64,000 nt of DNA from Blepharisma japonicum (Eukaryota; Ciliophora; Heterotrichea; Heterotrichida; Blepharismidae): the NCBI GenBank assembly GCA_949751835.1, contig CATKHK010000004.1:682001-746000 (forward strand), read 5' to 3'. The position numbers were made by a program, and so were the translations under genes. How positions within the stretch are numbered: the first letter of the stretch is position 1; every line of letters begins with the position of its first letter. The notes under the pieces are model-generated. The model ran no database searches. It had not been told where the DNA came from and worked only from the letters and a program-made list of their open reading frames with translations. Positions 1-64,000 of the stretch are shown in pieces.

Positions 1-1830
1 GCAGCCATTGCTCCTATTAAAGATATGTACATTGTACTAGATCACACTAGAACTGTCCTTATGATCATAGAAGATGGTTCATTACCTAGCAATGTAGGTG
101 GTGGCGCCAATGTGAGGAACATTTTGAGAAGAGTTTTTGCCTTATTGAAGAAAAATGGCTGGTGGGAAAAACTCGGCATGGACGGACTTATTGACTTATT
201 CCAAATGCATAAAGTCGATCTCAGAGAAATTTATGGAGATTTTAAAGAGTATAAGAGCTTTAGAAGTATCATTGAAGGAGAATATGAAAGATGGACCAAG
301 ACAGACCAAGAACAAAGAGTCAAGCTTGAAAAATTGCTGAAGAAAAACAATGGTAAATTAACCATTGACGACTGGATCTTAGCAATGCAGTCTTGGGGTA
401 TCCCAGCTGATGTAATCGCCCAGATATCAGGAATTGAAGTCCCTGGAAACCTTTATTACGAAATCGACTACAGAGCTCAGACCTGTGCAAAAGCTCCTGA
501 AGTTATTCTTTATAACACTGCTCATTTGCAAGAAACTGAAAGCCTTTACTATGCCAACCATCATTTATCCCATGGCACCAGTTCAGTTGTAGAGATTTTC
601 CCTAATGTATCCCAAGGCAACCAATTAAATATTTTAATCCTCGACAAAAGTGGATTTTACCCAACATCAGGAGGCCAAGACCACGATGAAGGAAAGCTAA
701 TCTTTAAAGGTGAAGAATACAAGGTCCTTGATGTCCAAAAAGTCGGCCACTGTGTACTTCACATTTTAGACCATCCTATCCCAGGTGACCCAGCTGAGCA
801 CAAAAATGCAGAAGTTGAATGGTGGATTGATATGGACCGACGCAACCAGCTCAGACGTCACCATACAGCTACACACATAGTTTATGCTTCTAGCAGAAAA
901 GTCCTTGGCCCTCATGTCTGGCAGCATGGTGCTAAAAAAACAGTCGACAACGCCCATCTTGATATCACCCATTATCGTTCTCTTACCCACGAAGAAGAAA
1001 TGGCTATTGAAAACGAAGCCAACAGGATCATTTCTAACTGTGTCAGAATCAATAAATTCTTTATGAATAAGACTGAAGCTGAAAAAGAATACGGATTCAA
1101 CCTATATCAAGGAGGTATTGTCCCTGGAAACAGTTTAAGAGTAGTAAATATTGAAGGAGTCGACACAGAAGCTTGCTGCGGGACACATTGTGATAATACT
1201 TCTGAAGTAGGCTGGATAAGACTACTGAAAACTCATAGAGTTTCTGATGGAATTGTACGTCTTTACTATGTTGCTGGCGAAAAAGCTATTGCAAGGCTTA
1301 ATGAAGAGGATAAAGTGATTAACAATCTTAATGAACTCTGGGGGATTTCTCTTAATGAAATTGTGCCAACTGCTGAAAGATTCTTCAATGATTATAAGAA
1401 ATTAGATACCAAAGTAAAGAAGCAGGAGCTTAAACTGCTAGAATTGACGATAAGATGCATAGCTTCTGATCCTAATTATAGACTAGCTTTAGTGCAAAGT
1501 GACCAGAAAAATCCAACCATTTATTTCTCTTATTTGAAGACTTATGCACAGCTATTAAAAGACGAAGGAAAAGGAATTATTTTTGTTTCAGATAATTTTG
1601 TATATGGACTATTAGGAAATCCAAACTTGCTTAGCGTTGACGCTTTGAAAGAGCTTTTAAGAACTACTAAAGGAGAATCTGCAAAATTGGCTGTGAAAAA
1701 TAAAGTTCAAGACACTAAGAATAAGAAAGCTAAAGCTGTTGAAGACATCTGCGAGTTTAGTTATGTTGGAGAAGTTCCGGCTCAAGTTCAAGAATTTTTA
1801 AATCAACAAGGTGGAAGAACATTTGAATAA
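1..1830 (+). CDS. Alanyl-tRNA synthetase, 3' part (5' end outside window)
   Basis: Charges tRNA-Ala with alanine and clears mischarged Ser/Gly. The reading frame is open from base 1, so the start and most of the catalytic core lie to the left; 609 residues are visible. Seen: the end of the aminoacylation domain (LDHTRTVL, then PSNVGGGANVRNILRR), a helical linker, the editing-domain start (LILDKSGFYPTSGGQ), the HTATH zinc/editing motif, and the CCGTHC motif, the family form being CGGTHC. Family knowledge: the PSNVGGG form, the GIP-type insert before the editing domain and the ESLYY...SGFYPTSGGQ wording resemble archaeal AlaRS more than the usual eukaryotic cytosolic enzyme. Ends in UAA, 24 nt before the convergent neighbour. 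Identity is secure; the archaeal affinity is an inference from motif wording only. Confidence 0.95.
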   Translation, partial: AAIAPIKDMYIVLDHTRTVLMIIEDGSLPSNVGGGANVRNILRRVFALLKKNGWWEKLGMDGLIDLFQMHKVDLREIYGDFKEYKSFRSIIEGEYERWTKTDQEQRVKLEKLLKKNNGKLTIDDWILAMQSWGIPADVIAQISGIEVPGNLYYEIDYRAQTCAKAPEVILYNTAHLQETESLYYANHHLSHGTSSVVEIFPNVSQGNQLNILILDKSGFYPTSGGQDHDEGKLIFKGEEYKVLDVQKVGHCVLHILDHPIPGDPAEHKNAEVEWWIDMDRRNQLRRHHTATHIVYASSRKVLGPHVWQHGAKKTVDNAHLDITHYRSLTHEEEMAIENEANRIISNCVRINKFFMNKTEAEKEYGFNLYQGGIVPGNSLRVVNIEGVDTEACCGTHCDNTSEVGWIRLLKTHRVSDGIVRLYYVAGEKAIARLNEEDKVINNLNELWGISLNEIVPTAERFFNDYKKLDTKVKKQELKLLELTIRCIASDPNYRLALVQSDQKNPTIYFSYLKTYAQLLKDEGKGIIFVSDNFVYGLLGNPNLLSVDALKELLRTTKGESAKLAVKNKVQDTKNKKAKAVEDICEFSYVGEVPAQVQEFLNQQGGRTFE

Positions 1831-1854
1831 AACTAATAGAAAAATCATTATTAT

Positions 1855-2832
1855 TTAGCCAAAAAAAGCGAGTTTTTCTTTAAGCTCTTTTATTTCAAGC
1901 TTGTTTTTGACCATTTCTATTCTTGAAATAGTGTGCTCCTGCAGCATGTTTTCTAAAGAGCTTTTCAATTTTTTAATAAATTCTTTGTGCTTAGCTATTT
2001 CTTCGTCTTTGTCTCGAATTTGTTGGAGAAGCATTATTTCAGTGTCACACGGGGATACAGAGCAGTTTATGCTTTGTAAATCAAGATTTTCAAGCTGCTC
2101 ACTGGTAAAAGTAGAGATGAATTTGTTCCCGATATGATCCACTGAGCATTCTGATATATAAATCGGTTCAAATTCAGTTTGACCTAGCGACATAACTCTT
2201 CCTTCTTCTTGTATAGCGCTGACTTCATAGCCTTCATCTGCTAGTGTTGGCATAGTAAACTCTTCTTGATCAAGCAAGCAAAGCTCATTGGCCACAAATT
2301 CATCAATTTCTGCATTATCCTCTGTAACTCTTGCCAAATTTTCAAGATATTGTCTTAAATTTTGTTCGCATTCCAATATCAGGTCTAATTTATACATTTT
2401 GTATTTCGAAGGAGAACCCTTTAATGAGTCATTTTCCTTGTGTAAGTTGTCAATTTGTTTTTCTAGCTCTTTGATATACTTGTCTTTGTTTTTTATTATG
2501 GTTTCCCATTTCTTTATTTTTTGTTTTAATTCGTCGTTATATAGATGTAACAATTTTTGGTGTTCGAATAAAATATTTTCTTTCTCTTGTTCGAGCTGCA
2601 TAATGCGTTGTACAAGCCACTTGTTTTCGTTTGAAAAGTGCTCTAATAAACTCTTTTGAGTTTGTGGAGACTCTCTACTATAAGCTCTTCTATGAAAAAC
2701 AGGAAGAGATGGAGAAGGTTGGGAAAATTCTGGAGTCAGAACTAATGTGGTGTTTTCTATCTTTGGTGAGGCTGGAGGACTAAAAACGCCGCCTGGCTTG
2801 CATGGCTTTTTGAGTGCTTCAAAATTTTGCAT
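1855..2832 (-). CDS. Coiled-coil protein, unknown function
   Basis: 325 residues. The first 60 or so residues are Pro/Ser-rich and look disordered (several SP and TP sites, possible phosphorylation targets). Residues about 65-135 form a strongly charged heptad-like coiled coil rich in Lys, Glu and Gln; an acidic middle follows and a second coiled coil occupies the last 60 residues. No catalytic motif is seen. Divergent from the thioredoxin-like gene across 277 nt and convergent with AlaRS. The start is the first Met after an AT-rich spacer. It could be a cytoskeletal or basal-body structural protein, but that is a guess. Confidence 0.75.
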   Translation of the reverse strand: MQNFEALKKPCKPGGVFSPPASPKIENTTLVLTPEFSQPSPSLPVFHRRAYSRESPQTQKSLLEHFSNENKWLVQRIMQLEQEKENILFEHQKLLHLYNDELKQKIKKWETIIKNKDKYIKELEKQIDNLHKENDSLKGSPSKYKMYKLDLILECEQNLRQYLENLARVTEDNAEIDEFVANELCLLDQEEFTMPTLADEGYEVSAIQEEGRVMSLGQTEFEPIYISECSVDHIGNKFISTFTSEQLENLDLQSINCSVSPCDTEIMLLQQIRDKDEEIAKHKEFIKKLKSSLENMLQEHTISRIEMVKNKLEIKELKEKLAFFG

Positions 2833-3109
2833 TTTTCATTTGAAGTAATTAAAAGAAATTCCTTAACATAATAAGAGGGCTTTGGATTAATTTGATAAAT
2901 AAGAAAGTTATGAAATACCAATAATAGTAATGATTTAATAAAATGCCAATGAGTAACTTCTATATTATTTAGAAAATGCATAGAATTGATAATTTATTAA
3001 TAAGTTAAAATTCTTTATTTTTAATTTATTTTATCTGGCTTTATTTGATGCTTAATTTATTGAGTGAATTGCAAAGAAATTGCATGAAAATGGAAATATT
3101 TATTTTTCA

Positions 3110-3851
3110 ATGAACTCTCAGCCTGGCAAATTTAGATTCTTCATAAGAGAGTTCAAGAAATGAATTACTAAAACTTGAATCAAAACATCAGTTTTCTTGT
3201 CACCTATTCCAACTATTACTCAACGACTCAAAGACAAAATCTACCGAGATCCTTCAACTACACATTTTACTATTAAAAAAATTATCAAAGGAACCCTTGG
3301 ATTTATACCAGTCGCTTTATTTGCCCATTGAATAGGTTATTCAGTCTCACAAAGAGTAAACTTTAATGATTTTATTACCCATTTCAGAAGTGAAGACCAA
3401 ATTTACAGCATAGTTGACAAAGGGAAGCCAGTTCTTACTTTTATGTTTTTGCCTGGAGATCCTTTCTCAGAAGCCTTTCAATCTGAATTTCACAAGGCAG
3501 CTATTGAACATTCTCAGTAAATTTTTACTTAGCCTTATTTCCTTTATGAAAATTAATTGTGCAGAGCATGCTTCATTTTGCCGTAAGCGCTCCATAAAGT
3601 ACTTCCCATGGGTCGAAATCTATCTCCCTCCCACCCTCAACCCTTCCTTCTACGACAAAATGATGCAGCGCTTACTTAAAAGTGACGGAAAGTACACAAT
3701 TTGTCCCTACAGATCTGATTTCTCCTATACAGGAATCACAACTGCTTTAGAAGAGCTATATCTAATACCCAAAAAAGACCCTTATTCAGAAATAAAAATC
3801 AAGCTTCGTTTTGATCTAGAAGAGCGATCCCACGAGATATCTAATAAATAG
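3110..3851 (+). CDS. Membrane-anchored thioredoxin-like protein
   Basis: 241 residues after removal of a 16-nt intron (3517-3532). Three in-frame UGA are read as Trp. A basic N-terminus is followed by one hydrophobic segment at about residues 62-80 (GTLGFIPVALFAHW). Residues about 105-200 fit a thioredoxin fold: a strand KPVLTFMFLP, then MKINCAEHASFCRKR followed by YFPWVEIYLPP, the usual 'NC.EH..FC...yP.v..Y' pattern of PDI/thioredoxin-like domains. The CxxC active site expected after the first strand is replaced by PGDPFS, so it is probably not a redox enzyme of the classical type. Splicing restores the frame exactly at this conserved stretch, which supports the intron. Ends in UAG 25 nt before Rpn6. 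Confidence 0.7.
3517..3532 (+). other. 16-nt intron
   Basis: GTAAATTTTTACTTAG. It removes an in-frame UAA and joins the two halves of the thioredoxin-like domain in frame. Confidence 0.85.
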
Positions 3852-3876
3852 AAAAACTAATAATCTTTCTTTTAAT

Positions 3877-5124
3877 ATGGAAGACCTAAAAAGAGCCAGA
3901 GAACTTCTCAAAACTGATCCAGAGTCTGGAATTTCGCTGCTTAGAACTCTCATTCATGCTGAGCTTCCTGAAGAAGAAAATGCCAGAGTCAAAGAAGCTG
4001 CAGTTCTTGCATTAGGAGAAGTCCTGGCAAAACAGCACAGAGCTAGCGATCTTGCCTATCTTGTTGAAGAAATCCGCCCTTTATTCAATGCATTTCCTAA
4101 GGCAAAAACAGCAAAAATTGTCCGATCACTTATAGACTATTCTTCGCTGATCCCGAACTCTTTGGCTTTGCAAATAAAACTTTGTGAAGATTCCATAGCA
4201 TGGTGCAATGAAGAAAAGCGCGCTTTTTTAAGACAAAGATTAGAGACAAAGCTTGCCCAACTTTATCTTGATAGTAACAGATATAAGGAAGCTTTAGATT
4301 CTTTAGGCACTTTATTAAAAGAGGTAAAAAAGCTTGATGATAAGCTGCAGCTTGTTGAAATCCAGCTAATAGAAAGCAAAGTTTACCATAAGCTAGAAAA
4401 CGTTCCAAGGGCTAAGGCCGCTTTAACATCATCTAGGTCTTGTGCAAATTCAATTTATTGCCCACCAATTTTGCAAGCAGAAATAGACTTAATGTCTGGA
4501 ATTTTAAATTGTGAAGAAAAAGATTACAGGACTGGCTTTTCTTATTTTTATGAAGCCCATGAAGGGTTTAATAGCGTAGAAGACCCAAGGGCTTTACAAG
4601 CATTAAAATATATGCTGATGTCAAAAATTATGTGCAATAAGCCTGAAGATGCATATGCCCTAATAAACACCAAAGGAGGGATTAAATACACCGGCAGAGA
4701 AATCGACGCAATGAAAGCTGTAGCCCACGCGCACGAAATTCGCAGTCTTCATGAGTTTCAATCTATTTTACAGAACTATAGAGATGAGCTGGAAGGGGAT
4801 AGTGTAGTAAATAGACATATACAAGCTTTATATGACACTATGCTTGAGCAGCATTTGATTAGGATTATAGAGCCATTTAGTAAGGTAGAGTTAAGCCATA
4901 TTGCAGAGCTGATTGGGCTGCCTGAGGATTCAGTAACAGACAAGCTTTCTCAGATGATTTTAGATAAGAAGTTTGAAGGGACATTAGACCAAGGCATTGG
5001 ATGCTTAATTGTATATGATGACCCACCTACTTCGAAGCTATATGACACTTCATTAAAATTCTTAGACACTTTGAATTTAGTAGTAGATTCACTATTTGAG
5101 AAAGCAACCCAGACTAAAGCTTAA
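3877..5124 (+). CDS. RPN6: 26S proteasome non-ATPase subunit Rpn6 (PSMD11)
   Basis: 415 residues, close to the family length of about 420. Rpn6 is a lid subunit of the 19S regulatory particle that clamps the lid to the 20S core and its ATPase ring. The N-terminal two thirds are TPR-like helical repeats; the PCI domain covers about residues 225-385, and a C-terminal helix follows. Family wording is clear throughout: LIDYSSLIPNSLALQIKLCED, IYCPPILQAEIDLMSGILN, YFYEAHEGFN, then the PCI winged-helix part with SHIAELIGLPEDSVTDKLSQMILD. No intron. Acts in cytosol and nucleus in ubiquitin-dependent proteolysis. The start ATG lies 25 nt after the upstream stop and no longer frame is needed. Confidence 0.97.
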   Translation: MEDLKRARELLKTDPESGISLLRTLIHAELPEEENARVKEAAVLALGEVLAKQHRASDLAYLVEEIRPLFNAFPKAKTAKIVRSLIDYSSLIPNSLALQIKLCEDSIAWCNEEKRAFLRQRLETKLAQLYLDSNRYKEALDSLGTLLKEVKKLDDKLQLVEIQLIESKVYHKLENVPRAKAALTSSRSCANSIYCPPILQAEIDLMSGILNCEEKDYRTGFSYFYEAHEGFNSVEDPRALQALKYMLMSKIMCNKPEDAYALINTKGGIKYTGREIDAMKAVAHAHEIRSLHEFQSILQNYRDELEGDSVVNRHIQALYDTMLEQHLIRIIEPFSKVELSHIAELIGLPEDSVTDKLSQMILDKKFEGTLDQGIGCLIVYDDPPTSKLYDTSLKFLDTLNLVVDSLFEKATQTKA

Positions 5125-5181
5125 CAACTTTTCAGTAATTTTGTGTTTTTGTTAATTATTAAGAGTAAAATATAATCAAAA

Positions 5182-5790
5182 ATGAATGATGAGCAGCTTG
5201 AAGAGTACAGTGCGTTAGAACTAATCTTCCCAGACCTCATCACAAAGCAAACAGAAACTTCATTTGACGTCATAATTGAGCCGAATCCTGGTGAAGAAAA
5301 CTCAATTGGAATAAAACTATCTGTTTTCTTAAACCCAGACTATCCAAGAGAAGCTCCAAGCTACACCTTAAAGCCTTTATATGACCTAGACCGCAATGCA
5401 ATTGAGCCTTTAAACCAAGTAGTCAGTGATATTATTGACCGAGACATGGGCAATCCTATGATGTTTGATCTTATAGAAGGTATCAGAGAATGGCTGAATA
5501 ATCAATATTCAGCTGAAGAAGAAGAAAAAATAGTAGAAGTCGTCAAAAAAGTATATGAAACCTACACACCAGTTACCCCGGAATCATTTTTAGCTTGGCA
5601 AGAACAGTATAACAGAGAGCTGAAAATAAAAGAAGAAAATGACAGAGAGCTTTTAAAAACCCAGCCTTATATAAATGGACTCACTTATCAAGATGTGTGG
5701 AGCAAACCGTCTGGAAAAGAAATTTTCGAGAAAGGATATCATGCAGAAGCTGATGAAGAAGACAAAGAAGGCTTGGATCCAGAAGATTAA
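5182..5790 (+). CDS. RWD-domain protein of the RWDD1/Gir2 (DFRP2) family
   Basis: 202 residues. An N-terminal RWD domain (about residues 1-112) opens with MNDEQLEEYSALELIFPDLI and contains the family's YPREAPSYTL (YP..P) turn. A charged helical region follows, then a C-terminal WSKPSGKEIFEKGY that corresponds to the 'LTGRELFE' motif by which RWDD1/Gir2 proteins bind DRG2-type GTPases. In yeast, Gir2 also binds Gcn1 through its RWD domain, linking it to translation and amino-acid stress signalling; the role here is inferred from the family. The acidic C-terminus (ADEEDKEGLDPED) is also typical. Single exon, 57 nt after Rpn6. Confidence 0.85.
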   Translation: MNDEQLEEYSALELIFPDLITKQTETSFDVIIEPNPGEENSIGIKLSVFLNPDYPREAPSYTLKPLYDLDRNAIEPLNQVVSDIIDRDMGNPMMFDLIEGIREWLNNQYSAEEEEKIVEVVKKVYETYTPVTPESFLAWQEQYNRELKIKEENDRELLKTQPYINGLTYQDVWSKPSGKEIFEKGYHAEADEEDKEGLDPED

Positions 5791-5833
5791 GCAAATTAAT
5801 AAATATTTCATTAGCCATTTTATATAAGAAATA

Positions 5834-6448
5834 ATGTCGCTTCTTCCTATGTTTCTCAAGGAATTCGAAATAGGAGGAATCAAAATTAACATCGAACAAG
5901 AAGGAAACGTAGGCATTGGCGGCATGGTCTGGGACGCAGCTTTTATTTTGAGCAAATTCTTAGCCAAGCACCAAAAACATGTTTTCTCTAATGTGAAAAA
6001 TGTTGTTGAGCTTGGCAGCGGCACTGGACTCTGTGGAATTGCAACTGCCCTGCTTAACCCAAAATGCCAGGTCACACTAACAGACCATAGATCTCATATT
6101 TCTTTAATCGATACAAATATAGACTGCAATTGTCTGAAAAATGCAAGAAGCAAAGAACTAGACTGGTTTCATCCAAGAGATATAGGGAAATTTGATTTAA
6201 TTATAGGCACTGATTTAGTCTATGATCCTACACTGTTTAGCCCTCTCCTTGATACACTTGATATAGTATCAAAGCCAAGCTCTTTGGTTTTGCTGTGTAA
6301 TGAAGTCAGGATGTCAAGAGATTTTGATTTTTATAAAATGGCACAGGAAAGAGGATGGCAAGTAACTGTTATTCCTTCTGAGTTTAGTGACCCTGAGAAT
6401 AGAAATCCTGAAAGCCCAGTTATCAGATTTGTGAAAAATTGGGAATAA
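5834..6448 (+). CDS. METTL21-type protein methyltransferase (Methyltransf_16)
   Basis: 204 residues, the usual size for this group of S-adenosylmethionine-dependent lysine methyltransferases. Seen: VWDAAFILSKFL before motif I (VVELGSGTGLCGIA, about residues 57-70), an acidic post-I strand (VTLTDH), and the DLVYDP motif at about 129-134, equivalent to the family D/E-x-x-Y substrate-proximal motif. Substrates of relatives are mostly chaperones and translation factors (Hsp70, eEF1A, eEF2); which one applies here cannot be told. Single exon, 43 nt after the RWD gene. Confidence 0.85.
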   Translation: MSLLPMFLKEFEIGGIKINIEQEGNVGIGGMVWDAAFILSKFLAKHQKHVFSNVKNVVELGSGTGLCGIATALLNPKCQVTLTDHRSHISLIDTNIDCNCLKNARSKELDWFHPRDIGKFDLIIGTDLVYDPTLFSPLLDTLDIVSKPSSLVLLCNEVRMSRDFDFYKMAQERGWQVTVIPSEFSDPENRNPESPVIRFVKNWE

Positions 6449-6604
6449 TTAAGAAATTAAAATAATTAGTATTTTTTTGTTGAAAAGATTTTTGGTGCTT
6501 ATCATGAATTTTATTAGTGGTTATAGATAATTTATTTTAATATTTTGATATAAATAGTTTGTAAAATAAGAACTTAGTATTAATATATATTATCATCAAA
6601 TAGC

Positions 6605-8245
6605 TTAAATCATTTGAGTTGACGATAAATGCGGATCCATTGTACTTCTCCTAGCCCTTTTCATTGCTTCTACAGCTGAGCATCGTCTATTCGTAAGGCG
6701 TCTTGTGCTAAGCCTTCTCACTGGCCCTCTTAAATTATTATCATCAATTTCTGTACAATAAGAACTTGAAACATCTGTAAAACCTAAATAATCTTTACAG
6801 TTCATAATATCAGCAAAATCTTCATAATTAATGTCCTCGTCAAATTTCAGCTCAAATTCTTGCAATAATTCTCTATACTCAGTTTCTGATATATAGCACC
6901 CTGCTTTTTCTATAGCATTTTTCAAATCATTTAAACAGATTTTCCCATCAGCGTCAATATCAAAATACCTGAAAGTCATCCATGTATTTTCTTCGTCAAT
7001 AATTTTTTTTCTGTCTATAGCTGCTATTAGAAATTGAGTATAGTTTAATTTGCCTTTTCCTATATACTCAATTTTTTGGAGCAAATTGTTGAATTCTTCT
7101 TTGGCCAGTTGATATCCATTCTTTTCCATGCAAGCTTGTATATCTTCTGCTCTCACAAATCCAGTTTTTTCTCTATCAATTTCATGAAATGCTGTCTTTA
7201 GGTCTTCTATTTGCTCTTGGGAAAGATTCCTTACTAAAACTTTCATAGCAATATTTCATAACTTTCCTTTATCTTTATATTTTTTAATTGACTGAAAAAT
7301 TTGTTGATCAATTGGATACGTTTTTTCATTAACTGATTTAAACCAGCTATGATTTAATGCTTGTGCTGCAGTAATACGATTATCAGGATCTAGTACAAGC
7401 ATTTTATATATCAAATCATGTGCTTCTGCAGACATTGAAGTCCATCCAGGATTATTAATACAAAAATCTCCTTTTAAAATTTTCTTAAATTGGTCATGCA
7501 TCGAATTACCTGAAAATGGGAATTTTCCTACTAATAAAAAATACATCATAACTCCTACAGACCACATATCACATTGCTTTCCATAGCTTCCTTTAATTAC
7601 TTCTGGAGCTAAATATCTTAGGGACCCTACAAAAGAGTCCATTTCTGTTCCCAAAAATTTATTCGCGAACCCAAAATCAATAATTTTAATGTCAGAATTT
7701 GGCTGACTATTCAAAAATAAAATATTTTCAGGTTTTATATCTCTATGGCATATATGCATGCTATGCAAATGATTTATGGCTAATAAAACCCTCTGCATAA
7801 TCCTCGCAATTTCTGCTTCAGAAGAAATCCTATGTGAAGATCAATTTTCTAATAAATCGCCGCCATCACAATATTCAGAAACTAAATGGATATACATATC
7901 GTCCTCATAAATTTCAAATAACCTGGCTATATTTGGGTGATCTAATATATGAAGAATGCTGATTTCGTTCTGCAGAGATTTTAAATATTTTTTCACCTTA
8001 TTTTTGTTGATTGATTTTATTGCGTAGTGCTTTTCGGTAGTTCCATGAATAGGGACTTCGTATGAATTAATGCGGGCGGCTTCTCGTACGGTTCCAAAAG
8101 CCCCATAGCCTATTGTGCGGATGAAAGTATAATACTTGGAGATACTGTCTGTGTATGAAGATTTTAAGATTGTAGTTTTGGAGTATGAGGCTGGGGAAAT
8201 AAGCCGTTTCGAAGAAGAATATTCCTTTTGGCAGCAAACGCCCAT
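6605..8245 (-). CDS. Calcium-dependent protein kinase (CDPK)
   Basis: 546 residues. Two in-frame UGA are read as Trp. The kinase domain shows the glycine loop GYGAFG (46-51), an AIK lysine, HRDIKPEN (167-174), DFGFA and APEV. The junction/autoinhibitory region leads into EF-hands: loop 1 (about 357-368) and loop 3 (about 429-440, DIDADGKICLND) look calcium-competent, while hands 2 (YIGKGKLN) and 4 (LKFDEDIN) have degenerate loops. I chose the internal ATG because it gives MGVCCQKE: Gly2 for N-myristoylation and Cys4/Cys5 for palmitoylation, typical of membrane-bound CDPKs. The frame stays open 51 codons upstream to another ATG. The basic C-tail (STRRLTNRRCS) is unusual. Such kinases act in ciliary and secretory signalling in alveolates. 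Confidence 0.93.
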
Positions 8246-8765
8246 GTTGGGTATTATTTTTAAGATTTTATTATTGTTTTTTATTAATAGATTGGGGAGG
8301 ATTAAGGCGAGATTGCTATGCAGAGCATCAACAAATTTTAGGCCGGAATTTAGGAGAAATTTACTATTGCATAGTTTTGAGACTGTATAATTATGCAAAT
8401 TGTTGATCTGATAAAAATAAATCCTAGTTAAAATTTTATATAAATTTGTTGATTATTGTAAATAATGAAAAATAAATAAATCACCTTTAAATATCTTCCT
8501 AAATATCAATTAATATTTATAATATGGACTTAAGCTAAATCAAAGCAATTTTCTTATCAGTCTCAAGCCTAGCAAAAATGCTATATTTTTCATAAATACA
8601 TCCTGAGTTTCATTTCAATAATTTAACTTCAACAATTATGATCTCAGATCATAAATAATACTTTCCTCTGTTTAATTATTCTTTTTTTCTCTATAAACAG
8701 CTTTCTTCGAATTTAACAAGAATTTTTTCTGGTATTAATTTAATTACTTTTAATTTGTGTCACTT
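8246..8765. other. Divergent intergenic region
   Basis: AT-rich spacer between the CDPK (minus) and the unknown 712-aa gene (plus), so it should hold both promoters. The part next to the kinase could encode an N-terminal extension in the kinase frame (Met at 8398), but that stretch looks unlike kinase N-termini. No other feature is seen. Confidence 0.6.
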
Positions 8766-10921
8766 ATGACTGATTCTTCTAATGATGATCGAGTAAGATT
8801 TACCTTTAGGCATCAATCAGAACTGTTGAAATAAGAAGAGAAATCGAAGCTTTAAAAGAAATCCTCCACAACGCTACACAGTCACCTTTAAGGCTGATTT
8901 ACCAGTCACAATCTGACAAATCTTCTTTAATTTTAGAAAAGAAAGCTGCAAAAGAAACGGAACAAATACAAAATTTGTTAAAAAATTGCCGAGATGGCCC
9001 AGAAATTTATTTATTATTAGCGAATAGCTGTCATAGTTTCGGAGTTGATGTAAAAATACCTGAAACGCTATTGTATATATCTTCTCAGCGTTTACCTATT
9101 TTTCTGTATAATCATCCTACAGGACCTATCGTTTCTGAACAAAGTAGCAAAGCAATTGATAGATTTTTCGAAAAATCAGAAGGAAATATATCTATATCTA
9201 AATATAAAGTACCCAAATACATCCATTTTGCGATGAATGACAAAATTAGGGTATGCTATACAGCAGAAGAAGCGAGAAAACTTTTTGAAGAATGCCCTCA
9301 TTATTATCATAGACTTCAAAGATTTATCCCACCTATTAGCAATTACGCATCAAAGGTAAGAGTTCACTGAGTTTATAAAAAACCTCAAACGATTTACAGT
9401 ATGTCAAATATAAACCCTATTGAACAAAATTATATATACCCTCGACAAAATTACTCAAGAAAAACTCAAAGTCGCAGCAACAAAGAAATTCCGTATAGCT
9501 ATACAAGCAATTTGCAGTCTAGCTCATTTTCTGTTTCACTCCCTTACAAAAGCATTTTTAATGGAGGTCTGAAACCTCATACAACTCCTATGAAAAAAAG
9601 ATCACATTTTGGAGGCAGTAAATCACAGATATTTTTAAATGAAGATTTTTTAACCCAAAGCTATTTTCTTGAAAATCATACAAAAGAAGCTGACAAAAAT
9701 CCTTTTGACGGACAAAATCATGAGGAAGATACTTTACTTGGCAGCCAAGACGATTATCAAAAATTTGTTGTTCAATACTCCTTACCAGGGAGTTATAGAA
9801 TTATTATAAGCCACCAAACTATCCCTGAGCTTAGCAAAGCTCTTTCTTTGCTTTGCTTTATTATTAACAATTTTTATCTAAAAAAGGTAAATAATCTCCA
9901 AGAACTTTTTACTGATTTTATAAGAGATCAAAACAATAACTGGGTTTTATTGTCTTGCAAAGGGCATAAAATTAAAGGAGACTTAAAAGCTGCTATAAAA
10001 CATCGGAAAAGTTTGCCGAAAGTAAAAAATGAAAGAACAAAAACAGTCCCAAAAATCAAGCTTAAACTGTCTACACATGTAATTAATCTAGAAGAAGAAG
10101 ACGAAGAAATTCTAGAAGAAAATAGACACCCTCCAGTGAAAGTAAAACAAGAAGACTATTATGTTGATAAACTTGCTAAAGAGTTTGAAGATCAAGCAAA
10201 TTTGCTTGAAATTAACCCAAAATTGAATTTCAATTTAAATCAGTCATCTGAAGAGAATTTGAAATTTTATTTAGCCCAAAGACGGTCTGATAGTTTGGGC
10301 AGAATACCATATAATATGATAGGAATTTTGCCCAGTAAGTCTGATAATCCAATAACTAACTTTGTGGAAACACAAAAAGATCATCCAGTAAAGCCTGCCA
10401 GAAGCAAAGATAGATTTCGAAATCTGAGTTTTATTGGGCTAGAAAAATCTGAAGGCTTAAAATGCATTGATATTGCTTCAAAGCACATTGATGATATTTC
10501 CAAAACTTTCGACAAGCGTGCTAAAGCAGCACATGAAGGGCGAAGAGGCATTACAAATGTCTTTCTTCTCAGAGAATTCATGAAAAGTTGAGGAAGCATC
10601 GCTGATAAACTCATAAAAGAGTCTCTTATACGGCTGCATCGGCATCCAACCTTATCAATGTTTTTTGAAAATAGAAATGACCAAGAAATGGACGCTCTTT
10701 ATAAAGGCTTAACTCACTGCTTAAAACCCAACATTGAAATAGGGATAAGATCGAAACTTAAGTGGACTCATCAGTCTTTCAATATAACTAAAAATGAATT
10801 TGATGCTTTTATTGAAAATATTGCAGACACTTTTAAGTCAAATAATTTTGATGACAAGGATGTAAATATTATTTTGGATAGGTTACGAATCTTTGAAAAA
10901 GATATTGTAAAGTATCAGTAG
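8766..10921 (+). CDS. Unknown protein, 712 aa
   Basis: Reads as one gene if a 17-nt intron (8793-8809) is removed and two in-frame UGA are read as Trp (9368, 10589). Without the intron the only upstream ATG meets a UAA within 23 codons, whereas splicing gives a frame open to a UAG at 10921. I recognise no family. Features: a short helical charged start, a globular-looking part around residues 60-200 (PPISNYASKVRVHWVYKKPQ), a Ser/Tyr-rich linker, a second globular part with hydrophobic strands and helices (YSLPGSYRIIISHQTIPELS), an acidic patch (EEEDEEILEENR) and a conserved-looking helical C-terminus. Intron use and start are less certain than the body. Confidence 0.65.
8793..8809 (+). other. 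Probable 17-nt intron
   Basis: GTAAGATTTACCTTTAG. It is the only GT...AG in reach that links the upstream ATG to the long downstream frame. It is two bases longer than the 15-nt size seen elsewhere in the window. Confidence 0.6.
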
Positions 10922-10954
10922 GGATTAATTATTCTATAAAGTTTTAAGTAATAT

Positions 10955-12523
10955 CTATTGTAACTCTCTATAAGAGCCGCTAGCTGGCGCTGTTTCGCTA
11001 TCGTTTCTTTGCTCTTCAACCTTAAAGGATAGTGTTCTTTTTTCTCTTTTGACTTCTTCTAATGCTTCTTTATGTATTAATAAAGGTTTTACATATTTAT
11101 CATCAATATTTCTTCACATTCTGTGTACCCAATTTTTGTATACTTTATTAGTTTCATCTTGTGCTAAAAATAAGCTTTTCCTGCCTGATAAAGAACGAGA
11201 AATTTCATCGTCTTTTACCTCAGTTCCACGATCATCGGAACCTTCATCAGGTTTAACAAGGCGTACTCATAGTGGTAATATAGTCCCAAATACAATTGTG
11301 GTGCCAATAACAACACCTAGGACAGTTGTGCGAAGGATATTCGAATTGTTAAAATCCAAGTCAAGGACTAAAGCAAATGAAACTGCACCTCGAATTATTC
11401 CACCCATTCATATAACTGAAATAGCACTAATTGACATTTTAAATTTTCCACCGGAAAGCAGCTGTATTATTCAGACTAATCCAAATACAGTCACTAGTCT
11501 AGCAATAACATTAGCCCCTGAAACTGTGATTATAAAATTTCACTCCATCTTATCAACAACATAATAAGTAAACGCTGAAATACCTAAGTAAGCAAAAACT
11601 AGCGCTTCTGATGCTTCGCCAATAAAGGAAAACGCATTGGCTACAGAAGTTCTTGAAATTTTTGACAAATTATACCAAGCATAGTGCCCTGATATAATAC
11701 CGCTTACCAGTAGTGTGATTACTGCAGATAAATCAACTGCTTTTGATACCATATAGCCTAAAAACGAGACATAAAATAGTAAGCCAATTGATTTGCTTGG
11801 CTCATCTCTTAAATCGTATAATTTTTTGGTCAAAAAAGTTGCAATTAGCCCGAATACGACTCCCATCAGCATACTTGCAATACTTACATATAGAAACGTT
11901 CCAATAAAAGTAAATACCTCAATTTCATTAATATCAGTAAATTTCACTGTTTTAACAACATTTACCAACAAAATAGCTACTGCATCATTAATGATAGACT
12001 CCCCAAATAAAATAGAATGCAATTTAGGAGTTTTACTTTCTTCAACTAAAGCAAGAGCACAAACTACATCAGAAGAAGATAAAACAGCTCCTAAAGCTAA
12101 AATTTCACTAGGACTCAAGTATGTAGTGGAGCCTGAGCTATTTATGACTCCTCATTCACTTAATGCATAAGACATCGCTGCAATAAGAATAAAACAAAGA
12201 AAAGTTCCTATCACCCCGAATAAAAAAATCGGGCCGATATTTCTGAAAAATCGCCGTCTTTTCATATTAAAACCTGCAGCTAAAATAAGGAATGGCAGGA
12301 TGAAGTCAAAAAAGATATCAGAGCTAAACTTTGAAAGAGTGTGTCCTGAAGCGTCCATAATAGCTCCAATTCCAATTCCAATCAATATAACTATGCTAGA
12401 CTCATGCAAATAATTAACCTAAATTGGATTTACCTTAAATTTTGGAAGGTATACTGATAAAATCATAGAGAGTGTAAGAAGCATCAAGCAAAAAATGCTC
12501 TCTATGCCTACAGTTAATGACAT
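10955..12523 (-). CDS. Na+/H+ exchanger, CPA1 (NHE) family
   Basis: 517 residues after removal of a 15-nt intron (12419-12433). Several in-frame UGA are read as Trp. It is a multi-pass transporter that swaps Na+ (or K+) for H+ across plasma or organelle membranes. Family landmarks in order: LHESSIVILIGIGIG (TM2-3), FFDFILPFLILAAGFNMKRRRFFRNIG, then FGESIINDAVAILL, which carries the catalytic Asn-Asp pair, and GGIIRGAVSFAL, the conserved Arg-bearing segment near the end of the membrane domain. The usual 'ATDPV' motif reads SSSDVV, an unusual substitution that keeps the Asp. The cytoplasmic tail of about 120 residues is charged and lacks any cyclic-nucleotide domain. Stop is UAG. Confidence 0.92.
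12419..12433 (-). other. 15-nt intron
   Basis: On the minus strand GTAAATCCAATTTAG. It removes an in-frame UAG and joins the first membrane segment to the conserved LHES motif. Confidence 0.9.
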
Positions 12524-13420
12524 TTATAAAATAATATGTGTATGAGCTGTCATGATTGTTCAACCATTTTATCAAATTTTATCTTTAAATAATCCACAGG
12601 TGGTGTGCTGACTCCAAATGATAAATTAAGATAAGTGCTTATTAAATCAAGGCAATTGGAAACGACTTCTTTTAATAGCCAATATATATTTATTCACCAT
12701 AATATCGGTGCAAATATAATATGTGAAATATGGCTTATGAGATATTATATAGCAGATAGTTTGATTATGATACCTTTAGATTCCGAAGATTTAATGATTT
12801 ATTTGAGAATTTATTGATGTCACTGTTTTAAGAGTCTTTACTTAAAAGATAGAAATTTAAACATCTTGATAAGGGGATATGTGATTATTTTTAATATCTG
12901 TATTCGCCTTTTAAATTTAAGCTAGGCAGGATGATGGTTTTGATCATTTTTATTCTTTCTACACAAGATAATTATTTAATTTGGTTAATTGTCTTTTAAG
13001 TATATTGATTAAAAGTAAGCTATATATTGGCAATAATTATTTATACTTTAAATACTTTATCATAATTTGTAACGATGACTCGTAATAAGGAATCAATATT
13101 TTAAGCTGAAATAAAAAATTCTAATAGCAATCAGATTTTTTGTTAGTTTTAATCTTTTTTATCAACGATTAGATAAAATCATTTATTTTTCGAATAATAA
13201 TTGCTGAATTTTGCCATTAAGGTAATTATTAGCATTTATCCGTCTTTCCATAAATTTCCTATCAAAATCTCTATGATTTTAATATACTGATTTCCGAAAC
13301 TAAAAAATAATTAAAAAATTAGTCAATATCAAACCATACCTACATTCTATCATTAAAATTAAAATAGCGCTTCATGATCTAGCATGCACATATGGATTTT
13401 TATTAGAAATTACAATTCAA
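12524..13420. other. Intergenic, no gene seen
   Basis: About 0.9 kb of AT-rich sequence between divergent genes. A 60-codon open stretch at 12635-12817 shows no protein-like composition. Nothing else is recognised. Confidence 0.6.
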
Positions 13421-14350
13421 ATGGATGTAAACACTGTATTAAGACCCAGAATAGGCACATTCAGTAACAAAAAAAGTATAGTACCAGAAATCAGCATAAC
13501 CAAAATTTTCAAGAAAGAAGATCAATCAGTTCAAGAAAATTTGATAAAAAACAGCTTCAAAGAAAAGTTCTCTAAGATCTCAAAAATCGAAAGCGAGATA
13601 AATTCATCATCATCTGAACAGAGCATAACCATGCGAATTACTCCAGTTGACGAAAAAATTCACAAGATACCAAGAGTCAAAGGTATAATCTGTGTATCCC
13701 CGAATAATTTAATTAAGCAGCCTGAAAAAATTGACATAAAATTTACAGAAAAGCAATTCAATAATTTTACTTTTGACGCAAATTCCAGAGTAAAATCGGA
13801 AACGAGGGTAAGTAGTGACGAAAATAAAATTCTGAGAAGCTTCACGCCTGAAATGACTCAAGCAGTTTCAAAACCAAAAGTGGCAGTTCCTTATGTTCCA
13901 CTTATCCATAACTACTATGGGGAGACTTTAAATAAAGATAAGAATGCTACTCATGCAGGGATTCTAGGCTTTTTAGACGATTTTGAGAAATTAGGATTAG
14001 ATGAAGTTCCTATTAAAACTATTAAGCCTATTAAGCCTCGCACAAAAAAATTTAATTCGAGCATGCCTGTGTGCATTTCAGCTGCTGATACAGGATCAAA
14101 TTCTCCACTCATAAAAAAGCCAAAAACAAAAAACATTTCTGTGGATAGGACCAGAGCTTTCAGGTTTGTGCCTTGCTCGCCAAGCCAGTCCCCTATATAT
14201 AATTCAAAAAAAGAAATCGTTGCAAAAAAAGTGGCTCCTGTAAAAGTTTATGATGAGAAATCAGCTGCAGTTACAATGCCTTCAACGCCAATACAGCAGT
14301 CAGCAAATCCTATATTTTTGTCTAAGCGAGGATATGAGTTCAAAGACTAA
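13421..14350 (+). CDS. Disordered basic protein, unknown
   Basis: 309 residues, single exon, stop UAA. Rich in Lys, Ser, Pro and Ile, with no predicted globular domain apart from a short helical patch (GILGFLDDFEKLGLDEVP, about residues 178-195). A basic repeat-like run (IKTIKPIKPRTKK) and Ser-Pro sites (CSPSQSP) suggest a phosphorylated cytoskeletal or nuclear linker protein; this is inference. Composition is coding-like through its whole length and GC is higher than in its flanks. Confidence 0.65.
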   Translation: MDVNTVLRPRIGTFSNKKSIVPEISITKIFKKEDQSVQENLIKNSFKEKFSKISKIESEINSSSSEQSITMRITPVDEKIHKIPRVKGIICVSPNNLIKQPEKIDIKFTEKQFNNFTFDANSRVKSETRVSSDENKILRSFTPEMTQAVSKPKVAVPYVPLIHNYYGETLNKDKNATHAGILGFLDDFEKLGLDEVPIKTIKPIKPRTKKFNSSMPVCISAADTGSNSPLIKKPKTKNISVDRTRAFRFVPCSPSQSPIYNSKKEIVAKKVAPVKVYDEKSAAVTMPSTPIQQSANPIFLSKRGYEFKD

Positions 14351-15027
14351 TTTAAGCTTCTTATCCTGAAATCATTTTGGAAAACATGGGTTGATTAGTT
14401 CATGTAATTAATAAAGGTTTCAGCATTAATTCATAAAATCTAAAATGATTAGACTAGTATTATGAGATTTAAATAGATAGTTTGTTTACCATTCTCGATA
14501 TAAACGCAATTTCCTAAATACTGATTATTTTTCTACCTTTTTAAGTGGCATTTTAATTAATTAAGAATTATTTGTTGAATAACCAAATTATATTAATTTA
14601 GTTAATAAATCTCAATTTTTCCAATTTTTCTCGACTAGAATTACTTTCAAAACTTAATTTATCAATATTTTTAATTGAAAGAGGTCTTTTTTAGTTTTGT
14701 TTTCATTTTCAATTCAGTGATATTATTTTTTGGAGGGAATCCTTGCAATTATTGTAGTTAATTGCTAAAAGAGTCTGCTATTGTTTTGTAATTTTATACT
14801 TTGCTTGAGCAAGTAAATTATTCAACTCCTTAATTTTTTAAAATTATCTCTTAGGATCGAGCTATCTTATTATATTGCTTAAAATAAAGATGCATGTCAT
14901 TGAAATGATTGATTTTTCTATGTATCCTCAATTAAGTAAGCATATTATGTGATGCCCTTCAAAAAATGTGATGAGTGCTTTGAAAATCTGTAATATGCTG
15001 TTTGCAGGATTGGAATCTTTTGAGTCT
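14351..15027. other. Intergenic, no gene seen
   Basis: AT-rich spacer with frequent stops in every frame. No RNA gene or repeat is recognised. Confidence 0.55.
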
Positions 15028-15595
15028 TTAAGATTTTTTATTGCACGATAAGAATAGATTAACAGAATTTTTCTCTGAAGAATAATGTATATATTTTTTA
15101 TGGGGTGATTTTAAAGAATTCTTAGTGTAACTTTTGAGGAACTCCTTCCAGCTTCTTAATTGGCTTGCTAAAACTGCTGATAAACAAACAGAAAAATGGC
15201 AAATTAAATCGTTATTGGATAAAATTTGCCCTTTTTGCTGTTTAGGATCATAATAAAGCCAATTACGATTATAAGTAATTTTAATACCCACCCCAAGCAA
15301 TTAATAGAATAAATTAATTGCTTGAGTGTACACTTAAAATATGGAGAATCTAGGTGGAGCCTTCAGTTGAATGGTTTAGCGATTATTCAGTCAAAAAAAT
15401 TTGGATTCGCCACTGTCTCAGCTAATCAAATTTTGGCTGGCTAGATAATGTTTTCAGAGCGGCAAATATTTTCTTACAGTCCGGAAAGTTTCAACATTCG
15501 ATTCTATGTTGCCTTTTCTGGGCCAATTAAAATTTTTCATATTTCTTCTAGAGCTGATTTATCTTTGTCAATTACAATGAATATATTTTGATTTT
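15028..15595 (-). pseudogene. Decayed membrane-protein gene
   Basis: On the minus strand the stretch 15595-15205 reads as protein-like sequence (IFIVIDKDKSALEEIWKIL, then FDWIIAKPFNWRLHLDSPYF, then a hydrophobic run CLGWVLKLLIIVIGFIMIL) in one frame, with UGA as Trp but with UAG/UAA stops near 15530, 15499, 15472 and 15203. None can be removed by a 15-17 nt GT...AG intron. An overlapping frame (15300-15028) carries further protein-like sequence, suggesting a frameshift. The hydrophobic run implies a former membrane protein; I cannot name the family. Confidence 0.45.
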
Positions 15596-15931
15596 ATAAC
15601 TTTAAGTGCATCTAAATATTTAATAATAAAATTTAGATTAAATATAATTTTCTTATAATGATTTTTAAATTAAACTTATTTGTGAAATTTAATTATGAAA
15701 CAATAAAACTTAAGTAAAACTGATTTTTTTCAGAATTTATACATTAGTAATGCTAGTAAGGCAACACTCTTTTTCATGTTTTAGAATTCTGTAAAAAGAT
15801 TTAGCAAAATAGCCTTTTTGAGAATAAGACCTTACTTAGGATATTTATCATAAGTAAGTTCTCTAAGAATTCAAAAACTGAATTTTATAATATTTTAAAT
15901 TATTTTCTTAATTTTGAGGTATTTATAATGC
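15596..15931. other. Intergenic, upstream of ion channel gene
   Basis: Very AT-rich, probably the channel promoter. No specific motif is seen. Confidence 0.5.
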
Positions 15932-18325
15932 ATGGAAGACAACTATATTCAAAAGGAAAATGATCTTTCAATGACAAGCCTATACATGAATGTCGGGACT
16001 ACAGAAGGTTATTATGGTTCAACAGTTGGATCTCCTATTAAATTAGACAAACATCATCCAAACAGATCAAATCAATTATGATCACGTCTCCGAGCCATCG
16101 TAAAAACAGCTTCACATCTGCATGGACTAAGCAAAGATATTCATCTTTATGGGACACAGCCCACTTATTGTACAATGGTCCAAGAAACCAAACACAAGCC
16201 AAACTCAGGCTGACTTTTCGAGCCAGATTCAATTTTTTGCAAAATTTGGGCTTATACCCTTTGGCCGTTTTTAATTTGAACTGCTGTAGGTTTGCCATTC
16301 ACAGTGAGTTTCCAAAGAAATGACCCTTGGGAGCTTGAAATTTTTATTGATATTTTAGTCTTTTTAAACATGCTAATTATGATAAATTCAGTGCATGTTA
16401 ATAGCAGCTACAAAATTATTACAGATAGAAAAGCTATTGTTATTATGTATATTAAAGGCTGATTTATTTTCGATATAATTGCAGTTACTCCTGTCGAATT
16501 ATGAGCCTGAGTTGTAAATGATAAAGACGACTCCTGATACGATTTGTTAAAATATTTAAAATTATTCAGGCTATTTTTATTATATCGATATTCAGCGACT
16601 TACCAAAGTGCGAATTTTTTTAGTAGATGATTAAAAGAAAGCAAAGCTTCCAAAAAAAAATCATGAATAGAAATTTCAAGCTCTTTTTTTAGCATTTTTA
16701 AGGTCCTTACGACGTATTTTATAGTTGTACACACAATTGGGTGTTTTTGGTTTCTTTTAGGAAGGTTGCAGTATCTAGATTATGATTCATGAATTAATAG
16801 ATACTCAATACAAAGTCAGAGTATCTTGTCAAAATATATAGCTTCTATATATTTTGTATTTGCAACACTTACTACTATAGGATATGGGGATATTGTTGCG
16901 AGAACAAAAATTGAAAAAATATTTGCAATATTTTTGATGGCTTTTGGAGGCAGTTTTTATTCATATACCATTAGTAATTGGATGTCAAAATTTGCATCAA
17001 TAGACAAAAGACGTGCACTTATTGATTCTAGGCTGAATAGCTTAAAGGATTTAGCAGGTGACATAAACTTGCCTAACGAGACGAAAAAGAAAATCAAGCG
17101 TACAATCCTAGAAAATTTCAAAGAAAATCTGTCAGGCGACATGAATGAAAAAACCATGCTTCATGAGCTTCCTTCATCACTTAAAGCAGAAGTCACTCTT
17201 TACTTATACCGAAGAGTTATAAGCAAAATCTATTTTTTCAAATTGCGAGACCCTTTATTCCTCTCCACAATCGTCCCAAGGCTGAAAAGCATGACCTGTG
17301 ACAAATCAGAATTTCTATATAGGGAAGGAGAAATTGCTGACGAAATGTATTTTTTAAAAAAAGGAAGGGTCTTATTTCGAGCTTCTAATGGAGTCGCATT
17401 CCGAACCATGGTAGATGGTTCTTACTTTGGTGAGCACGAGCTCATCACTAATTCTCCACGTAACTTTTCTATCGAAGTTACTATGAGATCAAGCTTCCTC
17501 GTCCTTTCCAAAAAAGATTTTAGCTCAATAATGTCAGAATTCCCTGAAATATACGAAGAAGTCAGAGAAATCGATAAAATCCGCTCAGCAAAATTTTCTG
17601 CCTCAATTGCGCACAGTCTTAATTTAATTCCGAATACAAAAACTCCGGACTCAGAAGAATCTGCAAGTGAGTCAATTTCTGACCCATCGTCAAGCTCAAG
17701 CTCTGAAGAAGAAGCCAAAAACCATCATTATTTAAGGGCTGATACAGGAATTATGGTATCAAGTCTGCAGTTTTCAGCAGATAAATTTAAAAATCTCAGC
17801 TTGTGGTCACATGTGCTTTCTAATCATAATAAAGGACCAAGGCGTACTTCAGCAATTTTAGCTCGAGATGATGATGGAGTGAAAATGATGAAAAGAAGGA
17901 AAAGATCAATTTTGTTGTCAGCACCTGCAATAAATATAGTTGAGAGAGAGCCTTTGAGGCATAGAAGTGCAACACTTGATTGGAGAGCGCTGTCAAATAT
18001 GGATTTCCCTGAACCAAAAACTTTTGAGTACCCTATTCAAAGGAATAAAGTGCCTATAACCTATAGAACTCAAGCCACAAAAATTTCTCAATCAGATAAA
18101 TGAATTTATGATGAGGACACTTTGAGTGATTTGTTAGGAGGAGAAGCATCGTTAGTAGAAGAAAACGATGGGAGAGATAGCAATATTTTGGTGAAAATAA
18201 GCAATTCTGAGAAGAAAATAAATCAAGATCATAAGATCATTAGTGATTCGATAGTTGGATTTGGAAACCAACAAGAAGATACACTTAGAAGTTTATACTA
18301 TATTGAAGAGTTAATAAAGGATTAG
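15932..18325 (+). CDS. Cyclic-nucleotide-binding-domain K+ channel (EAG/HCN-like)
   Basis: 797 residues, single exon, about a dozen UGA codons read as Trp, stop UAG. A six-transmembrane channel subunit: S1 (IWAYTLWPFLIWTAV), S2 with acidic residues, S3 (GWFIFDIIAVTPVELW), S4-S5, pore helix and selectivity filter TTIGYGD (about residues 312-318, potassium type), S6, a C-linker, and a cyclic-nucleotide-binding domain at about 450-560 (REGEIADEMYFLKKGRVLF, then DGSYFGEHELI). The phosphate cassette reads NSPRNFSIEV, lacking the usual 'R.A/T-A', so nucleotide binding may be weak or lost. S4 is poor in regularly spaced Arg/Lys (LLKYLKLFRLFLLYRYS). The long tail is Ser/Glu-rich and disordered. Such channels set membrane potential in ciliates. 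Confidence 0.9.
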
Positions 18326-18534
18326 CTTGCTATAAGAATTTTATTACCTTAATTTATATTTTATTTTAAATCTGCATTATTTACCTTGAATAATTATTTT
18401 GAAAAAAATGCTTTAATTTATTTTATTTTTCGCAAATTGAATATCAATAAAATAAAGTGCATTTTATCATTAGAAAAGCATCAATTAATTGTATTTATTG
18501 CTCTAGATAGATAAAATTATTGTTATATAAAAGA
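18326..18534. other. Intergenic, AT-rich
   Basis: Spacer between the channel stop and the tRNA-like gene; nothing is recognised. Confidence 0.5.
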
Positions 18535-18605
18535 TGTCGATGCTGGGAATCTAGTCCAGGTACTTACGGCCACAACGTAAGATTCTACCACTAAACTACA
18601 CCGAC
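18535..18605 (-). tRNA. tRNA-His (GUG), with aberrant T arm; possible pseudogene
   Basis: 71 nt cloverleaf on the minus strand. The acceptor stem GTCGGTG/CATCGAC pairs over 7 bp with one G-U, discriminator A. The D arm has the A-box TAGTTTAGTGGTAGA including G18G19. The anticodon stem TTACG/CGTAA closes loop TTGTGGC, anticodon GTG (His), U33 present. The T arm is CTGGA-CTAGATT-CCCAG: it can form, but its top pair is A-C and the loop reads CTAGATT instead of the near-universal TTCGANN, so the internal B box is also broken. No 3' CCA is encoded. Either a tRNA pseudogene or an unusual tRNA; structure otherwise is good. Confidence 0.75.
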
Positions 18606-19201
18606 GGCTGGTACTATGCTTATTGCACTGAATTATATTGGAACATAAATCAAAAGCTTATTCTGACACTAAGCCCCCATCACTGTAACTGCCTAAGGGC
18701 TCCAAAAAATTAGTATCAAAATTGAAAATTAATATCGTTTATAAGTTGCTGAAATTTAATAATTTCTCAATAATTAATATGATATTTCGAAGCATTCTCT
18801 CCTATTTTGGCAAGAAAAAAGAAGAACAAACGGAAGATTAGATTAGATTAGTTAAATTATTACGGAGGCACTTTTGGAGTTTCAATAATATGAGCAAAAA
18901 TGTCCAAATTTTGACAAAATTTGTATAGAAATGTATAAAATATGCTAAAAATCGTAAAATTTTTTTGCCACATGTGTCAATATGCAATAATTTGTCAAAA
19001 ATTTCAAAAATCATGCATTAAGATTTTAATCGTAATTCTCAATTATGAATTAGAAACAAAGTGATACAATAGTTCAAATTAAATAAATAATGGAGCAAAT
19101 AGTTATAAACATCATGAGAATCAATTATAATTTTCACGCAATGATCTCTTATGACGCCTAAATTTCTAAATTTTGGAAATTTGAATTTTTTAAATATTTA
19201 A
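18606..19201. other. Intergenic with one tiny open frame
   Basis: Mostly AT-rich. At 18779-18841 a 20-codon frame (MIFRSILSYFGKKKEEQTED, stop UAG) looks like the start of a protein, but nothing continues it, and it is followed by a short ATTAG triplication. Probably a truncated gene start or chance. Nothing else is seen. Confidence 0.4.
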
Positions 19202-20238
19202 AATGAGAGCGGATCATCATATATTTTAGAATATACTATTATTCATGATCTCGACGCTCTTGAGGGCATTGGTTTTACCAGCATACTTCTGTTTTATGGT
19301 AATTTTCAAATGAGAAGCAGCTTATAGATATCTAGTGATTTGATATTGCGAAACTTTATTACGAATGCTTATGATTACTCTAGCACTAGCACACTGATGC
19401 AATTTTATGATCTTATATGTCAAAGTTTCTGAGAAGAAAAGCAGTATTTTGCTAAGAACATAAATACATTTGACTATATGATTTTGCTAATTTTTAGTTT
19501 AGATTGGCATAAATGTGCGATTGTTATGCTACAGAAGCTCAGCAGAGAAGGATAATGAAGAGCATACAACTCACTAGAAACTCAGCTTTAGTCTAGCCTT
19601 GCCGCAAGAGACACTCTTAACACTAAGAGTATTCAGGGTGCGAAGAACCACTAACTGCCTTCTTCTTGACTCATATCCTTTAGCAAGCATGCATTGCGTC
19701 CCAAGGTGTGGGTCTATTTGCGCCTAAGATTTATCATCTGCGAGCTAAGGGAAAAAGCATGTTGTGGGATCCCAACCAAGTAAAACTATCCCAAACTTCC
19801 TAATTGATAGGATCCACTTACGTAAGACTGGGAAAAATTTCACCAATAACTCCTTACCTTGCTCAACTCGCTGTTTTCAAAAAATTGCAAACATAAGAAG
19901 AAAAAGAAATACAGCGCAGAAGGAATGAAGAACACTATAACTCTTTGCTGTCTGATATTCAGCTTTTAAACAATTCAGATACCAGAAATTTGTCTAATAA
20001 TGAGCTTAAAAGTATTTTGGAAGGCATATGGAATTCAATTGAATTCTCCTTAACTATGTATAAAGAAAGTGAATGGATAGAAGACGAACTGAACTTATTC
20101 TGAAGGATAAGGAAGGATTATGACTTGAGGGTGGGCCTGCAAGTTGAACAGATTGCAGATGAGAAAACTGTCGAATTTGTCTATAAATGGAAAAAGATAA
20201 GGCTCGACACTAAGGCGTGATTTAGGAAAAGTACATAA
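19202..20238 (+). pseudogene. Decayed SANT-domain protein gene
   Basis: Two protein-like blocks in different frames. Block 1 (19202-19555) reads SSYILEYTIIHDLDALEGIG, then FDYMILLIFSLDWHKCAIVM, with a UAG near 19326. Block 2 (about 19684-20238) reads KIYHLRAKGKSMLWDPNQ, then a helical stretch, then a SANT/Myb-like domain at about 20065-20205: W-x-E-D-E-L-x-L-F at the start and VEFVYKWKK at the end, as in CoREST/MTA-type SANT domains; a MLWDPN motif upstream resembles the end of an ELM2 domain. Stops UAG at 19681, UAA near 19807 and UAA at 19894 cannot be removed by 15-17 nt introns. Read as a broken chromatin-factor-like host gene. Confidence 0.5.
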
Positions 20239-20716
20239 GCAGCTTTACATATTTTAAGTTTAAGAAATGGATATTTTTTCTTCTAATTAAAGCTTTAGCT
20301 TAATATGAATTTTTGTCCTTCAAAACTAAATTTTAAAATTCTAAAATAACTTGGATTATTGTGGCATGCTTTTTATTCAAATACTAGCTATTTTAAGAAA
20401 AATGTATTAAGTTTTTATTTAAAAATGGGGGGCTGAGGAGCTAATATAATAATTGTAATGTCAGAGCTTATTTCAGTGCTGAAAAAATAGTAGAAAGCCC
20501 AAAATGTATTGTTAGATCAAATAGCCATATCGTCAATTTTGTGGTTGCGTAGCGAAATAGTCTATGCGAGCTTATGCCAGCTCTATTTCGAATATTATAG
20601 AGCTCCTGAACTAATTTTGGTTCGACTTTCGATACAACAGTTGTTTCAATTCTGATGTCGAATTGTAATCATAGTGGAATTAGTACTAGGTCACTTCATT
20701 CCAGACAAAAATAGCA
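20239..20716. other. Intergenic, no gene seen
   Basis: AT-rich to 20450, then a somewhat GC-richer patch (20450-20700) without open frames or a recognisable RNA fold. Nothing further can be supported. Confidence 0.45.
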
Positions 20717-21537
20717 TTAATTGGTTTTTCTAATTTTTCCCATTCTTTTAGTCTGACTTCCATAAGTGTCATGCCATTTTTTTCTCTTTATACCCAAGTT
20801 TGTTTCAAAAGGCAGCTTTATTTTCTGGCAGCTGCAAATTCTGATCATTAGTAGCAATAAAAACCATTTCTTGATGCTTGCATGACTTTCAAGCATGCTT
20901 TTTAAATTCCCAGTATTAAATAGCTCTGATATTGCTTCATTAATCCCATATGATTTTTCAAACTGCTGAGAAACTCCTTTTTCATCCCCAGAAACTTCTT
21001 CAAAAGAGTCATTTTTCAATAAAATTTATCATGTTTTCAACCGTTTTAATACTCCTTGAACTGGGTATTGAAATTGCTTCAATTTCTGCTTTATTCTGTG
21101 GCCTGAACCTATTTTTCTCGCTATTTTGCTTTTTTAAAGGAAATCCAATGTCTGCATCTTTGAAGGATAAATTTGACGTTTTTTGAGAATCCATGTTCAA
21201 TTCCTCTCACGAAATTTGGGAATTCCATAGAAGGGACAAAGTTTTTGATAGAGTTTGACCGCTTTGCACGCCGAAAAACTGGAGAGTTTGGCGAGGATGA
21301 AGTTGATACTGGGGATTCTTCGACTGTTGCACTTTCGGAATGGCCATCTTCAGAATGAGCTATAAATCGAGATGGAGATTTGCTGCCTTCATTACGCTGA
21401 GGAGGGTGTAGGTCGCGGCAGGTCTCATCGTCTTCTTCTTCTTCTTTAATTATTCCGAGAGATTTTTGTGTTGCATGAGATGGGCTAAATTCTCCGTAGC
21501 TACTGTGAAATTCAATTTTTTGAAATTGATATAAAGG
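20717..21537 (-). pseudogene. Decayed Ser-rich protein gene
   Basis: On the minus strand, coding-like sequence continues for about 270 codons but changes frame twice. 21537-21200 reads FHSSYGEFSPSHATQKSLG, an EEEEDDE run and SSSPNSPVFRRAKRSNSIKN; 21200-21009 reads MDSQKTSNLSFKDADIGFPL; 21019-20717 reads NDSFEEVSGDEKGVSQQFEK and ends in a basic tail with UAA. No GT...AG of 15-17 nt joins the frames, and no ATG begins the first block after the upstream UAA. Composition suggests a disordered, Ser-phosphorylated protein with a short hydrophobic stretch (WFLLLLMIRIC). Family unknown. Confidence 0.45.
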
Positions 21538-22092
21538 GGGAAATTATATAGCAATCATCACAAAATATCCTTATTTTCTACTTGTTTATGTTTCTTCAAA
21601 TTATTTTCATTTTACAAATTTAGCAGACTGTTAATTAGAACCTCAAGTAAAATGAATAATAGTAAAATCAAATAATACATGTTAAAATAGTTTTTTAAAC
21701 TCAATATTTGATCAGTTCTGAGCAATTATTTTAATTAGCTATTTGCTTTCATTTCCAATGCTCAGCTCACACAATTAATGAACTTTTTTTAATGATAGAA
21801 TGGAATATTTTCAAATTTAAGATATAAATAAGCATAAATAATAAAATTTTACATAATTAGCTCAAACTTTAAATTAATATTTAATTATAGATACAATATT
21901 ATTGATGATATCTCGTAAACAAAGCTAAATTAAAGTGCATAGAAATTATTAAAATTACCTATTAAGTCTTATTAGTAAGAAATTCAAGCAGTCTTCAAAT
22001 TTATGCATCCGAAAAAATTTACATTTACATATAAGCATTCTTACCCCTTATCTACAAAAGATCATATCCATATTCATACCTTTTCATCAATA
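21538..22092. other. Intergenic, AT-rich
   Basis: No gene seen. The last 90 nt are open in the frame of the next gene (Met at 22003), but the signal-peptide Met at 22093 is the better start. Confidence 0.5.
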
Positions 22093-23250
22093 ATGGCAAT
22101 TAGAGCCTTCAGTTTTATTCTCCTTCTCAGCCCTTCACTTGTCCTATCTCAACTTGTTCCGATGGAATCCATTTTCCAAGAAACAGACCTCCTGTCGAAA
22201 TTAAAAAAACATGAGACTGTAGGCTGCATGAAATGAAAATGTGCTACTAAAGAATTGGTGCCTACTAATCAATGCGCTGTTTACCAAGAAGATGATGATA
22301 CTGTTTATGTTGGTAATTGCATAGAAGGAAACTATTGCACTTTTAACGATACATCTGAATTATATAATTGCAAACCCATTCTTCAATCATATAGCTGGCC
22401 TATGGAAAAATGCAATTTAACTACCAAATGTATTCCACACTACTCAGCAGGCTGTGTAAATGATATTTGCAGCGCAGGGAAAAATTATCCTAAATGTTCT
22501 TATGATTATCAGTGTTCTAAAGGAGAATGGTGCTCAAATGATAATTGCGTACCTTTGATTGAGGTTGGCCAATTTGGATGCGAGTCTGATGCAAGCTGCG
22601 TTTATAATGCAGGCTGCATGATTGTAGATGATGATAATAGCTTTTTTAACTTGTGCGTCCCTTATTGGTCAATCCAACCTGGGGAGAGAATTAGGCCTGA
22701 CTCGTGCGAAGATAATCAAAGCATGCTATGCAGCTCCGGATATTGCGCAGAAGCCGAAGATGGCAACTATTATTGTATAAGAGAATTAAAATCAATGAAA
22801 TCTCCTCCTATGAGATGCTACACTACAGATGAGAACTTTAATTTTTGCCCATCAGAAGTAGATAAAATTACTGGGTTTTTCAAAAATGGAACTTGCGGAT
22901 GTGGATTGAATGAAAATGCTTATGGCTACTGCTCCCTACATTTTGGAGATCCTTTATATGTTAAATATAAAAAACAACTAAGCAAATGACTTAATAGTGA
23001 AGATGTCAAAAATTGCAATACAGGTAGAAGGTTTGCCTTATCCTGCGCTCAAGATTATTGGAATAAAGACGACTATGCAATTTTAAGCTATTATGCTGCC
23101 TATATTAACAACTATGCAGCATTGCAAGATGCAGACAAATGCATTATTTCAGCTATATATCCTCAGTATATAGAGATTAAGAAAGAATATGACAAGGTAA
23201 ATTTTGGAAGCTTTTTAGCATTATCAAGTTTATTATTTTTATATGGCTAA
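22093..23250 (+). CDS. Secreted or GPI-anchored Cys-rich surface protein
   Basis: 385 residues, with UGA read as Trp at 22234 and 22987. The start is placed at MAIRAFSFILLLSPSLVLSQ, a clear signal peptide; an in-frame Met 30 codons upstream would bury it. The body holds about thirty cysteines in repeated short modules (GCMKWKCATKE, CSKGEWCSNDNC, CSSGYCAE), the style of ciliate extracellular Cys-rich proteins. The C-terminus ends in a short hydrophobic tail (FLALSSLLFLYG) after a polar stretch, as expected for a GPI signal. Likely a cell-surface protein; no enzyme motif is present. The stop overlaps by a few bases the end of the opposite-strand protease remnant. Confidence 0.8.
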
Positions 23251-23560
23251 TAATTATTAAATTTAAGGCTATAATCTGAGGTTTTCCTTACTTTTGCGAA
23301 CCCAGCATTTTTATTTTCCATATCAAAATTTATGTAATATTTTCTCATAAAAGCATCTCCTAATGCCAAGAAGGAGTTGCAATAAGACAGCATCCATTCC
23401 CTAAGTTGCCCATATAATCTTCTGGGCTCTTTTCAAATTTTTTTCCACTTAATTCAAAAATTAAATCTGGGTAAATTTCCCTTTAGGTGGCTTGCAAAGA
23501 CAAACAATTTTATAAGAATTATCTACTAAGCACCCAAGTTTACGAAAAATTGTAGATATA
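23247..23560 (-). pseudogene. C-terminal remnant of a pepsin-like aspartic protease
   Basis: On the minus strand, 23523-23247 preserves the last 95 or so codons of a family A1 protease: DNSYKIVCLCKPPKGKF, then YPDLIFELSGKKFEKSPEDY, GNGCCLIATPSW, then LGDAFMRKYYINFDMENKNA and GFAKV, ending in UAG. These match the family's 'P.l.F.l.g..f.l.p..Y' and 'W.LGD.FlR.YY..FD...n..GFA' motifs. The pieces lie in more than one frame: one base is missing inside the expected W-I-L-G-D motif and the segment before YPDL is in another frame. The catalytic DTG/DSG lobes are absent. A 5'-truncated, frameshifted relic of a host gene. Confidence 0.75.
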
Positions 23561-23622
23561 ATTTAGGAATCCTTAGTAAAAATATTTAATTTTTCTTATT
23601 ATTTTTTTGTTATTAAATCTTA

Positions 23623-24318
23623 ATGGAAAAAGACGAAGATCTCCTATCGGAACTAATGACAAAGCAGATAAAAAGTGCAAGTGAAACTTTGAATTCTATA
23701 ACAGCAACATATTTAGACAAAACTACTATGCCTTCTATATTCCCGATGAAACTCAATTCTAATCATTTTAATCTCTCTAAAGGCTTAGTTCATAAACGAC
23801 TCAATACAGCGGGCTTCCCACATCAAATCCCCGAACACAAAAATTCCACCGATTCTCTTATGGTTTCTGCAACACACTCCTTAAGAACTTCAAGAATTAG
23901 CAGCCCACCTATGCCTTCCAAGACTGGATTCTGCCCAAGCCACTTTCCTGTTTTTTGTCAAAAAATGATGATGCTAGGAAATAAGCCAGATTTGCTTAGA
24001 AAAGAAATCATAAGCTATAATCAGCTTCTTATAAGTTTTAAAGAAAAAGAGCTCCCAGATATTTGGCCTAAAAAAACAGTGACTGCATATGACCCTCCAA
24101 GCAACTTGTGTAACAAGCTTAATGTAGGACTTAATGTTAAAGAAATCAGATACGATAAGCTGCCTAAGAAAATTATGAAAAACGTGAAAAAAAGAAAATT
24201 AAAAAATAATTTAAGAAAATTTGAAGCTCCTTTAGAAACTGACAGAAAAATCGAGTCAAATTTTGAAACTATAGGAGTACAAACAAGATTGTCATTTACG
24301 TGTAGAAGGATTTATTAA
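23623..24318 (+). CDS. Unknown protein, 231 aa
   Basis: Single exon, no in-frame UGA, stop UAA. A charged helical start (MEKDEDLLSELMTKQIKSAS), a Ser/Thr/Pro-rich middle, a short Cys-containing patch (GFCPSHFPVFCQKMMM), and a very basic C-terminal third (KKIMKNVKKRKLKNN). No family is recognised. It faces the PG-rich protein tail to tail with a 9-nt gap. It could be a cytoskeleton-associated protein, but nothing proves it. Confidence 0.65.
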   Translation: MEKDEDLLSELMTKQIKSASETLNSITATYLDKTTMPSIFPMKLNSNHFNLSKGLVHKRLNTAGFPHQIPEHKNSTDSLMVSATHSLRTSRISSPPMPSKTGFCPSHFPVFCQKMMMLGNKPDLLRKEIISYNQLLISFKEKELPDIWPKKTVTAYDPPSNLCNKLNVGLNVKEIRYDKLPKKIMKNVKKRKLKNNLRKFEAPLETDRKIESNFETIGVQTRLSFTCRRIY

Positions 24319-24327
24319 ATAAAAATA

Positions 24328-25377
24328 CTAATTTTTCGTATTATTCCTAGATAAATCAATTCTTCTTTGTCGACTTCTTACTCTACCAATGGCTTTTTCA
24401 AAACCAATTATATGTACATTAGAATTTTTTTTATTTTTCTTTAATGCTTCAGCTAAGTCTGTTTTTATGTCATCAATGTCATGCTCTGTGTCTTTTCCTT
24501 CATCTATAGAATTTTCTTCCACAATCAGCTTGTCATAGTCAACTAAACTTTGGGGATCCTTTGGAAATTTAATTTTCTCTTTTGGCTTTTTTTCTATTTT
24601 TTCAGGCTCTTTTTGGTTTTTCCCATTCATTACTATAGACATAGGCCATAGCTCCACCCTTCGTGCTAATCTTTCGCTTAAAAATCCATACTTGATTTCT
24701 TTGTAACTTTTTTTGTTATTATTTGGGTCTCTTTCTAGCATTTTAGAAAAATCAACAACGGTCTTTCTGAGTGGGGAATCTGGCAAATAACTGAATCTTT
24801 TTTCATTTGGAGGGCTTTCTCTCTTTACAAATGATGATCTAGGCAGTTGGTTCTCAAATTTAAAACTTTTTCTATCAATAATCGTTCTTTCAGATAAATT
24901 TATACTGAGCTGACTTGCTTTTGTATCTTTATCTGTTACGGATTTTGATGATAAGCTTTGTGGGATTCTTTGTATGTTAGGGTTAATAGAAAGAATTACT
25001 TTTGGAGTAGAAAAATCTGAAAGCTTCCTTAGTTTAGGCGATGGGGTATGTTTGCTTAGAAGTTCATAGGATGGAGTATAATGTCCAGGCTCTAATTTTT
25101 GATTATTTTTACTATTAAGCAGCTCTAAGCTTTCTCTTGATACAGCTATAAAAGCAGTTGAAGGTTTAGGCTTATAAGAGTGCTGCTGCTCTAAGAATTT
25201 TTGTTGTCTTTCTTCTATTCCTTTTAAAACATCATTAATATCTGGCTCACTTTCTATTTTATCTATATGTGGATGTTTCTTGTCTCCTGTGTATAATGTT
25301 GAGTAAAGATGAAGTGAGGCTTTTCCAGCTCTTGAGTACATTTTTAAAGAAGGAGGGTTAACATGTGAATTCTTCAT
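24328..25377 (-). CDS. Disordered protein with a PG-rich (SHIPPO-like) motif
   Basis: 349 residues, single exon, stop UAA. Mostly polar and Ser/Lys-rich. Around residues 96-115 it carries LEPGHYTPSYELLSKHTPSP, a loose version of the sperm-tail PG-rich repeat (PGPGxYxP...) found in axonemal and cortical microtubule proteins of ciliates. A short coiled-coil-like segment lies near residues 40-60, with a Lys/Glu-rich run at about 250-320. The C-terminus is strongly basic (RVRSRQRRIDLSRNN). A role in cilia or cortex is inferred from the single motif only. Confidence 0.6.
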   Translation of the reverse strand: MKNSHVNPPSLKMYSRAGKASLHLYSTLYTGDKKHPHIDKIESEPDINDVLKGIEERQQKFLEQQHSYKPKPSTAFIAVSRESLELLNSKNNQKLEPGHYTPSYELLSKHTPSPKLRKLSDFSTPKVILSINPNIQRIPQSLSSKSVTDKDTKASQLSINLSERTIIDRKSFKFENQLPRSSFVKRESPPNEKRFSYLPDSPLRKTVVDFSKMLERDPNNNKKSYKEIKYGFLSERLARRVELWPMSIVMNGKNQKEPEKIEKKPKEKIKFPKDPQSLVDYDKLIVEENSIDEGKDTEHDIDDIKTDLAEALKKNKKNSNVHIIGFEKAIGRVRSRQRRIDLSRNNTKN

Positions 25378-25889
25378 TTATTCGTTGAGGTAAATTGTAA
25401 TAAATTATTTTCTTTTTTTTATTTAGAGAGCAAAATATTAAGAATTCCTCATTGTGAGAATGTAATTAACGATAATCTTGATGCAATAATTTAAGTATAA
25501 TTATTTGATAAAGCATTAAATATTATTAGCATATCTATGAAAATAAATAATTAAGCGGTGCTAATTTGAAGAACCCGGAATTTTTAATATGAAATGATTT
25601 TGATGCTAATTTGATGAATAATAATTTAATAGTAAAAGTCAAAGAAACAGAAAGAAAAATAAAGGGCCAGGAACCACTAATCCTACCACTAAGTTCATAT
25701 TTCAATTTATTTATGATTCAATTTGTACTATAAGATACAAAATACCATAATATAGTAGTCGAAAAAGACTGCCTGGTAGCAATTTATAAAAAAAGAGTAG
25801 AACTTCACTATCATTTGTTTTCCTTATACATTTACTATAACTCTTTATCACCAAAAGTAAAATTTCATTAATACATATTTATATAAACA
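25378..25889. other. Intergenic with a short coding-like fragment
   Basis: At about 25551-25735 (plus strand) a 60-codon open stretch reads like protein (LSGANLKNPEFLIWNDFDAN, then VKVKETERKIKGQEPLILPL) but lacks a start after an upstream UAA. It may be a gene relic. The rest is AT-rich and empty. Confidence 0.35.
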
Positions 25890-26764
25890 ATGGCAGCTAT
25901 ATACTGAGATTATGAATTTTCATCAGTGCCTCGTGTCATAAGAGAATCCAATACTAAATAATGTGAGCCTGAGCAATCCTCTGAGCTAGTAAATATAATG
26001 TGAAGCAAACGAGCACCTAGAGGAAACACCTATGCCGCTATAATTGCCCCTTCAAATACTCCTTAAAATCAGAAAAAACTCAACAATTATTCAAAAATAC
26101 CAAAAATAATGCTTTGAAGAAAGAGAACCTGAATGAAATACCCTAGATCTTGTTGAAGGCCTGCAGCATATTGACGTCCAAAATGAAAATATCCTTTGAC
26201 TGGATATGATAAAATTTAGCTTATCATCAGAATATTGAAAATTCTATTCCCAAGACAACGCTTACACTGCTTTGACAACACCCACAAAAATTTAAAATAA
26301 GAGAAAGACTTTATGAAGATTTTTTACAGCCATTTTTAGAGCTTTGATATTAAAAGCTGTTAATGCGGCATATCCAAACCCATTAAGGCCAAAAGTAGAA
26401 ATGCGGCTGAGTGAAAGAAAAGAATAGCACTGGTAAAGATCAGGATACCTGAATGAGTTCCTGTACCACTATTAGGTGAAAAAGTTTTAGAGCCTAGGCA
26501 TCCAAAAGAAGCAGAAATAAGTGATAGAGCAATTATGATATACCTTAATAATGAGGACATAAATGTATTTGTTGTAAAACAGACTGCTCAAAGATTAATT
26601 AGATTTGATTTATCTTAGTGGATTAGGAGTGCAAAAGGATGTGAAAATGTTGATATTGAGAGATTGAAAACAATTTTAGCAGAAAGGCTGAAATTAGAGA
26701 AGTTAAGCTTATGAGTATGATGTGTCCAGTGTTCCTATTTTTGATTTTGAGTTTAACTAAATAG
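25890..26764 (+). pseudogene. Decayed gene, possibly NYN/limkain-like at its start
   Basis: The plus strand starts with MAAIYWDYEFSSVPRVIRES, resembling the 'vyWDyEN.pvP' opening of NYN (limkain/MARF1-type) ribonuclease domains, then meets UAA within 26 codons. Further protein-like blocks follow in shifting frames: DLVEGLQHIDVQNENILWLD, then LILKAVNAAYPNPLRPKVEM, then RIPEWVPVPLLGEKVLEP and EISDRAIMIYLNNEDINVFV. Several stops (near 25960, 26064, 26297, 26426, 26617) are not removable by tiny introns. The family assignment is weak; the decay is clear. Confidence 0.45.
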
Positions 26765-27102
26765 ATAATAATTTTTCAATTATTCATTGATCTTTATGTG
26801 GAATCTAAAATATTTATATTAATGAAATATTAAAAGTTTGATATAGGCTATTAATATTCAATAATAAAAAAATTAAGAATTAATTATTGGAAAGGAATAA
26901 TAGAAATTATTAGCAATTATATAAATAAAAACTACCAGTTGATAAAGCATGACTAATAAATGGAATCAAAGCAAGAATAAAAAAAAACAATGGGACTAAC
27001 TCTTTATACAGTAGTGCAAGTTTGGATATTTTTATATAGACAGCATTAAAAGAATTTGATAAATATTTTTAACCTAATAAAATAATTTTAATTATATCAT
27101 AG
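26765..27102. other. Intergenic, upstream of receptor array
   Basis: AT-rich; probable promoter of the first receptor gene. No motif is recognised. Confidence 0.5.
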
Positions 27103-30100
27103 ATGATATTATTGGTCATATGGCTTTACTTTTGATTTCTTTTTGCTTATGGGCTACCTATTTCAATTTATCTAAGCTCAAGCACTCCTCAAAATATAGT
27201 AGACTATGTTAGATCATTTGAAGGAATAAATAAAGCTGAACTAACCTCTGAAAATAGTATATGTGTAATTGACTTGAATAACTCTTTTCAATCATCACTT
27301 TCATTTTACTATGAAAATCCATTCATAATTGTTGATGAAACATATAACATTAAGCTCAGCTATGAAATTCAATTATATGCTTCAAGCATTCAAGCACCAA
27401 TAATTTATTCAAAACATCAGAATTTGTATCATATGAAATTTCATCAAATCAGTATTGAAGCCCCATTATCGAGCATAAAAAATGCATATTCAAGGATCAT
27501 AAATTATATTGAAACTCAAAAATTAGCAATTGTATGAATATATAATATAGACAATCAGCAATTAGTAAATAGTTTAATAAAGGATCTACCTTGTGAAATA
27601 TTTGAGGTATTAATCCCAAGCGGGATATCCCAAGATTTAGTTGATAGTATTATTTCTAAAGATTTAAAACCATCAGGAATTTCAAGAATTTTAATTTTAG
27701 CTGACCCAGAAAATTGTTTAAAAATTCAAAAAAGCTTAATTGAATTTAATATGAATAGATCTGGATATGCTATATTACTTGGCCACTCATGCTTAAATAA
27801 TGGAATAATTGATGGATCTTTAATGGTTTTGCCAAGCTATGATACAGATTCTATTACTGAAAAAGAATTTTATATTAATAATTTGAACTATTTCATAAAT
27901 GAATTTGCAAAAATAAAGAAATCAAATAAATCTCTATTTTTGCAAGACTATAGAGATTTAACAGAGAATTCATTATTTAACTTTACTATTATGAATATAA
28001 GAAATAAAATAGCAGTGAAAATAGGAGAAATAAGCAATTTTGGGCTAAAAATTGACAGCGAAATACAATTTCCAGGAGAAATAAGTAGTATGCCAGAATC
28101 TTCTATAAGTATTTTGATTTCAGGAAATACTGGGTCTTTTAATCCTTTTGGCTATACTCCTAGTATAGTTAATGAATTATATAATCAAGGTTCCGATTTT
28201 GCAGTATATAAAATAAATGAATCAAAAGAAATTCTCCCGAATTTTATTTTAAAATTAAATAATCAAATAAACTGTGGAGCTACTGTCTGAAATTATGATT
28301 TTGCAAAGGCTTGCTACTTAGAAAATAAAAATAAATTGGGCTTTGCTTATATAACCTCATATTTATCTTCTGTTGCTGTTGCAACCTTGAATTTATTTAA
28401 AGAGCTCAATATCTCTATACCGGTGGTAAATGGAGTTAACTCTGCTAAAATTTTGTCAAGCACAAAATTATATCCCACATATACAAGAATGGTCATGAAT
28501 ACAAATTATATGGGAAAAACATGAGTAATCTATATGAGAGCAATGGGATGAACAAAATGTGTCGTCCTATATGCAGACGATGCTTATGATTTAAGCGTTT
28601 ATGATATCTTTCTACAAGTTTCGCAATTTGCAGGCATAACAATTCTCAATAAAGAACAATATAGGAAATTTCCATATTCTTATAATGTCTCTCAATTGGA
28701 AAATTATCGAAAAAATTTTCAAAATGCAATCGATCAAAATTGCAATATTTTTTTTATTTTTTTTACAGATCCTGTACATTTGTATGTTCTTAATAGTTTA
28801 TATGAAATGGGAATGAGAAAAGGTGATGGAGTATTTTTACTTAGTTCATTAAGTGGAAGTGATTTTTTGTATGCAGCCTCGGGTATTGATATAAAAAAAA
28901 CATCAGAACTTCTATCTGGCGTTTTATTTCTTTTTGTATCAGAATGAGTCGGGGATTTTGGTAAAATGCTTCAGCAAGAGTATATTGAGCGATATCCTAA
29001 ATACGGCACAAGAATGAGATGTACACATTTTGATGCTATTTTAGCAATAGCAGAAGCAATTAAAATGTTGCTAAGTTTAGGAAAGAACTATGAAAACTAC
29101 CAAACTCTTAACTGAGCTATAAAAAATCTAAAATTCAAAGGCTGTTCTGGTCGTGTAATAATAGAAAATGATTCAAATGATAGAAGACTCGACACATATA
29201 GTTTAAATAATGTGTTTTTAGATAACTCTACAAATACATGAAAAGTGGTTGACGCAGGATATTTTTCCCCTGATTCTGGGACATTTTTTAAATTAACAAG
29301 AAAAATTGTATGGCCGAATGGCGAAGAAACTCCTCCAAATATGAAAAGCTGAGATTGCCCATTTAGATCAAGCCAAATACAGAACTCTCCAAAGAGCCGC
29401 TGAATAAAAATGGGAATATGTGCTTTTGTTTCAATTTTTTCTATTATTTTTGTGGTTTTTAACCGAAACAAATATTTTTCGTATAAATTGGAAATGATTA
29501 GTCAGGAGAAATATTTTACTGAGCCTGACTATTGAGTTCTAGCAACTATTATAATAGAATCACTCCAATTTCAAGGAATTGGCCCTTCATTTTATGCATT
29601 TAATCAACTGTATTATGAAATAAGTAGTTCGAGCTCATATAATATAGAAAGTTTGATAAAAGGGGATATTTTCTGGAAATTGTTTTATAGTACATTATTT
29701 TTCTGTATAGGATGACTTTTTATGAGTTTTTCCATTTATTTAGAGCTTAGCAATCATTTTGAAAAAATCGGGATAGGGTGAATGTTTAATACAATAGAAA
29801 AATCTGAAAAAATAGTTACCCCACTAATAATCAACATTTTCTTTCAGCCTATGATAACTATGCTAATATCCATAATCCAATGCGATTATTCCACAAGCTT
29901 AGAATTAGAGAGCGCCTTTTTAAATTATGATTGCTACTCATTATGCTGAAATTCAGAATATTTAGCTATTATGATTCCCACTCTTTTAATTCTAGTTTTA
30001 TATATTTTACTCGCTATACAAGCTAGACCATTATGACAAGAAGGTCAAATTAATTTAAATATTAAATCAGATCCTGCGGGCATTATGATTAAAAGTGCTT

Positions 30101-30678
30101 TACAAGTAACCTTGATTGGAATTTACAAGACATTGAGAATAATTAGCCGAGTTCTCCATTGCTCTGTGTATTTATTTTTAATAGTATGCTATTTGATTTT
30201 TATTATACATAGGAAAAATTTCAATTATGATAGAGCAAATTTACTACAGATTTGTTGCATAATTTGTGTATTTTGGAATGGAAGCTTAAGTTTAGTCTAT
30301 TTAATACTAAATGCTGGGCACTATAGTATTTATCTTAGCATTCAATTATTAGGGCTTTTAATAATTATCGTATGCGGCTTTATAATCATGAGAAAATTGC
30401 CTCCATCATTATTAATTAGAAAAGAAGGCAAAAAAATTTCAAATTTACTTAGGTTTTCTCTTATGAATGGCAGCTTAAGCAATTCCTCATCCCGTTTAAG
30501 TATCCAAAAAGATTATGAAGATTTATATCATTCGAATTCTAAAGAAGCTCTTGGTGATAATTCAAAAATAATAGAATCTAGTTTTCCTATAAGCTTAAGG
30601 AGTTCTCCTGAGCTTGTTTATATTTCTGATATTCAAGATCTATTTGAAGAAAATCCAGGAAGAATTGAACTATCGTAA
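27103..30678 (+). CDS. Receptor-like protein A: periplasmic-binding ectodomain plus multi-pass membrane region
   Basis: 1191 residues, one exon, about fifteen UGA codons read as Trp, stop UAA. A signal peptide (MILLVIWLYFWFLFAYG) leads a large ectodomain to about residue 765. Residues about 360-740 fit a type-1 periplasmic-binding/ANF receptor fold (INCGATV, LGFAYITSYLSS, LYPTYTRM, GWTKCVVLYADDAYD). Residues about 45-340 look like a second such module (ILADPENCLKIQKSLIEFNM, then GYAILLGHSCLNNG). From about 769 to 1098 there are some eight hydrophobic segments (GICAFVSIFSIIFVVF first, LLGLLIIIVCGFII last) with conserved FQP, CDY and NYDCYSLCW. A Ser-rich cytoplasmic tail follows. Probably a ligand receptor in the plasma membrane; the membrane module is not a recognised class C GPCR. 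First of four tandem paralogues. Confidence 0.75.
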
Positions 30679-31194
30679 AATACGAATAAACCTATATTAA
30701 TTTTAATTTAAATATAGTATGATTAAATCTACCAGTTTAATAATTATCGATTAGTAGCAAGATAGGTGGATTAAATCATTGGGTTGCTATTTTTAAATTT
30801 AACATTGAGAGTTATGCAATGCAAAATTATTGTGCTTTAAAACTTTATAAAATATGGTTAATATTCTTTGGCATAAACTGAGCAAGAAGCTTTAATTTCT
30901 AATTTAAAAATTTAGCTATGCTTTAATAAAAATTTAAATATTTCAATTAACCAGTATTAACTTTAAAATACTTTTTTGAGGATTAAATCAGGCCATATGC
31001 TTCAAGAAATGTGTTTAAGCTAGCATCACTATCTATATATTTTAAAAGATATTCAATTTACATATCTAATAGGCATAAGCACATATGTTTTAATACGACT
31101 ACTTTAAGTGAAAATTACCAAAGAGCAATTCAATAATTTTTAATTTTATTAAATCATATATTTAGAGCCATAATTGGATATCATAAAAAAAAGT
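30679..31194. other. Intergenic within receptor array
   Basis: AT-rich spacer between receptors A and B; no gene or remnant is recognised. Confidence 0.5.
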
Positions 31195-34100
31195 ATGAAA
31201 GGAATGAGCTGTTATTTGGTAATAATTTGTCTTAAAGCTCTAATTGCTACAAGTTTACCTATCTTTTTTTATTTTAGCCCTTATACTCCATCAAAAATTA
31301 AATCTTCTGTTGGAGCATTTATTGATACTTACAAATATACTCAGAAAGATATTTCAAGAATTTTCTTGAATGACAAATTTCAGCCACGCCAATCAAATTT
31401 TGGGGACGATATAATTATAATCATCGATGAAACATACGATCTCCAACTAAGTTATAAAATACAAAAATATTCTTTAAATGCTCAAATCCCAATTTTTTAT
31501 ACTAAAAACAGTTCAGCTATAGCAGATAATAGTGCTTATGCATACATAGTCGATTCGCCATTATCATTAATAAATAATGCTTATGATAAACTGATGCATC
31601 ACTTTGGCATTCAAAAGCTAGCTATAGTATGAGTACTCACAAAAGAAAATGAATTTTTAGTCAGATTTTTTGATACTGATTCCCATTTTGATGTACTTTC
31701 CATTGTAATTTCAGGCGATTTAAATCAAGAGTTAATAAATCATATTATATCAAGAAATCTAAAACCTTCAGGCATAGCCAATATCATAGTTTTAGCTGAC
31801 TCAGAAAATTGTAAAAGCATCCAAAGAAGTTTAATTGAGTATAATATGGTTAAATCTGGCTATTTAATTATATTAGGGCACTCATGCTTAAATAATGCGA
31901 TAATTGATGGATCAATATCAATTTTGCCTAGTAATGACATTTATTCATCTACAGAAGAAGACTCATATGTCAATAATTTAATTTTACTGTTAGACAGGCT
32001 GGAAAATAAATATGGGAGTCAGGCATTCACAAAATTACAGTTTTGGAATAGCTTTCAAGAATTCAAAAAATCTTTTGCATGGGATTTTACAATAATTAAC
32101 AGTAAAAACAGTAGCATTTATAGTGTTGGAAAAATTTCAAATGAAAAAATTGAAATAAATGAAAAAATTCAATATCCAGGAGGAGAAGACGATCTCCCAG
32201 CATCTTCAACAATAAATATTTGGATATCGGGGAACGTTGGAACTTTTAATCCTCCAGGCTATTTGCCAAGTGCTGTTAATGAATTATATCATGAGGGAAC
32301 TCATTTTGCAGTTCTAAAGATTAATGAATCAAAAGAAATTTTTCAAAATTTTAATTTAAAATTAAATGACCAAATAAATTGCGGAGCTAGTGTTTGAATC
32401 CAAGACTTTGCTAATGCTTGCTATTTAGATAAAAGAAATGAAATGGGTGTTGCATATTTGGCTTCATATCTTTCATCAATTTCTATCGCAACCTTAAATT
32501 TTTTTAAAGAAACAAATTTTTCTATACCCATGGTTAGTGGTGCTAACTCAGCGCACACTTTATCAAATTCTGCAACGTTTCCAACTTTTACAAGAATCTC
32601 CACAAATTCAGACTATATGGGGAAAACATGAGTTATTTATATGAAAGTTATGGGTTGGACAAGCTGTGTTCTATTGTATGCAGATGATGCATATGATATA
32701 AGTGTATATCAAAATTTTCTTCAGACTTCAGAATCCCAAGGTATAACAATTCTTAATAAAGAAGAATATAGAAAAATCCCTTTTATGTATAATACGTCGC
32801 AGTTGGAAACTTATAGAAAAAACTTTGAAGAAGCAATTGATCAAAATTGCAATATTTTTTTCTTATTTTGTGCTGATCCATCCTTTTTATATGTTTTCGA
32901 TAGCTTATATGATATGGGAATGAGAAGAGGAGATGCCTTATTTTTATTAAACGGCTTAACTGGTAGTGATCTTTTGTATGCGACCCCAGGAGTAAACACT
33001 GCTAAAGCAACAGAACTTTTAAATGGAATTTTGTTTTTATTTATACCAGAATGGATCGGGACACTAGGGGCTAAGCTAAAAGTTGAATTTGACCAATTAT
33101 ACCCACTTCATGGCAATAGAATAAGATGTGTTCACTATGATGCAGTTTGAGCTATTGCAGAAGCAGTTCAAATGCTATTAAATTCAGGTAAAAACTATGA
33201 AGACTATCAAGCAATGAATTCAGCTATTAAAAATGTCCGTTTTCGAGGCTGCTCAGGAGTTGTTATGATTGAAAATGGCTCAAATGATAGAAGACTAAAT
33301 ATTTATAGCCTTTACAACTCTTATTATGATAATTCTACAAATACATGAATAACTAATGAAGTTGGCCATTTTGCTCCATACTCAGGAACTTTTTTTCAGC
33401 TTACTAATCCAATTGCATGGCCAGGAAATTCTGCTCCTCCTACTTTTAAATATTATGAATGCCCGTACAAGGATAAAAAAGTTCAAGTTTCTATCAAAAG
33501 TAAGCTAGTTTCTATGACTATTTGTCTCTGTATAGTGATTTTTTGTATTTTATTTGTGTTTTTTATTATTAAAGCAAAGTTTTTTTTCAAATTAGAAGAA
33601 ATCAGTGAGCAAAAATATTTTACAGATCCTGATAATTGAATGATGGCAATAATTTTTATAGAATCTTTGCAGTTTCAAGGTATAGGACCATCATTTGAAA
33701 CTTTCAATATACTTTATTATGATATAAGCTCAATAATGTCTTATAATTTAGAAATTTTTTCGGAATTTAAAGACAGGACTTTTTGAAAGTTTTTTTATGG
33801 AACAATAATTTTGTGTTCATTCTGATTTACACTCCAATTAATTATATGAATAAAAATTGAAAAAAATTGGATAGATTGGATATTTGATACAGCCATTAAA
33901 ATTGAAGAAATTATAGGTACTTTAATGGCTGGCATATTTTTTCAGCCGATATTATCAATGCTGTTGAAAATTACTCAATGCGATTATGGATCAGGAGAAG
34001 ATTTAACTGATGCGTTTTTTAATTATGACTGTCATTTTTTATGTTGAAATTCTTACTATTTTTCAATTATGATACCAACTCTTCTTATTGTTTTTATATA

Positions 34101-34740
34101 TATTGCAATTTCTCTTAAAATAAGGCCTTTATGGCAAGAAAACCAGTTTAACTTGAACATAAAAGAGGATCCTTTCTGCATGATGGTAAAAAGTGTGGTC
34201 CAAATAACTCTTATTGCAATATATGAAACTCTGCATAAAACAGACAAAATTATCCATGGCTCTATTTTTTTATTTATAATGATTATTTATTTTGTTTTTA
34301 TAGTTTTTAGGAAGAGTTTCAATTATGACCGCGCTAATTTATTTCAAATTTGTTTAACCTTATGCGTTATATGAAACAGTATTTTAAGTTTAGCTTATAT
34401 AATTATCAATACTGGCCACTACTACATATGACTTAGCATACAATTTTTAGGAATTTTTCTTGTGATTATGTTCAGCGTTAGAGTGATGAGAAAATTGCCA
34501 CCTTCAATTTTAATTAAAAAAGAAGGAAAAAGCATATTAAAGCTATTCCGTTTTTCATTAATGGGAAGTAACTTTTGAAGTCATAGCTCAAAAGCAATTA
34601 ATTTAGACGAGAAATTTGTAAATCTTTATATAAGTGATGAGAGCTCAAGCAGAATGCACTCAATTGCTCCAATGAATATTATAGACTCACCTAAAATGTT
34701 GTATATTTTAGATGAAAAAAATGAGGAAAGCTTAAAATAA
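31195..34740 (+). CDS. Receptor-like protein B
   Basis: 1181 residues, one exon, UGA read as Trp many times, stop UAA. Same plan as A: signal peptide (MKGMSCYLVIICLKALIATS), first binding module (IIDETYDLQLSYKIQ, ILGHSCLNNAIIDGS), second module (GTFNPPGYLPSAVNELYHEG, INCGASVW, LLYADDAYDISVY, GMRRGDALFLLNGLTGSD), about eight membrane segments including FFQPILSMLLKITQCDYG and FNYDCHFLCWNS, then KLPPSILIKKEGKSILKLFR and a short tail. The ATG chosen is the first after an in-frame UAA and aligns with the second Met of C. Closest to C by far. Confidence 0.75.
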
Positions 34741-35559
34741 GTGGGGTAATATTGTTTTCCCAGTATATTTTTAAGCCTAGCGAAACAAATAATACAAAAT
34801 TAAATTCTCTCCATCAAATAAAACAATCTATAAAATTAAATTTAATAGAGTATAAGTAAGATTGGCAGATCCTTTAATGGTGCATTTTAAAGTGTGTGTG
34901 ATTTTGTAATATAATTCTTGGCAAATAGTAATTTTTCATCAAAAATATTTAGTATCACGGTTTTTAATTATTAAAAACATTCTTGAATGATTGTCTATAT
35001 TCCTAGATTAGATATTGACTCTTGTGAATATATTTTTATAATAAGCAATAAAATATATCTATTTTAAGGAATAATCTAATAACTTAAAATTATCAGAAGT
35101 TTATATAAGAGACATGGTTTTTAGTAATCAATTAAATTTTTTCTATTTTGATATTATTTCACTTTGTTAAACTCGTTTTCTATCTCTTTAATTTTCGGGG
35201 GTGTGAATTATTAAAAAAACAGTATTAAAAAACGAGTCAAATTAATTCCAAATACATGAAGAACTATGGCTCTATGATAAAAATCTAAAATTAATTCAAA
35301 TTGGGATTCATGCAAATTGAAATAATAAAAAAACTTCTATTTGGAACTAGCTATTTATAAAAAATCAGAGTTGCTTTTATTTGTAACCAAAGGCAGAAGC
35401 CTAAAGATAATAATGTCATAAGGTCTAGAAAACATATTACTTTTTGGATTTTTAAGGTTATTCAGTCTCGCCTTAAGAAAACCCAAGACATAGCATTTAT
35501 ATTATTTTGATATAAATTCATTCTCAAATATAATTTAAATATTTAAAAAGTAATTGCAT
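34741..35559. other. Intergenic within receptor array
   Basis: 0.8 kb AT-rich spacer between B and C. No coding remnant is recognised. Confidence 0.45.
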
Positions 35560-38500
35560 ATGGAGGATGAGTTCTGGAATTTCAATAAAAAAAGTATGAA
35601 AGTAGCGATTTGTTTTGTGCTATGAACTTTTCTTAGATTTGCGTTACCAGCCAGCTTTCATGTATATTTTTACTTAAGTCATCATACTCCATCTAAAATC
35701 AAATCATATATTGAATTATTTACTGATAATTACAAGACGGACAGCCAAATAAAAATTACGGAAATTAACTTGAATAATATTTTCCAGCAACGGAATTATA
35801 ATTTGGATGACGAAATTATTTTAATTATTGATGAAACATATAGTCTTCAGTTGAGCTATAAAATACAAAATAATGCTTTAGATATGCAAATTCCTATTTT
35901 TTATACTAAAAATATTTCAGCTGTAGCAGATAGCAGTTCTTTAACATTTATGGTTCAATCACCATTACCAACGATAATAAATGCTTATGACAGATTAACA
36001 CATCATTTGGAAATTCAAAAATTAGCTATATTATGAGTTTTTACTGAAGAAAATGAGTATTTAATTAGGTTTTTTGAGACTGATCCACATTTCAATGTAT
36101 TTTCAATCGTTATTCCAGGAGATTTAAACCAAAAACTAATTAATAACATTATATCTAGAGAACTAAAACCATCAGGTATTGCTAACATCATTATTTTAGC
36201 TGACTCAGAAAATTGCATAAAAATCCAAAGCAGCTTGATTGAGTATAATATGATAATTTCAGGATATCTTATAATATTAGGTCATTCATGCTTAGATAAC
36301 ATACTAATCGATGGATCTTTATTAATTTTACCAAACAATGATATTTATTCAGCTAATGAGGAAGAATCATATATCAATCAATTATTTTTACTTTTTGAAA
36401 AGTTGAAAGAATTTAATGAGGAACAAAAATTAACACAAATACAGTTTTGGAATAGCTTCCAAGAGTTTAAAAAATCTTTTGAATGATTTTTTATTATAAT
36501 TAATCAAAAAAACAATAGCCCATATAAAGTAGGGAAAATTTCAGATGAAGCAATTGAAATAAGTGAAGCAATTATATATCCTGGAGGGTCTATGGATTCC
36601 CCAAAGTCATCAACAATAAATATTTGGATATCAGGCAATGTTGGGACCTTCAATCCTCCTGGCTACCTACCAAGCACAGTTAATGGCTTATTTCATGAAG
36701 GCTCTTATTTTGCTGTTAAAAAAATTAATGAATCAAAAGAAGTACTTCAAAATTTTGATTTAAAATTAAATGACCCAATAAATTGTGGCTCAACTGTTTG
36801 AAATTATACCTTTGCAAAATCTTGCTACTTAGAAAAACAAAATGATATGGGCATTGCATATTTAGCTTCCTATCTTTCTTCAATTTCTATTGCTACCTTG
36901 CATTTATTTAAAGAATTAAATTTTTCTATCCCCATGATTAGTGGGATTAATTCAGCCCATAGTCTATCAAACTCTACATTGTTTCCATCTTTTACAAGAA
37001 TCTCTACAAACTCAGATTATATGGGGAAAACATGAGTCATTTATATGAAAATCATGGGCTGGACAAGCTGCGTTGTCCTGTATGCAGACGATGCATATGA
37101 TGCAAGCGTATATCAAATTTTTATTGAGTCTGCAGAAGCTCAAGGTATCAAAATTCTTAATAGAGAAGAATATAGAAAAATTCCTTTTACTTATAACACT
37201 TCTCAATTAGATATATACCAAAAAAACTTTCAAGAGGCAATTGACCAAAAATGCAATATTTTTTTGCTTTTTTGTGTTGATCCATCATTTTTATATGTTT
37301 TTGACAGCTTATATAATATTGGAATGAGAAGAGGAGACGCCGTATTTTTAATAAATGCTTTAACTGGCAGTGACATCTTTTTTACTGCCTATGGATATAA
37401 TATAGAAAAACTTAAAGAACTTTTTTATGGGACTTTGTTCTTAAGTATCCCAGAGTGAACTGGGACACTGGGAAATAAACTTAAAACTGAATTTGACCAA
37501 CTGTACCCAAATCATGGGAATAGGATAAGATGCGTTCATTATGATGCTGTATGAGCTATTGCAGAAGCAATTCAAATGCTATTAAATTTAGGGAAAAACT
37601 ATGGAGACTATCAAGCAATGAATTCAGCTATAAAAAGTGTCCGCTTTAGAGGCTGTTCTGGAACTGTTTCGATAGAAAACGGCTCAAATGACAGAAGATT
37701 AACTGTTTACAGTCTCTATAACTCTTATTATGATAATTCTACAAATAAATGAGTAACAACTGATGTTGGCTATTTCGCTCCATACTCAGGAATTTATTTT
37801 CAGCTTACTAATCCAATTATGTGGCCTACAGGAAATTCAGCTCCTTCTACATTTAAACATTATGACTGCCCCTTCAATGAAAGCAAGGCCAAGCTTTCTT
37901 TGAAAAGTAAGTATATTTCAATAGCTATTTGTGTCTTTACAGTGATTTTTTGTATATTTTTTGTATTTTTTATTATCAGAGCACAATTTTTTTTCAAAGT
38001 CGACGAAATCAGTGAACAAAAATACTTTACAGATCCTGACCACTGAATAATGGCCCTTATTTTTATTGAATCTCTTCAGTTTCAAGGTATAGGACCATCA
38101 TTTGAAGCTTTCAATGCAATTTATTACAATGCAAGTTTAATAATTTCTTATAATCTAGAAACTCTTTTAGATTTCAAAGACGAAATATTTTGAAAATTTT
38201 TTTATGGAACAAAAAATATATGCATATTTTGATTTTTATTAGAATTGATAATTAGGCTAAAAATCGAAAATCAATGCGAAAAAATTGGAATCAGCTGGGT
38301 ATTAGAAGCAATGTATAAAATTGAACAAATAATGGGTCCGTTGATGAGCGGTATCCTTTTTCAGCCTATGATAACGATGCTATTAAGAATTATACAATGT
38401 GATTATGGATCAAGCCCAAATTTGGCTAATGTATATTTTAATTATGACTGCCATTTTACTTGCTGGAAACCTCAACATATTTCAATCCTATCTCTAACAA

Positions 38501-39174
38501 TATTTATAGTTTTCATATACATTGCAATTTCACTTAAAATAAGACCCTTGTGACAAAAAAATCAGTTTGATTTAAATATAAAAGAAGATCCTTCATCCAT
38601 GATGATAAAAATTGCAGTCCAAGTATCTCTTATAGCTATATACGAAACCTTACAAACGACCTATCAGATTGTCCATTGTTCAATATATTTATGTATTATG
38701 CTTAGCTATCTGATTTTTATATTTATTCGAAAAAGTTTCAATTATGACCGTGCTAATTTACTTCAAGTGACTTTAATAGCAATTGTTATATGAAACAGCA
38801 TTTTAAGCCTAGCTTATATGATAATAAATACTGGCCACTGTTACATTTGGCTTGGCACTCAATTTATAGGAATTTTTTCAATAGCTATGTGAAGCTTGTT
38901 AGGAAAGGCAAGATTGCCACCATCTATGCTAATTAAAAAAGAAGGAAAAAGTATATTAAAGTTATTCCGGTTTTCACTCATGGGGAGTAACTTTTGGAGT
39001 CGCAGCTCGAGAGCGATGAATTTTGACAATAGATTTGTAAATATCTACATTAGTGATGATGATTTTAATAGAATGAATTCAGTTTACCCTATTGATGTAA
39101 TAGAGTCACCTCGAATGCTGTATGTTTCAGAGGATAAAAATGAAAATAGCCCTGAAAGGATAGGATTAGCTTAA
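35560..39174 (+). CDS. Receptor-like protein C
   Basis: 1204 residues, one exon, stop UAA. The first in-frame ATG is 35560; the Met at 35596 (MKVAICFVLWTFLRFALPA) matches the start used by B and leaves a cleaner signal peptide, so true length may be 1192. The ectodomain follows the family plan: LIIDETYSLQLSYKIQ, INIWISGNVGTFNPPG shared with B, VVLYADDAYDASVY, GMRRGDAVFLINALTGSD. The membrane region has FQPMITMLLRIIQCDYGSSP and FNYDCHFTCWKP, then KLFRFSLMGSNFW and a tail with MNFDNRFVNIYISDDDFN. A fifth, broken copy downstream resembles this tail most. Confidence 0.75.
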
Positions 39175-39664
39175 ACTTGTTGGAAGTCATTAAAATTTAA
39201 TATAAATAAGAAAGTTTTAATAAAAAATTAAAAGGTTAAATTTTATAGGCTTGCAAGCAGCTTATGTTTTCAAACATATACTAAATCTATATAATGCAAT
39301 ATGCGCTCACTATAACTCTAAAAATAATCAATAAAATTCAAAAAGAAATGATACTATTTCCCAATTAATTTTTACTCAGATATTCAAGAGTTATTGGAAC
39401 AGATTCTGTGAAATTCATCTGTGTAAATTAAGAGACAATACAAACTATAAATTTTAGGATAAGATATCTACTTATTTTGAGATTTTTCAAGCTAAATGCT
39501 TAAAAAATTAAAATTACAAATTATAAAACTTAATTCAATGCTAAAATTTCCATAATAAAAAAACTTCTAATAAAAGATATTCCAAAAATAAAATAATTTC
39601 AATCTATAATCTCTAAAATTATTCCCATTTCTTAATATTTATACTTATTTTTGACAGTTAAGAA
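39175..39664. other. Intergenic within receptor array
   Basis: AT-rich spacer after receptor C; no feature is recognised before the broken fifth copy. Confidence 0.45.
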
Positions 39665-40205
39665 AATAAATCAATAGCTTTTGGGCATTTTGCTTCATAC
39701 TCAAAAAGTTTTCAGCTTCCCAATCTACTTGTATGGCAAGCAGAAGATTCAGCTCAATCTCATTGCCATTTCACTAAAATAAAACCTCTCTGACAAGAGA
39801 ATTAGTTTATACAAATGAAAATGCTTCATGTAAGATAAAAAACTGCTTTTCAGATATCTCTTATAGTTATATGTAAACTTTGTAAGCAACTAATCAATTG
39901 ACCATTGTGCAATCTTCTTACTTATTACGCTTGAATATGTTAGAGAAAAAAGGACTATCATTGATGCTTTAAATAAAAAGTTGGTAATTTGCACACTTAA
40001 TTTTTATGTCTGTCAGGTAAAAAAGGAATTTTTGCATTATCAGCTTAAGATAAATTAATTTTGACAATAGATTTTTTAAATATCTATTATGGTGATGCTG
40101 GTTTTAGGAGAATAAATTCAATTTTCCCTATTGATGATATAAATATTCTCCCAGAATGATATATATTTCTAATGATGAAATAAAGAAAATCAAGAAAAGA
40201 TGGGA
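39665..40205 (+). pseudogene. Deleted fifth receptor copy
   Basis: Scattered short matches to the receptor genes occur in the right order with large gaps: GHFASYSKSF...LPNLLVWQ at about 39685-39745 (receptors: GHFAPYSGTFFQLTNPIAW), ISLKIRP-like ATTTCACTAAAATAAAACC with PLWQEN at about 39768-39805, and INFDNRF...FRRINSIFPIDD at about 40052-40140, which matches the tail of receptor C (MNFDNRFVNIYISDDDFNRM). Most of the gene is deleted and the frames are broken. A host gene relic of a tandem duplication. Confidence 0.7.
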
Positions 40206-40399
40206 ATATCGAAATTTCTTTATTTTTTGATAAGGAATTATTGTCCAAAATTCAAATTAAAGGCAATTATTTTATTTTATAATTAATTATAAAAAATCAG
40301 ATATTCCATAAGTTTTTCATAATCTTGAAGAACTTTATGTTTTTGTTATTATGATTGATTTTTAATAAAATATTCAGGCATTCAGTAAATTTAAATTAA

Positions 40400-43300
40400 A
40401 TGGCTTTGTTAATCATAAAATTTTGAGCCTTGATTGTTTTAGCTAACAGTGTCACATTTTTTTTATGCTTTAGTTCACAAACTCCACAAAAAATCAAGTC
40501 CTGAACTGAGTCATTTTTCGCATTATATACAGATAATCCTTTGATAGAATGGAAGATCATACAAAATGAAGCAGAATTTAATTTATTAAAAAAAGAAAAT
40601 CCATCAATTATAATTATTGATGAGACTTACAGTCTTAGTTTTAGCCATGAGCTGCAAAAATACGCTTTAAACACAAGATCTTATATTATTTATACAGAAA
40701 GTAGCCCTTTTGCATACGCTGAAACTCCTTTTCTTATAAATCTCAAGCCATCATTATCGTGCTTAAAAAATGCCTATGGCAGATTTTTATCATATTTGGA
40801 AATTCAAAAAGGAATAATTATTTGAGAATTCAATGAGCAAAATAGTCTTTTGGTAAATGATATTTCGCTAAATAATGGATATCAAATAATTGATGTATCA
40901 ATTCTTGAGAATTCAGACCAAAATTCCATTAATAGGATAATTTCAAGAGTAGTAAAACCATTAGGGATTCCTACTATAATTATAATAGGAAGCCCTGAAA
41001 ATTGTATAAAAATACAAAATAGCTTGCTGAAGTTTAATATGAATAGAGTTGGATATTCGATAATACTAGGCCATACATGCTTAAATAATGGAATTATTGA
41101 TGGATCTCTAAGTTATGTTAAAAGTATTGATATAAATTCAAATACAGACAAAGAATCATATATCAATAGTTTGAACTTTTTTGTAGACAAAGTAAATTTT
41201 ATGTTATCTGTTGATATAAAAGGTGCAAATTTGAAATTATGAGACACTATTTATCAATTAAAGTCATGCAATTTTACAATTTTGAATAAAAAAATTTCGA
41301 ATATATCAAAGGTAGGAGAATTTTCTAATGGAAACTTAAATATTGCAGGTGAAATTCAATATCCAGGGAATACCACAATTAAGCCGACTTCAAATTCAAT
41401 TATTATCTCTATCTCAGCTAATGCAGGAGATGCAAATCCTCCAGGCTATCCTAAAAACTTTGTTAATAAATTATTTCATCAAGGCACCTATTTCGCAGTT
41501 TCCAAAATTAACCAATCGAAGCAAATTCTTCCAAATTTTATTTTAAATTTATATGGACAAATAAATTGTGGATCAAGTTCATGAAATTACGAATTTGCAA
41601 AAAAATGCTTTTTAGACAATAAAAATAATATGGGAATTGCATTTATTGGTCCAGTGCTTTCATCAATAACTATAGCTACATTGAAACTATTTAAAGAGCT
41701 TAATATAACGATTCCAGCTATACAAGGAGATAATTCAGCCAAGCAATTGTCTAATATTACAGAATTTCCAAGCTTTACTAGAATGGTAGCCGGCACTGAC
41801 TATATTAGCAAAACATGAATTATGTACATGAATATAATGGGCTGGAAAAGCTGTGTAGTCCTTTATGCAGACGATGCTTATGACACTGGGATTTACAATA
41901 CTTTTATTCAGCAGGCAGAATTCCAACATATCAAAATTTTAAATGACGAAAAATATCGGAAAATTCCTTTTTCTTATAATACTACACAACTTGAGGATTA
42001 TAGAATTAATTTTCAAAACGCGATCGATCAAAACTGCAACATATATTTTATATTTATTGCTGAGCCGATATATTTTTTTATTTTAGAAAGCATGTATGAT
42101 CTAGGGGTTAGAAGAGGAGATGCCATTTTTTTATCAAGCTGTCTAAGTGGTAGTGATTTTTTATATATTACTCCTATATTAAATGTACAAAAAGCATCAG
42201 AACTTTTAAATGGAATTTTATTTTTATTTTTTTCTGAATGAGTAGGAGAAATGGGGCAAAATCTTCAAAAAGAGTTTAATCTGGCTTATCCAGGTTATGG
42301 GGATAGAGTCAGATGTCTTCATTATGATGCAGTATGAGCTATTTGAGAAGCAGTTAATATGCTAATTAATAATGGAGCAAATTATGAAGATCATACATCA
42401 CTTAATTGAGCTATGAGAAATGTCAAGTTTAAAGGCTGTTCTGGGACTATAAAAATCGAAGCTGGATCTAATGATCGAATTCTGAATACTTATAGCCTAT
42501 ATAATGTTTACTATGATAATTCAACAAGTAAATGAATAACAGTCGACATTGGGTCTTTTGCACCTTTTTCAGAAACTTATTTTAAACTATATAGAAAAAT
42601 TATATGGCCAAAAGGAAACGAAGCTCCAAAAGATATGAAAAGTAGCCTTGATTGCCCATTTAGAAAAATTAATATTCAGGTCTCAACCGGAAGTAGGTTG
42701 ATTACTATGGGTATTTGCATATTTATATCTGTTATTTCTATTTCTTTTGCGATTTTAATGTGAAGAATATATTTCTCTTATGACATTGAAATGATTCAAA
42801 CAAAGAAATATTTTACAGGCCTTGATTATTTAATTCTTTCAATGATTTTTATTGAAATGCTTCAATACCAAGGGATTGGTCCGTCATTTAAGGCATTTAA
42901 TTCTTTTCTTGATCAAGTCTGTGGCATTGGCTCATTAAGTATACATAGTTTTATAATTTTTGAAGGTTTTATATTTTGGCTATTCTTTTATGCAGCAATT
43001 GGAGTGTCTGGGATATGAATTTTCATGAATATTATTGTGTATTTACGAATTGATAAAAAATTTGAAAATACTAAAATCTATTGAATTTGTGGATATTTTT
43101 TAGGACTTGATGAAACTTTGACATTAATAAGCAACGCTCTTTTTCAGCCTATAGTTTCGATATTATTAAGTATAACTGAGTGTGATTATTCTATAGACTC
43201 TGATTTAACCTGCGCTTATTTAAATTATGATTGCTATTTATCTTGCTGAAGTTCTGAGCATTTAGGAATAATGATTCCTACGATTCTTTTATTGTGCGGG

Positions 43301-43897
43301 TTTTTATGCTTAGCAATACTTATGAGACCTCTCTGACAAGAATGTCAAGAAAATTTAAATATCAAAGCAGATCCTGCCAGCTTAATGATTAAAAGTGGGC
43401 TACAAATCGCACTTATTTCTATCGATAAAACTCTTAGGATTATTAATGAAATTCTTCATGGCTCTATTTATTTAGCATTGATGCTCTGCTATCTTGGTTT
43501 TCTTTTATATAGAAAAAGCTTTAATTTTGACAGAGCCAATTTGCTATACAATTGTTTAATTTTCTGTGTAATCTGAAACAGTGGGCTAAGTTTATTATAT
43601 ATGATATCAAATGATGCTGATTTTTCGATATGAGTAGGGATCCAGATGGGAGGACTTGCTTTTATAATGATTTGTGGAGTAATTGTTAAGCATAAACTCC
43701 CACCTTCATATTTAATTAGGAAGCCTGGGAAAAAAATTAAAGACTTATTTCGGTTTGCATTAGCAGATAGCAGTTTTATTAATATTACAATGCATATGAG
43801 AAGCTCGGCACATTTATCGTATATGGTAAGCTCTCCTCGCTCAAAAGAACGCTTTGAAATAATATCAAGAAGGATGGAAATGCCAAATGAAACATAA
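40400..43897 (+). CDS. Receptor-like protein D
   Basis: 1165 residues, one exon, many UGA as Trp, stop UAA. A signal peptide (MALLIIKFWALIVLANS) precedes a first binding module that is somewhat shorter than in A-C (IIIDETYSLSFSHELQKYAL, ILGHTCLNNGIIDGS), then the second module (GIAFIGPVLSSITIATLKLF, VVLYADDAYDTGIY, GVRRGDAIFLSSCLSGSD). The membrane region contains FQPIVSILLSITECDYS, LNYDCYLSCWSS and FNFDRANLLYNC. The tail is short and basic. The second module is closer to A than to B/C in wording. Same orientation as its paralogues; probably the same kind of receptor for a different ligand. Confidence 0.75.
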
Positions 43898-45058
43898 ATC
43901 TATTTGGAATGGATTTAAAAAGGTTTATATTTTCCTCTGGTCATGAATAAATTAATTTTATAAAGTAAAATTAAAATAAGGTACTTATACTAAATTGAAG
44001 ATAAATTACTGAAATTTTTAATCTTTAAATTTTGAAAGTGAGTTTCTTTTATTTAACTTTAAAAATTCAAAAAAATTCATTAATTGTTAAAATATTATTA
44101 TCATTTCTAGGTATAAATTTCTTAGATTTTACTGATTATAATACCAATATGTTAAATAAGGATCAAAAAATCATCGAGTTAATTTAATTATCAGTAAATT
44201 TGTATTTTTTTACCATGAGAAACCAAATTCTTCCCTTTTAAAATCTTTGCTTTACCTGAATTCTGTTTAGTCCATAAAAAAGTATGTGAAGCACAAAGGG
44301 CCACAACTAAAAGCCCCAGGCCAGTAAGCTCGACAATTAATTGGATAAAATCTAAAAGAAACTAATTGCTCAGTCTCTTTTGAAAATAAAATAAAGAGCT
44401 TGCCTAATTTACGCTTCATTGTTAAAAATAAGGAGATTTTGCACTTTAATTAAAATTATAAAAGCAATATTCCCAATTCTAGAAAATTCAAAAAATAATC
44501 GAAAGCTTATTTTATATCAATTTAGTTAAAAATAAGGATTTTGTTGTGAATTTATCAAGTTTAAGGATTCCTAGATTTTATTTATTTTTCTCGAATTTTA
44601 TATTTATCATTTTGATTATTTTCTATTTTAACTTCAACATAGCTATTTTTGAGTTGTCTTAATTTAATATCACTAAAAATGTACAGGGAATATTTTGCAC
44701 TGACATTTTCCATCAAATTTAATTAATACTTTCTAAGTGGAACAAAATCGCATCAGCTTTTAATCTTCTTTCTAAATAATGACATCAAGCTATCATAGTA
44801 ACTAATCCCTCTATAATTCACTTAATCATCCATGGATCTTATTTTAGCAGTTTATTTGATATTACCCTTTCTTAAAGAATTGTGGCGAAAATATAGATCA
44901 TGTTTAAGGCTAAATCACCTATTTCTATTGAACTTATTTTTTCTCACCTTCTCAAAAAATTGCAATTAATTACTCTTATAAGTAAAAATTAGCCTTAATT
45001 TATGAAGTTGCATAAACCAATATAACAACGTTAATCTGTATATAATAGAGGTGCCAAA
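43898..45058. other. Intergenic, possible gene relics
   Basis: 1.2 kb AT-rich. On the minus strand at about 44584-44718 there is a 43-codon open frame (MENVSAKYSLYIFSDIKLRQ, stop UAA) that looks protein-like but stands alone. Nothing else is supported. Confidence 0.4.
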
Positions 45059-45283
45059 TTAATCCAAAACTCGTGATGAACTAGGAGTCCCCACAAATGA
45101 CACCTTTATCTTGTAAACTTTGCCTTCCGCATCGAAGTTTAATGTGTCATTTTGTACTTCTACTACCGGCTTATTGGTTTCATTGGATCGAAGTAATTGG
45201 TTATTAGATGCATTGCGCGAGGTGGTTTCTCCTTCAGATTCTATGACCTTCACATTCACTTTGCATAAAGCGCTGCATCCCAT
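45059..45283 (-). CDS. Small acylated protein candidate, 74 aa
   Basis: The frame is open further upstream (to about 45380), but the Met at 45283 gives MGCSALCKVNVKV: Gly2 and Cys3 form a classical myristoylation plus palmitoylation start. The rest is polar, with a predicted beta-rich end (VYKIKVSFVGTPSSSRVLD) and stop UAA. An alternative start at 45319 would give 86 residues. No family is recognised; membrane attachment is inference from the N-terminus. Confidence 0.45.
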   Translation of the reverse strand: MGCSALCKVNVKVIESEGETTSRNASNNQLLRSNETNKPVVEVQNDTLNFDAEGKVYKIKVSFVGTPSSSRVLD

Positions 45284-45505
45284 TTTACTAATATTTATGA
45301 ATTTTGTTTGAAGGACCATTTTTCCATCACATATAGAATTTACCTTACTGCTATATAAAATCAATAAAATATGATCTCAAATTTTGCCTTATTTTTCTAT
45401 GGGATATTTTTATCATTTTCTATAGGAATTTTAAGGAAAATGACTAAAAAAATATTTGCTATTTTATACGAAAAATTTACTTTCTAGATTTCATATTATT
45501 CTAAT

Positions 45506-46006
45506 ATGATTACTCTCATTTTCAGCCTGTTTATTAGCACAGAGTCATGCCAATTATCTACCTTAGCCAAAGGCAAATGTGTGTCTTCCTCAACCCTACC
45601 CCTTGATTTTTGCAGTAACAAGGTCGGAGACCAAGTTTGCATCCCTTTGTCCTACGATAATTGGCCAGAGTGGAATGTCTCAGCTAAGGATTCAGCAGTA
45701 AGGGATGCTTATATAGCAAGTCTAGAAAATAGGCTCACAGAAGAAATAGATGGCAAGGTTAAAATTGTTTTCACACGAAATTCTGAGTGTGTAAAAGTAT
45801 ATAAAGAAATTATGTGCAAAGCAAATTTTCCTTCATGCGATGGAAATGTCACTTATTTGCCTTGCAATAATCTTTGTGATTTTTTTCAGAGTGTGTGCTA
45901 TATTCAAGATAACCCTTGCGATGCTTTGAATTCAACCTATGAATACATGAAAAAGTGCAGTTTTTCATTTATTTTGTCTGTCTCTTTATATTTTATATAC
46001 ATTTAA
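45506..46006 (+). CDS. Secreted Frizzled-CRD-like protein
   Basis: 166 residues, single exon, stop UAA. A signal peptide (MITLIFSLFISTESC) precedes a domain whose cysteine spacing is like a Frizzled Cys-rich domain: CSNKVGDQVCIPLSYDNWPE, then YKEIMCKANFPSCDGN, then LPCNNLCDFFQSVCYIQDNPC. Family pattern: 'C.......P.l..fC...fP.C......pPCr..C......C'. The hydrophobic C-terminus (SFILSVSLYFIYI) fits a GPI signal. In animals this fold binds lipid-modified Wnt or sterols; the ligand here is unknown. The match is by pattern only. Confidence 0.6.
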   Translation: MITLIFSLFISTESCQLSTLAKGKCVSSSTLPLDFCSNKVGDQVCIPLSYDNWPEWNVSAKDSAVRDAYIASLENRLTEEIDGKVKIVFTRNSECVKVYKEIMCKANFPSCDGNVTYLPCNNLCDFFQSVCYIQDNPCDALNSTYEYMKKCSFSFILSVSLYFIYI

Positions 46007-46068
46007 AATAAATTCACATAAATATTCACTGATAGTTTTATACTTATTCTACTAAGTTTCATATGTAA

Positions 46069-49230
<3,162 letters not shown>

Positions 49231-49302
49231 TAATTTATCTAGATTTTATATAACCGCACATTTTTAATTAGCTAGTAATGATAATATCAAAATTTGCTAG
49301 AC

Positions 49303-51537
49303 CTAATATCTTGGAGCTGAAAGCCTTGATGCTCTTTCTTGGAGTAAATCGATTTCTTCTCGCAAGTCTCCACCTTTGCCGGTTTCTAGCCTCTGTAAGA
49401 ACTTAAGAATTAAATCGCTAACACTGATAAGAAGATCTGAGTGCTCCAGTCTTAATTTTTGGTCATTTTCTCTCCCTCTCATTTTTTCTTTTATTAGCTT
49501 GATTTGCATATCTCGTTGGGTTAACTCTCTGGCGAGGTCTTTTAACTTCATTTCTAAGGCGATTTTATCATCTTTTAAGCTTTGGATTTCTAATTCATAA
49601 CTTTTTTTAAGCTTCATTAAAGCTTGATCACTCATCCTTTTCGCTTCCAAAAGCTGCTTTTGGGCTGACTTCTCAGTTTCTACTTATTTCTTACGAGTTA
49701 TCTTCATTTCATAATCCAGCTGCTGCTCCAGCTGCATTTTCTGCTGCTTCACCTGCTCAAATTCATTTAAAATTTCTCTAAGTGTCTGAATTTCTGCTGC
49801 ATTTGCCTCTTTAACTCCGTGCTTTTTGTCAACAATCTTATTTTTCAATGCATTAATTTCGTTCCTCAAGTCCATATTTTCCTGCCTCAATTTATTCTGA
49901 ATTTGGCCAAACTCTTGACTATTCCCAGATATAGCAATTCTTGCATCTTCTAAAGCATTTTCTAGTACTTTTTTTTGCTCTCTGGAGTGTTTTCGTTCTA
50001 AATCCAGTCTTTCTAGTAAATCTTTTTTTTGGTTTTCATAATTGTCAGACAGAATTTTGGTTCTTTTCCTTTCTTCGTCTAGCTCGTTCCGTGCTTCTTT
50101 AATTTCACTACGATGAATTCTATTTAATTGTGATATTAATTTTTGGATTATTCTTGAGCCTTCTTTTGAATATGATTCTGCAATTGCATGGATAGCCCCA
50201 TTTCCTGGAATATCTTGTATAGCATTTTCATAAATATTAGAAAATTCTTCAGGCAACCAGCTTAATTTTTCTGAATTTGCCATTTTTTCTTCTAATTCAT
50301 CAAAAAGCGTTTTTAAGTGTGCTGTAGCTTGAATTTTTGACTCGCTGAAATTTTCATCAAGTAAGGTATCCAACATACTATTAAATTTTTCTTCAAGCTT
50401 TTTCTTCTGCTTATTCACTTCTTCTTTCAACGATACTATGATTGGCACGGCGTCTATAATCCCAAATGAACTTTTTCTAATCTCTCCTTCAATTTCTTTT
50501 AATTTTGCCTCCTCCATAGGAATTTGTGATTTTAGCTTGCTTTTTATACAATTTTTATAATTTTCATAAGCCTTTTTATAACCTTCTTTAATTTGATTAT
50601 CAAGTGTCCTTTCCCATGCAGTTGATATTGTAGGGACAGCGTTTTGGTTTATAGCGTCTACGTAAATTTCTAGCATAGAGGCTAATAATTTTCCATTCAC
50701 TGCGACCCCATCAATCATTTTTACCCTTGTGGTATCTTGGACCCTTGCTATAAACTCACTCATTTGGGTTTTGAATTCTTCTCTAAGATCTTCATAAGGC
50801 ACTTCTTGGATATTTCTTAATTTTTTTTCATTATTTACAGGTCTTATAAATGTAAAGCACTCTCTTTCTTTAAAAAAGCTTGTCAAAATTTTTCGGATTT
50901 CATTTTTCTGCTTAATTTCGTCAGTTTGGCCAGGCAAAAGTTCTAAACAATTTTCTAAATATTCATTAGAAGATATCGGATTTCCCTCATTATCTACCAA
51001 TTGTAACGAGAAATCTCTCAATGCTCATATGAACTTTGGGAAATATTGTGCATATGATTCAGCTGTAGTCTGCCCCGATTGAGATTTTACATGAATATAT
51101 TGAGTCAATTTACAAACCAATGATAAATCTTCAATAGCCTGCTCATCAATCGCACCCATCGAATTGTAAATAAATGTAGAGCTCAATAGCAAAGATAATG
51201 AAAATATCGTCATATCAATGGTTTCTTCTCTTTGATAAGATCGAAGGCCTTCTGTATCAATTAAAATCAGCCTCTTATTGCTAGACACAAATGGGCATTT
51301 TCCCCAAATCCAGATTCCTTTAGTGCAGGGATTTACGCTTGGACCAATTTCAAAACCATGCTGAGTACCCATAAGTCGATTTAAGAGATAAGATTTTCCT
51401 GTGCGATAAAGCCCAGCTACTGAAATTACACAGACTTGTTCTTGAATATTTCGGATTAAATCAAGGGCTTCAGCGTTTAGAGAACACTTGCCGGACTCAT
51501 CTATATCAACTAATATAAGAGGTTTGTCTGAATCCAT
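49303..51537 (-). CDS. Guanylate-binding protein (dynamin-superfamily GTPase)
   Basis: 739 residues after a 15-nt intron (49680-49694); one UGA (51025-51027) is read as Trp. Large GTPase of the GBP type. G domain: P-loop GLYRTGKS (42-49), a long switch with NPCTKGIWIWG, the DTEGL motif near residue 96, and the RD motif (LRDF, 174-175) used for base recognition in GBPs instead of NKxD. A helical stalk follows from about residue 300, and a long C-terminal coiled coil (HRSEIKEARNELDEERKRTK and on) takes the last 300 residues. No C-terminal CaaX box, so it is not prenylated like some animal GBPs. Likely works on membranes or in defence; the role in ciliates is unknown. Confidence 0.9.
49680..49694 (-). 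other. 15-nt intron
   Basis: On the minus strand GTAAGAAATAAGTAG; removes an in-frame UAA and keeps the GBP coiled coil in frame. Confidence 0.9.
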
Positions 51538-51825
51538 TTATATTATTAAGAATATATCTAAGTAACTACTATTTGAGACTCTTTAGCACATTTGCAATAT
51601 CAAGAAATTTAGCTTTGTTTGCATTTTGGAGGTTTTTTGAAACTTTTGAGTTGATTAATATTATTTTGAATTAAAATATCAAAAACTCAAGGCAATATTA
51701 TTGAAGTTCATTAGAAATCGCAAATAATTATTGAAAATATTGATTGATATCTCTTTACAAAAAAGATAAAGTAAGTATGATGCATGATATTTAGAATTTC
51801 CAAGAAGTTTTTTTTAAAATTAGCA

Positions 51826-52194
51826 TTACGATTTAATATTGATGAGCACTTCAATAGTGTCTACTGGAATACCCACCCAAGGCTGCTTGTATTCTAAAAC
51901 GACAGTAGTCTGATTACGTGTTTTGCACAAATCTGAGCAAAAAAGTGTAAAAACTTGCGTCCCTCCAACACCCAGTAAATTGCTATGCTCTTGAATATAA
52001 TCTCCATCTAAATCATTAGTAAAGACGACTTCTAAAGATGAAGGATTTATAAACCAGCTGAATCCTGTTGTTGGATTGGAGCTTTTTGATACCTTAACGA
52101 AGCCATCTTTGTGAATAAACACTTCTGAGACTTCGTCTAAATTATAAACTTGCCCATTAGTCAGAACAAGTATAAGAAATATCAGAAAAATCAT
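51826..52194 (-). CDS. Chagasin-like cysteine protease inhibitor 1 (I42)
   Basis: 122 residues with signal peptide (MIFLIFLILVLTNG). The three loop motifs that plug papain-like proteases are present: NPTTGFSW (family NPTTGY.W), LGVGGTQVFTLF (family GxGG...), and KQPW (family RPW). Chagasins block cathepsin-L/B type proteases; here the protein should be secreted or reside in lysosomes or food vacuoles. Tandem with a paralogue upstream on the same strand, 233 nt apart. Single exon, stop UAA. Confidence 0.85.
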   Translation of the reverse strand: MIFLIFLILVLTNGQVYNLDEVSEVFIHKDGFVKVSKSSNPTTGFSWFINPSSLEVVFTNDLDGDYIQEHSNLLGVGGTQVFTLFCSDLCKTRNQTTVVLEYKQPWVGIPVDTIEVLINIKS

Positions 52195-52427
52195 GATTTT
52201 ATTTATTTAATGGATTTGCATTAAAACAGAAAATTAAAAATATCTTCAGACAGAAATAATTAAGAATATGGTATTCAAGAGACAAAAACCATTATTATCA
52301 ATATTTGTAATTATTTTGCGTTAAAATCAACCATATAAAGCGCTAATCATTTTTTATTTTAAAATATTATTTTATTGAATTATGAGCACTTTCTCTTTTA
52401 TAATTATAATTTATGCAATCTGGTAGC

Positions 52428-52805
52428 CTAAGAAACTATATGAATAGTAACATCAACAATCTCAATCGGCTCTTTTTCCCAAGATCTCATATATTCCAGC
52501 CTGACAGAAGTATTTTCTCCTTCTACACATTCATTAGTACAATATAAAGTAAATATCTGTGTTCCTCCAGCTCCTACTAAGTTGCTTTGGCTTGAAATAT
52601 AATCCCCATCTAAATCATCTGTTGTGACGGTACCTAATGTTGATTCATCTATATACCAATAATAGCCTGTTGTTGGATTTGAACTGATTGACATCTGCAA
52701 AGACCCTTCTTTTGATATATACACTTCTGATGATTCGTCAAGATTATAGACTTCTCCCCTTGTAAAGGAAATCGCAAATAGAAAAGCTAATATCATAAAT
52801 TTCAT
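52428..52805 (-). CDS. Chagasin-like cysteine protease inhibitor 2 (I42)
   Basis: 125 residues with signal peptide (MKFMILAFLFAISFTRG). Motifs: NPTTGYYW, LVGAGGTQIFTLY and MRSW in place of RPW. About half identical to its tandem neighbour by eye, including VYNLDE.SEV and DLDGDYI. The stop is UAA. Same expected role; differences in the third loop may tune which proteases are bound. Confidence 0.87.
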   Translation of the reverse strand: MKFMILAFLFAISFTRGEVYNLDESSEVYISKEGSLQMSISSNPTTGYYWYIDESTLGTVTTDDLDGDYISSQSNLVGAGGTQIFTLYCTNECVEGENTSVRLEYMRSWEKEPIEIVDVTIHIVS

Positions 52806-52976
52806 TTTATAAATGCTATTAATTTAATGGAAAAGATGATTTTGGCTCTTGCATAAATAATTTAGATATTTAAATAACTGCATCTGTAATGCGTGATAAT
52901 TTATTTTCATAAATATTAGCAAATATCTGACTTATTCCGCTTTTTATTGCTAAATTCCGCTCCTTATATACTTATC

Positions 52977-54185
52977 TTATTCACAATGATTCTTCTTTAC
53001 CTCTCTTTTATGTTTTTTTGAATTTATATGAAATTCCCACTGTCTCAATCCCTTTGCACTTTTATTGCAAATATCACAAACCCTAATCTCCTCATCATCC
53101 TCTATTTCTTTTCTTGTGTTATTTCTATGTTTCCTCGTCTGTAAATGAATTTCATATTTTTCGCTCCCAAAAATCTTAACATTGCAAGCTTCGCACCAGA
53201 AAGACTCTTTTTTGTCTAAAACTATTTCCCTATTCCCTATACCTTGAGAACTTTGAACTATTTCAATCCCTTGCTGCTTAATTTCTTCTCAATTGCTGAA
53301 ACTTGTAGTGTCTATTATATTCATATTCAGATAAGGCTGGAACCGATTTTTTATCCATTTAAGCTGCTTTTTGGAGTATTGAAGGGTAGCTGATAATAAA
53401 TTGTCAATGCATTTTGGCAGAGAATCTTCGCCTTCTGCTAATAAAGGCTCGAATTCTTTATAGCCAATAGACTGGAGAACTCCTCTTGTGTAGTCATTGG
53501 TGGCGCATTCATTTAAAATTTCAATGATTTCTTGTGTACCTCCTTCTTTTATCATTGATTCAATTCTTGCCCTTGCTCTTTGTTCTAATATATTTTTATC
53601 ACATTTTAGCCAAATGATTATTGACTGTGAAAACCTAATTTTTGATACTGTGTCTTTTTCACTATACAATTTTCCTGAAGAAAAAATATAATTTAGAGCA
53701 TTTCGAATTCTCCTTCGATCTTGTGGGGCAAGCTTTTTTGCGTGCTCAGGGTCAGATTCTTCAAGTTTCCTATATAGTTCTTCTGTTGTGTCATTTTCAA
53801 ATGAATCTGAGTCATAATTTTCTTTAATAAAAGGTCGATCATATAGCAGAGATTCCACATAATACATTGTGCCACCTACTACAACTGGGAGTCTACCTCG
53901 CTTTTGGATTTCTTGGATTGCATTTAAAGCAAGATTTTGATATTCACAGATTGTGAACTTTTTTTCAGAAATTGGGACAAAATCGACTAAATGATGAGGA
54001 ATTTCTAGCATGTCTTGGATTGAAGGCTTAGCTGTCATTAAAGAAGCTTTTTTATAAATTTGCATAGAATCAGCTGATATTATTTCTCCGTTGAAATGTT
54101 TTGCAATGTCCATAGCTAGCTTACTTTTTCCAACAGCTGTTGTACCGATTATATAAATTACTTTGCTGCTGATATCTGCTAACAT
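52977..54185 (-). CDS. TRIT1: tRNA dimethylallyltransferase with C-terminal zinc fingers
   Basis: 402 residues; one in-frame UGA as Trp at 53289. Transfers dimethylallyl from DMAPP to A37 of tRNAs that read UNN codons. Seen: P-loop GTTAVGKS (14-21), GEIISADSMQIYK (catalytic Asp), PHHLVDF, LPVVVGGTMYYVESLL, DRRRIRNAL. The C-terminus has two C2H2 matrin-type fingers, WCEACNVKIFGSEKYEIHLQ...H and VCDICNKSAKGLRQWEFHIN...H; one such finger is standard in eukaryotic Mod5/TRIT1, so the pair is unusual. Divergent from the folate-receptor-like genes over 274 nt. Modification of A37 would matter for a tRNA-Trp that reads UGA. Confidence 0.93.
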
Positions 54186-54459
54186 TTTATATTAAAAAAG
54201 GTCAAATTTATGGTTTTATATCCCTATAACTGCTAACATCTTATAAAAATTGCATTTCTAATAATATCCCACACGGATAAAGCCTTCAATCAATTTTAAA
54301 TAACTAACGCATAAAATTTTCCCTAAAGAAAGTATTTCAAGAAAAAATATTAAACAAATTCTTCAAAAGAAATAACGTTATTATTAAGAGGGTGTAAAAT
54401 TTTTTCATCACAAGTTAATCTCATCATTATTCAAACTGGAAAAAGTTGCATATAAAAAT

Positions 54460-55026
54460 ATGTTTCTAGTCTTACTTATAAGTGTTGCATTCGGCCAAAA
54501 ATGCACACTTCTTCCTGACTCTGAATCAAGTGATCCCAATCCATCACTAGTCAAATGCTACCGTCAAAACGGAGACGCCTGTTGTGTTTCCGCTCATGAC
54601 CAAAACATCCAGAATGTCTACTCAACAGCTTTTCCTACCCAATGCCAGCGCGAATATGACAACATGGAGGACTATTTCTGCTTTGGCTGTCACCCGTCCC
54701 AAGGCAAATATACATTTGAAAACAATAAAACAATATACTTATGCAAAGACTATGCTGAAAGTGTATGGGGACATAAACTAACTGAACCCTCAGATAGTTA
54801 TGATAGCTGCGGGATGTATACATATTGGAGGTCAAACGCCGCCACAGTGCTGCCAAGTTTGGAGTGGAAAGATGCGTATGAGTTTTTTGAAGAAGTAAAG
54901 CCACCTTACTTTGAAAACTATACAATTATTATAAGAGAAGAGAATTGCTTTAGCAGCTCTTGGAAAATGAGCACGAATGTTGTGTTTATCAGTGTTTTGG
55001 GCTGGGTTATAAGATTTTTAATATAG
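54460..55026 (+). CDS. Folate-receptor-like secreted Cys-rich protein 1
   Basis: 188 residues, stop UAA. Short signal peptide (MFLVLLISVAFGQ). Body: CYRQNGDACCVSAHDQNIQN, then FPTQCQREYDNMEDYFCFGC, then YLCKDYAESVWG and DSCGMYTYW. The CC pair, the 'C...C..F.C.GC.P' spacing and the following C..Y...W resemble the folate receptor/riboflavin-binding fold. The C-terminal tail is hydrophobic (VVFISVLGWVIRFLI), fitting a GPI signal. First of three tandem copies. Function as a vitamin-binding surface protein is inferred from spacing only. Confidence 0.7.
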   Translation: MFLVLLISVAFGQKCTLLPDSESSDPNPSLVKCYRQNGDACCVSAHDQNIQNVYSTAFPTQCQREYDNMEDYFCFGCHPSQGKYTFENNKTIYLCKDYAESVWGHKLTEPSDSYDSCGMYTYWRSNAATVLPSLEWKDAYEFFEEVKPPYFENYTIIIREENCFSSSWKMSTNVVFISVLGWVIRFLI

Positions 55027-55495
55027 GACATTATAAAGTTATAATGATAATTTGGATTCTTATATTGATGTTAAGTCTATGAATAAATTGCATTTTAGCA
55101 CATCAGATTTCTTAATTAATATTTTTATCTATAGAAAAATAAAATATATTGTTTAATTTTCTAATCAAACCAGAAATCTCTATAAAATGCATGTATTTTA
55201 GGTTAACCCTCATAATAAAGCATTTTTAAAATGATATTGAATCAGCTAATATTATACCCTGGGAAATAATGATTAGAAGTATCTAAAGCAAGCTTATACT
55301 TAATTTAGATTATAAAATTACTTACATTCGAGCATAAGCTAATATTTAAATATTAAAAAATCAGTGTTATAATTTTATACCTCTAGTTACTTGTATTTAA
55401 TTTATATTATTTAATAAATCTCTAAGAAAATTTATGCAATTTTCTCCATTCATGCATATGATTCCAGTTCCTTATTTAAACTGGCAATTTAAAAT
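55027..55495. other. Intergenic between folate-receptor-like copies
   Basis: AT-rich; no gene seen. Short similarity to the other copies' upstream regions is limited to the bases before the ATG. Confidence 0.45.
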
Positions 55496-56062
55496 ATGTT
55501 TCTAGTCTTGCTTGTAAGTGTTGCATTCGGCCAAAAATGCACACTTCTCCCTGACTCTGATTCAATTGATCCCAACCCATCCCTAGTTAAGTGTTATCGG
55601 CAAAACGGAGATGCCTGCTGTGTTTCCGCTCATGACCAAAACATCCAGAACGTCTACTCTTCAGCTTTTCCTACCCAATGTCAGCGCGAATATGACAACA
55701 TGGAAGATTATTTCTGCTTTGGCTGTCACCCGTCCCAAGGCAAATATACATTTGAAAACAATAAAACAATATACATTTGCAAAGATTATGCTGAAAGTGT
55801 ATGAGGACGTAAATTGACTGAACCTTCAAGCCATTATGATAACTGTGGGATGTACACATATTGGAGAGAAACTGCTGCCACAGTGGTCCCAAGTTTGGAG
55901 TGAAAAGACGGCTATGCATTCTTTGATGAGGTAAAACCTCCATACTTTGAAAATTATACAATTATCATAAGAGAGCATGATTGCTTTAGTAGCTCCCGGG
56001 AGGTTAAAGCAAATGTGTTACTAATTTGTGTTTTGGGCTGGCTTATGAGGCTTTTAATATAA
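55496..56062 (+). CDS. Folate-receptor-like secreted Cys-rich protein 2
   Basis: 188 residues, with two UGA read as Trp (55802, 55900), stop UAA. Nearly identical to copy 1 in its first 100 residues (signal MFLVLLVSVAFGQ, same CC and FCFGC motifs), more diverged in the C-terminal third (GRKLTEPSSHYDNCGMYTYW, then VLLICVLGWLMRLLI). In copy 1 the same Trp positions use UGG, a direct example of UGG/UGA interchange. Recent duplicate of copy 1. Confidence 0.75.
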
Positions 56063-56288
56063 AATATTTTCTAAATAGTTTGCTTTATCAATAAATTTAT
56101 CTTTAAAGATAAAATATTTCTGACAAATAAATAACTATTTAAATTCAAATATAACTATCAAAATTATCACAATTATCCCTAGTATCCTTAAATTTATTGG
56201 TTTATGCTTCCCAACCCTTTAAATTTAAACTGCTTTTCCAGTATTTCATAGTTTCATTAATTTATCATCCCACCTATTCTTATAAAGC

Positions 56289-56861
56289 ATGAAAATGTTT
56301 TTCCTGCTCCTTCTGGGTGCTTATGCACAAAACTGCACACTACTACCAGGATCAGAAGCTGGAAACCCAAATCCATCGCTCGTAAAGTGTTACAGGCAAA
56401 ATGGAGATGCTTGCTGTGTATCGGCTCATGACCAAGCTATCCAAAATACCTATTCTAACTTATTCCCAACACAATGTCAGCGAGAGTACGACAACATGGA
56501 AGACTATTTTTGTTTCGGCTGCCACCCTACCCAAGGCGAATATACTTTTCAAAGTAATATGACTATACTTCTGTGCTCGGGTTATGCACGAAGTGTCTGG
56601 GGAGAAAGTTTGGAGAAGCCGACGACATCATATGATAATTGTGGTATGTACACCTATTGAAGATCAAACGCTCAGACAGTGATCCCAAGCTTAGAATGGA
56701 AAAACGCCTATGAATTCTTCAATGAGGTAAAGCCCACTTTTTTTGAAAACTATACAATTATGATAGTTGAGGGCGATAATTGCTATAACAGTGGCTGGGA
56801 AATAGAAGCTAGGTTGGTATTTGTGACGATTTGGATATGGATTTTAAAATTCTTAATATAA
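56289..56861 (+). CDS. Folate-receptor-like secreted Cys-rich protein 3
   Basis: 190 residues, one UGA as Trp (56658), stop UAA. Signal peptide MKMFFLLLLGAYAQ. The same cysteine pattern (NGDACCVSAHDQAIQNTYSN, FCFGCHPTQGEYTF, LLCSGYARSVWG) and hydrophobic GPI-like tail (LVFVTIWIWILKFLI). More diverged than copies 1 and 2, so probably the older duplicate. Convergent with the next gene, 55 nt apart. Confidence 0.75.
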
Positions 56862-56916
56862 GGATTATTGCTTAAAAGTAAATTATTTTATTTAAAAGAT
56901 AAATTTATTAGGACAA

Positions 56917-57507
56917 TTACAAGTATTTTCGCCTCAGTTTTTTCCTGATAATGCAAGTGCCGATGCAGAAGGTAAAGCTGATTCCAGCTAGAACGGCAAG
57001 TTTTTCAGCAAAGGTCAGCGGGATGTTGTTAATTGTATCATCTGTTTGTGTAGACAGATAAAGCTCACCATTGTCACCGGTAGAATAGTCACTATTGCTA
57101 CCAGAACTCGAAGACAAGACGTTACATTGATGTACATAGTAGTCGCTAGCATTTTGGGACGCACTTGTAGTGTAGCCTGTATCACATACACATTGACTGT
57201 TTTTAAAAGTCCCATGGTCACATATAATAGGCTTATCTTCTATTACAGTCTCATTTTTGTTGCTAGAACTTGTAGAAGTTTTCTCAATGTCTGGGAAGTC
57301 ATGGTTTGCTAATATGCATTTGTTGCTTGATGTATCTAAGAATTCATCAGAGCTGCATTCTGGAACTTCATAGCAATCCCCATCAGTCTGATTATAATAA
57401 TTTTTTTCTCCTTTATATTGCAATCTGCAATACTTACTGCAGTCTGTCGGTAGCTTACACTCAGACGCCAGAGTTCCGACTATCAAAATTGCGTATCCAA
57501 GCTTCAT
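56917..57507 (-). CDS. Type I membrane protein, Cys-rich, short tail
   Basis: 196 residues. Signal peptide (MKLGYAILIVGTLASEC), a Cys-rich ectodomain with an EGF-like piece (ICDHGTFKNSQCVCDTGYTT), Ser/Asn-rich stretches with possible N-glycosylation sites, one membrane span near the end (KLAVLAGISFTFCIGTCII) and a basic cytoplasmic stop (RKKLRRKYL). No enzyme motif. A surface protein, family unknown. Stop UAA, 51 nt before the next gene on the same strand. Confidence 0.75.
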   Translation of the reverse strand: MKLGYAILIVGTLASECKLPTDCSKYCRLQYKGEKNYYNQTDGDCYEVPECSSDEFLDTSSNKCILANHDFPDIEKTSTSSSNKNETVIEDKPIICDHGTFKNSQCVCDTGYTTSASQNASDYYVHQCNVLSSSSGSNSDYSTGDNGELYLSTQTDDTINNIPLTFAEKLAVLAGISFTFCIGTCIIRKKLRRKYL

Positions 57508-57558
57508 ATTTTTACTTTATTTAAGATACAATAAATTTATCTAATGATTATTAGCTTA

Positions 57559-59307
57559 TTAGCATCCATCTGGCCTATAGAAGGTTGGAGCAATTGATGG
57601 ACAGGTTTGATCCATGTTATTATAAGGTGCAATACTTGCGTAATCACTTCCAAGGTTGACTCTATATTTTCCAATCAATTGGCAATAAGGAATATCAGGG
57701 TCTTGGTCCTTGCAGTTCTGAGGAATTTGAGGGCTAGGATCAAAAATGTTTAGGGAGTAAACGTCTCTTGGGGTGAATTCAGTAGCTTGGAGAACCAAAT
57801 TGCCAAGAATTCCTGCACGCTTATAAAGGCCGAGCACAAAGCTAGAGCAGACATAGGCGTAACCATCTGGATACATCCACCCTTCTTGTTCGACAACTGC
57901 TGCAAGCTGAAGTAAAGTCATGTTTTGGGCACCTGCGGCGACTTCAAGCTCAGGGAGAGTGAGGCCCACAGTGCCTGCATGCTTGTTTAAGGAAAGTAAG
58001 AAGACGCTATTGATGGCGTCTGGCATGAGCTTGTAGACAGCTTGGATTGCTGGCATTAAGAAATTAGAATTGAGCATTGTTGGGAAGTTTTGGGTAGGGG
58101 TGTCAATCCAACCGAAGGCGAAATTGTGGAAACCATATGGCATGCCTTCTACAGTCTTAAACCATTCGTAAGCTGAAGTCTCATTGAAGATAGCTTGAAT
58201 TTCAGCTTTAAGAGGAAGGACAACAACGTTGAAGCTAGCATCATTAGCCCATTTGACCCATTGGTCGAATTGGTTCATCTGGATTCCAGTTCTTGGCCAG
58301 TACCAACCAGCTTGGCTTTCCATAATGTAAAGATCTCTAACTCCATTAAGAGTAACCCAAACAGCGACTGTGCTATGTCCAACTCTGCTTCCGCATCCCC
58401 ACATAATAATTTCATCAAGACCATCTAATCTTGTTACTGCCAAGAATGATCCTGAGGCAATTTGTTCCTTCTGTAAGGTCTGAGTTGTATTTGGTCTTCT
58501 GATCATTGTATAGTTAATGGATTGTTGCAAGAACTGTATATTTGCTTTTTCCATCCACCAGGTGACGTGGGATCCGATAACAGGGAGCCATTTATCAGTT
58601 GTGAAACCTCCTGAGAACAGCTCAGCGGTCATAGCGATATCTTCCATGAGGGTTGAAATGTCGTCACAGAACGTGAAAATTCTCACACCATTTTGGGTGA
58701 TATCATAGAGGTCGTTTGGTGTAAGGTTATTGAAGGTAACAGAAACTTTTCCGTGGAATTCTACCTTATCAATGTGATATTGATCTAGGATTGCAATAAG
58801 GAAAGTATCGTAGCAATCAAAGCTTGAAGCTTGGGCAACATTAAGTGTCAATGTAATTGAAGTACTGCTGCTGTTAGTAATCTGAGCGCTACCCTGTTGG
58901 AAACAGTGGTTGGAGAAGGTGACTGCAGGGCCGTTTACAAAGGCAGCTCCTTTGAAGGCTGGGAGGAATCTTCAATAATCAGGACCTTCGCCCCATTGAC
59001 AATTGATGGCTTCAAGATTGTACTCGAAAGGCTTACCAGTAGAAAGTCTGTCAGTCCATCTTTGGATCAGCTGGGTACTAAGGGTATTCCAGTCTTTGAA
59101 GTAAACAATCGAGTGCTTTTCAGTGTGGGACACCATCTTAGTGTAGCTAATATCACCCATTTGAGTCTTTCCAAGGGTGTAGCCTTGAGAGATCAGGCTG
59201 GTATGGTGGTTTGCCTCGATCTGAGTTTTATCAGTAAGCTTGGCGTTTATGATGAAACAGCTTAGAGAAAGGACTACGATTAATTTCAACATTATATTTG
59301 AGACCAT
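57559..59307 (-). CDS. Secreted permuted papain-fold (NlpC/P60-like) protein
   Basis: 582 residues; UGA read as Trp at 58972. A signal peptide follows the first or the second Met (59292; MLKLIVVLSLSCFIINA). The C-terminal half carries a His in WGCGSRVGHSTVAVW (about 311) and, much later, a Cys in YAYVCSSFVLGLYKRAGILG (about 487). A His-before-Cys order with 'CSSFV..lYk.aGi' is typical of circularly permuted NlpC/P60 (YiiX-like) hydrolases. GC content and codon use look like a highly expressed gene. Possible role: a lysosomal or secreted amidase or acyl-enzyme; the substrate is unknown. It could alternatively be a phospholipase-B-like protein, but the motifs fit less well. Confidence 0.6.
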
Positions 59308-59681
59308 TTTAGAAAATTCACCAACATATAGGCAAACAAATATGTGGATAGGGAGGGTTTCATAATTAATATTTTTTGTGATTTGGTTAGAGAATCAACA
59401 GAGGAATTATATAGGAATTAAGTCAGTTTCATATATATTTTCAAAATTGGTGAACAAATTTAAAGAGGAGTCTTTGATGTGGCTCTAAAATTTGTTTCAT
59501 AAAAATTAAAATTTATTTAAAAGAATAAGCTTAAAATTAAATTCATAATATTGTTCTTATGAATAAATCACAAAAATTGATTTCAAATTATATATTGAAT
59601 TATTTCTAAGCTAATATATCTTCAGAAAGTCATAAATATGAAAAATTTAAAGTAAGCTATAACTATAAAATTCTTATAAAA
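59308..59681. other. Divergent intergenic region
   Basis: AT-rich spacer between the secreted hydrolase-like gene and TTLL; should hold both promoters. No motif stands out. Confidence 0.5.
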
Positions 59682-61307
59682 ATGTCTATTAACGTCCCAT
59701 TTCAGTTTGACCTCATGGTTTTCCCTAAAATGCATCAAAACCTCCTCAGTCTCTATTCAAAGCCTCCAGAAAACAAAGAAAACGACTCTTCCTCCAGTGA
59801 GGCCCAACAAATAGTCCATCTTCCTACCATAAATGGCAAATATCTTCTATTTCTCCCTTTCACTGGCCCTCGTAAGCGTTTTACTGCTACAACTCCTGGT
59901 TACTACTACAAATGTATGGGAGACGTCTCTCTTATTCGTAGAACCTGTGAAGAAAACGGTCTCAGGGAGCACAAATCTGAATGAAGAGTTCTCTGAGGTA
60001 ACAAAAATATGCGAAGCAATGTATATACAGGCTTAGCTAGATGGCAAAAAATCAATCATTTTCCTCGGAGCTTTGAAATCACGAAAAAAGACTGTTTATT
60101 TAAAAATATTGCAAAAATGCAAGCTTTGCATGGAATCGATCAGTTTGGCTTTATCCCTGAAACCTATGTGCTGCCTAATGAAACTTATGCATTGGAGCAG
60201 CAGATGTTGGAGGACCCAGGGATAATGTGGATTATAAAGCCATCAGCTAAATCACAAGGGAAAGGGATTTATTTGACCAATAAGCCAGCAGAGCTACCAT
60301 CTGGGCAAAGTTATGTGGCTTGTAGGTATATTGATAATCCTTTATTAATCAACGAGCTGAAATTTGATTTAAGAATTTACGTCGCCGTCACAAGCCTCGA
60401 CCCTTTGCGAATCTACATTTACAAAGAAGGACTCGTAAGATTTGCTACTGAAAAATACAGAAGAGGCCAAATAGATAACCGATTTGTCCACCTGACTAAT
60501 TATTCAGTCAATAAATTTTCACCGAACTTTGTAAGCGTAGACGAAGACGGACAAGGCCACAAATGAACCCTTACAGCCCTCAGAGAATATTTTAAATCCC
60601 ATAACCAAGATTTCAGCTTAATCTGAAGCAAAATCAAAGACATTGTGGTAAAAACCATAATTTCTAACGAATCCAAAAACTATGCAAGTATGAAAATGTT
60701 TGTCCCGTATCGGCAAAACTGTTTTGAATTGCTTGGGTTTGACATTTTAATCGACGACTCTTATACACCCTGGCTATTAGAAGTAAACCTTTCTCCATCC
60801 CTTAATACAGATTCTCCTTTAGATTTGAGAATTAAAGGAAAACTTATAGCTGATCTTTTTAATTTAGTAGGAATCCCAGCGAAGCAGAAAAATGCAAAAA
60901 AAAGTAAACCAGTAAGGAAACCTGCTTGGAATTCTTCAACAATTTCTGCAAATACTCAATTTGAGCTGTCTCCAGAAGAAATATATGTATTAAAAGAAAC
61001 TAATAATGAACTACAAAGACTAGGGGATTTTGAAAGGATTTTTCCTAGTGAATTATCTTTTGTGTATATGCCTTATTTTGAAGAAGAAAGGACTATGAAT
61101 CTGCTGGTTTGTGGAGAACTTGATAAAGCAAAAAGACAGCCTACAAGAAGCGCTGAAAAAGCCTTTTTAGGAAATGTTTATCGACAAAGGTTAAAACCGT
61201 TGACAAGAGAAAGAAAAAACAAGCCTAATTCAGCTGCCTATTTAAATCAAGCTGAAAGATACTTGCGACAACAAGTTTTTAAGCCGAGTATGTTAAATCC
61301 TATATAA
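59682..61307 (+). CDS. Tubulin glutamylase, TTLL family
   Basis: 541 residues, four in-frame UGA as Trp (two at 59982 and 59994, others at 60564 and 60624), stop UAA. An ATP-grasp ligase that adds glutamate to tubulin tails. Seen: NHFPRSFEITKKDCLFKNI, then IMWIIKPSAKSQGKGIYL (ATP-binding), YIDNPLLINELKFDLRIYVA, VTSLDPLRIYIYKEGLVRFA, HLTNYSVNK, and CFELLGFDILIDDSYTPWLL followed by EVNLSPSL (metal binding). The wording is closest to the TTLL4/5 group. The basic tail may bind microtubules. Abundant in ciliates, where glutamylation tunes cilia and cortical microtubules. The gene ends 21 nt from its convergent neighbour. Confidence 0.93.
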
Positions 61308-61328
61308 AAATGACAATAATTACACTAA

Positions 61329-62798
61329 TTAAGAATGCGAAAATGTTGCATTGAGCCTTATATGATGTGAATGCTTAGGAGGAGATTGCACTTTTTCAAT
61401 GGTAAACGACCGATTTTTAGGGATTCTTACGAATTGAACCCATTTTTCTGATTTTCCGCCTTTAGTATGTGAATAAGTGCTGGGCCTGAAATTTCTGGAT
61501 TCTAGTCTTGAGACTGAATTGTATCGCTTTGCTATGATTTTTATTTTTTTCTTTTCTTTTTCAGTTTCTGTTTCTAGTGTTTTGTCATTTCCGTCTTTTA
61601 TAGGGTCTTCAGCATAAAAATTAATTCTATCTCTTAAAATTCTTAAAATATTATGTGATTTCTCTAAAAATGGGATTTGTTTAGGAAAAATTGGTCGGGC
61701 TCTGGAGTCTAGATACTGATTTTTATTTAGTTTTATTGGATTATGTCCAAGGAAAAACTTCGGATTCATCAATACCGGCTTTTGGAACAGCACATTTTGT
61801 ACCTGCTGAAACTGGCCTTCTTTTTTTACAAATTTCTCTATAAACGAAAATAAAATCTGCACAGTCTCTGAGTAGTCTTTTAACACATAAAATAAAACCC
61901 CAGCCACGTTTTTCTTGCACACGATAAGTGGGATTTTCCCTGATTTTCCAATTATTTCAAGTTTATTTTCTTGCCCAATCTGTAGATCTTCATATAAATC
62001 TCAATTATTTTTATATAAAACAGAAAACTCATATCTCTACATACAGCCTACGCTTAATCTTTTTGCAATTCAGTGTGATTTTCCTTCATAAGCTATTTTA
62101 CACTTCAAAATTTTTTCAGAATCTGGGTTTTCATCATATACACTATTTAGCGTCAAGTTTCTGGCGTTAACAATTTTATGGAGTCTTTTATTTAATTTCA
62201 TTCCGGAATTCACAATGGTTCTCAGCTTTTTTTCTCCCTGATTATCTTTTACAAGGCAAGCTTCATAAATATCTCCTGTGATATTATCAAGCACCCATTG
62301 CTTATTTTTATAAGCAGAAAAACTGTCAACGTTCACTTCTTCAATATTTTTTAGCGGGCTGCCTGCTCTATTTATTATAGTGCTTTCTCTATCATTTTTT
62401 CATATAGGCTCTGTCGCTAACATATAGGCAAAACAAGCAGGGCCCATTCCTTCTAAAAAACATGGTTTATTAGTTTTTCTTATAAGGCTTAAAAGTGCCA
62501 AAACTTGCTTACATTTGGCTTCTCATGGCCGAATATCAGCTTCAATCCCTATAAAAATAAGTGACAAAGAGTCAAAATTTGAAATGGCTTGATGGTTATC
62601 AAATCCTAGCTCAGGATGGTAAATAAAATCACATAGGTCTCGCTTATCTTTTGTTATGAATTTCAGAGAGGAGTAATTTTCACTGCACAATATAAACCCC
62701 TATGTATTTTTTACGTCTTTTATAGTGGTTTCAAACTCATTAAAGTACCCAAAAGAACGGACACTTGTACCGAATCCATTAACAATTAGAATTTTCAT
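61329..62798 (-). CDS. Unknown protein, 479 aa; N-terminus possibly class-I amidotransferase-like
   Basis: Joined by two 15-nt introns (62037-62051 and 62700-62714) with two or more UGA read as Trp. The N-terminal 150 residues alternate hydrophobic strands and helices: MKILIVNGFGTSVRSFGYFN, then SLSLIFIGIEADIRPWE, then KPCFLEGMGPACFAYMLATE. The last resembles the nucleophile elbow of class-I glutamine-amidotransferase folds (Cys after a strand); no clear Glu/His partners are visible, so activity is doubtful. Two basic, disordered regions follow, the C-tail having Ser/His-rich repeats. Same strand as the PG-rich gene 15 nt upstream. Family not recognised. Confidence 0.7.
62037..62051 (-). other. 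15-nt intron
   Basis: On the minus strand GTAGGCTGTATGTAG; removes an in-frame UAG and keeps the frame. Confidence 0.85.
62700..62714 (-). other. 15-nt intron
   Basis: On the minus strand GTAAAAAATACATAG; removes an in-frame UAG and links the N-terminal strand-helix unit. Confidence 0.87.
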
Positions 62799-62813
62799 TA
62801 TAGAAATTTATTA

Positions 62814-63530
62814 CTAATATTTGGATAAATAGTGCCTGAGAGGGTAATAGTCAAGAGGCCCAGGGGTGTCTGCTTTAGCAAAATCAATTCTTTTGCCACC
62901 CTGAGGAATGACAGCTTTAGGGGATTTTTTTCTTAGATATTCTGGGTCAGTTTCATAAGACCCAGGACCAGGGCTGATTTCTCTGATATCGTTAAGCCTT
63001 CTTCTTTCTCTATTAAATGTGGCTGCACCTGCTGGATAAGAAAAATCTGAAAGCAAGTTTAAATCTTCCCCTTTCAATGAGCTGAAAACGCTGCTTTCAT
63101 TTTTCTTTCTTTTTAAATTCGCATAAGACAGCCTGTATTTCCCTAAATCATATTCGCCTGAACTCATTGGCTTATAAGATGACACTTTTATAGGCTTCTT
63201 TTCAGCTTTAGGAGAGTTATTCAAGTCAATTGTTGCTATTTTTGGCTGTTCTAACCTTTCGTATGAGTTATAGGGAGATGTAAAAGGTGAATTCAAGGTA
63301 TTTGCGGTCGTCAGTTCTATCGACTGGCTCCAAATGACGTTAATCATGTTTTCAATGATCACCTTTAAATTTTCTTTGAAGCTTTCTTTCTGGACGTTCG
63401 GCTTATTTTCATACACTTTGGATAAAAGGCTGAAAATTGCGTCATAGTGCCCATCGGTTTCTAGTTCTTTTAAAGTCTGCATGATACTTGCATAACCATT
63501 AAGCTGGGAATATAACTTAGTTTTCGACAT
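62814..63530 (-). CDS. PG-rich (SHIPPO/STPG-like) axonemal-type protein
   Basis: 238 residues, single exon. A helical start of about 80 residues (TLKELETDGHYDAIFSLLSK) precedes a Ser/Pro-rich middle. The C-terminus has two PG-rich units: ISPGPGSYETDPEYLRKKSP and ADTPGPLDYYPLRHYL, the STPG repeat of sperm tail and ciliary proteins, where such repeats line the inside of doublet microtubules. Its start lies about 100 nt after the thioredoxin reductase stop on the same strand, with the SECIS element between. Stop UAA 15 nt before the next gene's start. Confidence 0.8.
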   Translation of the reverse strand: MSKTKLYSQLNGYASIMQTLKELETDGHYDAIFSLLSKVYENKPNVQKESFKENLKVIIENMINVIWSQSIELTTANTLNSPFTSPYNSYERLEQPKIATIDLNNSPKAEKKPIKVSSYKPMSSGEYDLGKYRLSYANLKRKKNESSVFSSLKGEDLNLLSDFSYPAGAATFNRERRRLNDIREISPGPGSYETDPEYLRKKSPKAVIPQGGKRIDFAKADTPGPLDYYPLRHYLSKY

Positions 63531-63552
63531 TTATTAAAATTGATTTATTATT

Positions 63553-63614
63553 ATAAAAAGCTCAGACATTAATTCCTCTATGAGGTTTGAAAAATGCCGT
63601 CACATGCTTTTTTT
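63553..63614 (-). promoter_or_regulatory. SECIS element (form 2), selenocysteine insertion signal
   Basis: Minus strand, in the 3' UTR of thioredoxin reductase. Helix I: AAAAAGC (63612-63606) with GCTTTTT (63561-63555), 7 perfect pairs. Core: GTGA (63603-63600) faces TGA (63564-63562), the non-Watson-Crick quartet. Helix II: GGCATT (63598-63593) with AATGTC (63570-63565), continued by TTC with GAA. Apex: AAA (63588-63586), then a mini-stem CCTC/GAGG closed by ATA, as in form-2 SECIS. The 5' quartet base is G instead of the usual A, a variant known in eukaryotes. All the required parts are in the right order. Confidence 0.87.
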
Positions 63615-63630
63615 CGATCAATCTTTTGAT

Positions 63631-64000
63631 CTAGCCTCAGCATCCGGTCTTTTCTGCAGTCCTTCCTGATCTCTTGGTGACTTCTATTTTTGTCAATTCT
63701 TCTGCACAAGTTGGATGAATTCCAACTGTCTGATCGAGGATTTCTTTTGTAAGGCCACACTTCATAGCAGCTGCGAAGCCTTGTAAAACTTCTCCTGCGT
63801 TGGGTCCTAAATAGTGTAATCCTATAACTTTTTCATTTTCAAGCTTGTTTGTCACTATTTTTCCGAAGCAATATTTTCCTTCTCTTGACTCTAAATAATT
63901 CCACTCCAGTGGCTTGAACATTGAATGGTACACTTCTACGTTATCGTCTCCATAAATTTCTATGGCTTTTTCCTCACTAAGTCCACAGCATCCATACTCA
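63631..64000 (-). CDS. TXNRD: Thioredoxin reductase, C-terminal part; selenoprotein (start outside window)
   Basis: 123 residues are visible; the frame continues past base 64000. FAD/NADPH enzyme that reduces thioredoxin. The wording follows animal high-Mr TrxR closely: [20 protein letters not shown], then the dimer-interface [20 protein letters not shown], then [20 protein letters not shown], with the His-Pro-Thr-Cys-Ala-Glu catalytic base region. It ends Thr-Gly-Cys-UGA-Gly then UAG (63631-63633). The UGA at 63637-63639 sits exactly where Sec lies in Gly-Cys-Sec-Gly tails. Although UGA is Trp elsewhere in this genome, the SECIS hairpin 16 nt downstream of the stop argues for Sec here; Trp would leave the tail without its redox residue. 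Confidence 0.93.

Follow-up and report, generated by a model that had tools for sequence, protein, structure and literature searches.

UGA in Blepharisma japonicum is read as tryptophan and, very probably, as selenocysteine at the active sites of a thioredoxin reductase and one glutathione peroxidase

Results

The thioredoxin reductase locus

The DNA analysed is a 64-kb stretch of the Blepharisma japonicum genome (C4:682001-746000; hereafter the window), and genome-wide searches were performed on 45.2 Mb in 224 contigs. The features of the window are listed in Table 1. At one end lies, on the minus strand, the 3′ part of a thioredoxin reductase (TrxR) gene. When the flanking DNA was added, its frame was found to run beyond the window edge to C4:747244, uninterrupted over 537 codons, with five TGG codons and a single TGA, which is the penultimate codon. 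The initial annotation, made from the letters of the window, had the gene ending in Gly-Cys-UGA-Gly-UAG, and this ending was borne out. A SECIS-like hairpin follows on the same strand. The ATG of the next same-strand open frame, in which no Pfam family was found, lies 24 nt past this element, which places the element within a 100-nt intergenic gap.

Table 1. Coordinates of the features in the window
Feature	Position	Strand	Details or basis
Four tandem receptor-like genes, 1165-1204 aa	27103..43897	plus	15, 13, 14 and 18 in-frame UGA
Tubulin-tyrosine-ligase-like gene	59682..61307	plus	4 in-frame UGA
Next same-strand open frame after TrxR, 238 aa	62814..63530	minus	ATG at 63530
TrxR coding sequence, 3′ part	63631..64000	minus	ends GGA TGC TGA GGC TAG (63645-63631); UAG 63633-63631
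Penultimate codon of TrxR, UGA, putatively read as selenocysteine	63637..63639	minus	alignment to PDB 1h6v and listed relatives
6-bp hairpin GATCAA-AAGA-TTGATC	63616..63631	minus	begins 5 nt after the putative Sec UGA, overlaps UAG by one base
SECIS-like element, form 2, 58 nt	63555..63612	minus	sequence, grammar scan, structure evaluation
Helix I, AAAAAGC/GCTTTTT, 7 bp	63612-63606/63561-63555	minus	
GTGA	63603-63600	minus	opposite TGAG 63564-63561 (3′ TGA 63564-63562)
Helix II, 6 bp, U.U mismatches above	63598-63593/63570-63565	minus	
Apical AAA	63588-63586	minus	exactly 11 nt after GTGA
Mini-stem CCTC/GAGG	63585-63582/63578-63575	minus	

UGA at tryptophan positions

Within the window, 23 frames of at least 200 aa are open when UGA is read as Trp, and they contain 92 TGA and 103 TGG codons (195 Trp codons), in agreement with the dozens of in-frame UGA codons noted earlier; because the frames were picked as open under this reading, the count alone proves nothing. 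The four tandem genes, of which the first, the sole copy scanned, has an ANF_receptor domain, favour UGA (60 UGA versus 26 UGG), while the other 19 frames contain 32 UGA versus 77 UGG. Although the tandem copies are 45-69% identical to each other and not near-identical as first described, the UGG/UGA interchange described between them is real. With UGA masked in their alignment, the cells paired with UGA (179, counted as ordered pairs) held 104 UGA, 30 UGG and 45 others, so that UGG fills 30 of the 75 non-UGA cells and Leu, with 11, is the commonest after it.

Three of the four UGA codons of the tubulin-tyrosine-ligase-like gene (residues 101, 105 and 315) align with Trp in TTLL6, whereas the fourth (residue 295) faces Arg. 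A UGA also occupies a conserved Trp position in the Sec synthase SepSecS (C173, L030, downstream exon from 1828), where IWPRIDQK of PDB 3hl2 corresponds to VV[UGA]TRIDQK. SepSecS itself thus requires UGA to be read as Trp at IW(P)RIDQK, and Sec synthesis therefore depends on the Trp reading. The frames end in UAA or UAG, and the accessible text of one study gives UGA as Trp in B. japonicum with no genuine-looking UGA stop (PMC4967479). Introns of 15 nt were read by eye in SepSecS and SelT; the genome agrees in this with the 15-nt introns and the UGA = Trp code reported, in the available part of the paper, for Blepharisma stoltei (PMC9942806).

The Rdx matches other than SelT do not look like selenoproteins but show UGA/UGG interchange. 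Four Rdx-like proteins (L062, L066, L067 and L068) share H-x-[Trp]-C-T-x-H; two of them encode its Trp by UGG, the other two by UGA.

The terminal UGA of thioredoxin reductase

The TrxR could be aligned through the last residue with the thioredoxin reductase of PDB 1h6v (594 bits). The UGA aligns with the residue that precedes the final Gly. The PDB entry has Cys there; the same position is Sec in mammalian enzymes according to the accessible text of PMC4967479, and by alignment the codon thus occupies the place where the family has Sec. Relatives were taken from the best 120 of 4418 matches, one of which is the database copy of this same TrxR, leaving 119. Among these listed relatives, 118 end in Gly-Cys exactly before the UGA position, one reads Gly-Cys-Gly, and none has Trp there. 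The 17 most similar are 59-76% identical, with the C-terminal ends compared without their stop codons, and our guess is that they are ciliates. Within the genome this TrxR is the sole close match found, and the seven other reductase-like matches are stretches of 28-38% identity without TGA.

As UGA means Trp elsewhere in the genome, it might do so in TrxR too; the enzyme would then end in Gly-Cys-Trp-Gly and be impaired or use another centre, and the hairpin downstream would be a product of chance. The listed relatives argue against this, both in lacking Trp at that position and in ending, with one exception, exactly before the codon. A stop at this UGA would instead leave TrxR two residues short. 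The database copy (P0002, 535 aa) does end before the UGA, with the last two residues missing, but such a cut is what a standard-code gene finder makes.

The SECIS-like hairpin after thioredoxin reductase

The hairpin has a layout that we take to be that of a form-2 SECIS, and the initial annotation had described it as a complete one. The 7-bp helix I, the GTGA/TGA quartet, the AAA apex and the mini-stem are all present as described, but helix I begins 18 nt past the UAG, in the 3′ UTR, and not 16 nt, and helix II is to be corrected to 6 bp plus U.U mismatches. A SECIS grammar written for this analysis from general SECIS features recognises the element, with its R-UGA/GA quartet and apical AA in the TrxR 3′ UTR; Rfam does not, and the covariance-model scan that had been proposed gave no SECIS match at the hairpin up to E = 10. 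The grammar has 11 matches on both strands of the window, the TrxR element included, and 82 matches in 1.28 Mb of first-order Markov sequence, which corresponds to about 0.01 expected per 3′ end scanned; at this chance rate, a scan of 45 Mb would give thousands of matches. The 96-nt TrxR 3′ region has an unremarkable folding energy (z = -0.95), and the SECIS fold, at -9.7 versus a minimum of -11.4 kcal/mol, is not the minimum-energy fold. Since Rfam, fold energy and z-score do not single out the hairpin, which is a point in favour of Trp in TrxR, the SECIS call rests on motif geometry and position.

A further hairpin, with a stem of 6 bp, lies between the UGA and the SECIS-like element. Such hairpins follow 2.0% of window positions and 2 of the 92 Trp-UGA codons, and none follows the glutathione peroxidase UGA described below. 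The hairpin is reminiscent of codon-redefinition hairpins and, as a lead only, is a possible aid to redefinition of the codon.

UGA and GTGA are separated by 33 nt in TrxR and by 379 nt in the peroxidase. The former is shorter than the 51-111 nt of the SECIS model cited in the accessible text of PMC4967479, and this counts against reading the TrxR codon as Sec, the explanation that we prefer; the same closeness is reported there for Condylostoma.

A second candidate among the glutathione peroxidases

Eight glutathione peroxidase (GPx) genes were found in the genome, seven with the catalytic Cys and one, on contig C59, with UGA. The active site of the C59 GPx reads VACE[UGA]GLTTKNY, and in an alignment with a peroxidase of known structure the UGA lies opposite Cys. 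Its 3′ UTR contains a SECIS-like element, AAACT-AA-GTGA-A-AGCCATTGC-TAAAATATAT-GTGGTGGTT-GGAG-AGTTT, of which helix I starts 6 nt and GTGA 13 nt after the UAA. The grammar recognises this element and the SECIS fold is its minimum-energy fold; Rfam gave no SECIS match at the hairpin. It had been supposed that Trp must give way only at the TrxR codon. The C59 GPx provides a second SECIS-linked active-site UGA, and that restriction does not hold.

The grammar was applied to the 3′ ends of 14 genes, over a stretch reaching from 20 nt upstream of the stop to 150 nt downstream of it. Matches were obtained for both active-site-UGA genes (TrxR and the C59 GPx) and for none of the 12 others (the seven Cys peroxidases, SPS, SelT, eEFSec, SBP2 and SepSecS). 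Because the two elements were already known from inspection when the grammar was written, the result of 2/2 versus 0/12 is corroboration and not a blind test.

The recurrence in GPx of an active-site UGA together with a hairpin argues further against Trp in TrxR. The GPx also speaks against UGA as a stop in these two genes, since it would be truncated at its catalytic residue, 366 nt before the real stop. In the available parts of the literature, assays suggest that B. japonicum eRF1 recognises all three stops (PMC4967479), and B. japonicum is said to use the standard code (PMC6879139). Weighed against the Trp meaning of UGA and the lack of genuine-looking UGA stops reported for this species in the first of these papers, termination at these two codons is extremely unlikely.

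The Trp codons of the two candidates are all UGG (5 UGG and 0 UGA in TrxR, 1 UGG and 0 UGA in GPx), as compared with 92 UGA of 195 in the window. A selenoprotein-specific avoidance of UGA for Trp was considered and rejected, since other genes behave alike: the seven Cys GPx paralogues and SPS have no UGA-Trp after the first Met, and TGA is likewise absent from the part that was matched in each of the seven other reductase-like sequences.

Selenocysteine machinery

The initial annotation had made its proposal depend on tRNA-Sec and eEFSec, and both are present in the genome; SepSecS, an SBP2 homologue and selenophosphate synthetase (SPS), which it had also suggested looking for, were all found. 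The tRNA-Sec scored 75.6 bits versus a cut-off of 47 and has the anticodon TCA (UCA). The other nine tRNA-Sec matches were below the cut-off, and seven of them were classed by ARAGORN, six as tRNA-Ser and one as tRNA-Leu. The best PDB match of the eEFSec is eEFSec (454 bits), and its score against the bacterial selB model, 234 bits, is just below the cut-off of 242.25. SepSecS scored 425 bits to PF05889 and has SepSecS as its best PDB match, and the SBP2 homologue (306 aa) scored 79 bits to PDB SBP2 versus 23 to eL8. The SPS (324 bits to PDB 5l16) is a Cys form and was not counted as a selenoprotein, nor was SelT, which is also a Cys form (CQSC), given removal of a 15-nt intron by eye. No PSTK was identified in the genome, where introns or divergence may hide one; the lone weak candidate is KTI12 (255 bits; PSTK models below cut-off). 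The retention of the Sec machinery is another argument against Trp at the TrxR codon, which on all of this evidence we consider very improbable.

The tRNAs competing for UGA

Six tRNA-Trp genes were found, all identical. Their anticodon is CCA, and owing to an A27.C43 mismatch the anticodon stem is reduced to 4 bp. A tRNA-Trp homology search of the genome recovered only these six CCA copies. A short-stem tRNA-Trp(CCA) is reported in Blepharisma in the available part of PMC13092985. With this tRNA, the Trp reading of UGA is near-cognate. It had been claimed that a Trp-tRNA reading UGA must be out-competed; the contest with Sec stands, but the tRNA that was found for Trp is no cognate reader of UGA.

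With a UCA-tRNA pattern 63 matches were obtained, versus 107 in the reversed control, and in 62 of the 63 no tRNA was found (30 by ARAGORN; 32 by ARAGORN and Rfam). The remaining match is a real UCA tRNA on contig C204 (L083/L086). This tRNA was not counted as nuclear because the contig looks mitochondrial: it is 14.8 kb long, and the 1.5-kb stretch that was read has 24% GC and a nad4-like gene for an NADH-dehydrogenase-type membrane protein. A second tRNA pattern gave 16 matches, comprising the six CCA genes, the C204 tRNA and nine without a tRNA (ARAGORN; Rfam for eight of the nine). No nuclear tRNA-Trp(UCA) was found with these patterns, which tRNAs with introns or unusual T-loops would escape. 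Within reach of the patterns used, no nuclear UCA tRNA other than tRNA-Sec was found.

The window also contains a tRNA on the minus strand (18535-18605) with the anticodon GTG by eye, His-like and with an odd T-loop, which scored 49 bits in Rfam and was missed by ARAGORN. This miss weakens the negative result for a nuclear tRNA-Trp(UCA).

Discussion

The sequences indicate that UGA, normally Trp in this genome, is very probably Sec at the active sites of TrxR and one GPx. That UGA carries both meanings, as initially proposed, is supported by the UGA codons at Trp positions, by two active-site UGA codons with SECIS-like elements and by the machinery; the genomic evidence for the dual reading is good. 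Taken as a whole, SECIS-guided Sec insertion at these two codons, with a cognate tRNA beating the near-cognate Trp-tRNA, is the explanation that we hold with high confidence. The SECIS in the very short 3′ UTR of the TrxR or C59 GPx mRNA would recruit SBP2 and eEFSec, eEFSec would bring Sec-tRNA(UCA) to the active-site UGA, and the fully cognate Sec-tRNA(UCA) would win the codon from the near-cognate Trp-tRNA; TrxR and one GPx would in consequence contain selenocysteine. We infer the binding of SBP2 by the hairpins, the insertion of Sec and the competition of tRNAs as the decider. A variant compatible with this explanation, in which Sec and Trp are both inserted at SECIS-linked UGA in a ratio that shifts with the selenium supply, is possible though doubtful. 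Mixed insertion would be expected wherever a near-cognate Trp-tRNA competes with Sec-tRNA, but the cognate tRNA-Sec is predicted to dominate if eEFSec is loaded.

With both competing tRNAs known, the question is recast as one of near-cognate Trp versus cognate Sec. In this single genome, where UGA has two amino-acid meanings, it is possible to name the competing tRNAs, two SECIS-like elements and the majority of the Sec factors, which makes this competition at one codon directly measurable. There are also consequences for annotation: gene sets translated with UGA as Trp misname the active site of a selenoenzyme, and standard-code gene sets cut selenoenzymes off, as in the shortened database copy of TrxR.

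A broader suggestion, which we offer tentatively, is that the upkeep of selenoproteins shapes the reassignment of UGA to Trp, with a near-cognate short-stem tRNA-Trp(CCA) reading Trp and tRNA-Sec remaining the sole cognate reader of UGA. Genomes with Trp and Sec from UGA would then lack a cognate tRNA-Trp(UCA), because such a tRNA would invade the SECIS-linked codons. The Blepharisma genome fits this suggestion as far as tested. From the available parts of the published descriptions, Blastocrithidia and Amoebophrya fit as well, and so does Condylostoma save for one predicted tRNA(UCA) of low score. A counter-example may be Euplotes, where the amino acid besides Sec is Cys. The use of UGA for Cys and Sec in Euplotes was reportedly described by Turanov et al. 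in 2009.

The initial annotation took a Trp/Sec split in a heterotrich to be new. It is not: for Parduczia and the heterotrich Condylostoma magnum, the accessible text of Swart et al. 2016 describes a 'codon triality' of UGA, namely Trp, stop, and Sec with a SECIS (PMC4967479). A supplementary legend of that paper concerns an alignment of thioredoxin reductases; MMETSP1395, which the paper keys to 'bjaponicum', is among the entries, and the UGA is said to lie shortly before the SECIS. Insofar as the text available allows the comparison, the Blepharisma genome resembles these two ciliates in having UGA as Trp and Sec, in the enzyme concerned and in the SECIS shortly after the codon, and it has tRNA-Sec(UCA) in common with C. 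magnum. It differs in that UGA is also a stop in C. magnum and Parduczia, while the frames here end in UAA or UAG, and it goes beyond that description in the GPx as a second gene and in the factors documented from one genome. No description of a Blepharisma selenoprotein set or of a Sec GPx from Blepharisma was found in the accessible main text of the papers covered. The phenomenon is thus already known, and Blepharisma is a new, well-documented case. What is contributed here, all from one genome, is another selenoprotein candidate, the greater part of the factor set and the two tRNAs in competition.

Other systems can be compared from the available parts of the papers. In Stentor coeruleus all seven peroxidases are Sec forms (PMC7409322), as against the one UGA in eight genes found here, so that the two genomes differ. 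Blastocrithidia, a trypanosomatid, uses UGA for Trp and Sec, both within SelTryp; its selenoproteins are SelK, SelT and SelTryp, and UAR is reassigned as well (PMC12153298, 2025). In Amoebophrya ex Karlodinium veneficum, UGA is Trp, three genes are likely to use it for Sec, and tRNA-Sec is the sole tRNA reported for UGA (PMC6394959, 2019); the short-stem tRNA-Trp is shared with it also (PMC13092985). Amoebophrya is, however, a syndinean dinoflagellate in which all three stops are reassigned and the Sec genes are selT, selM and selO (PMC6394959). In Euplotes, as in Blepharisma, one codon has two amino acids, one of them Sec, but the other is Cys instead of Trp (PMC12153298, PMC4695839).
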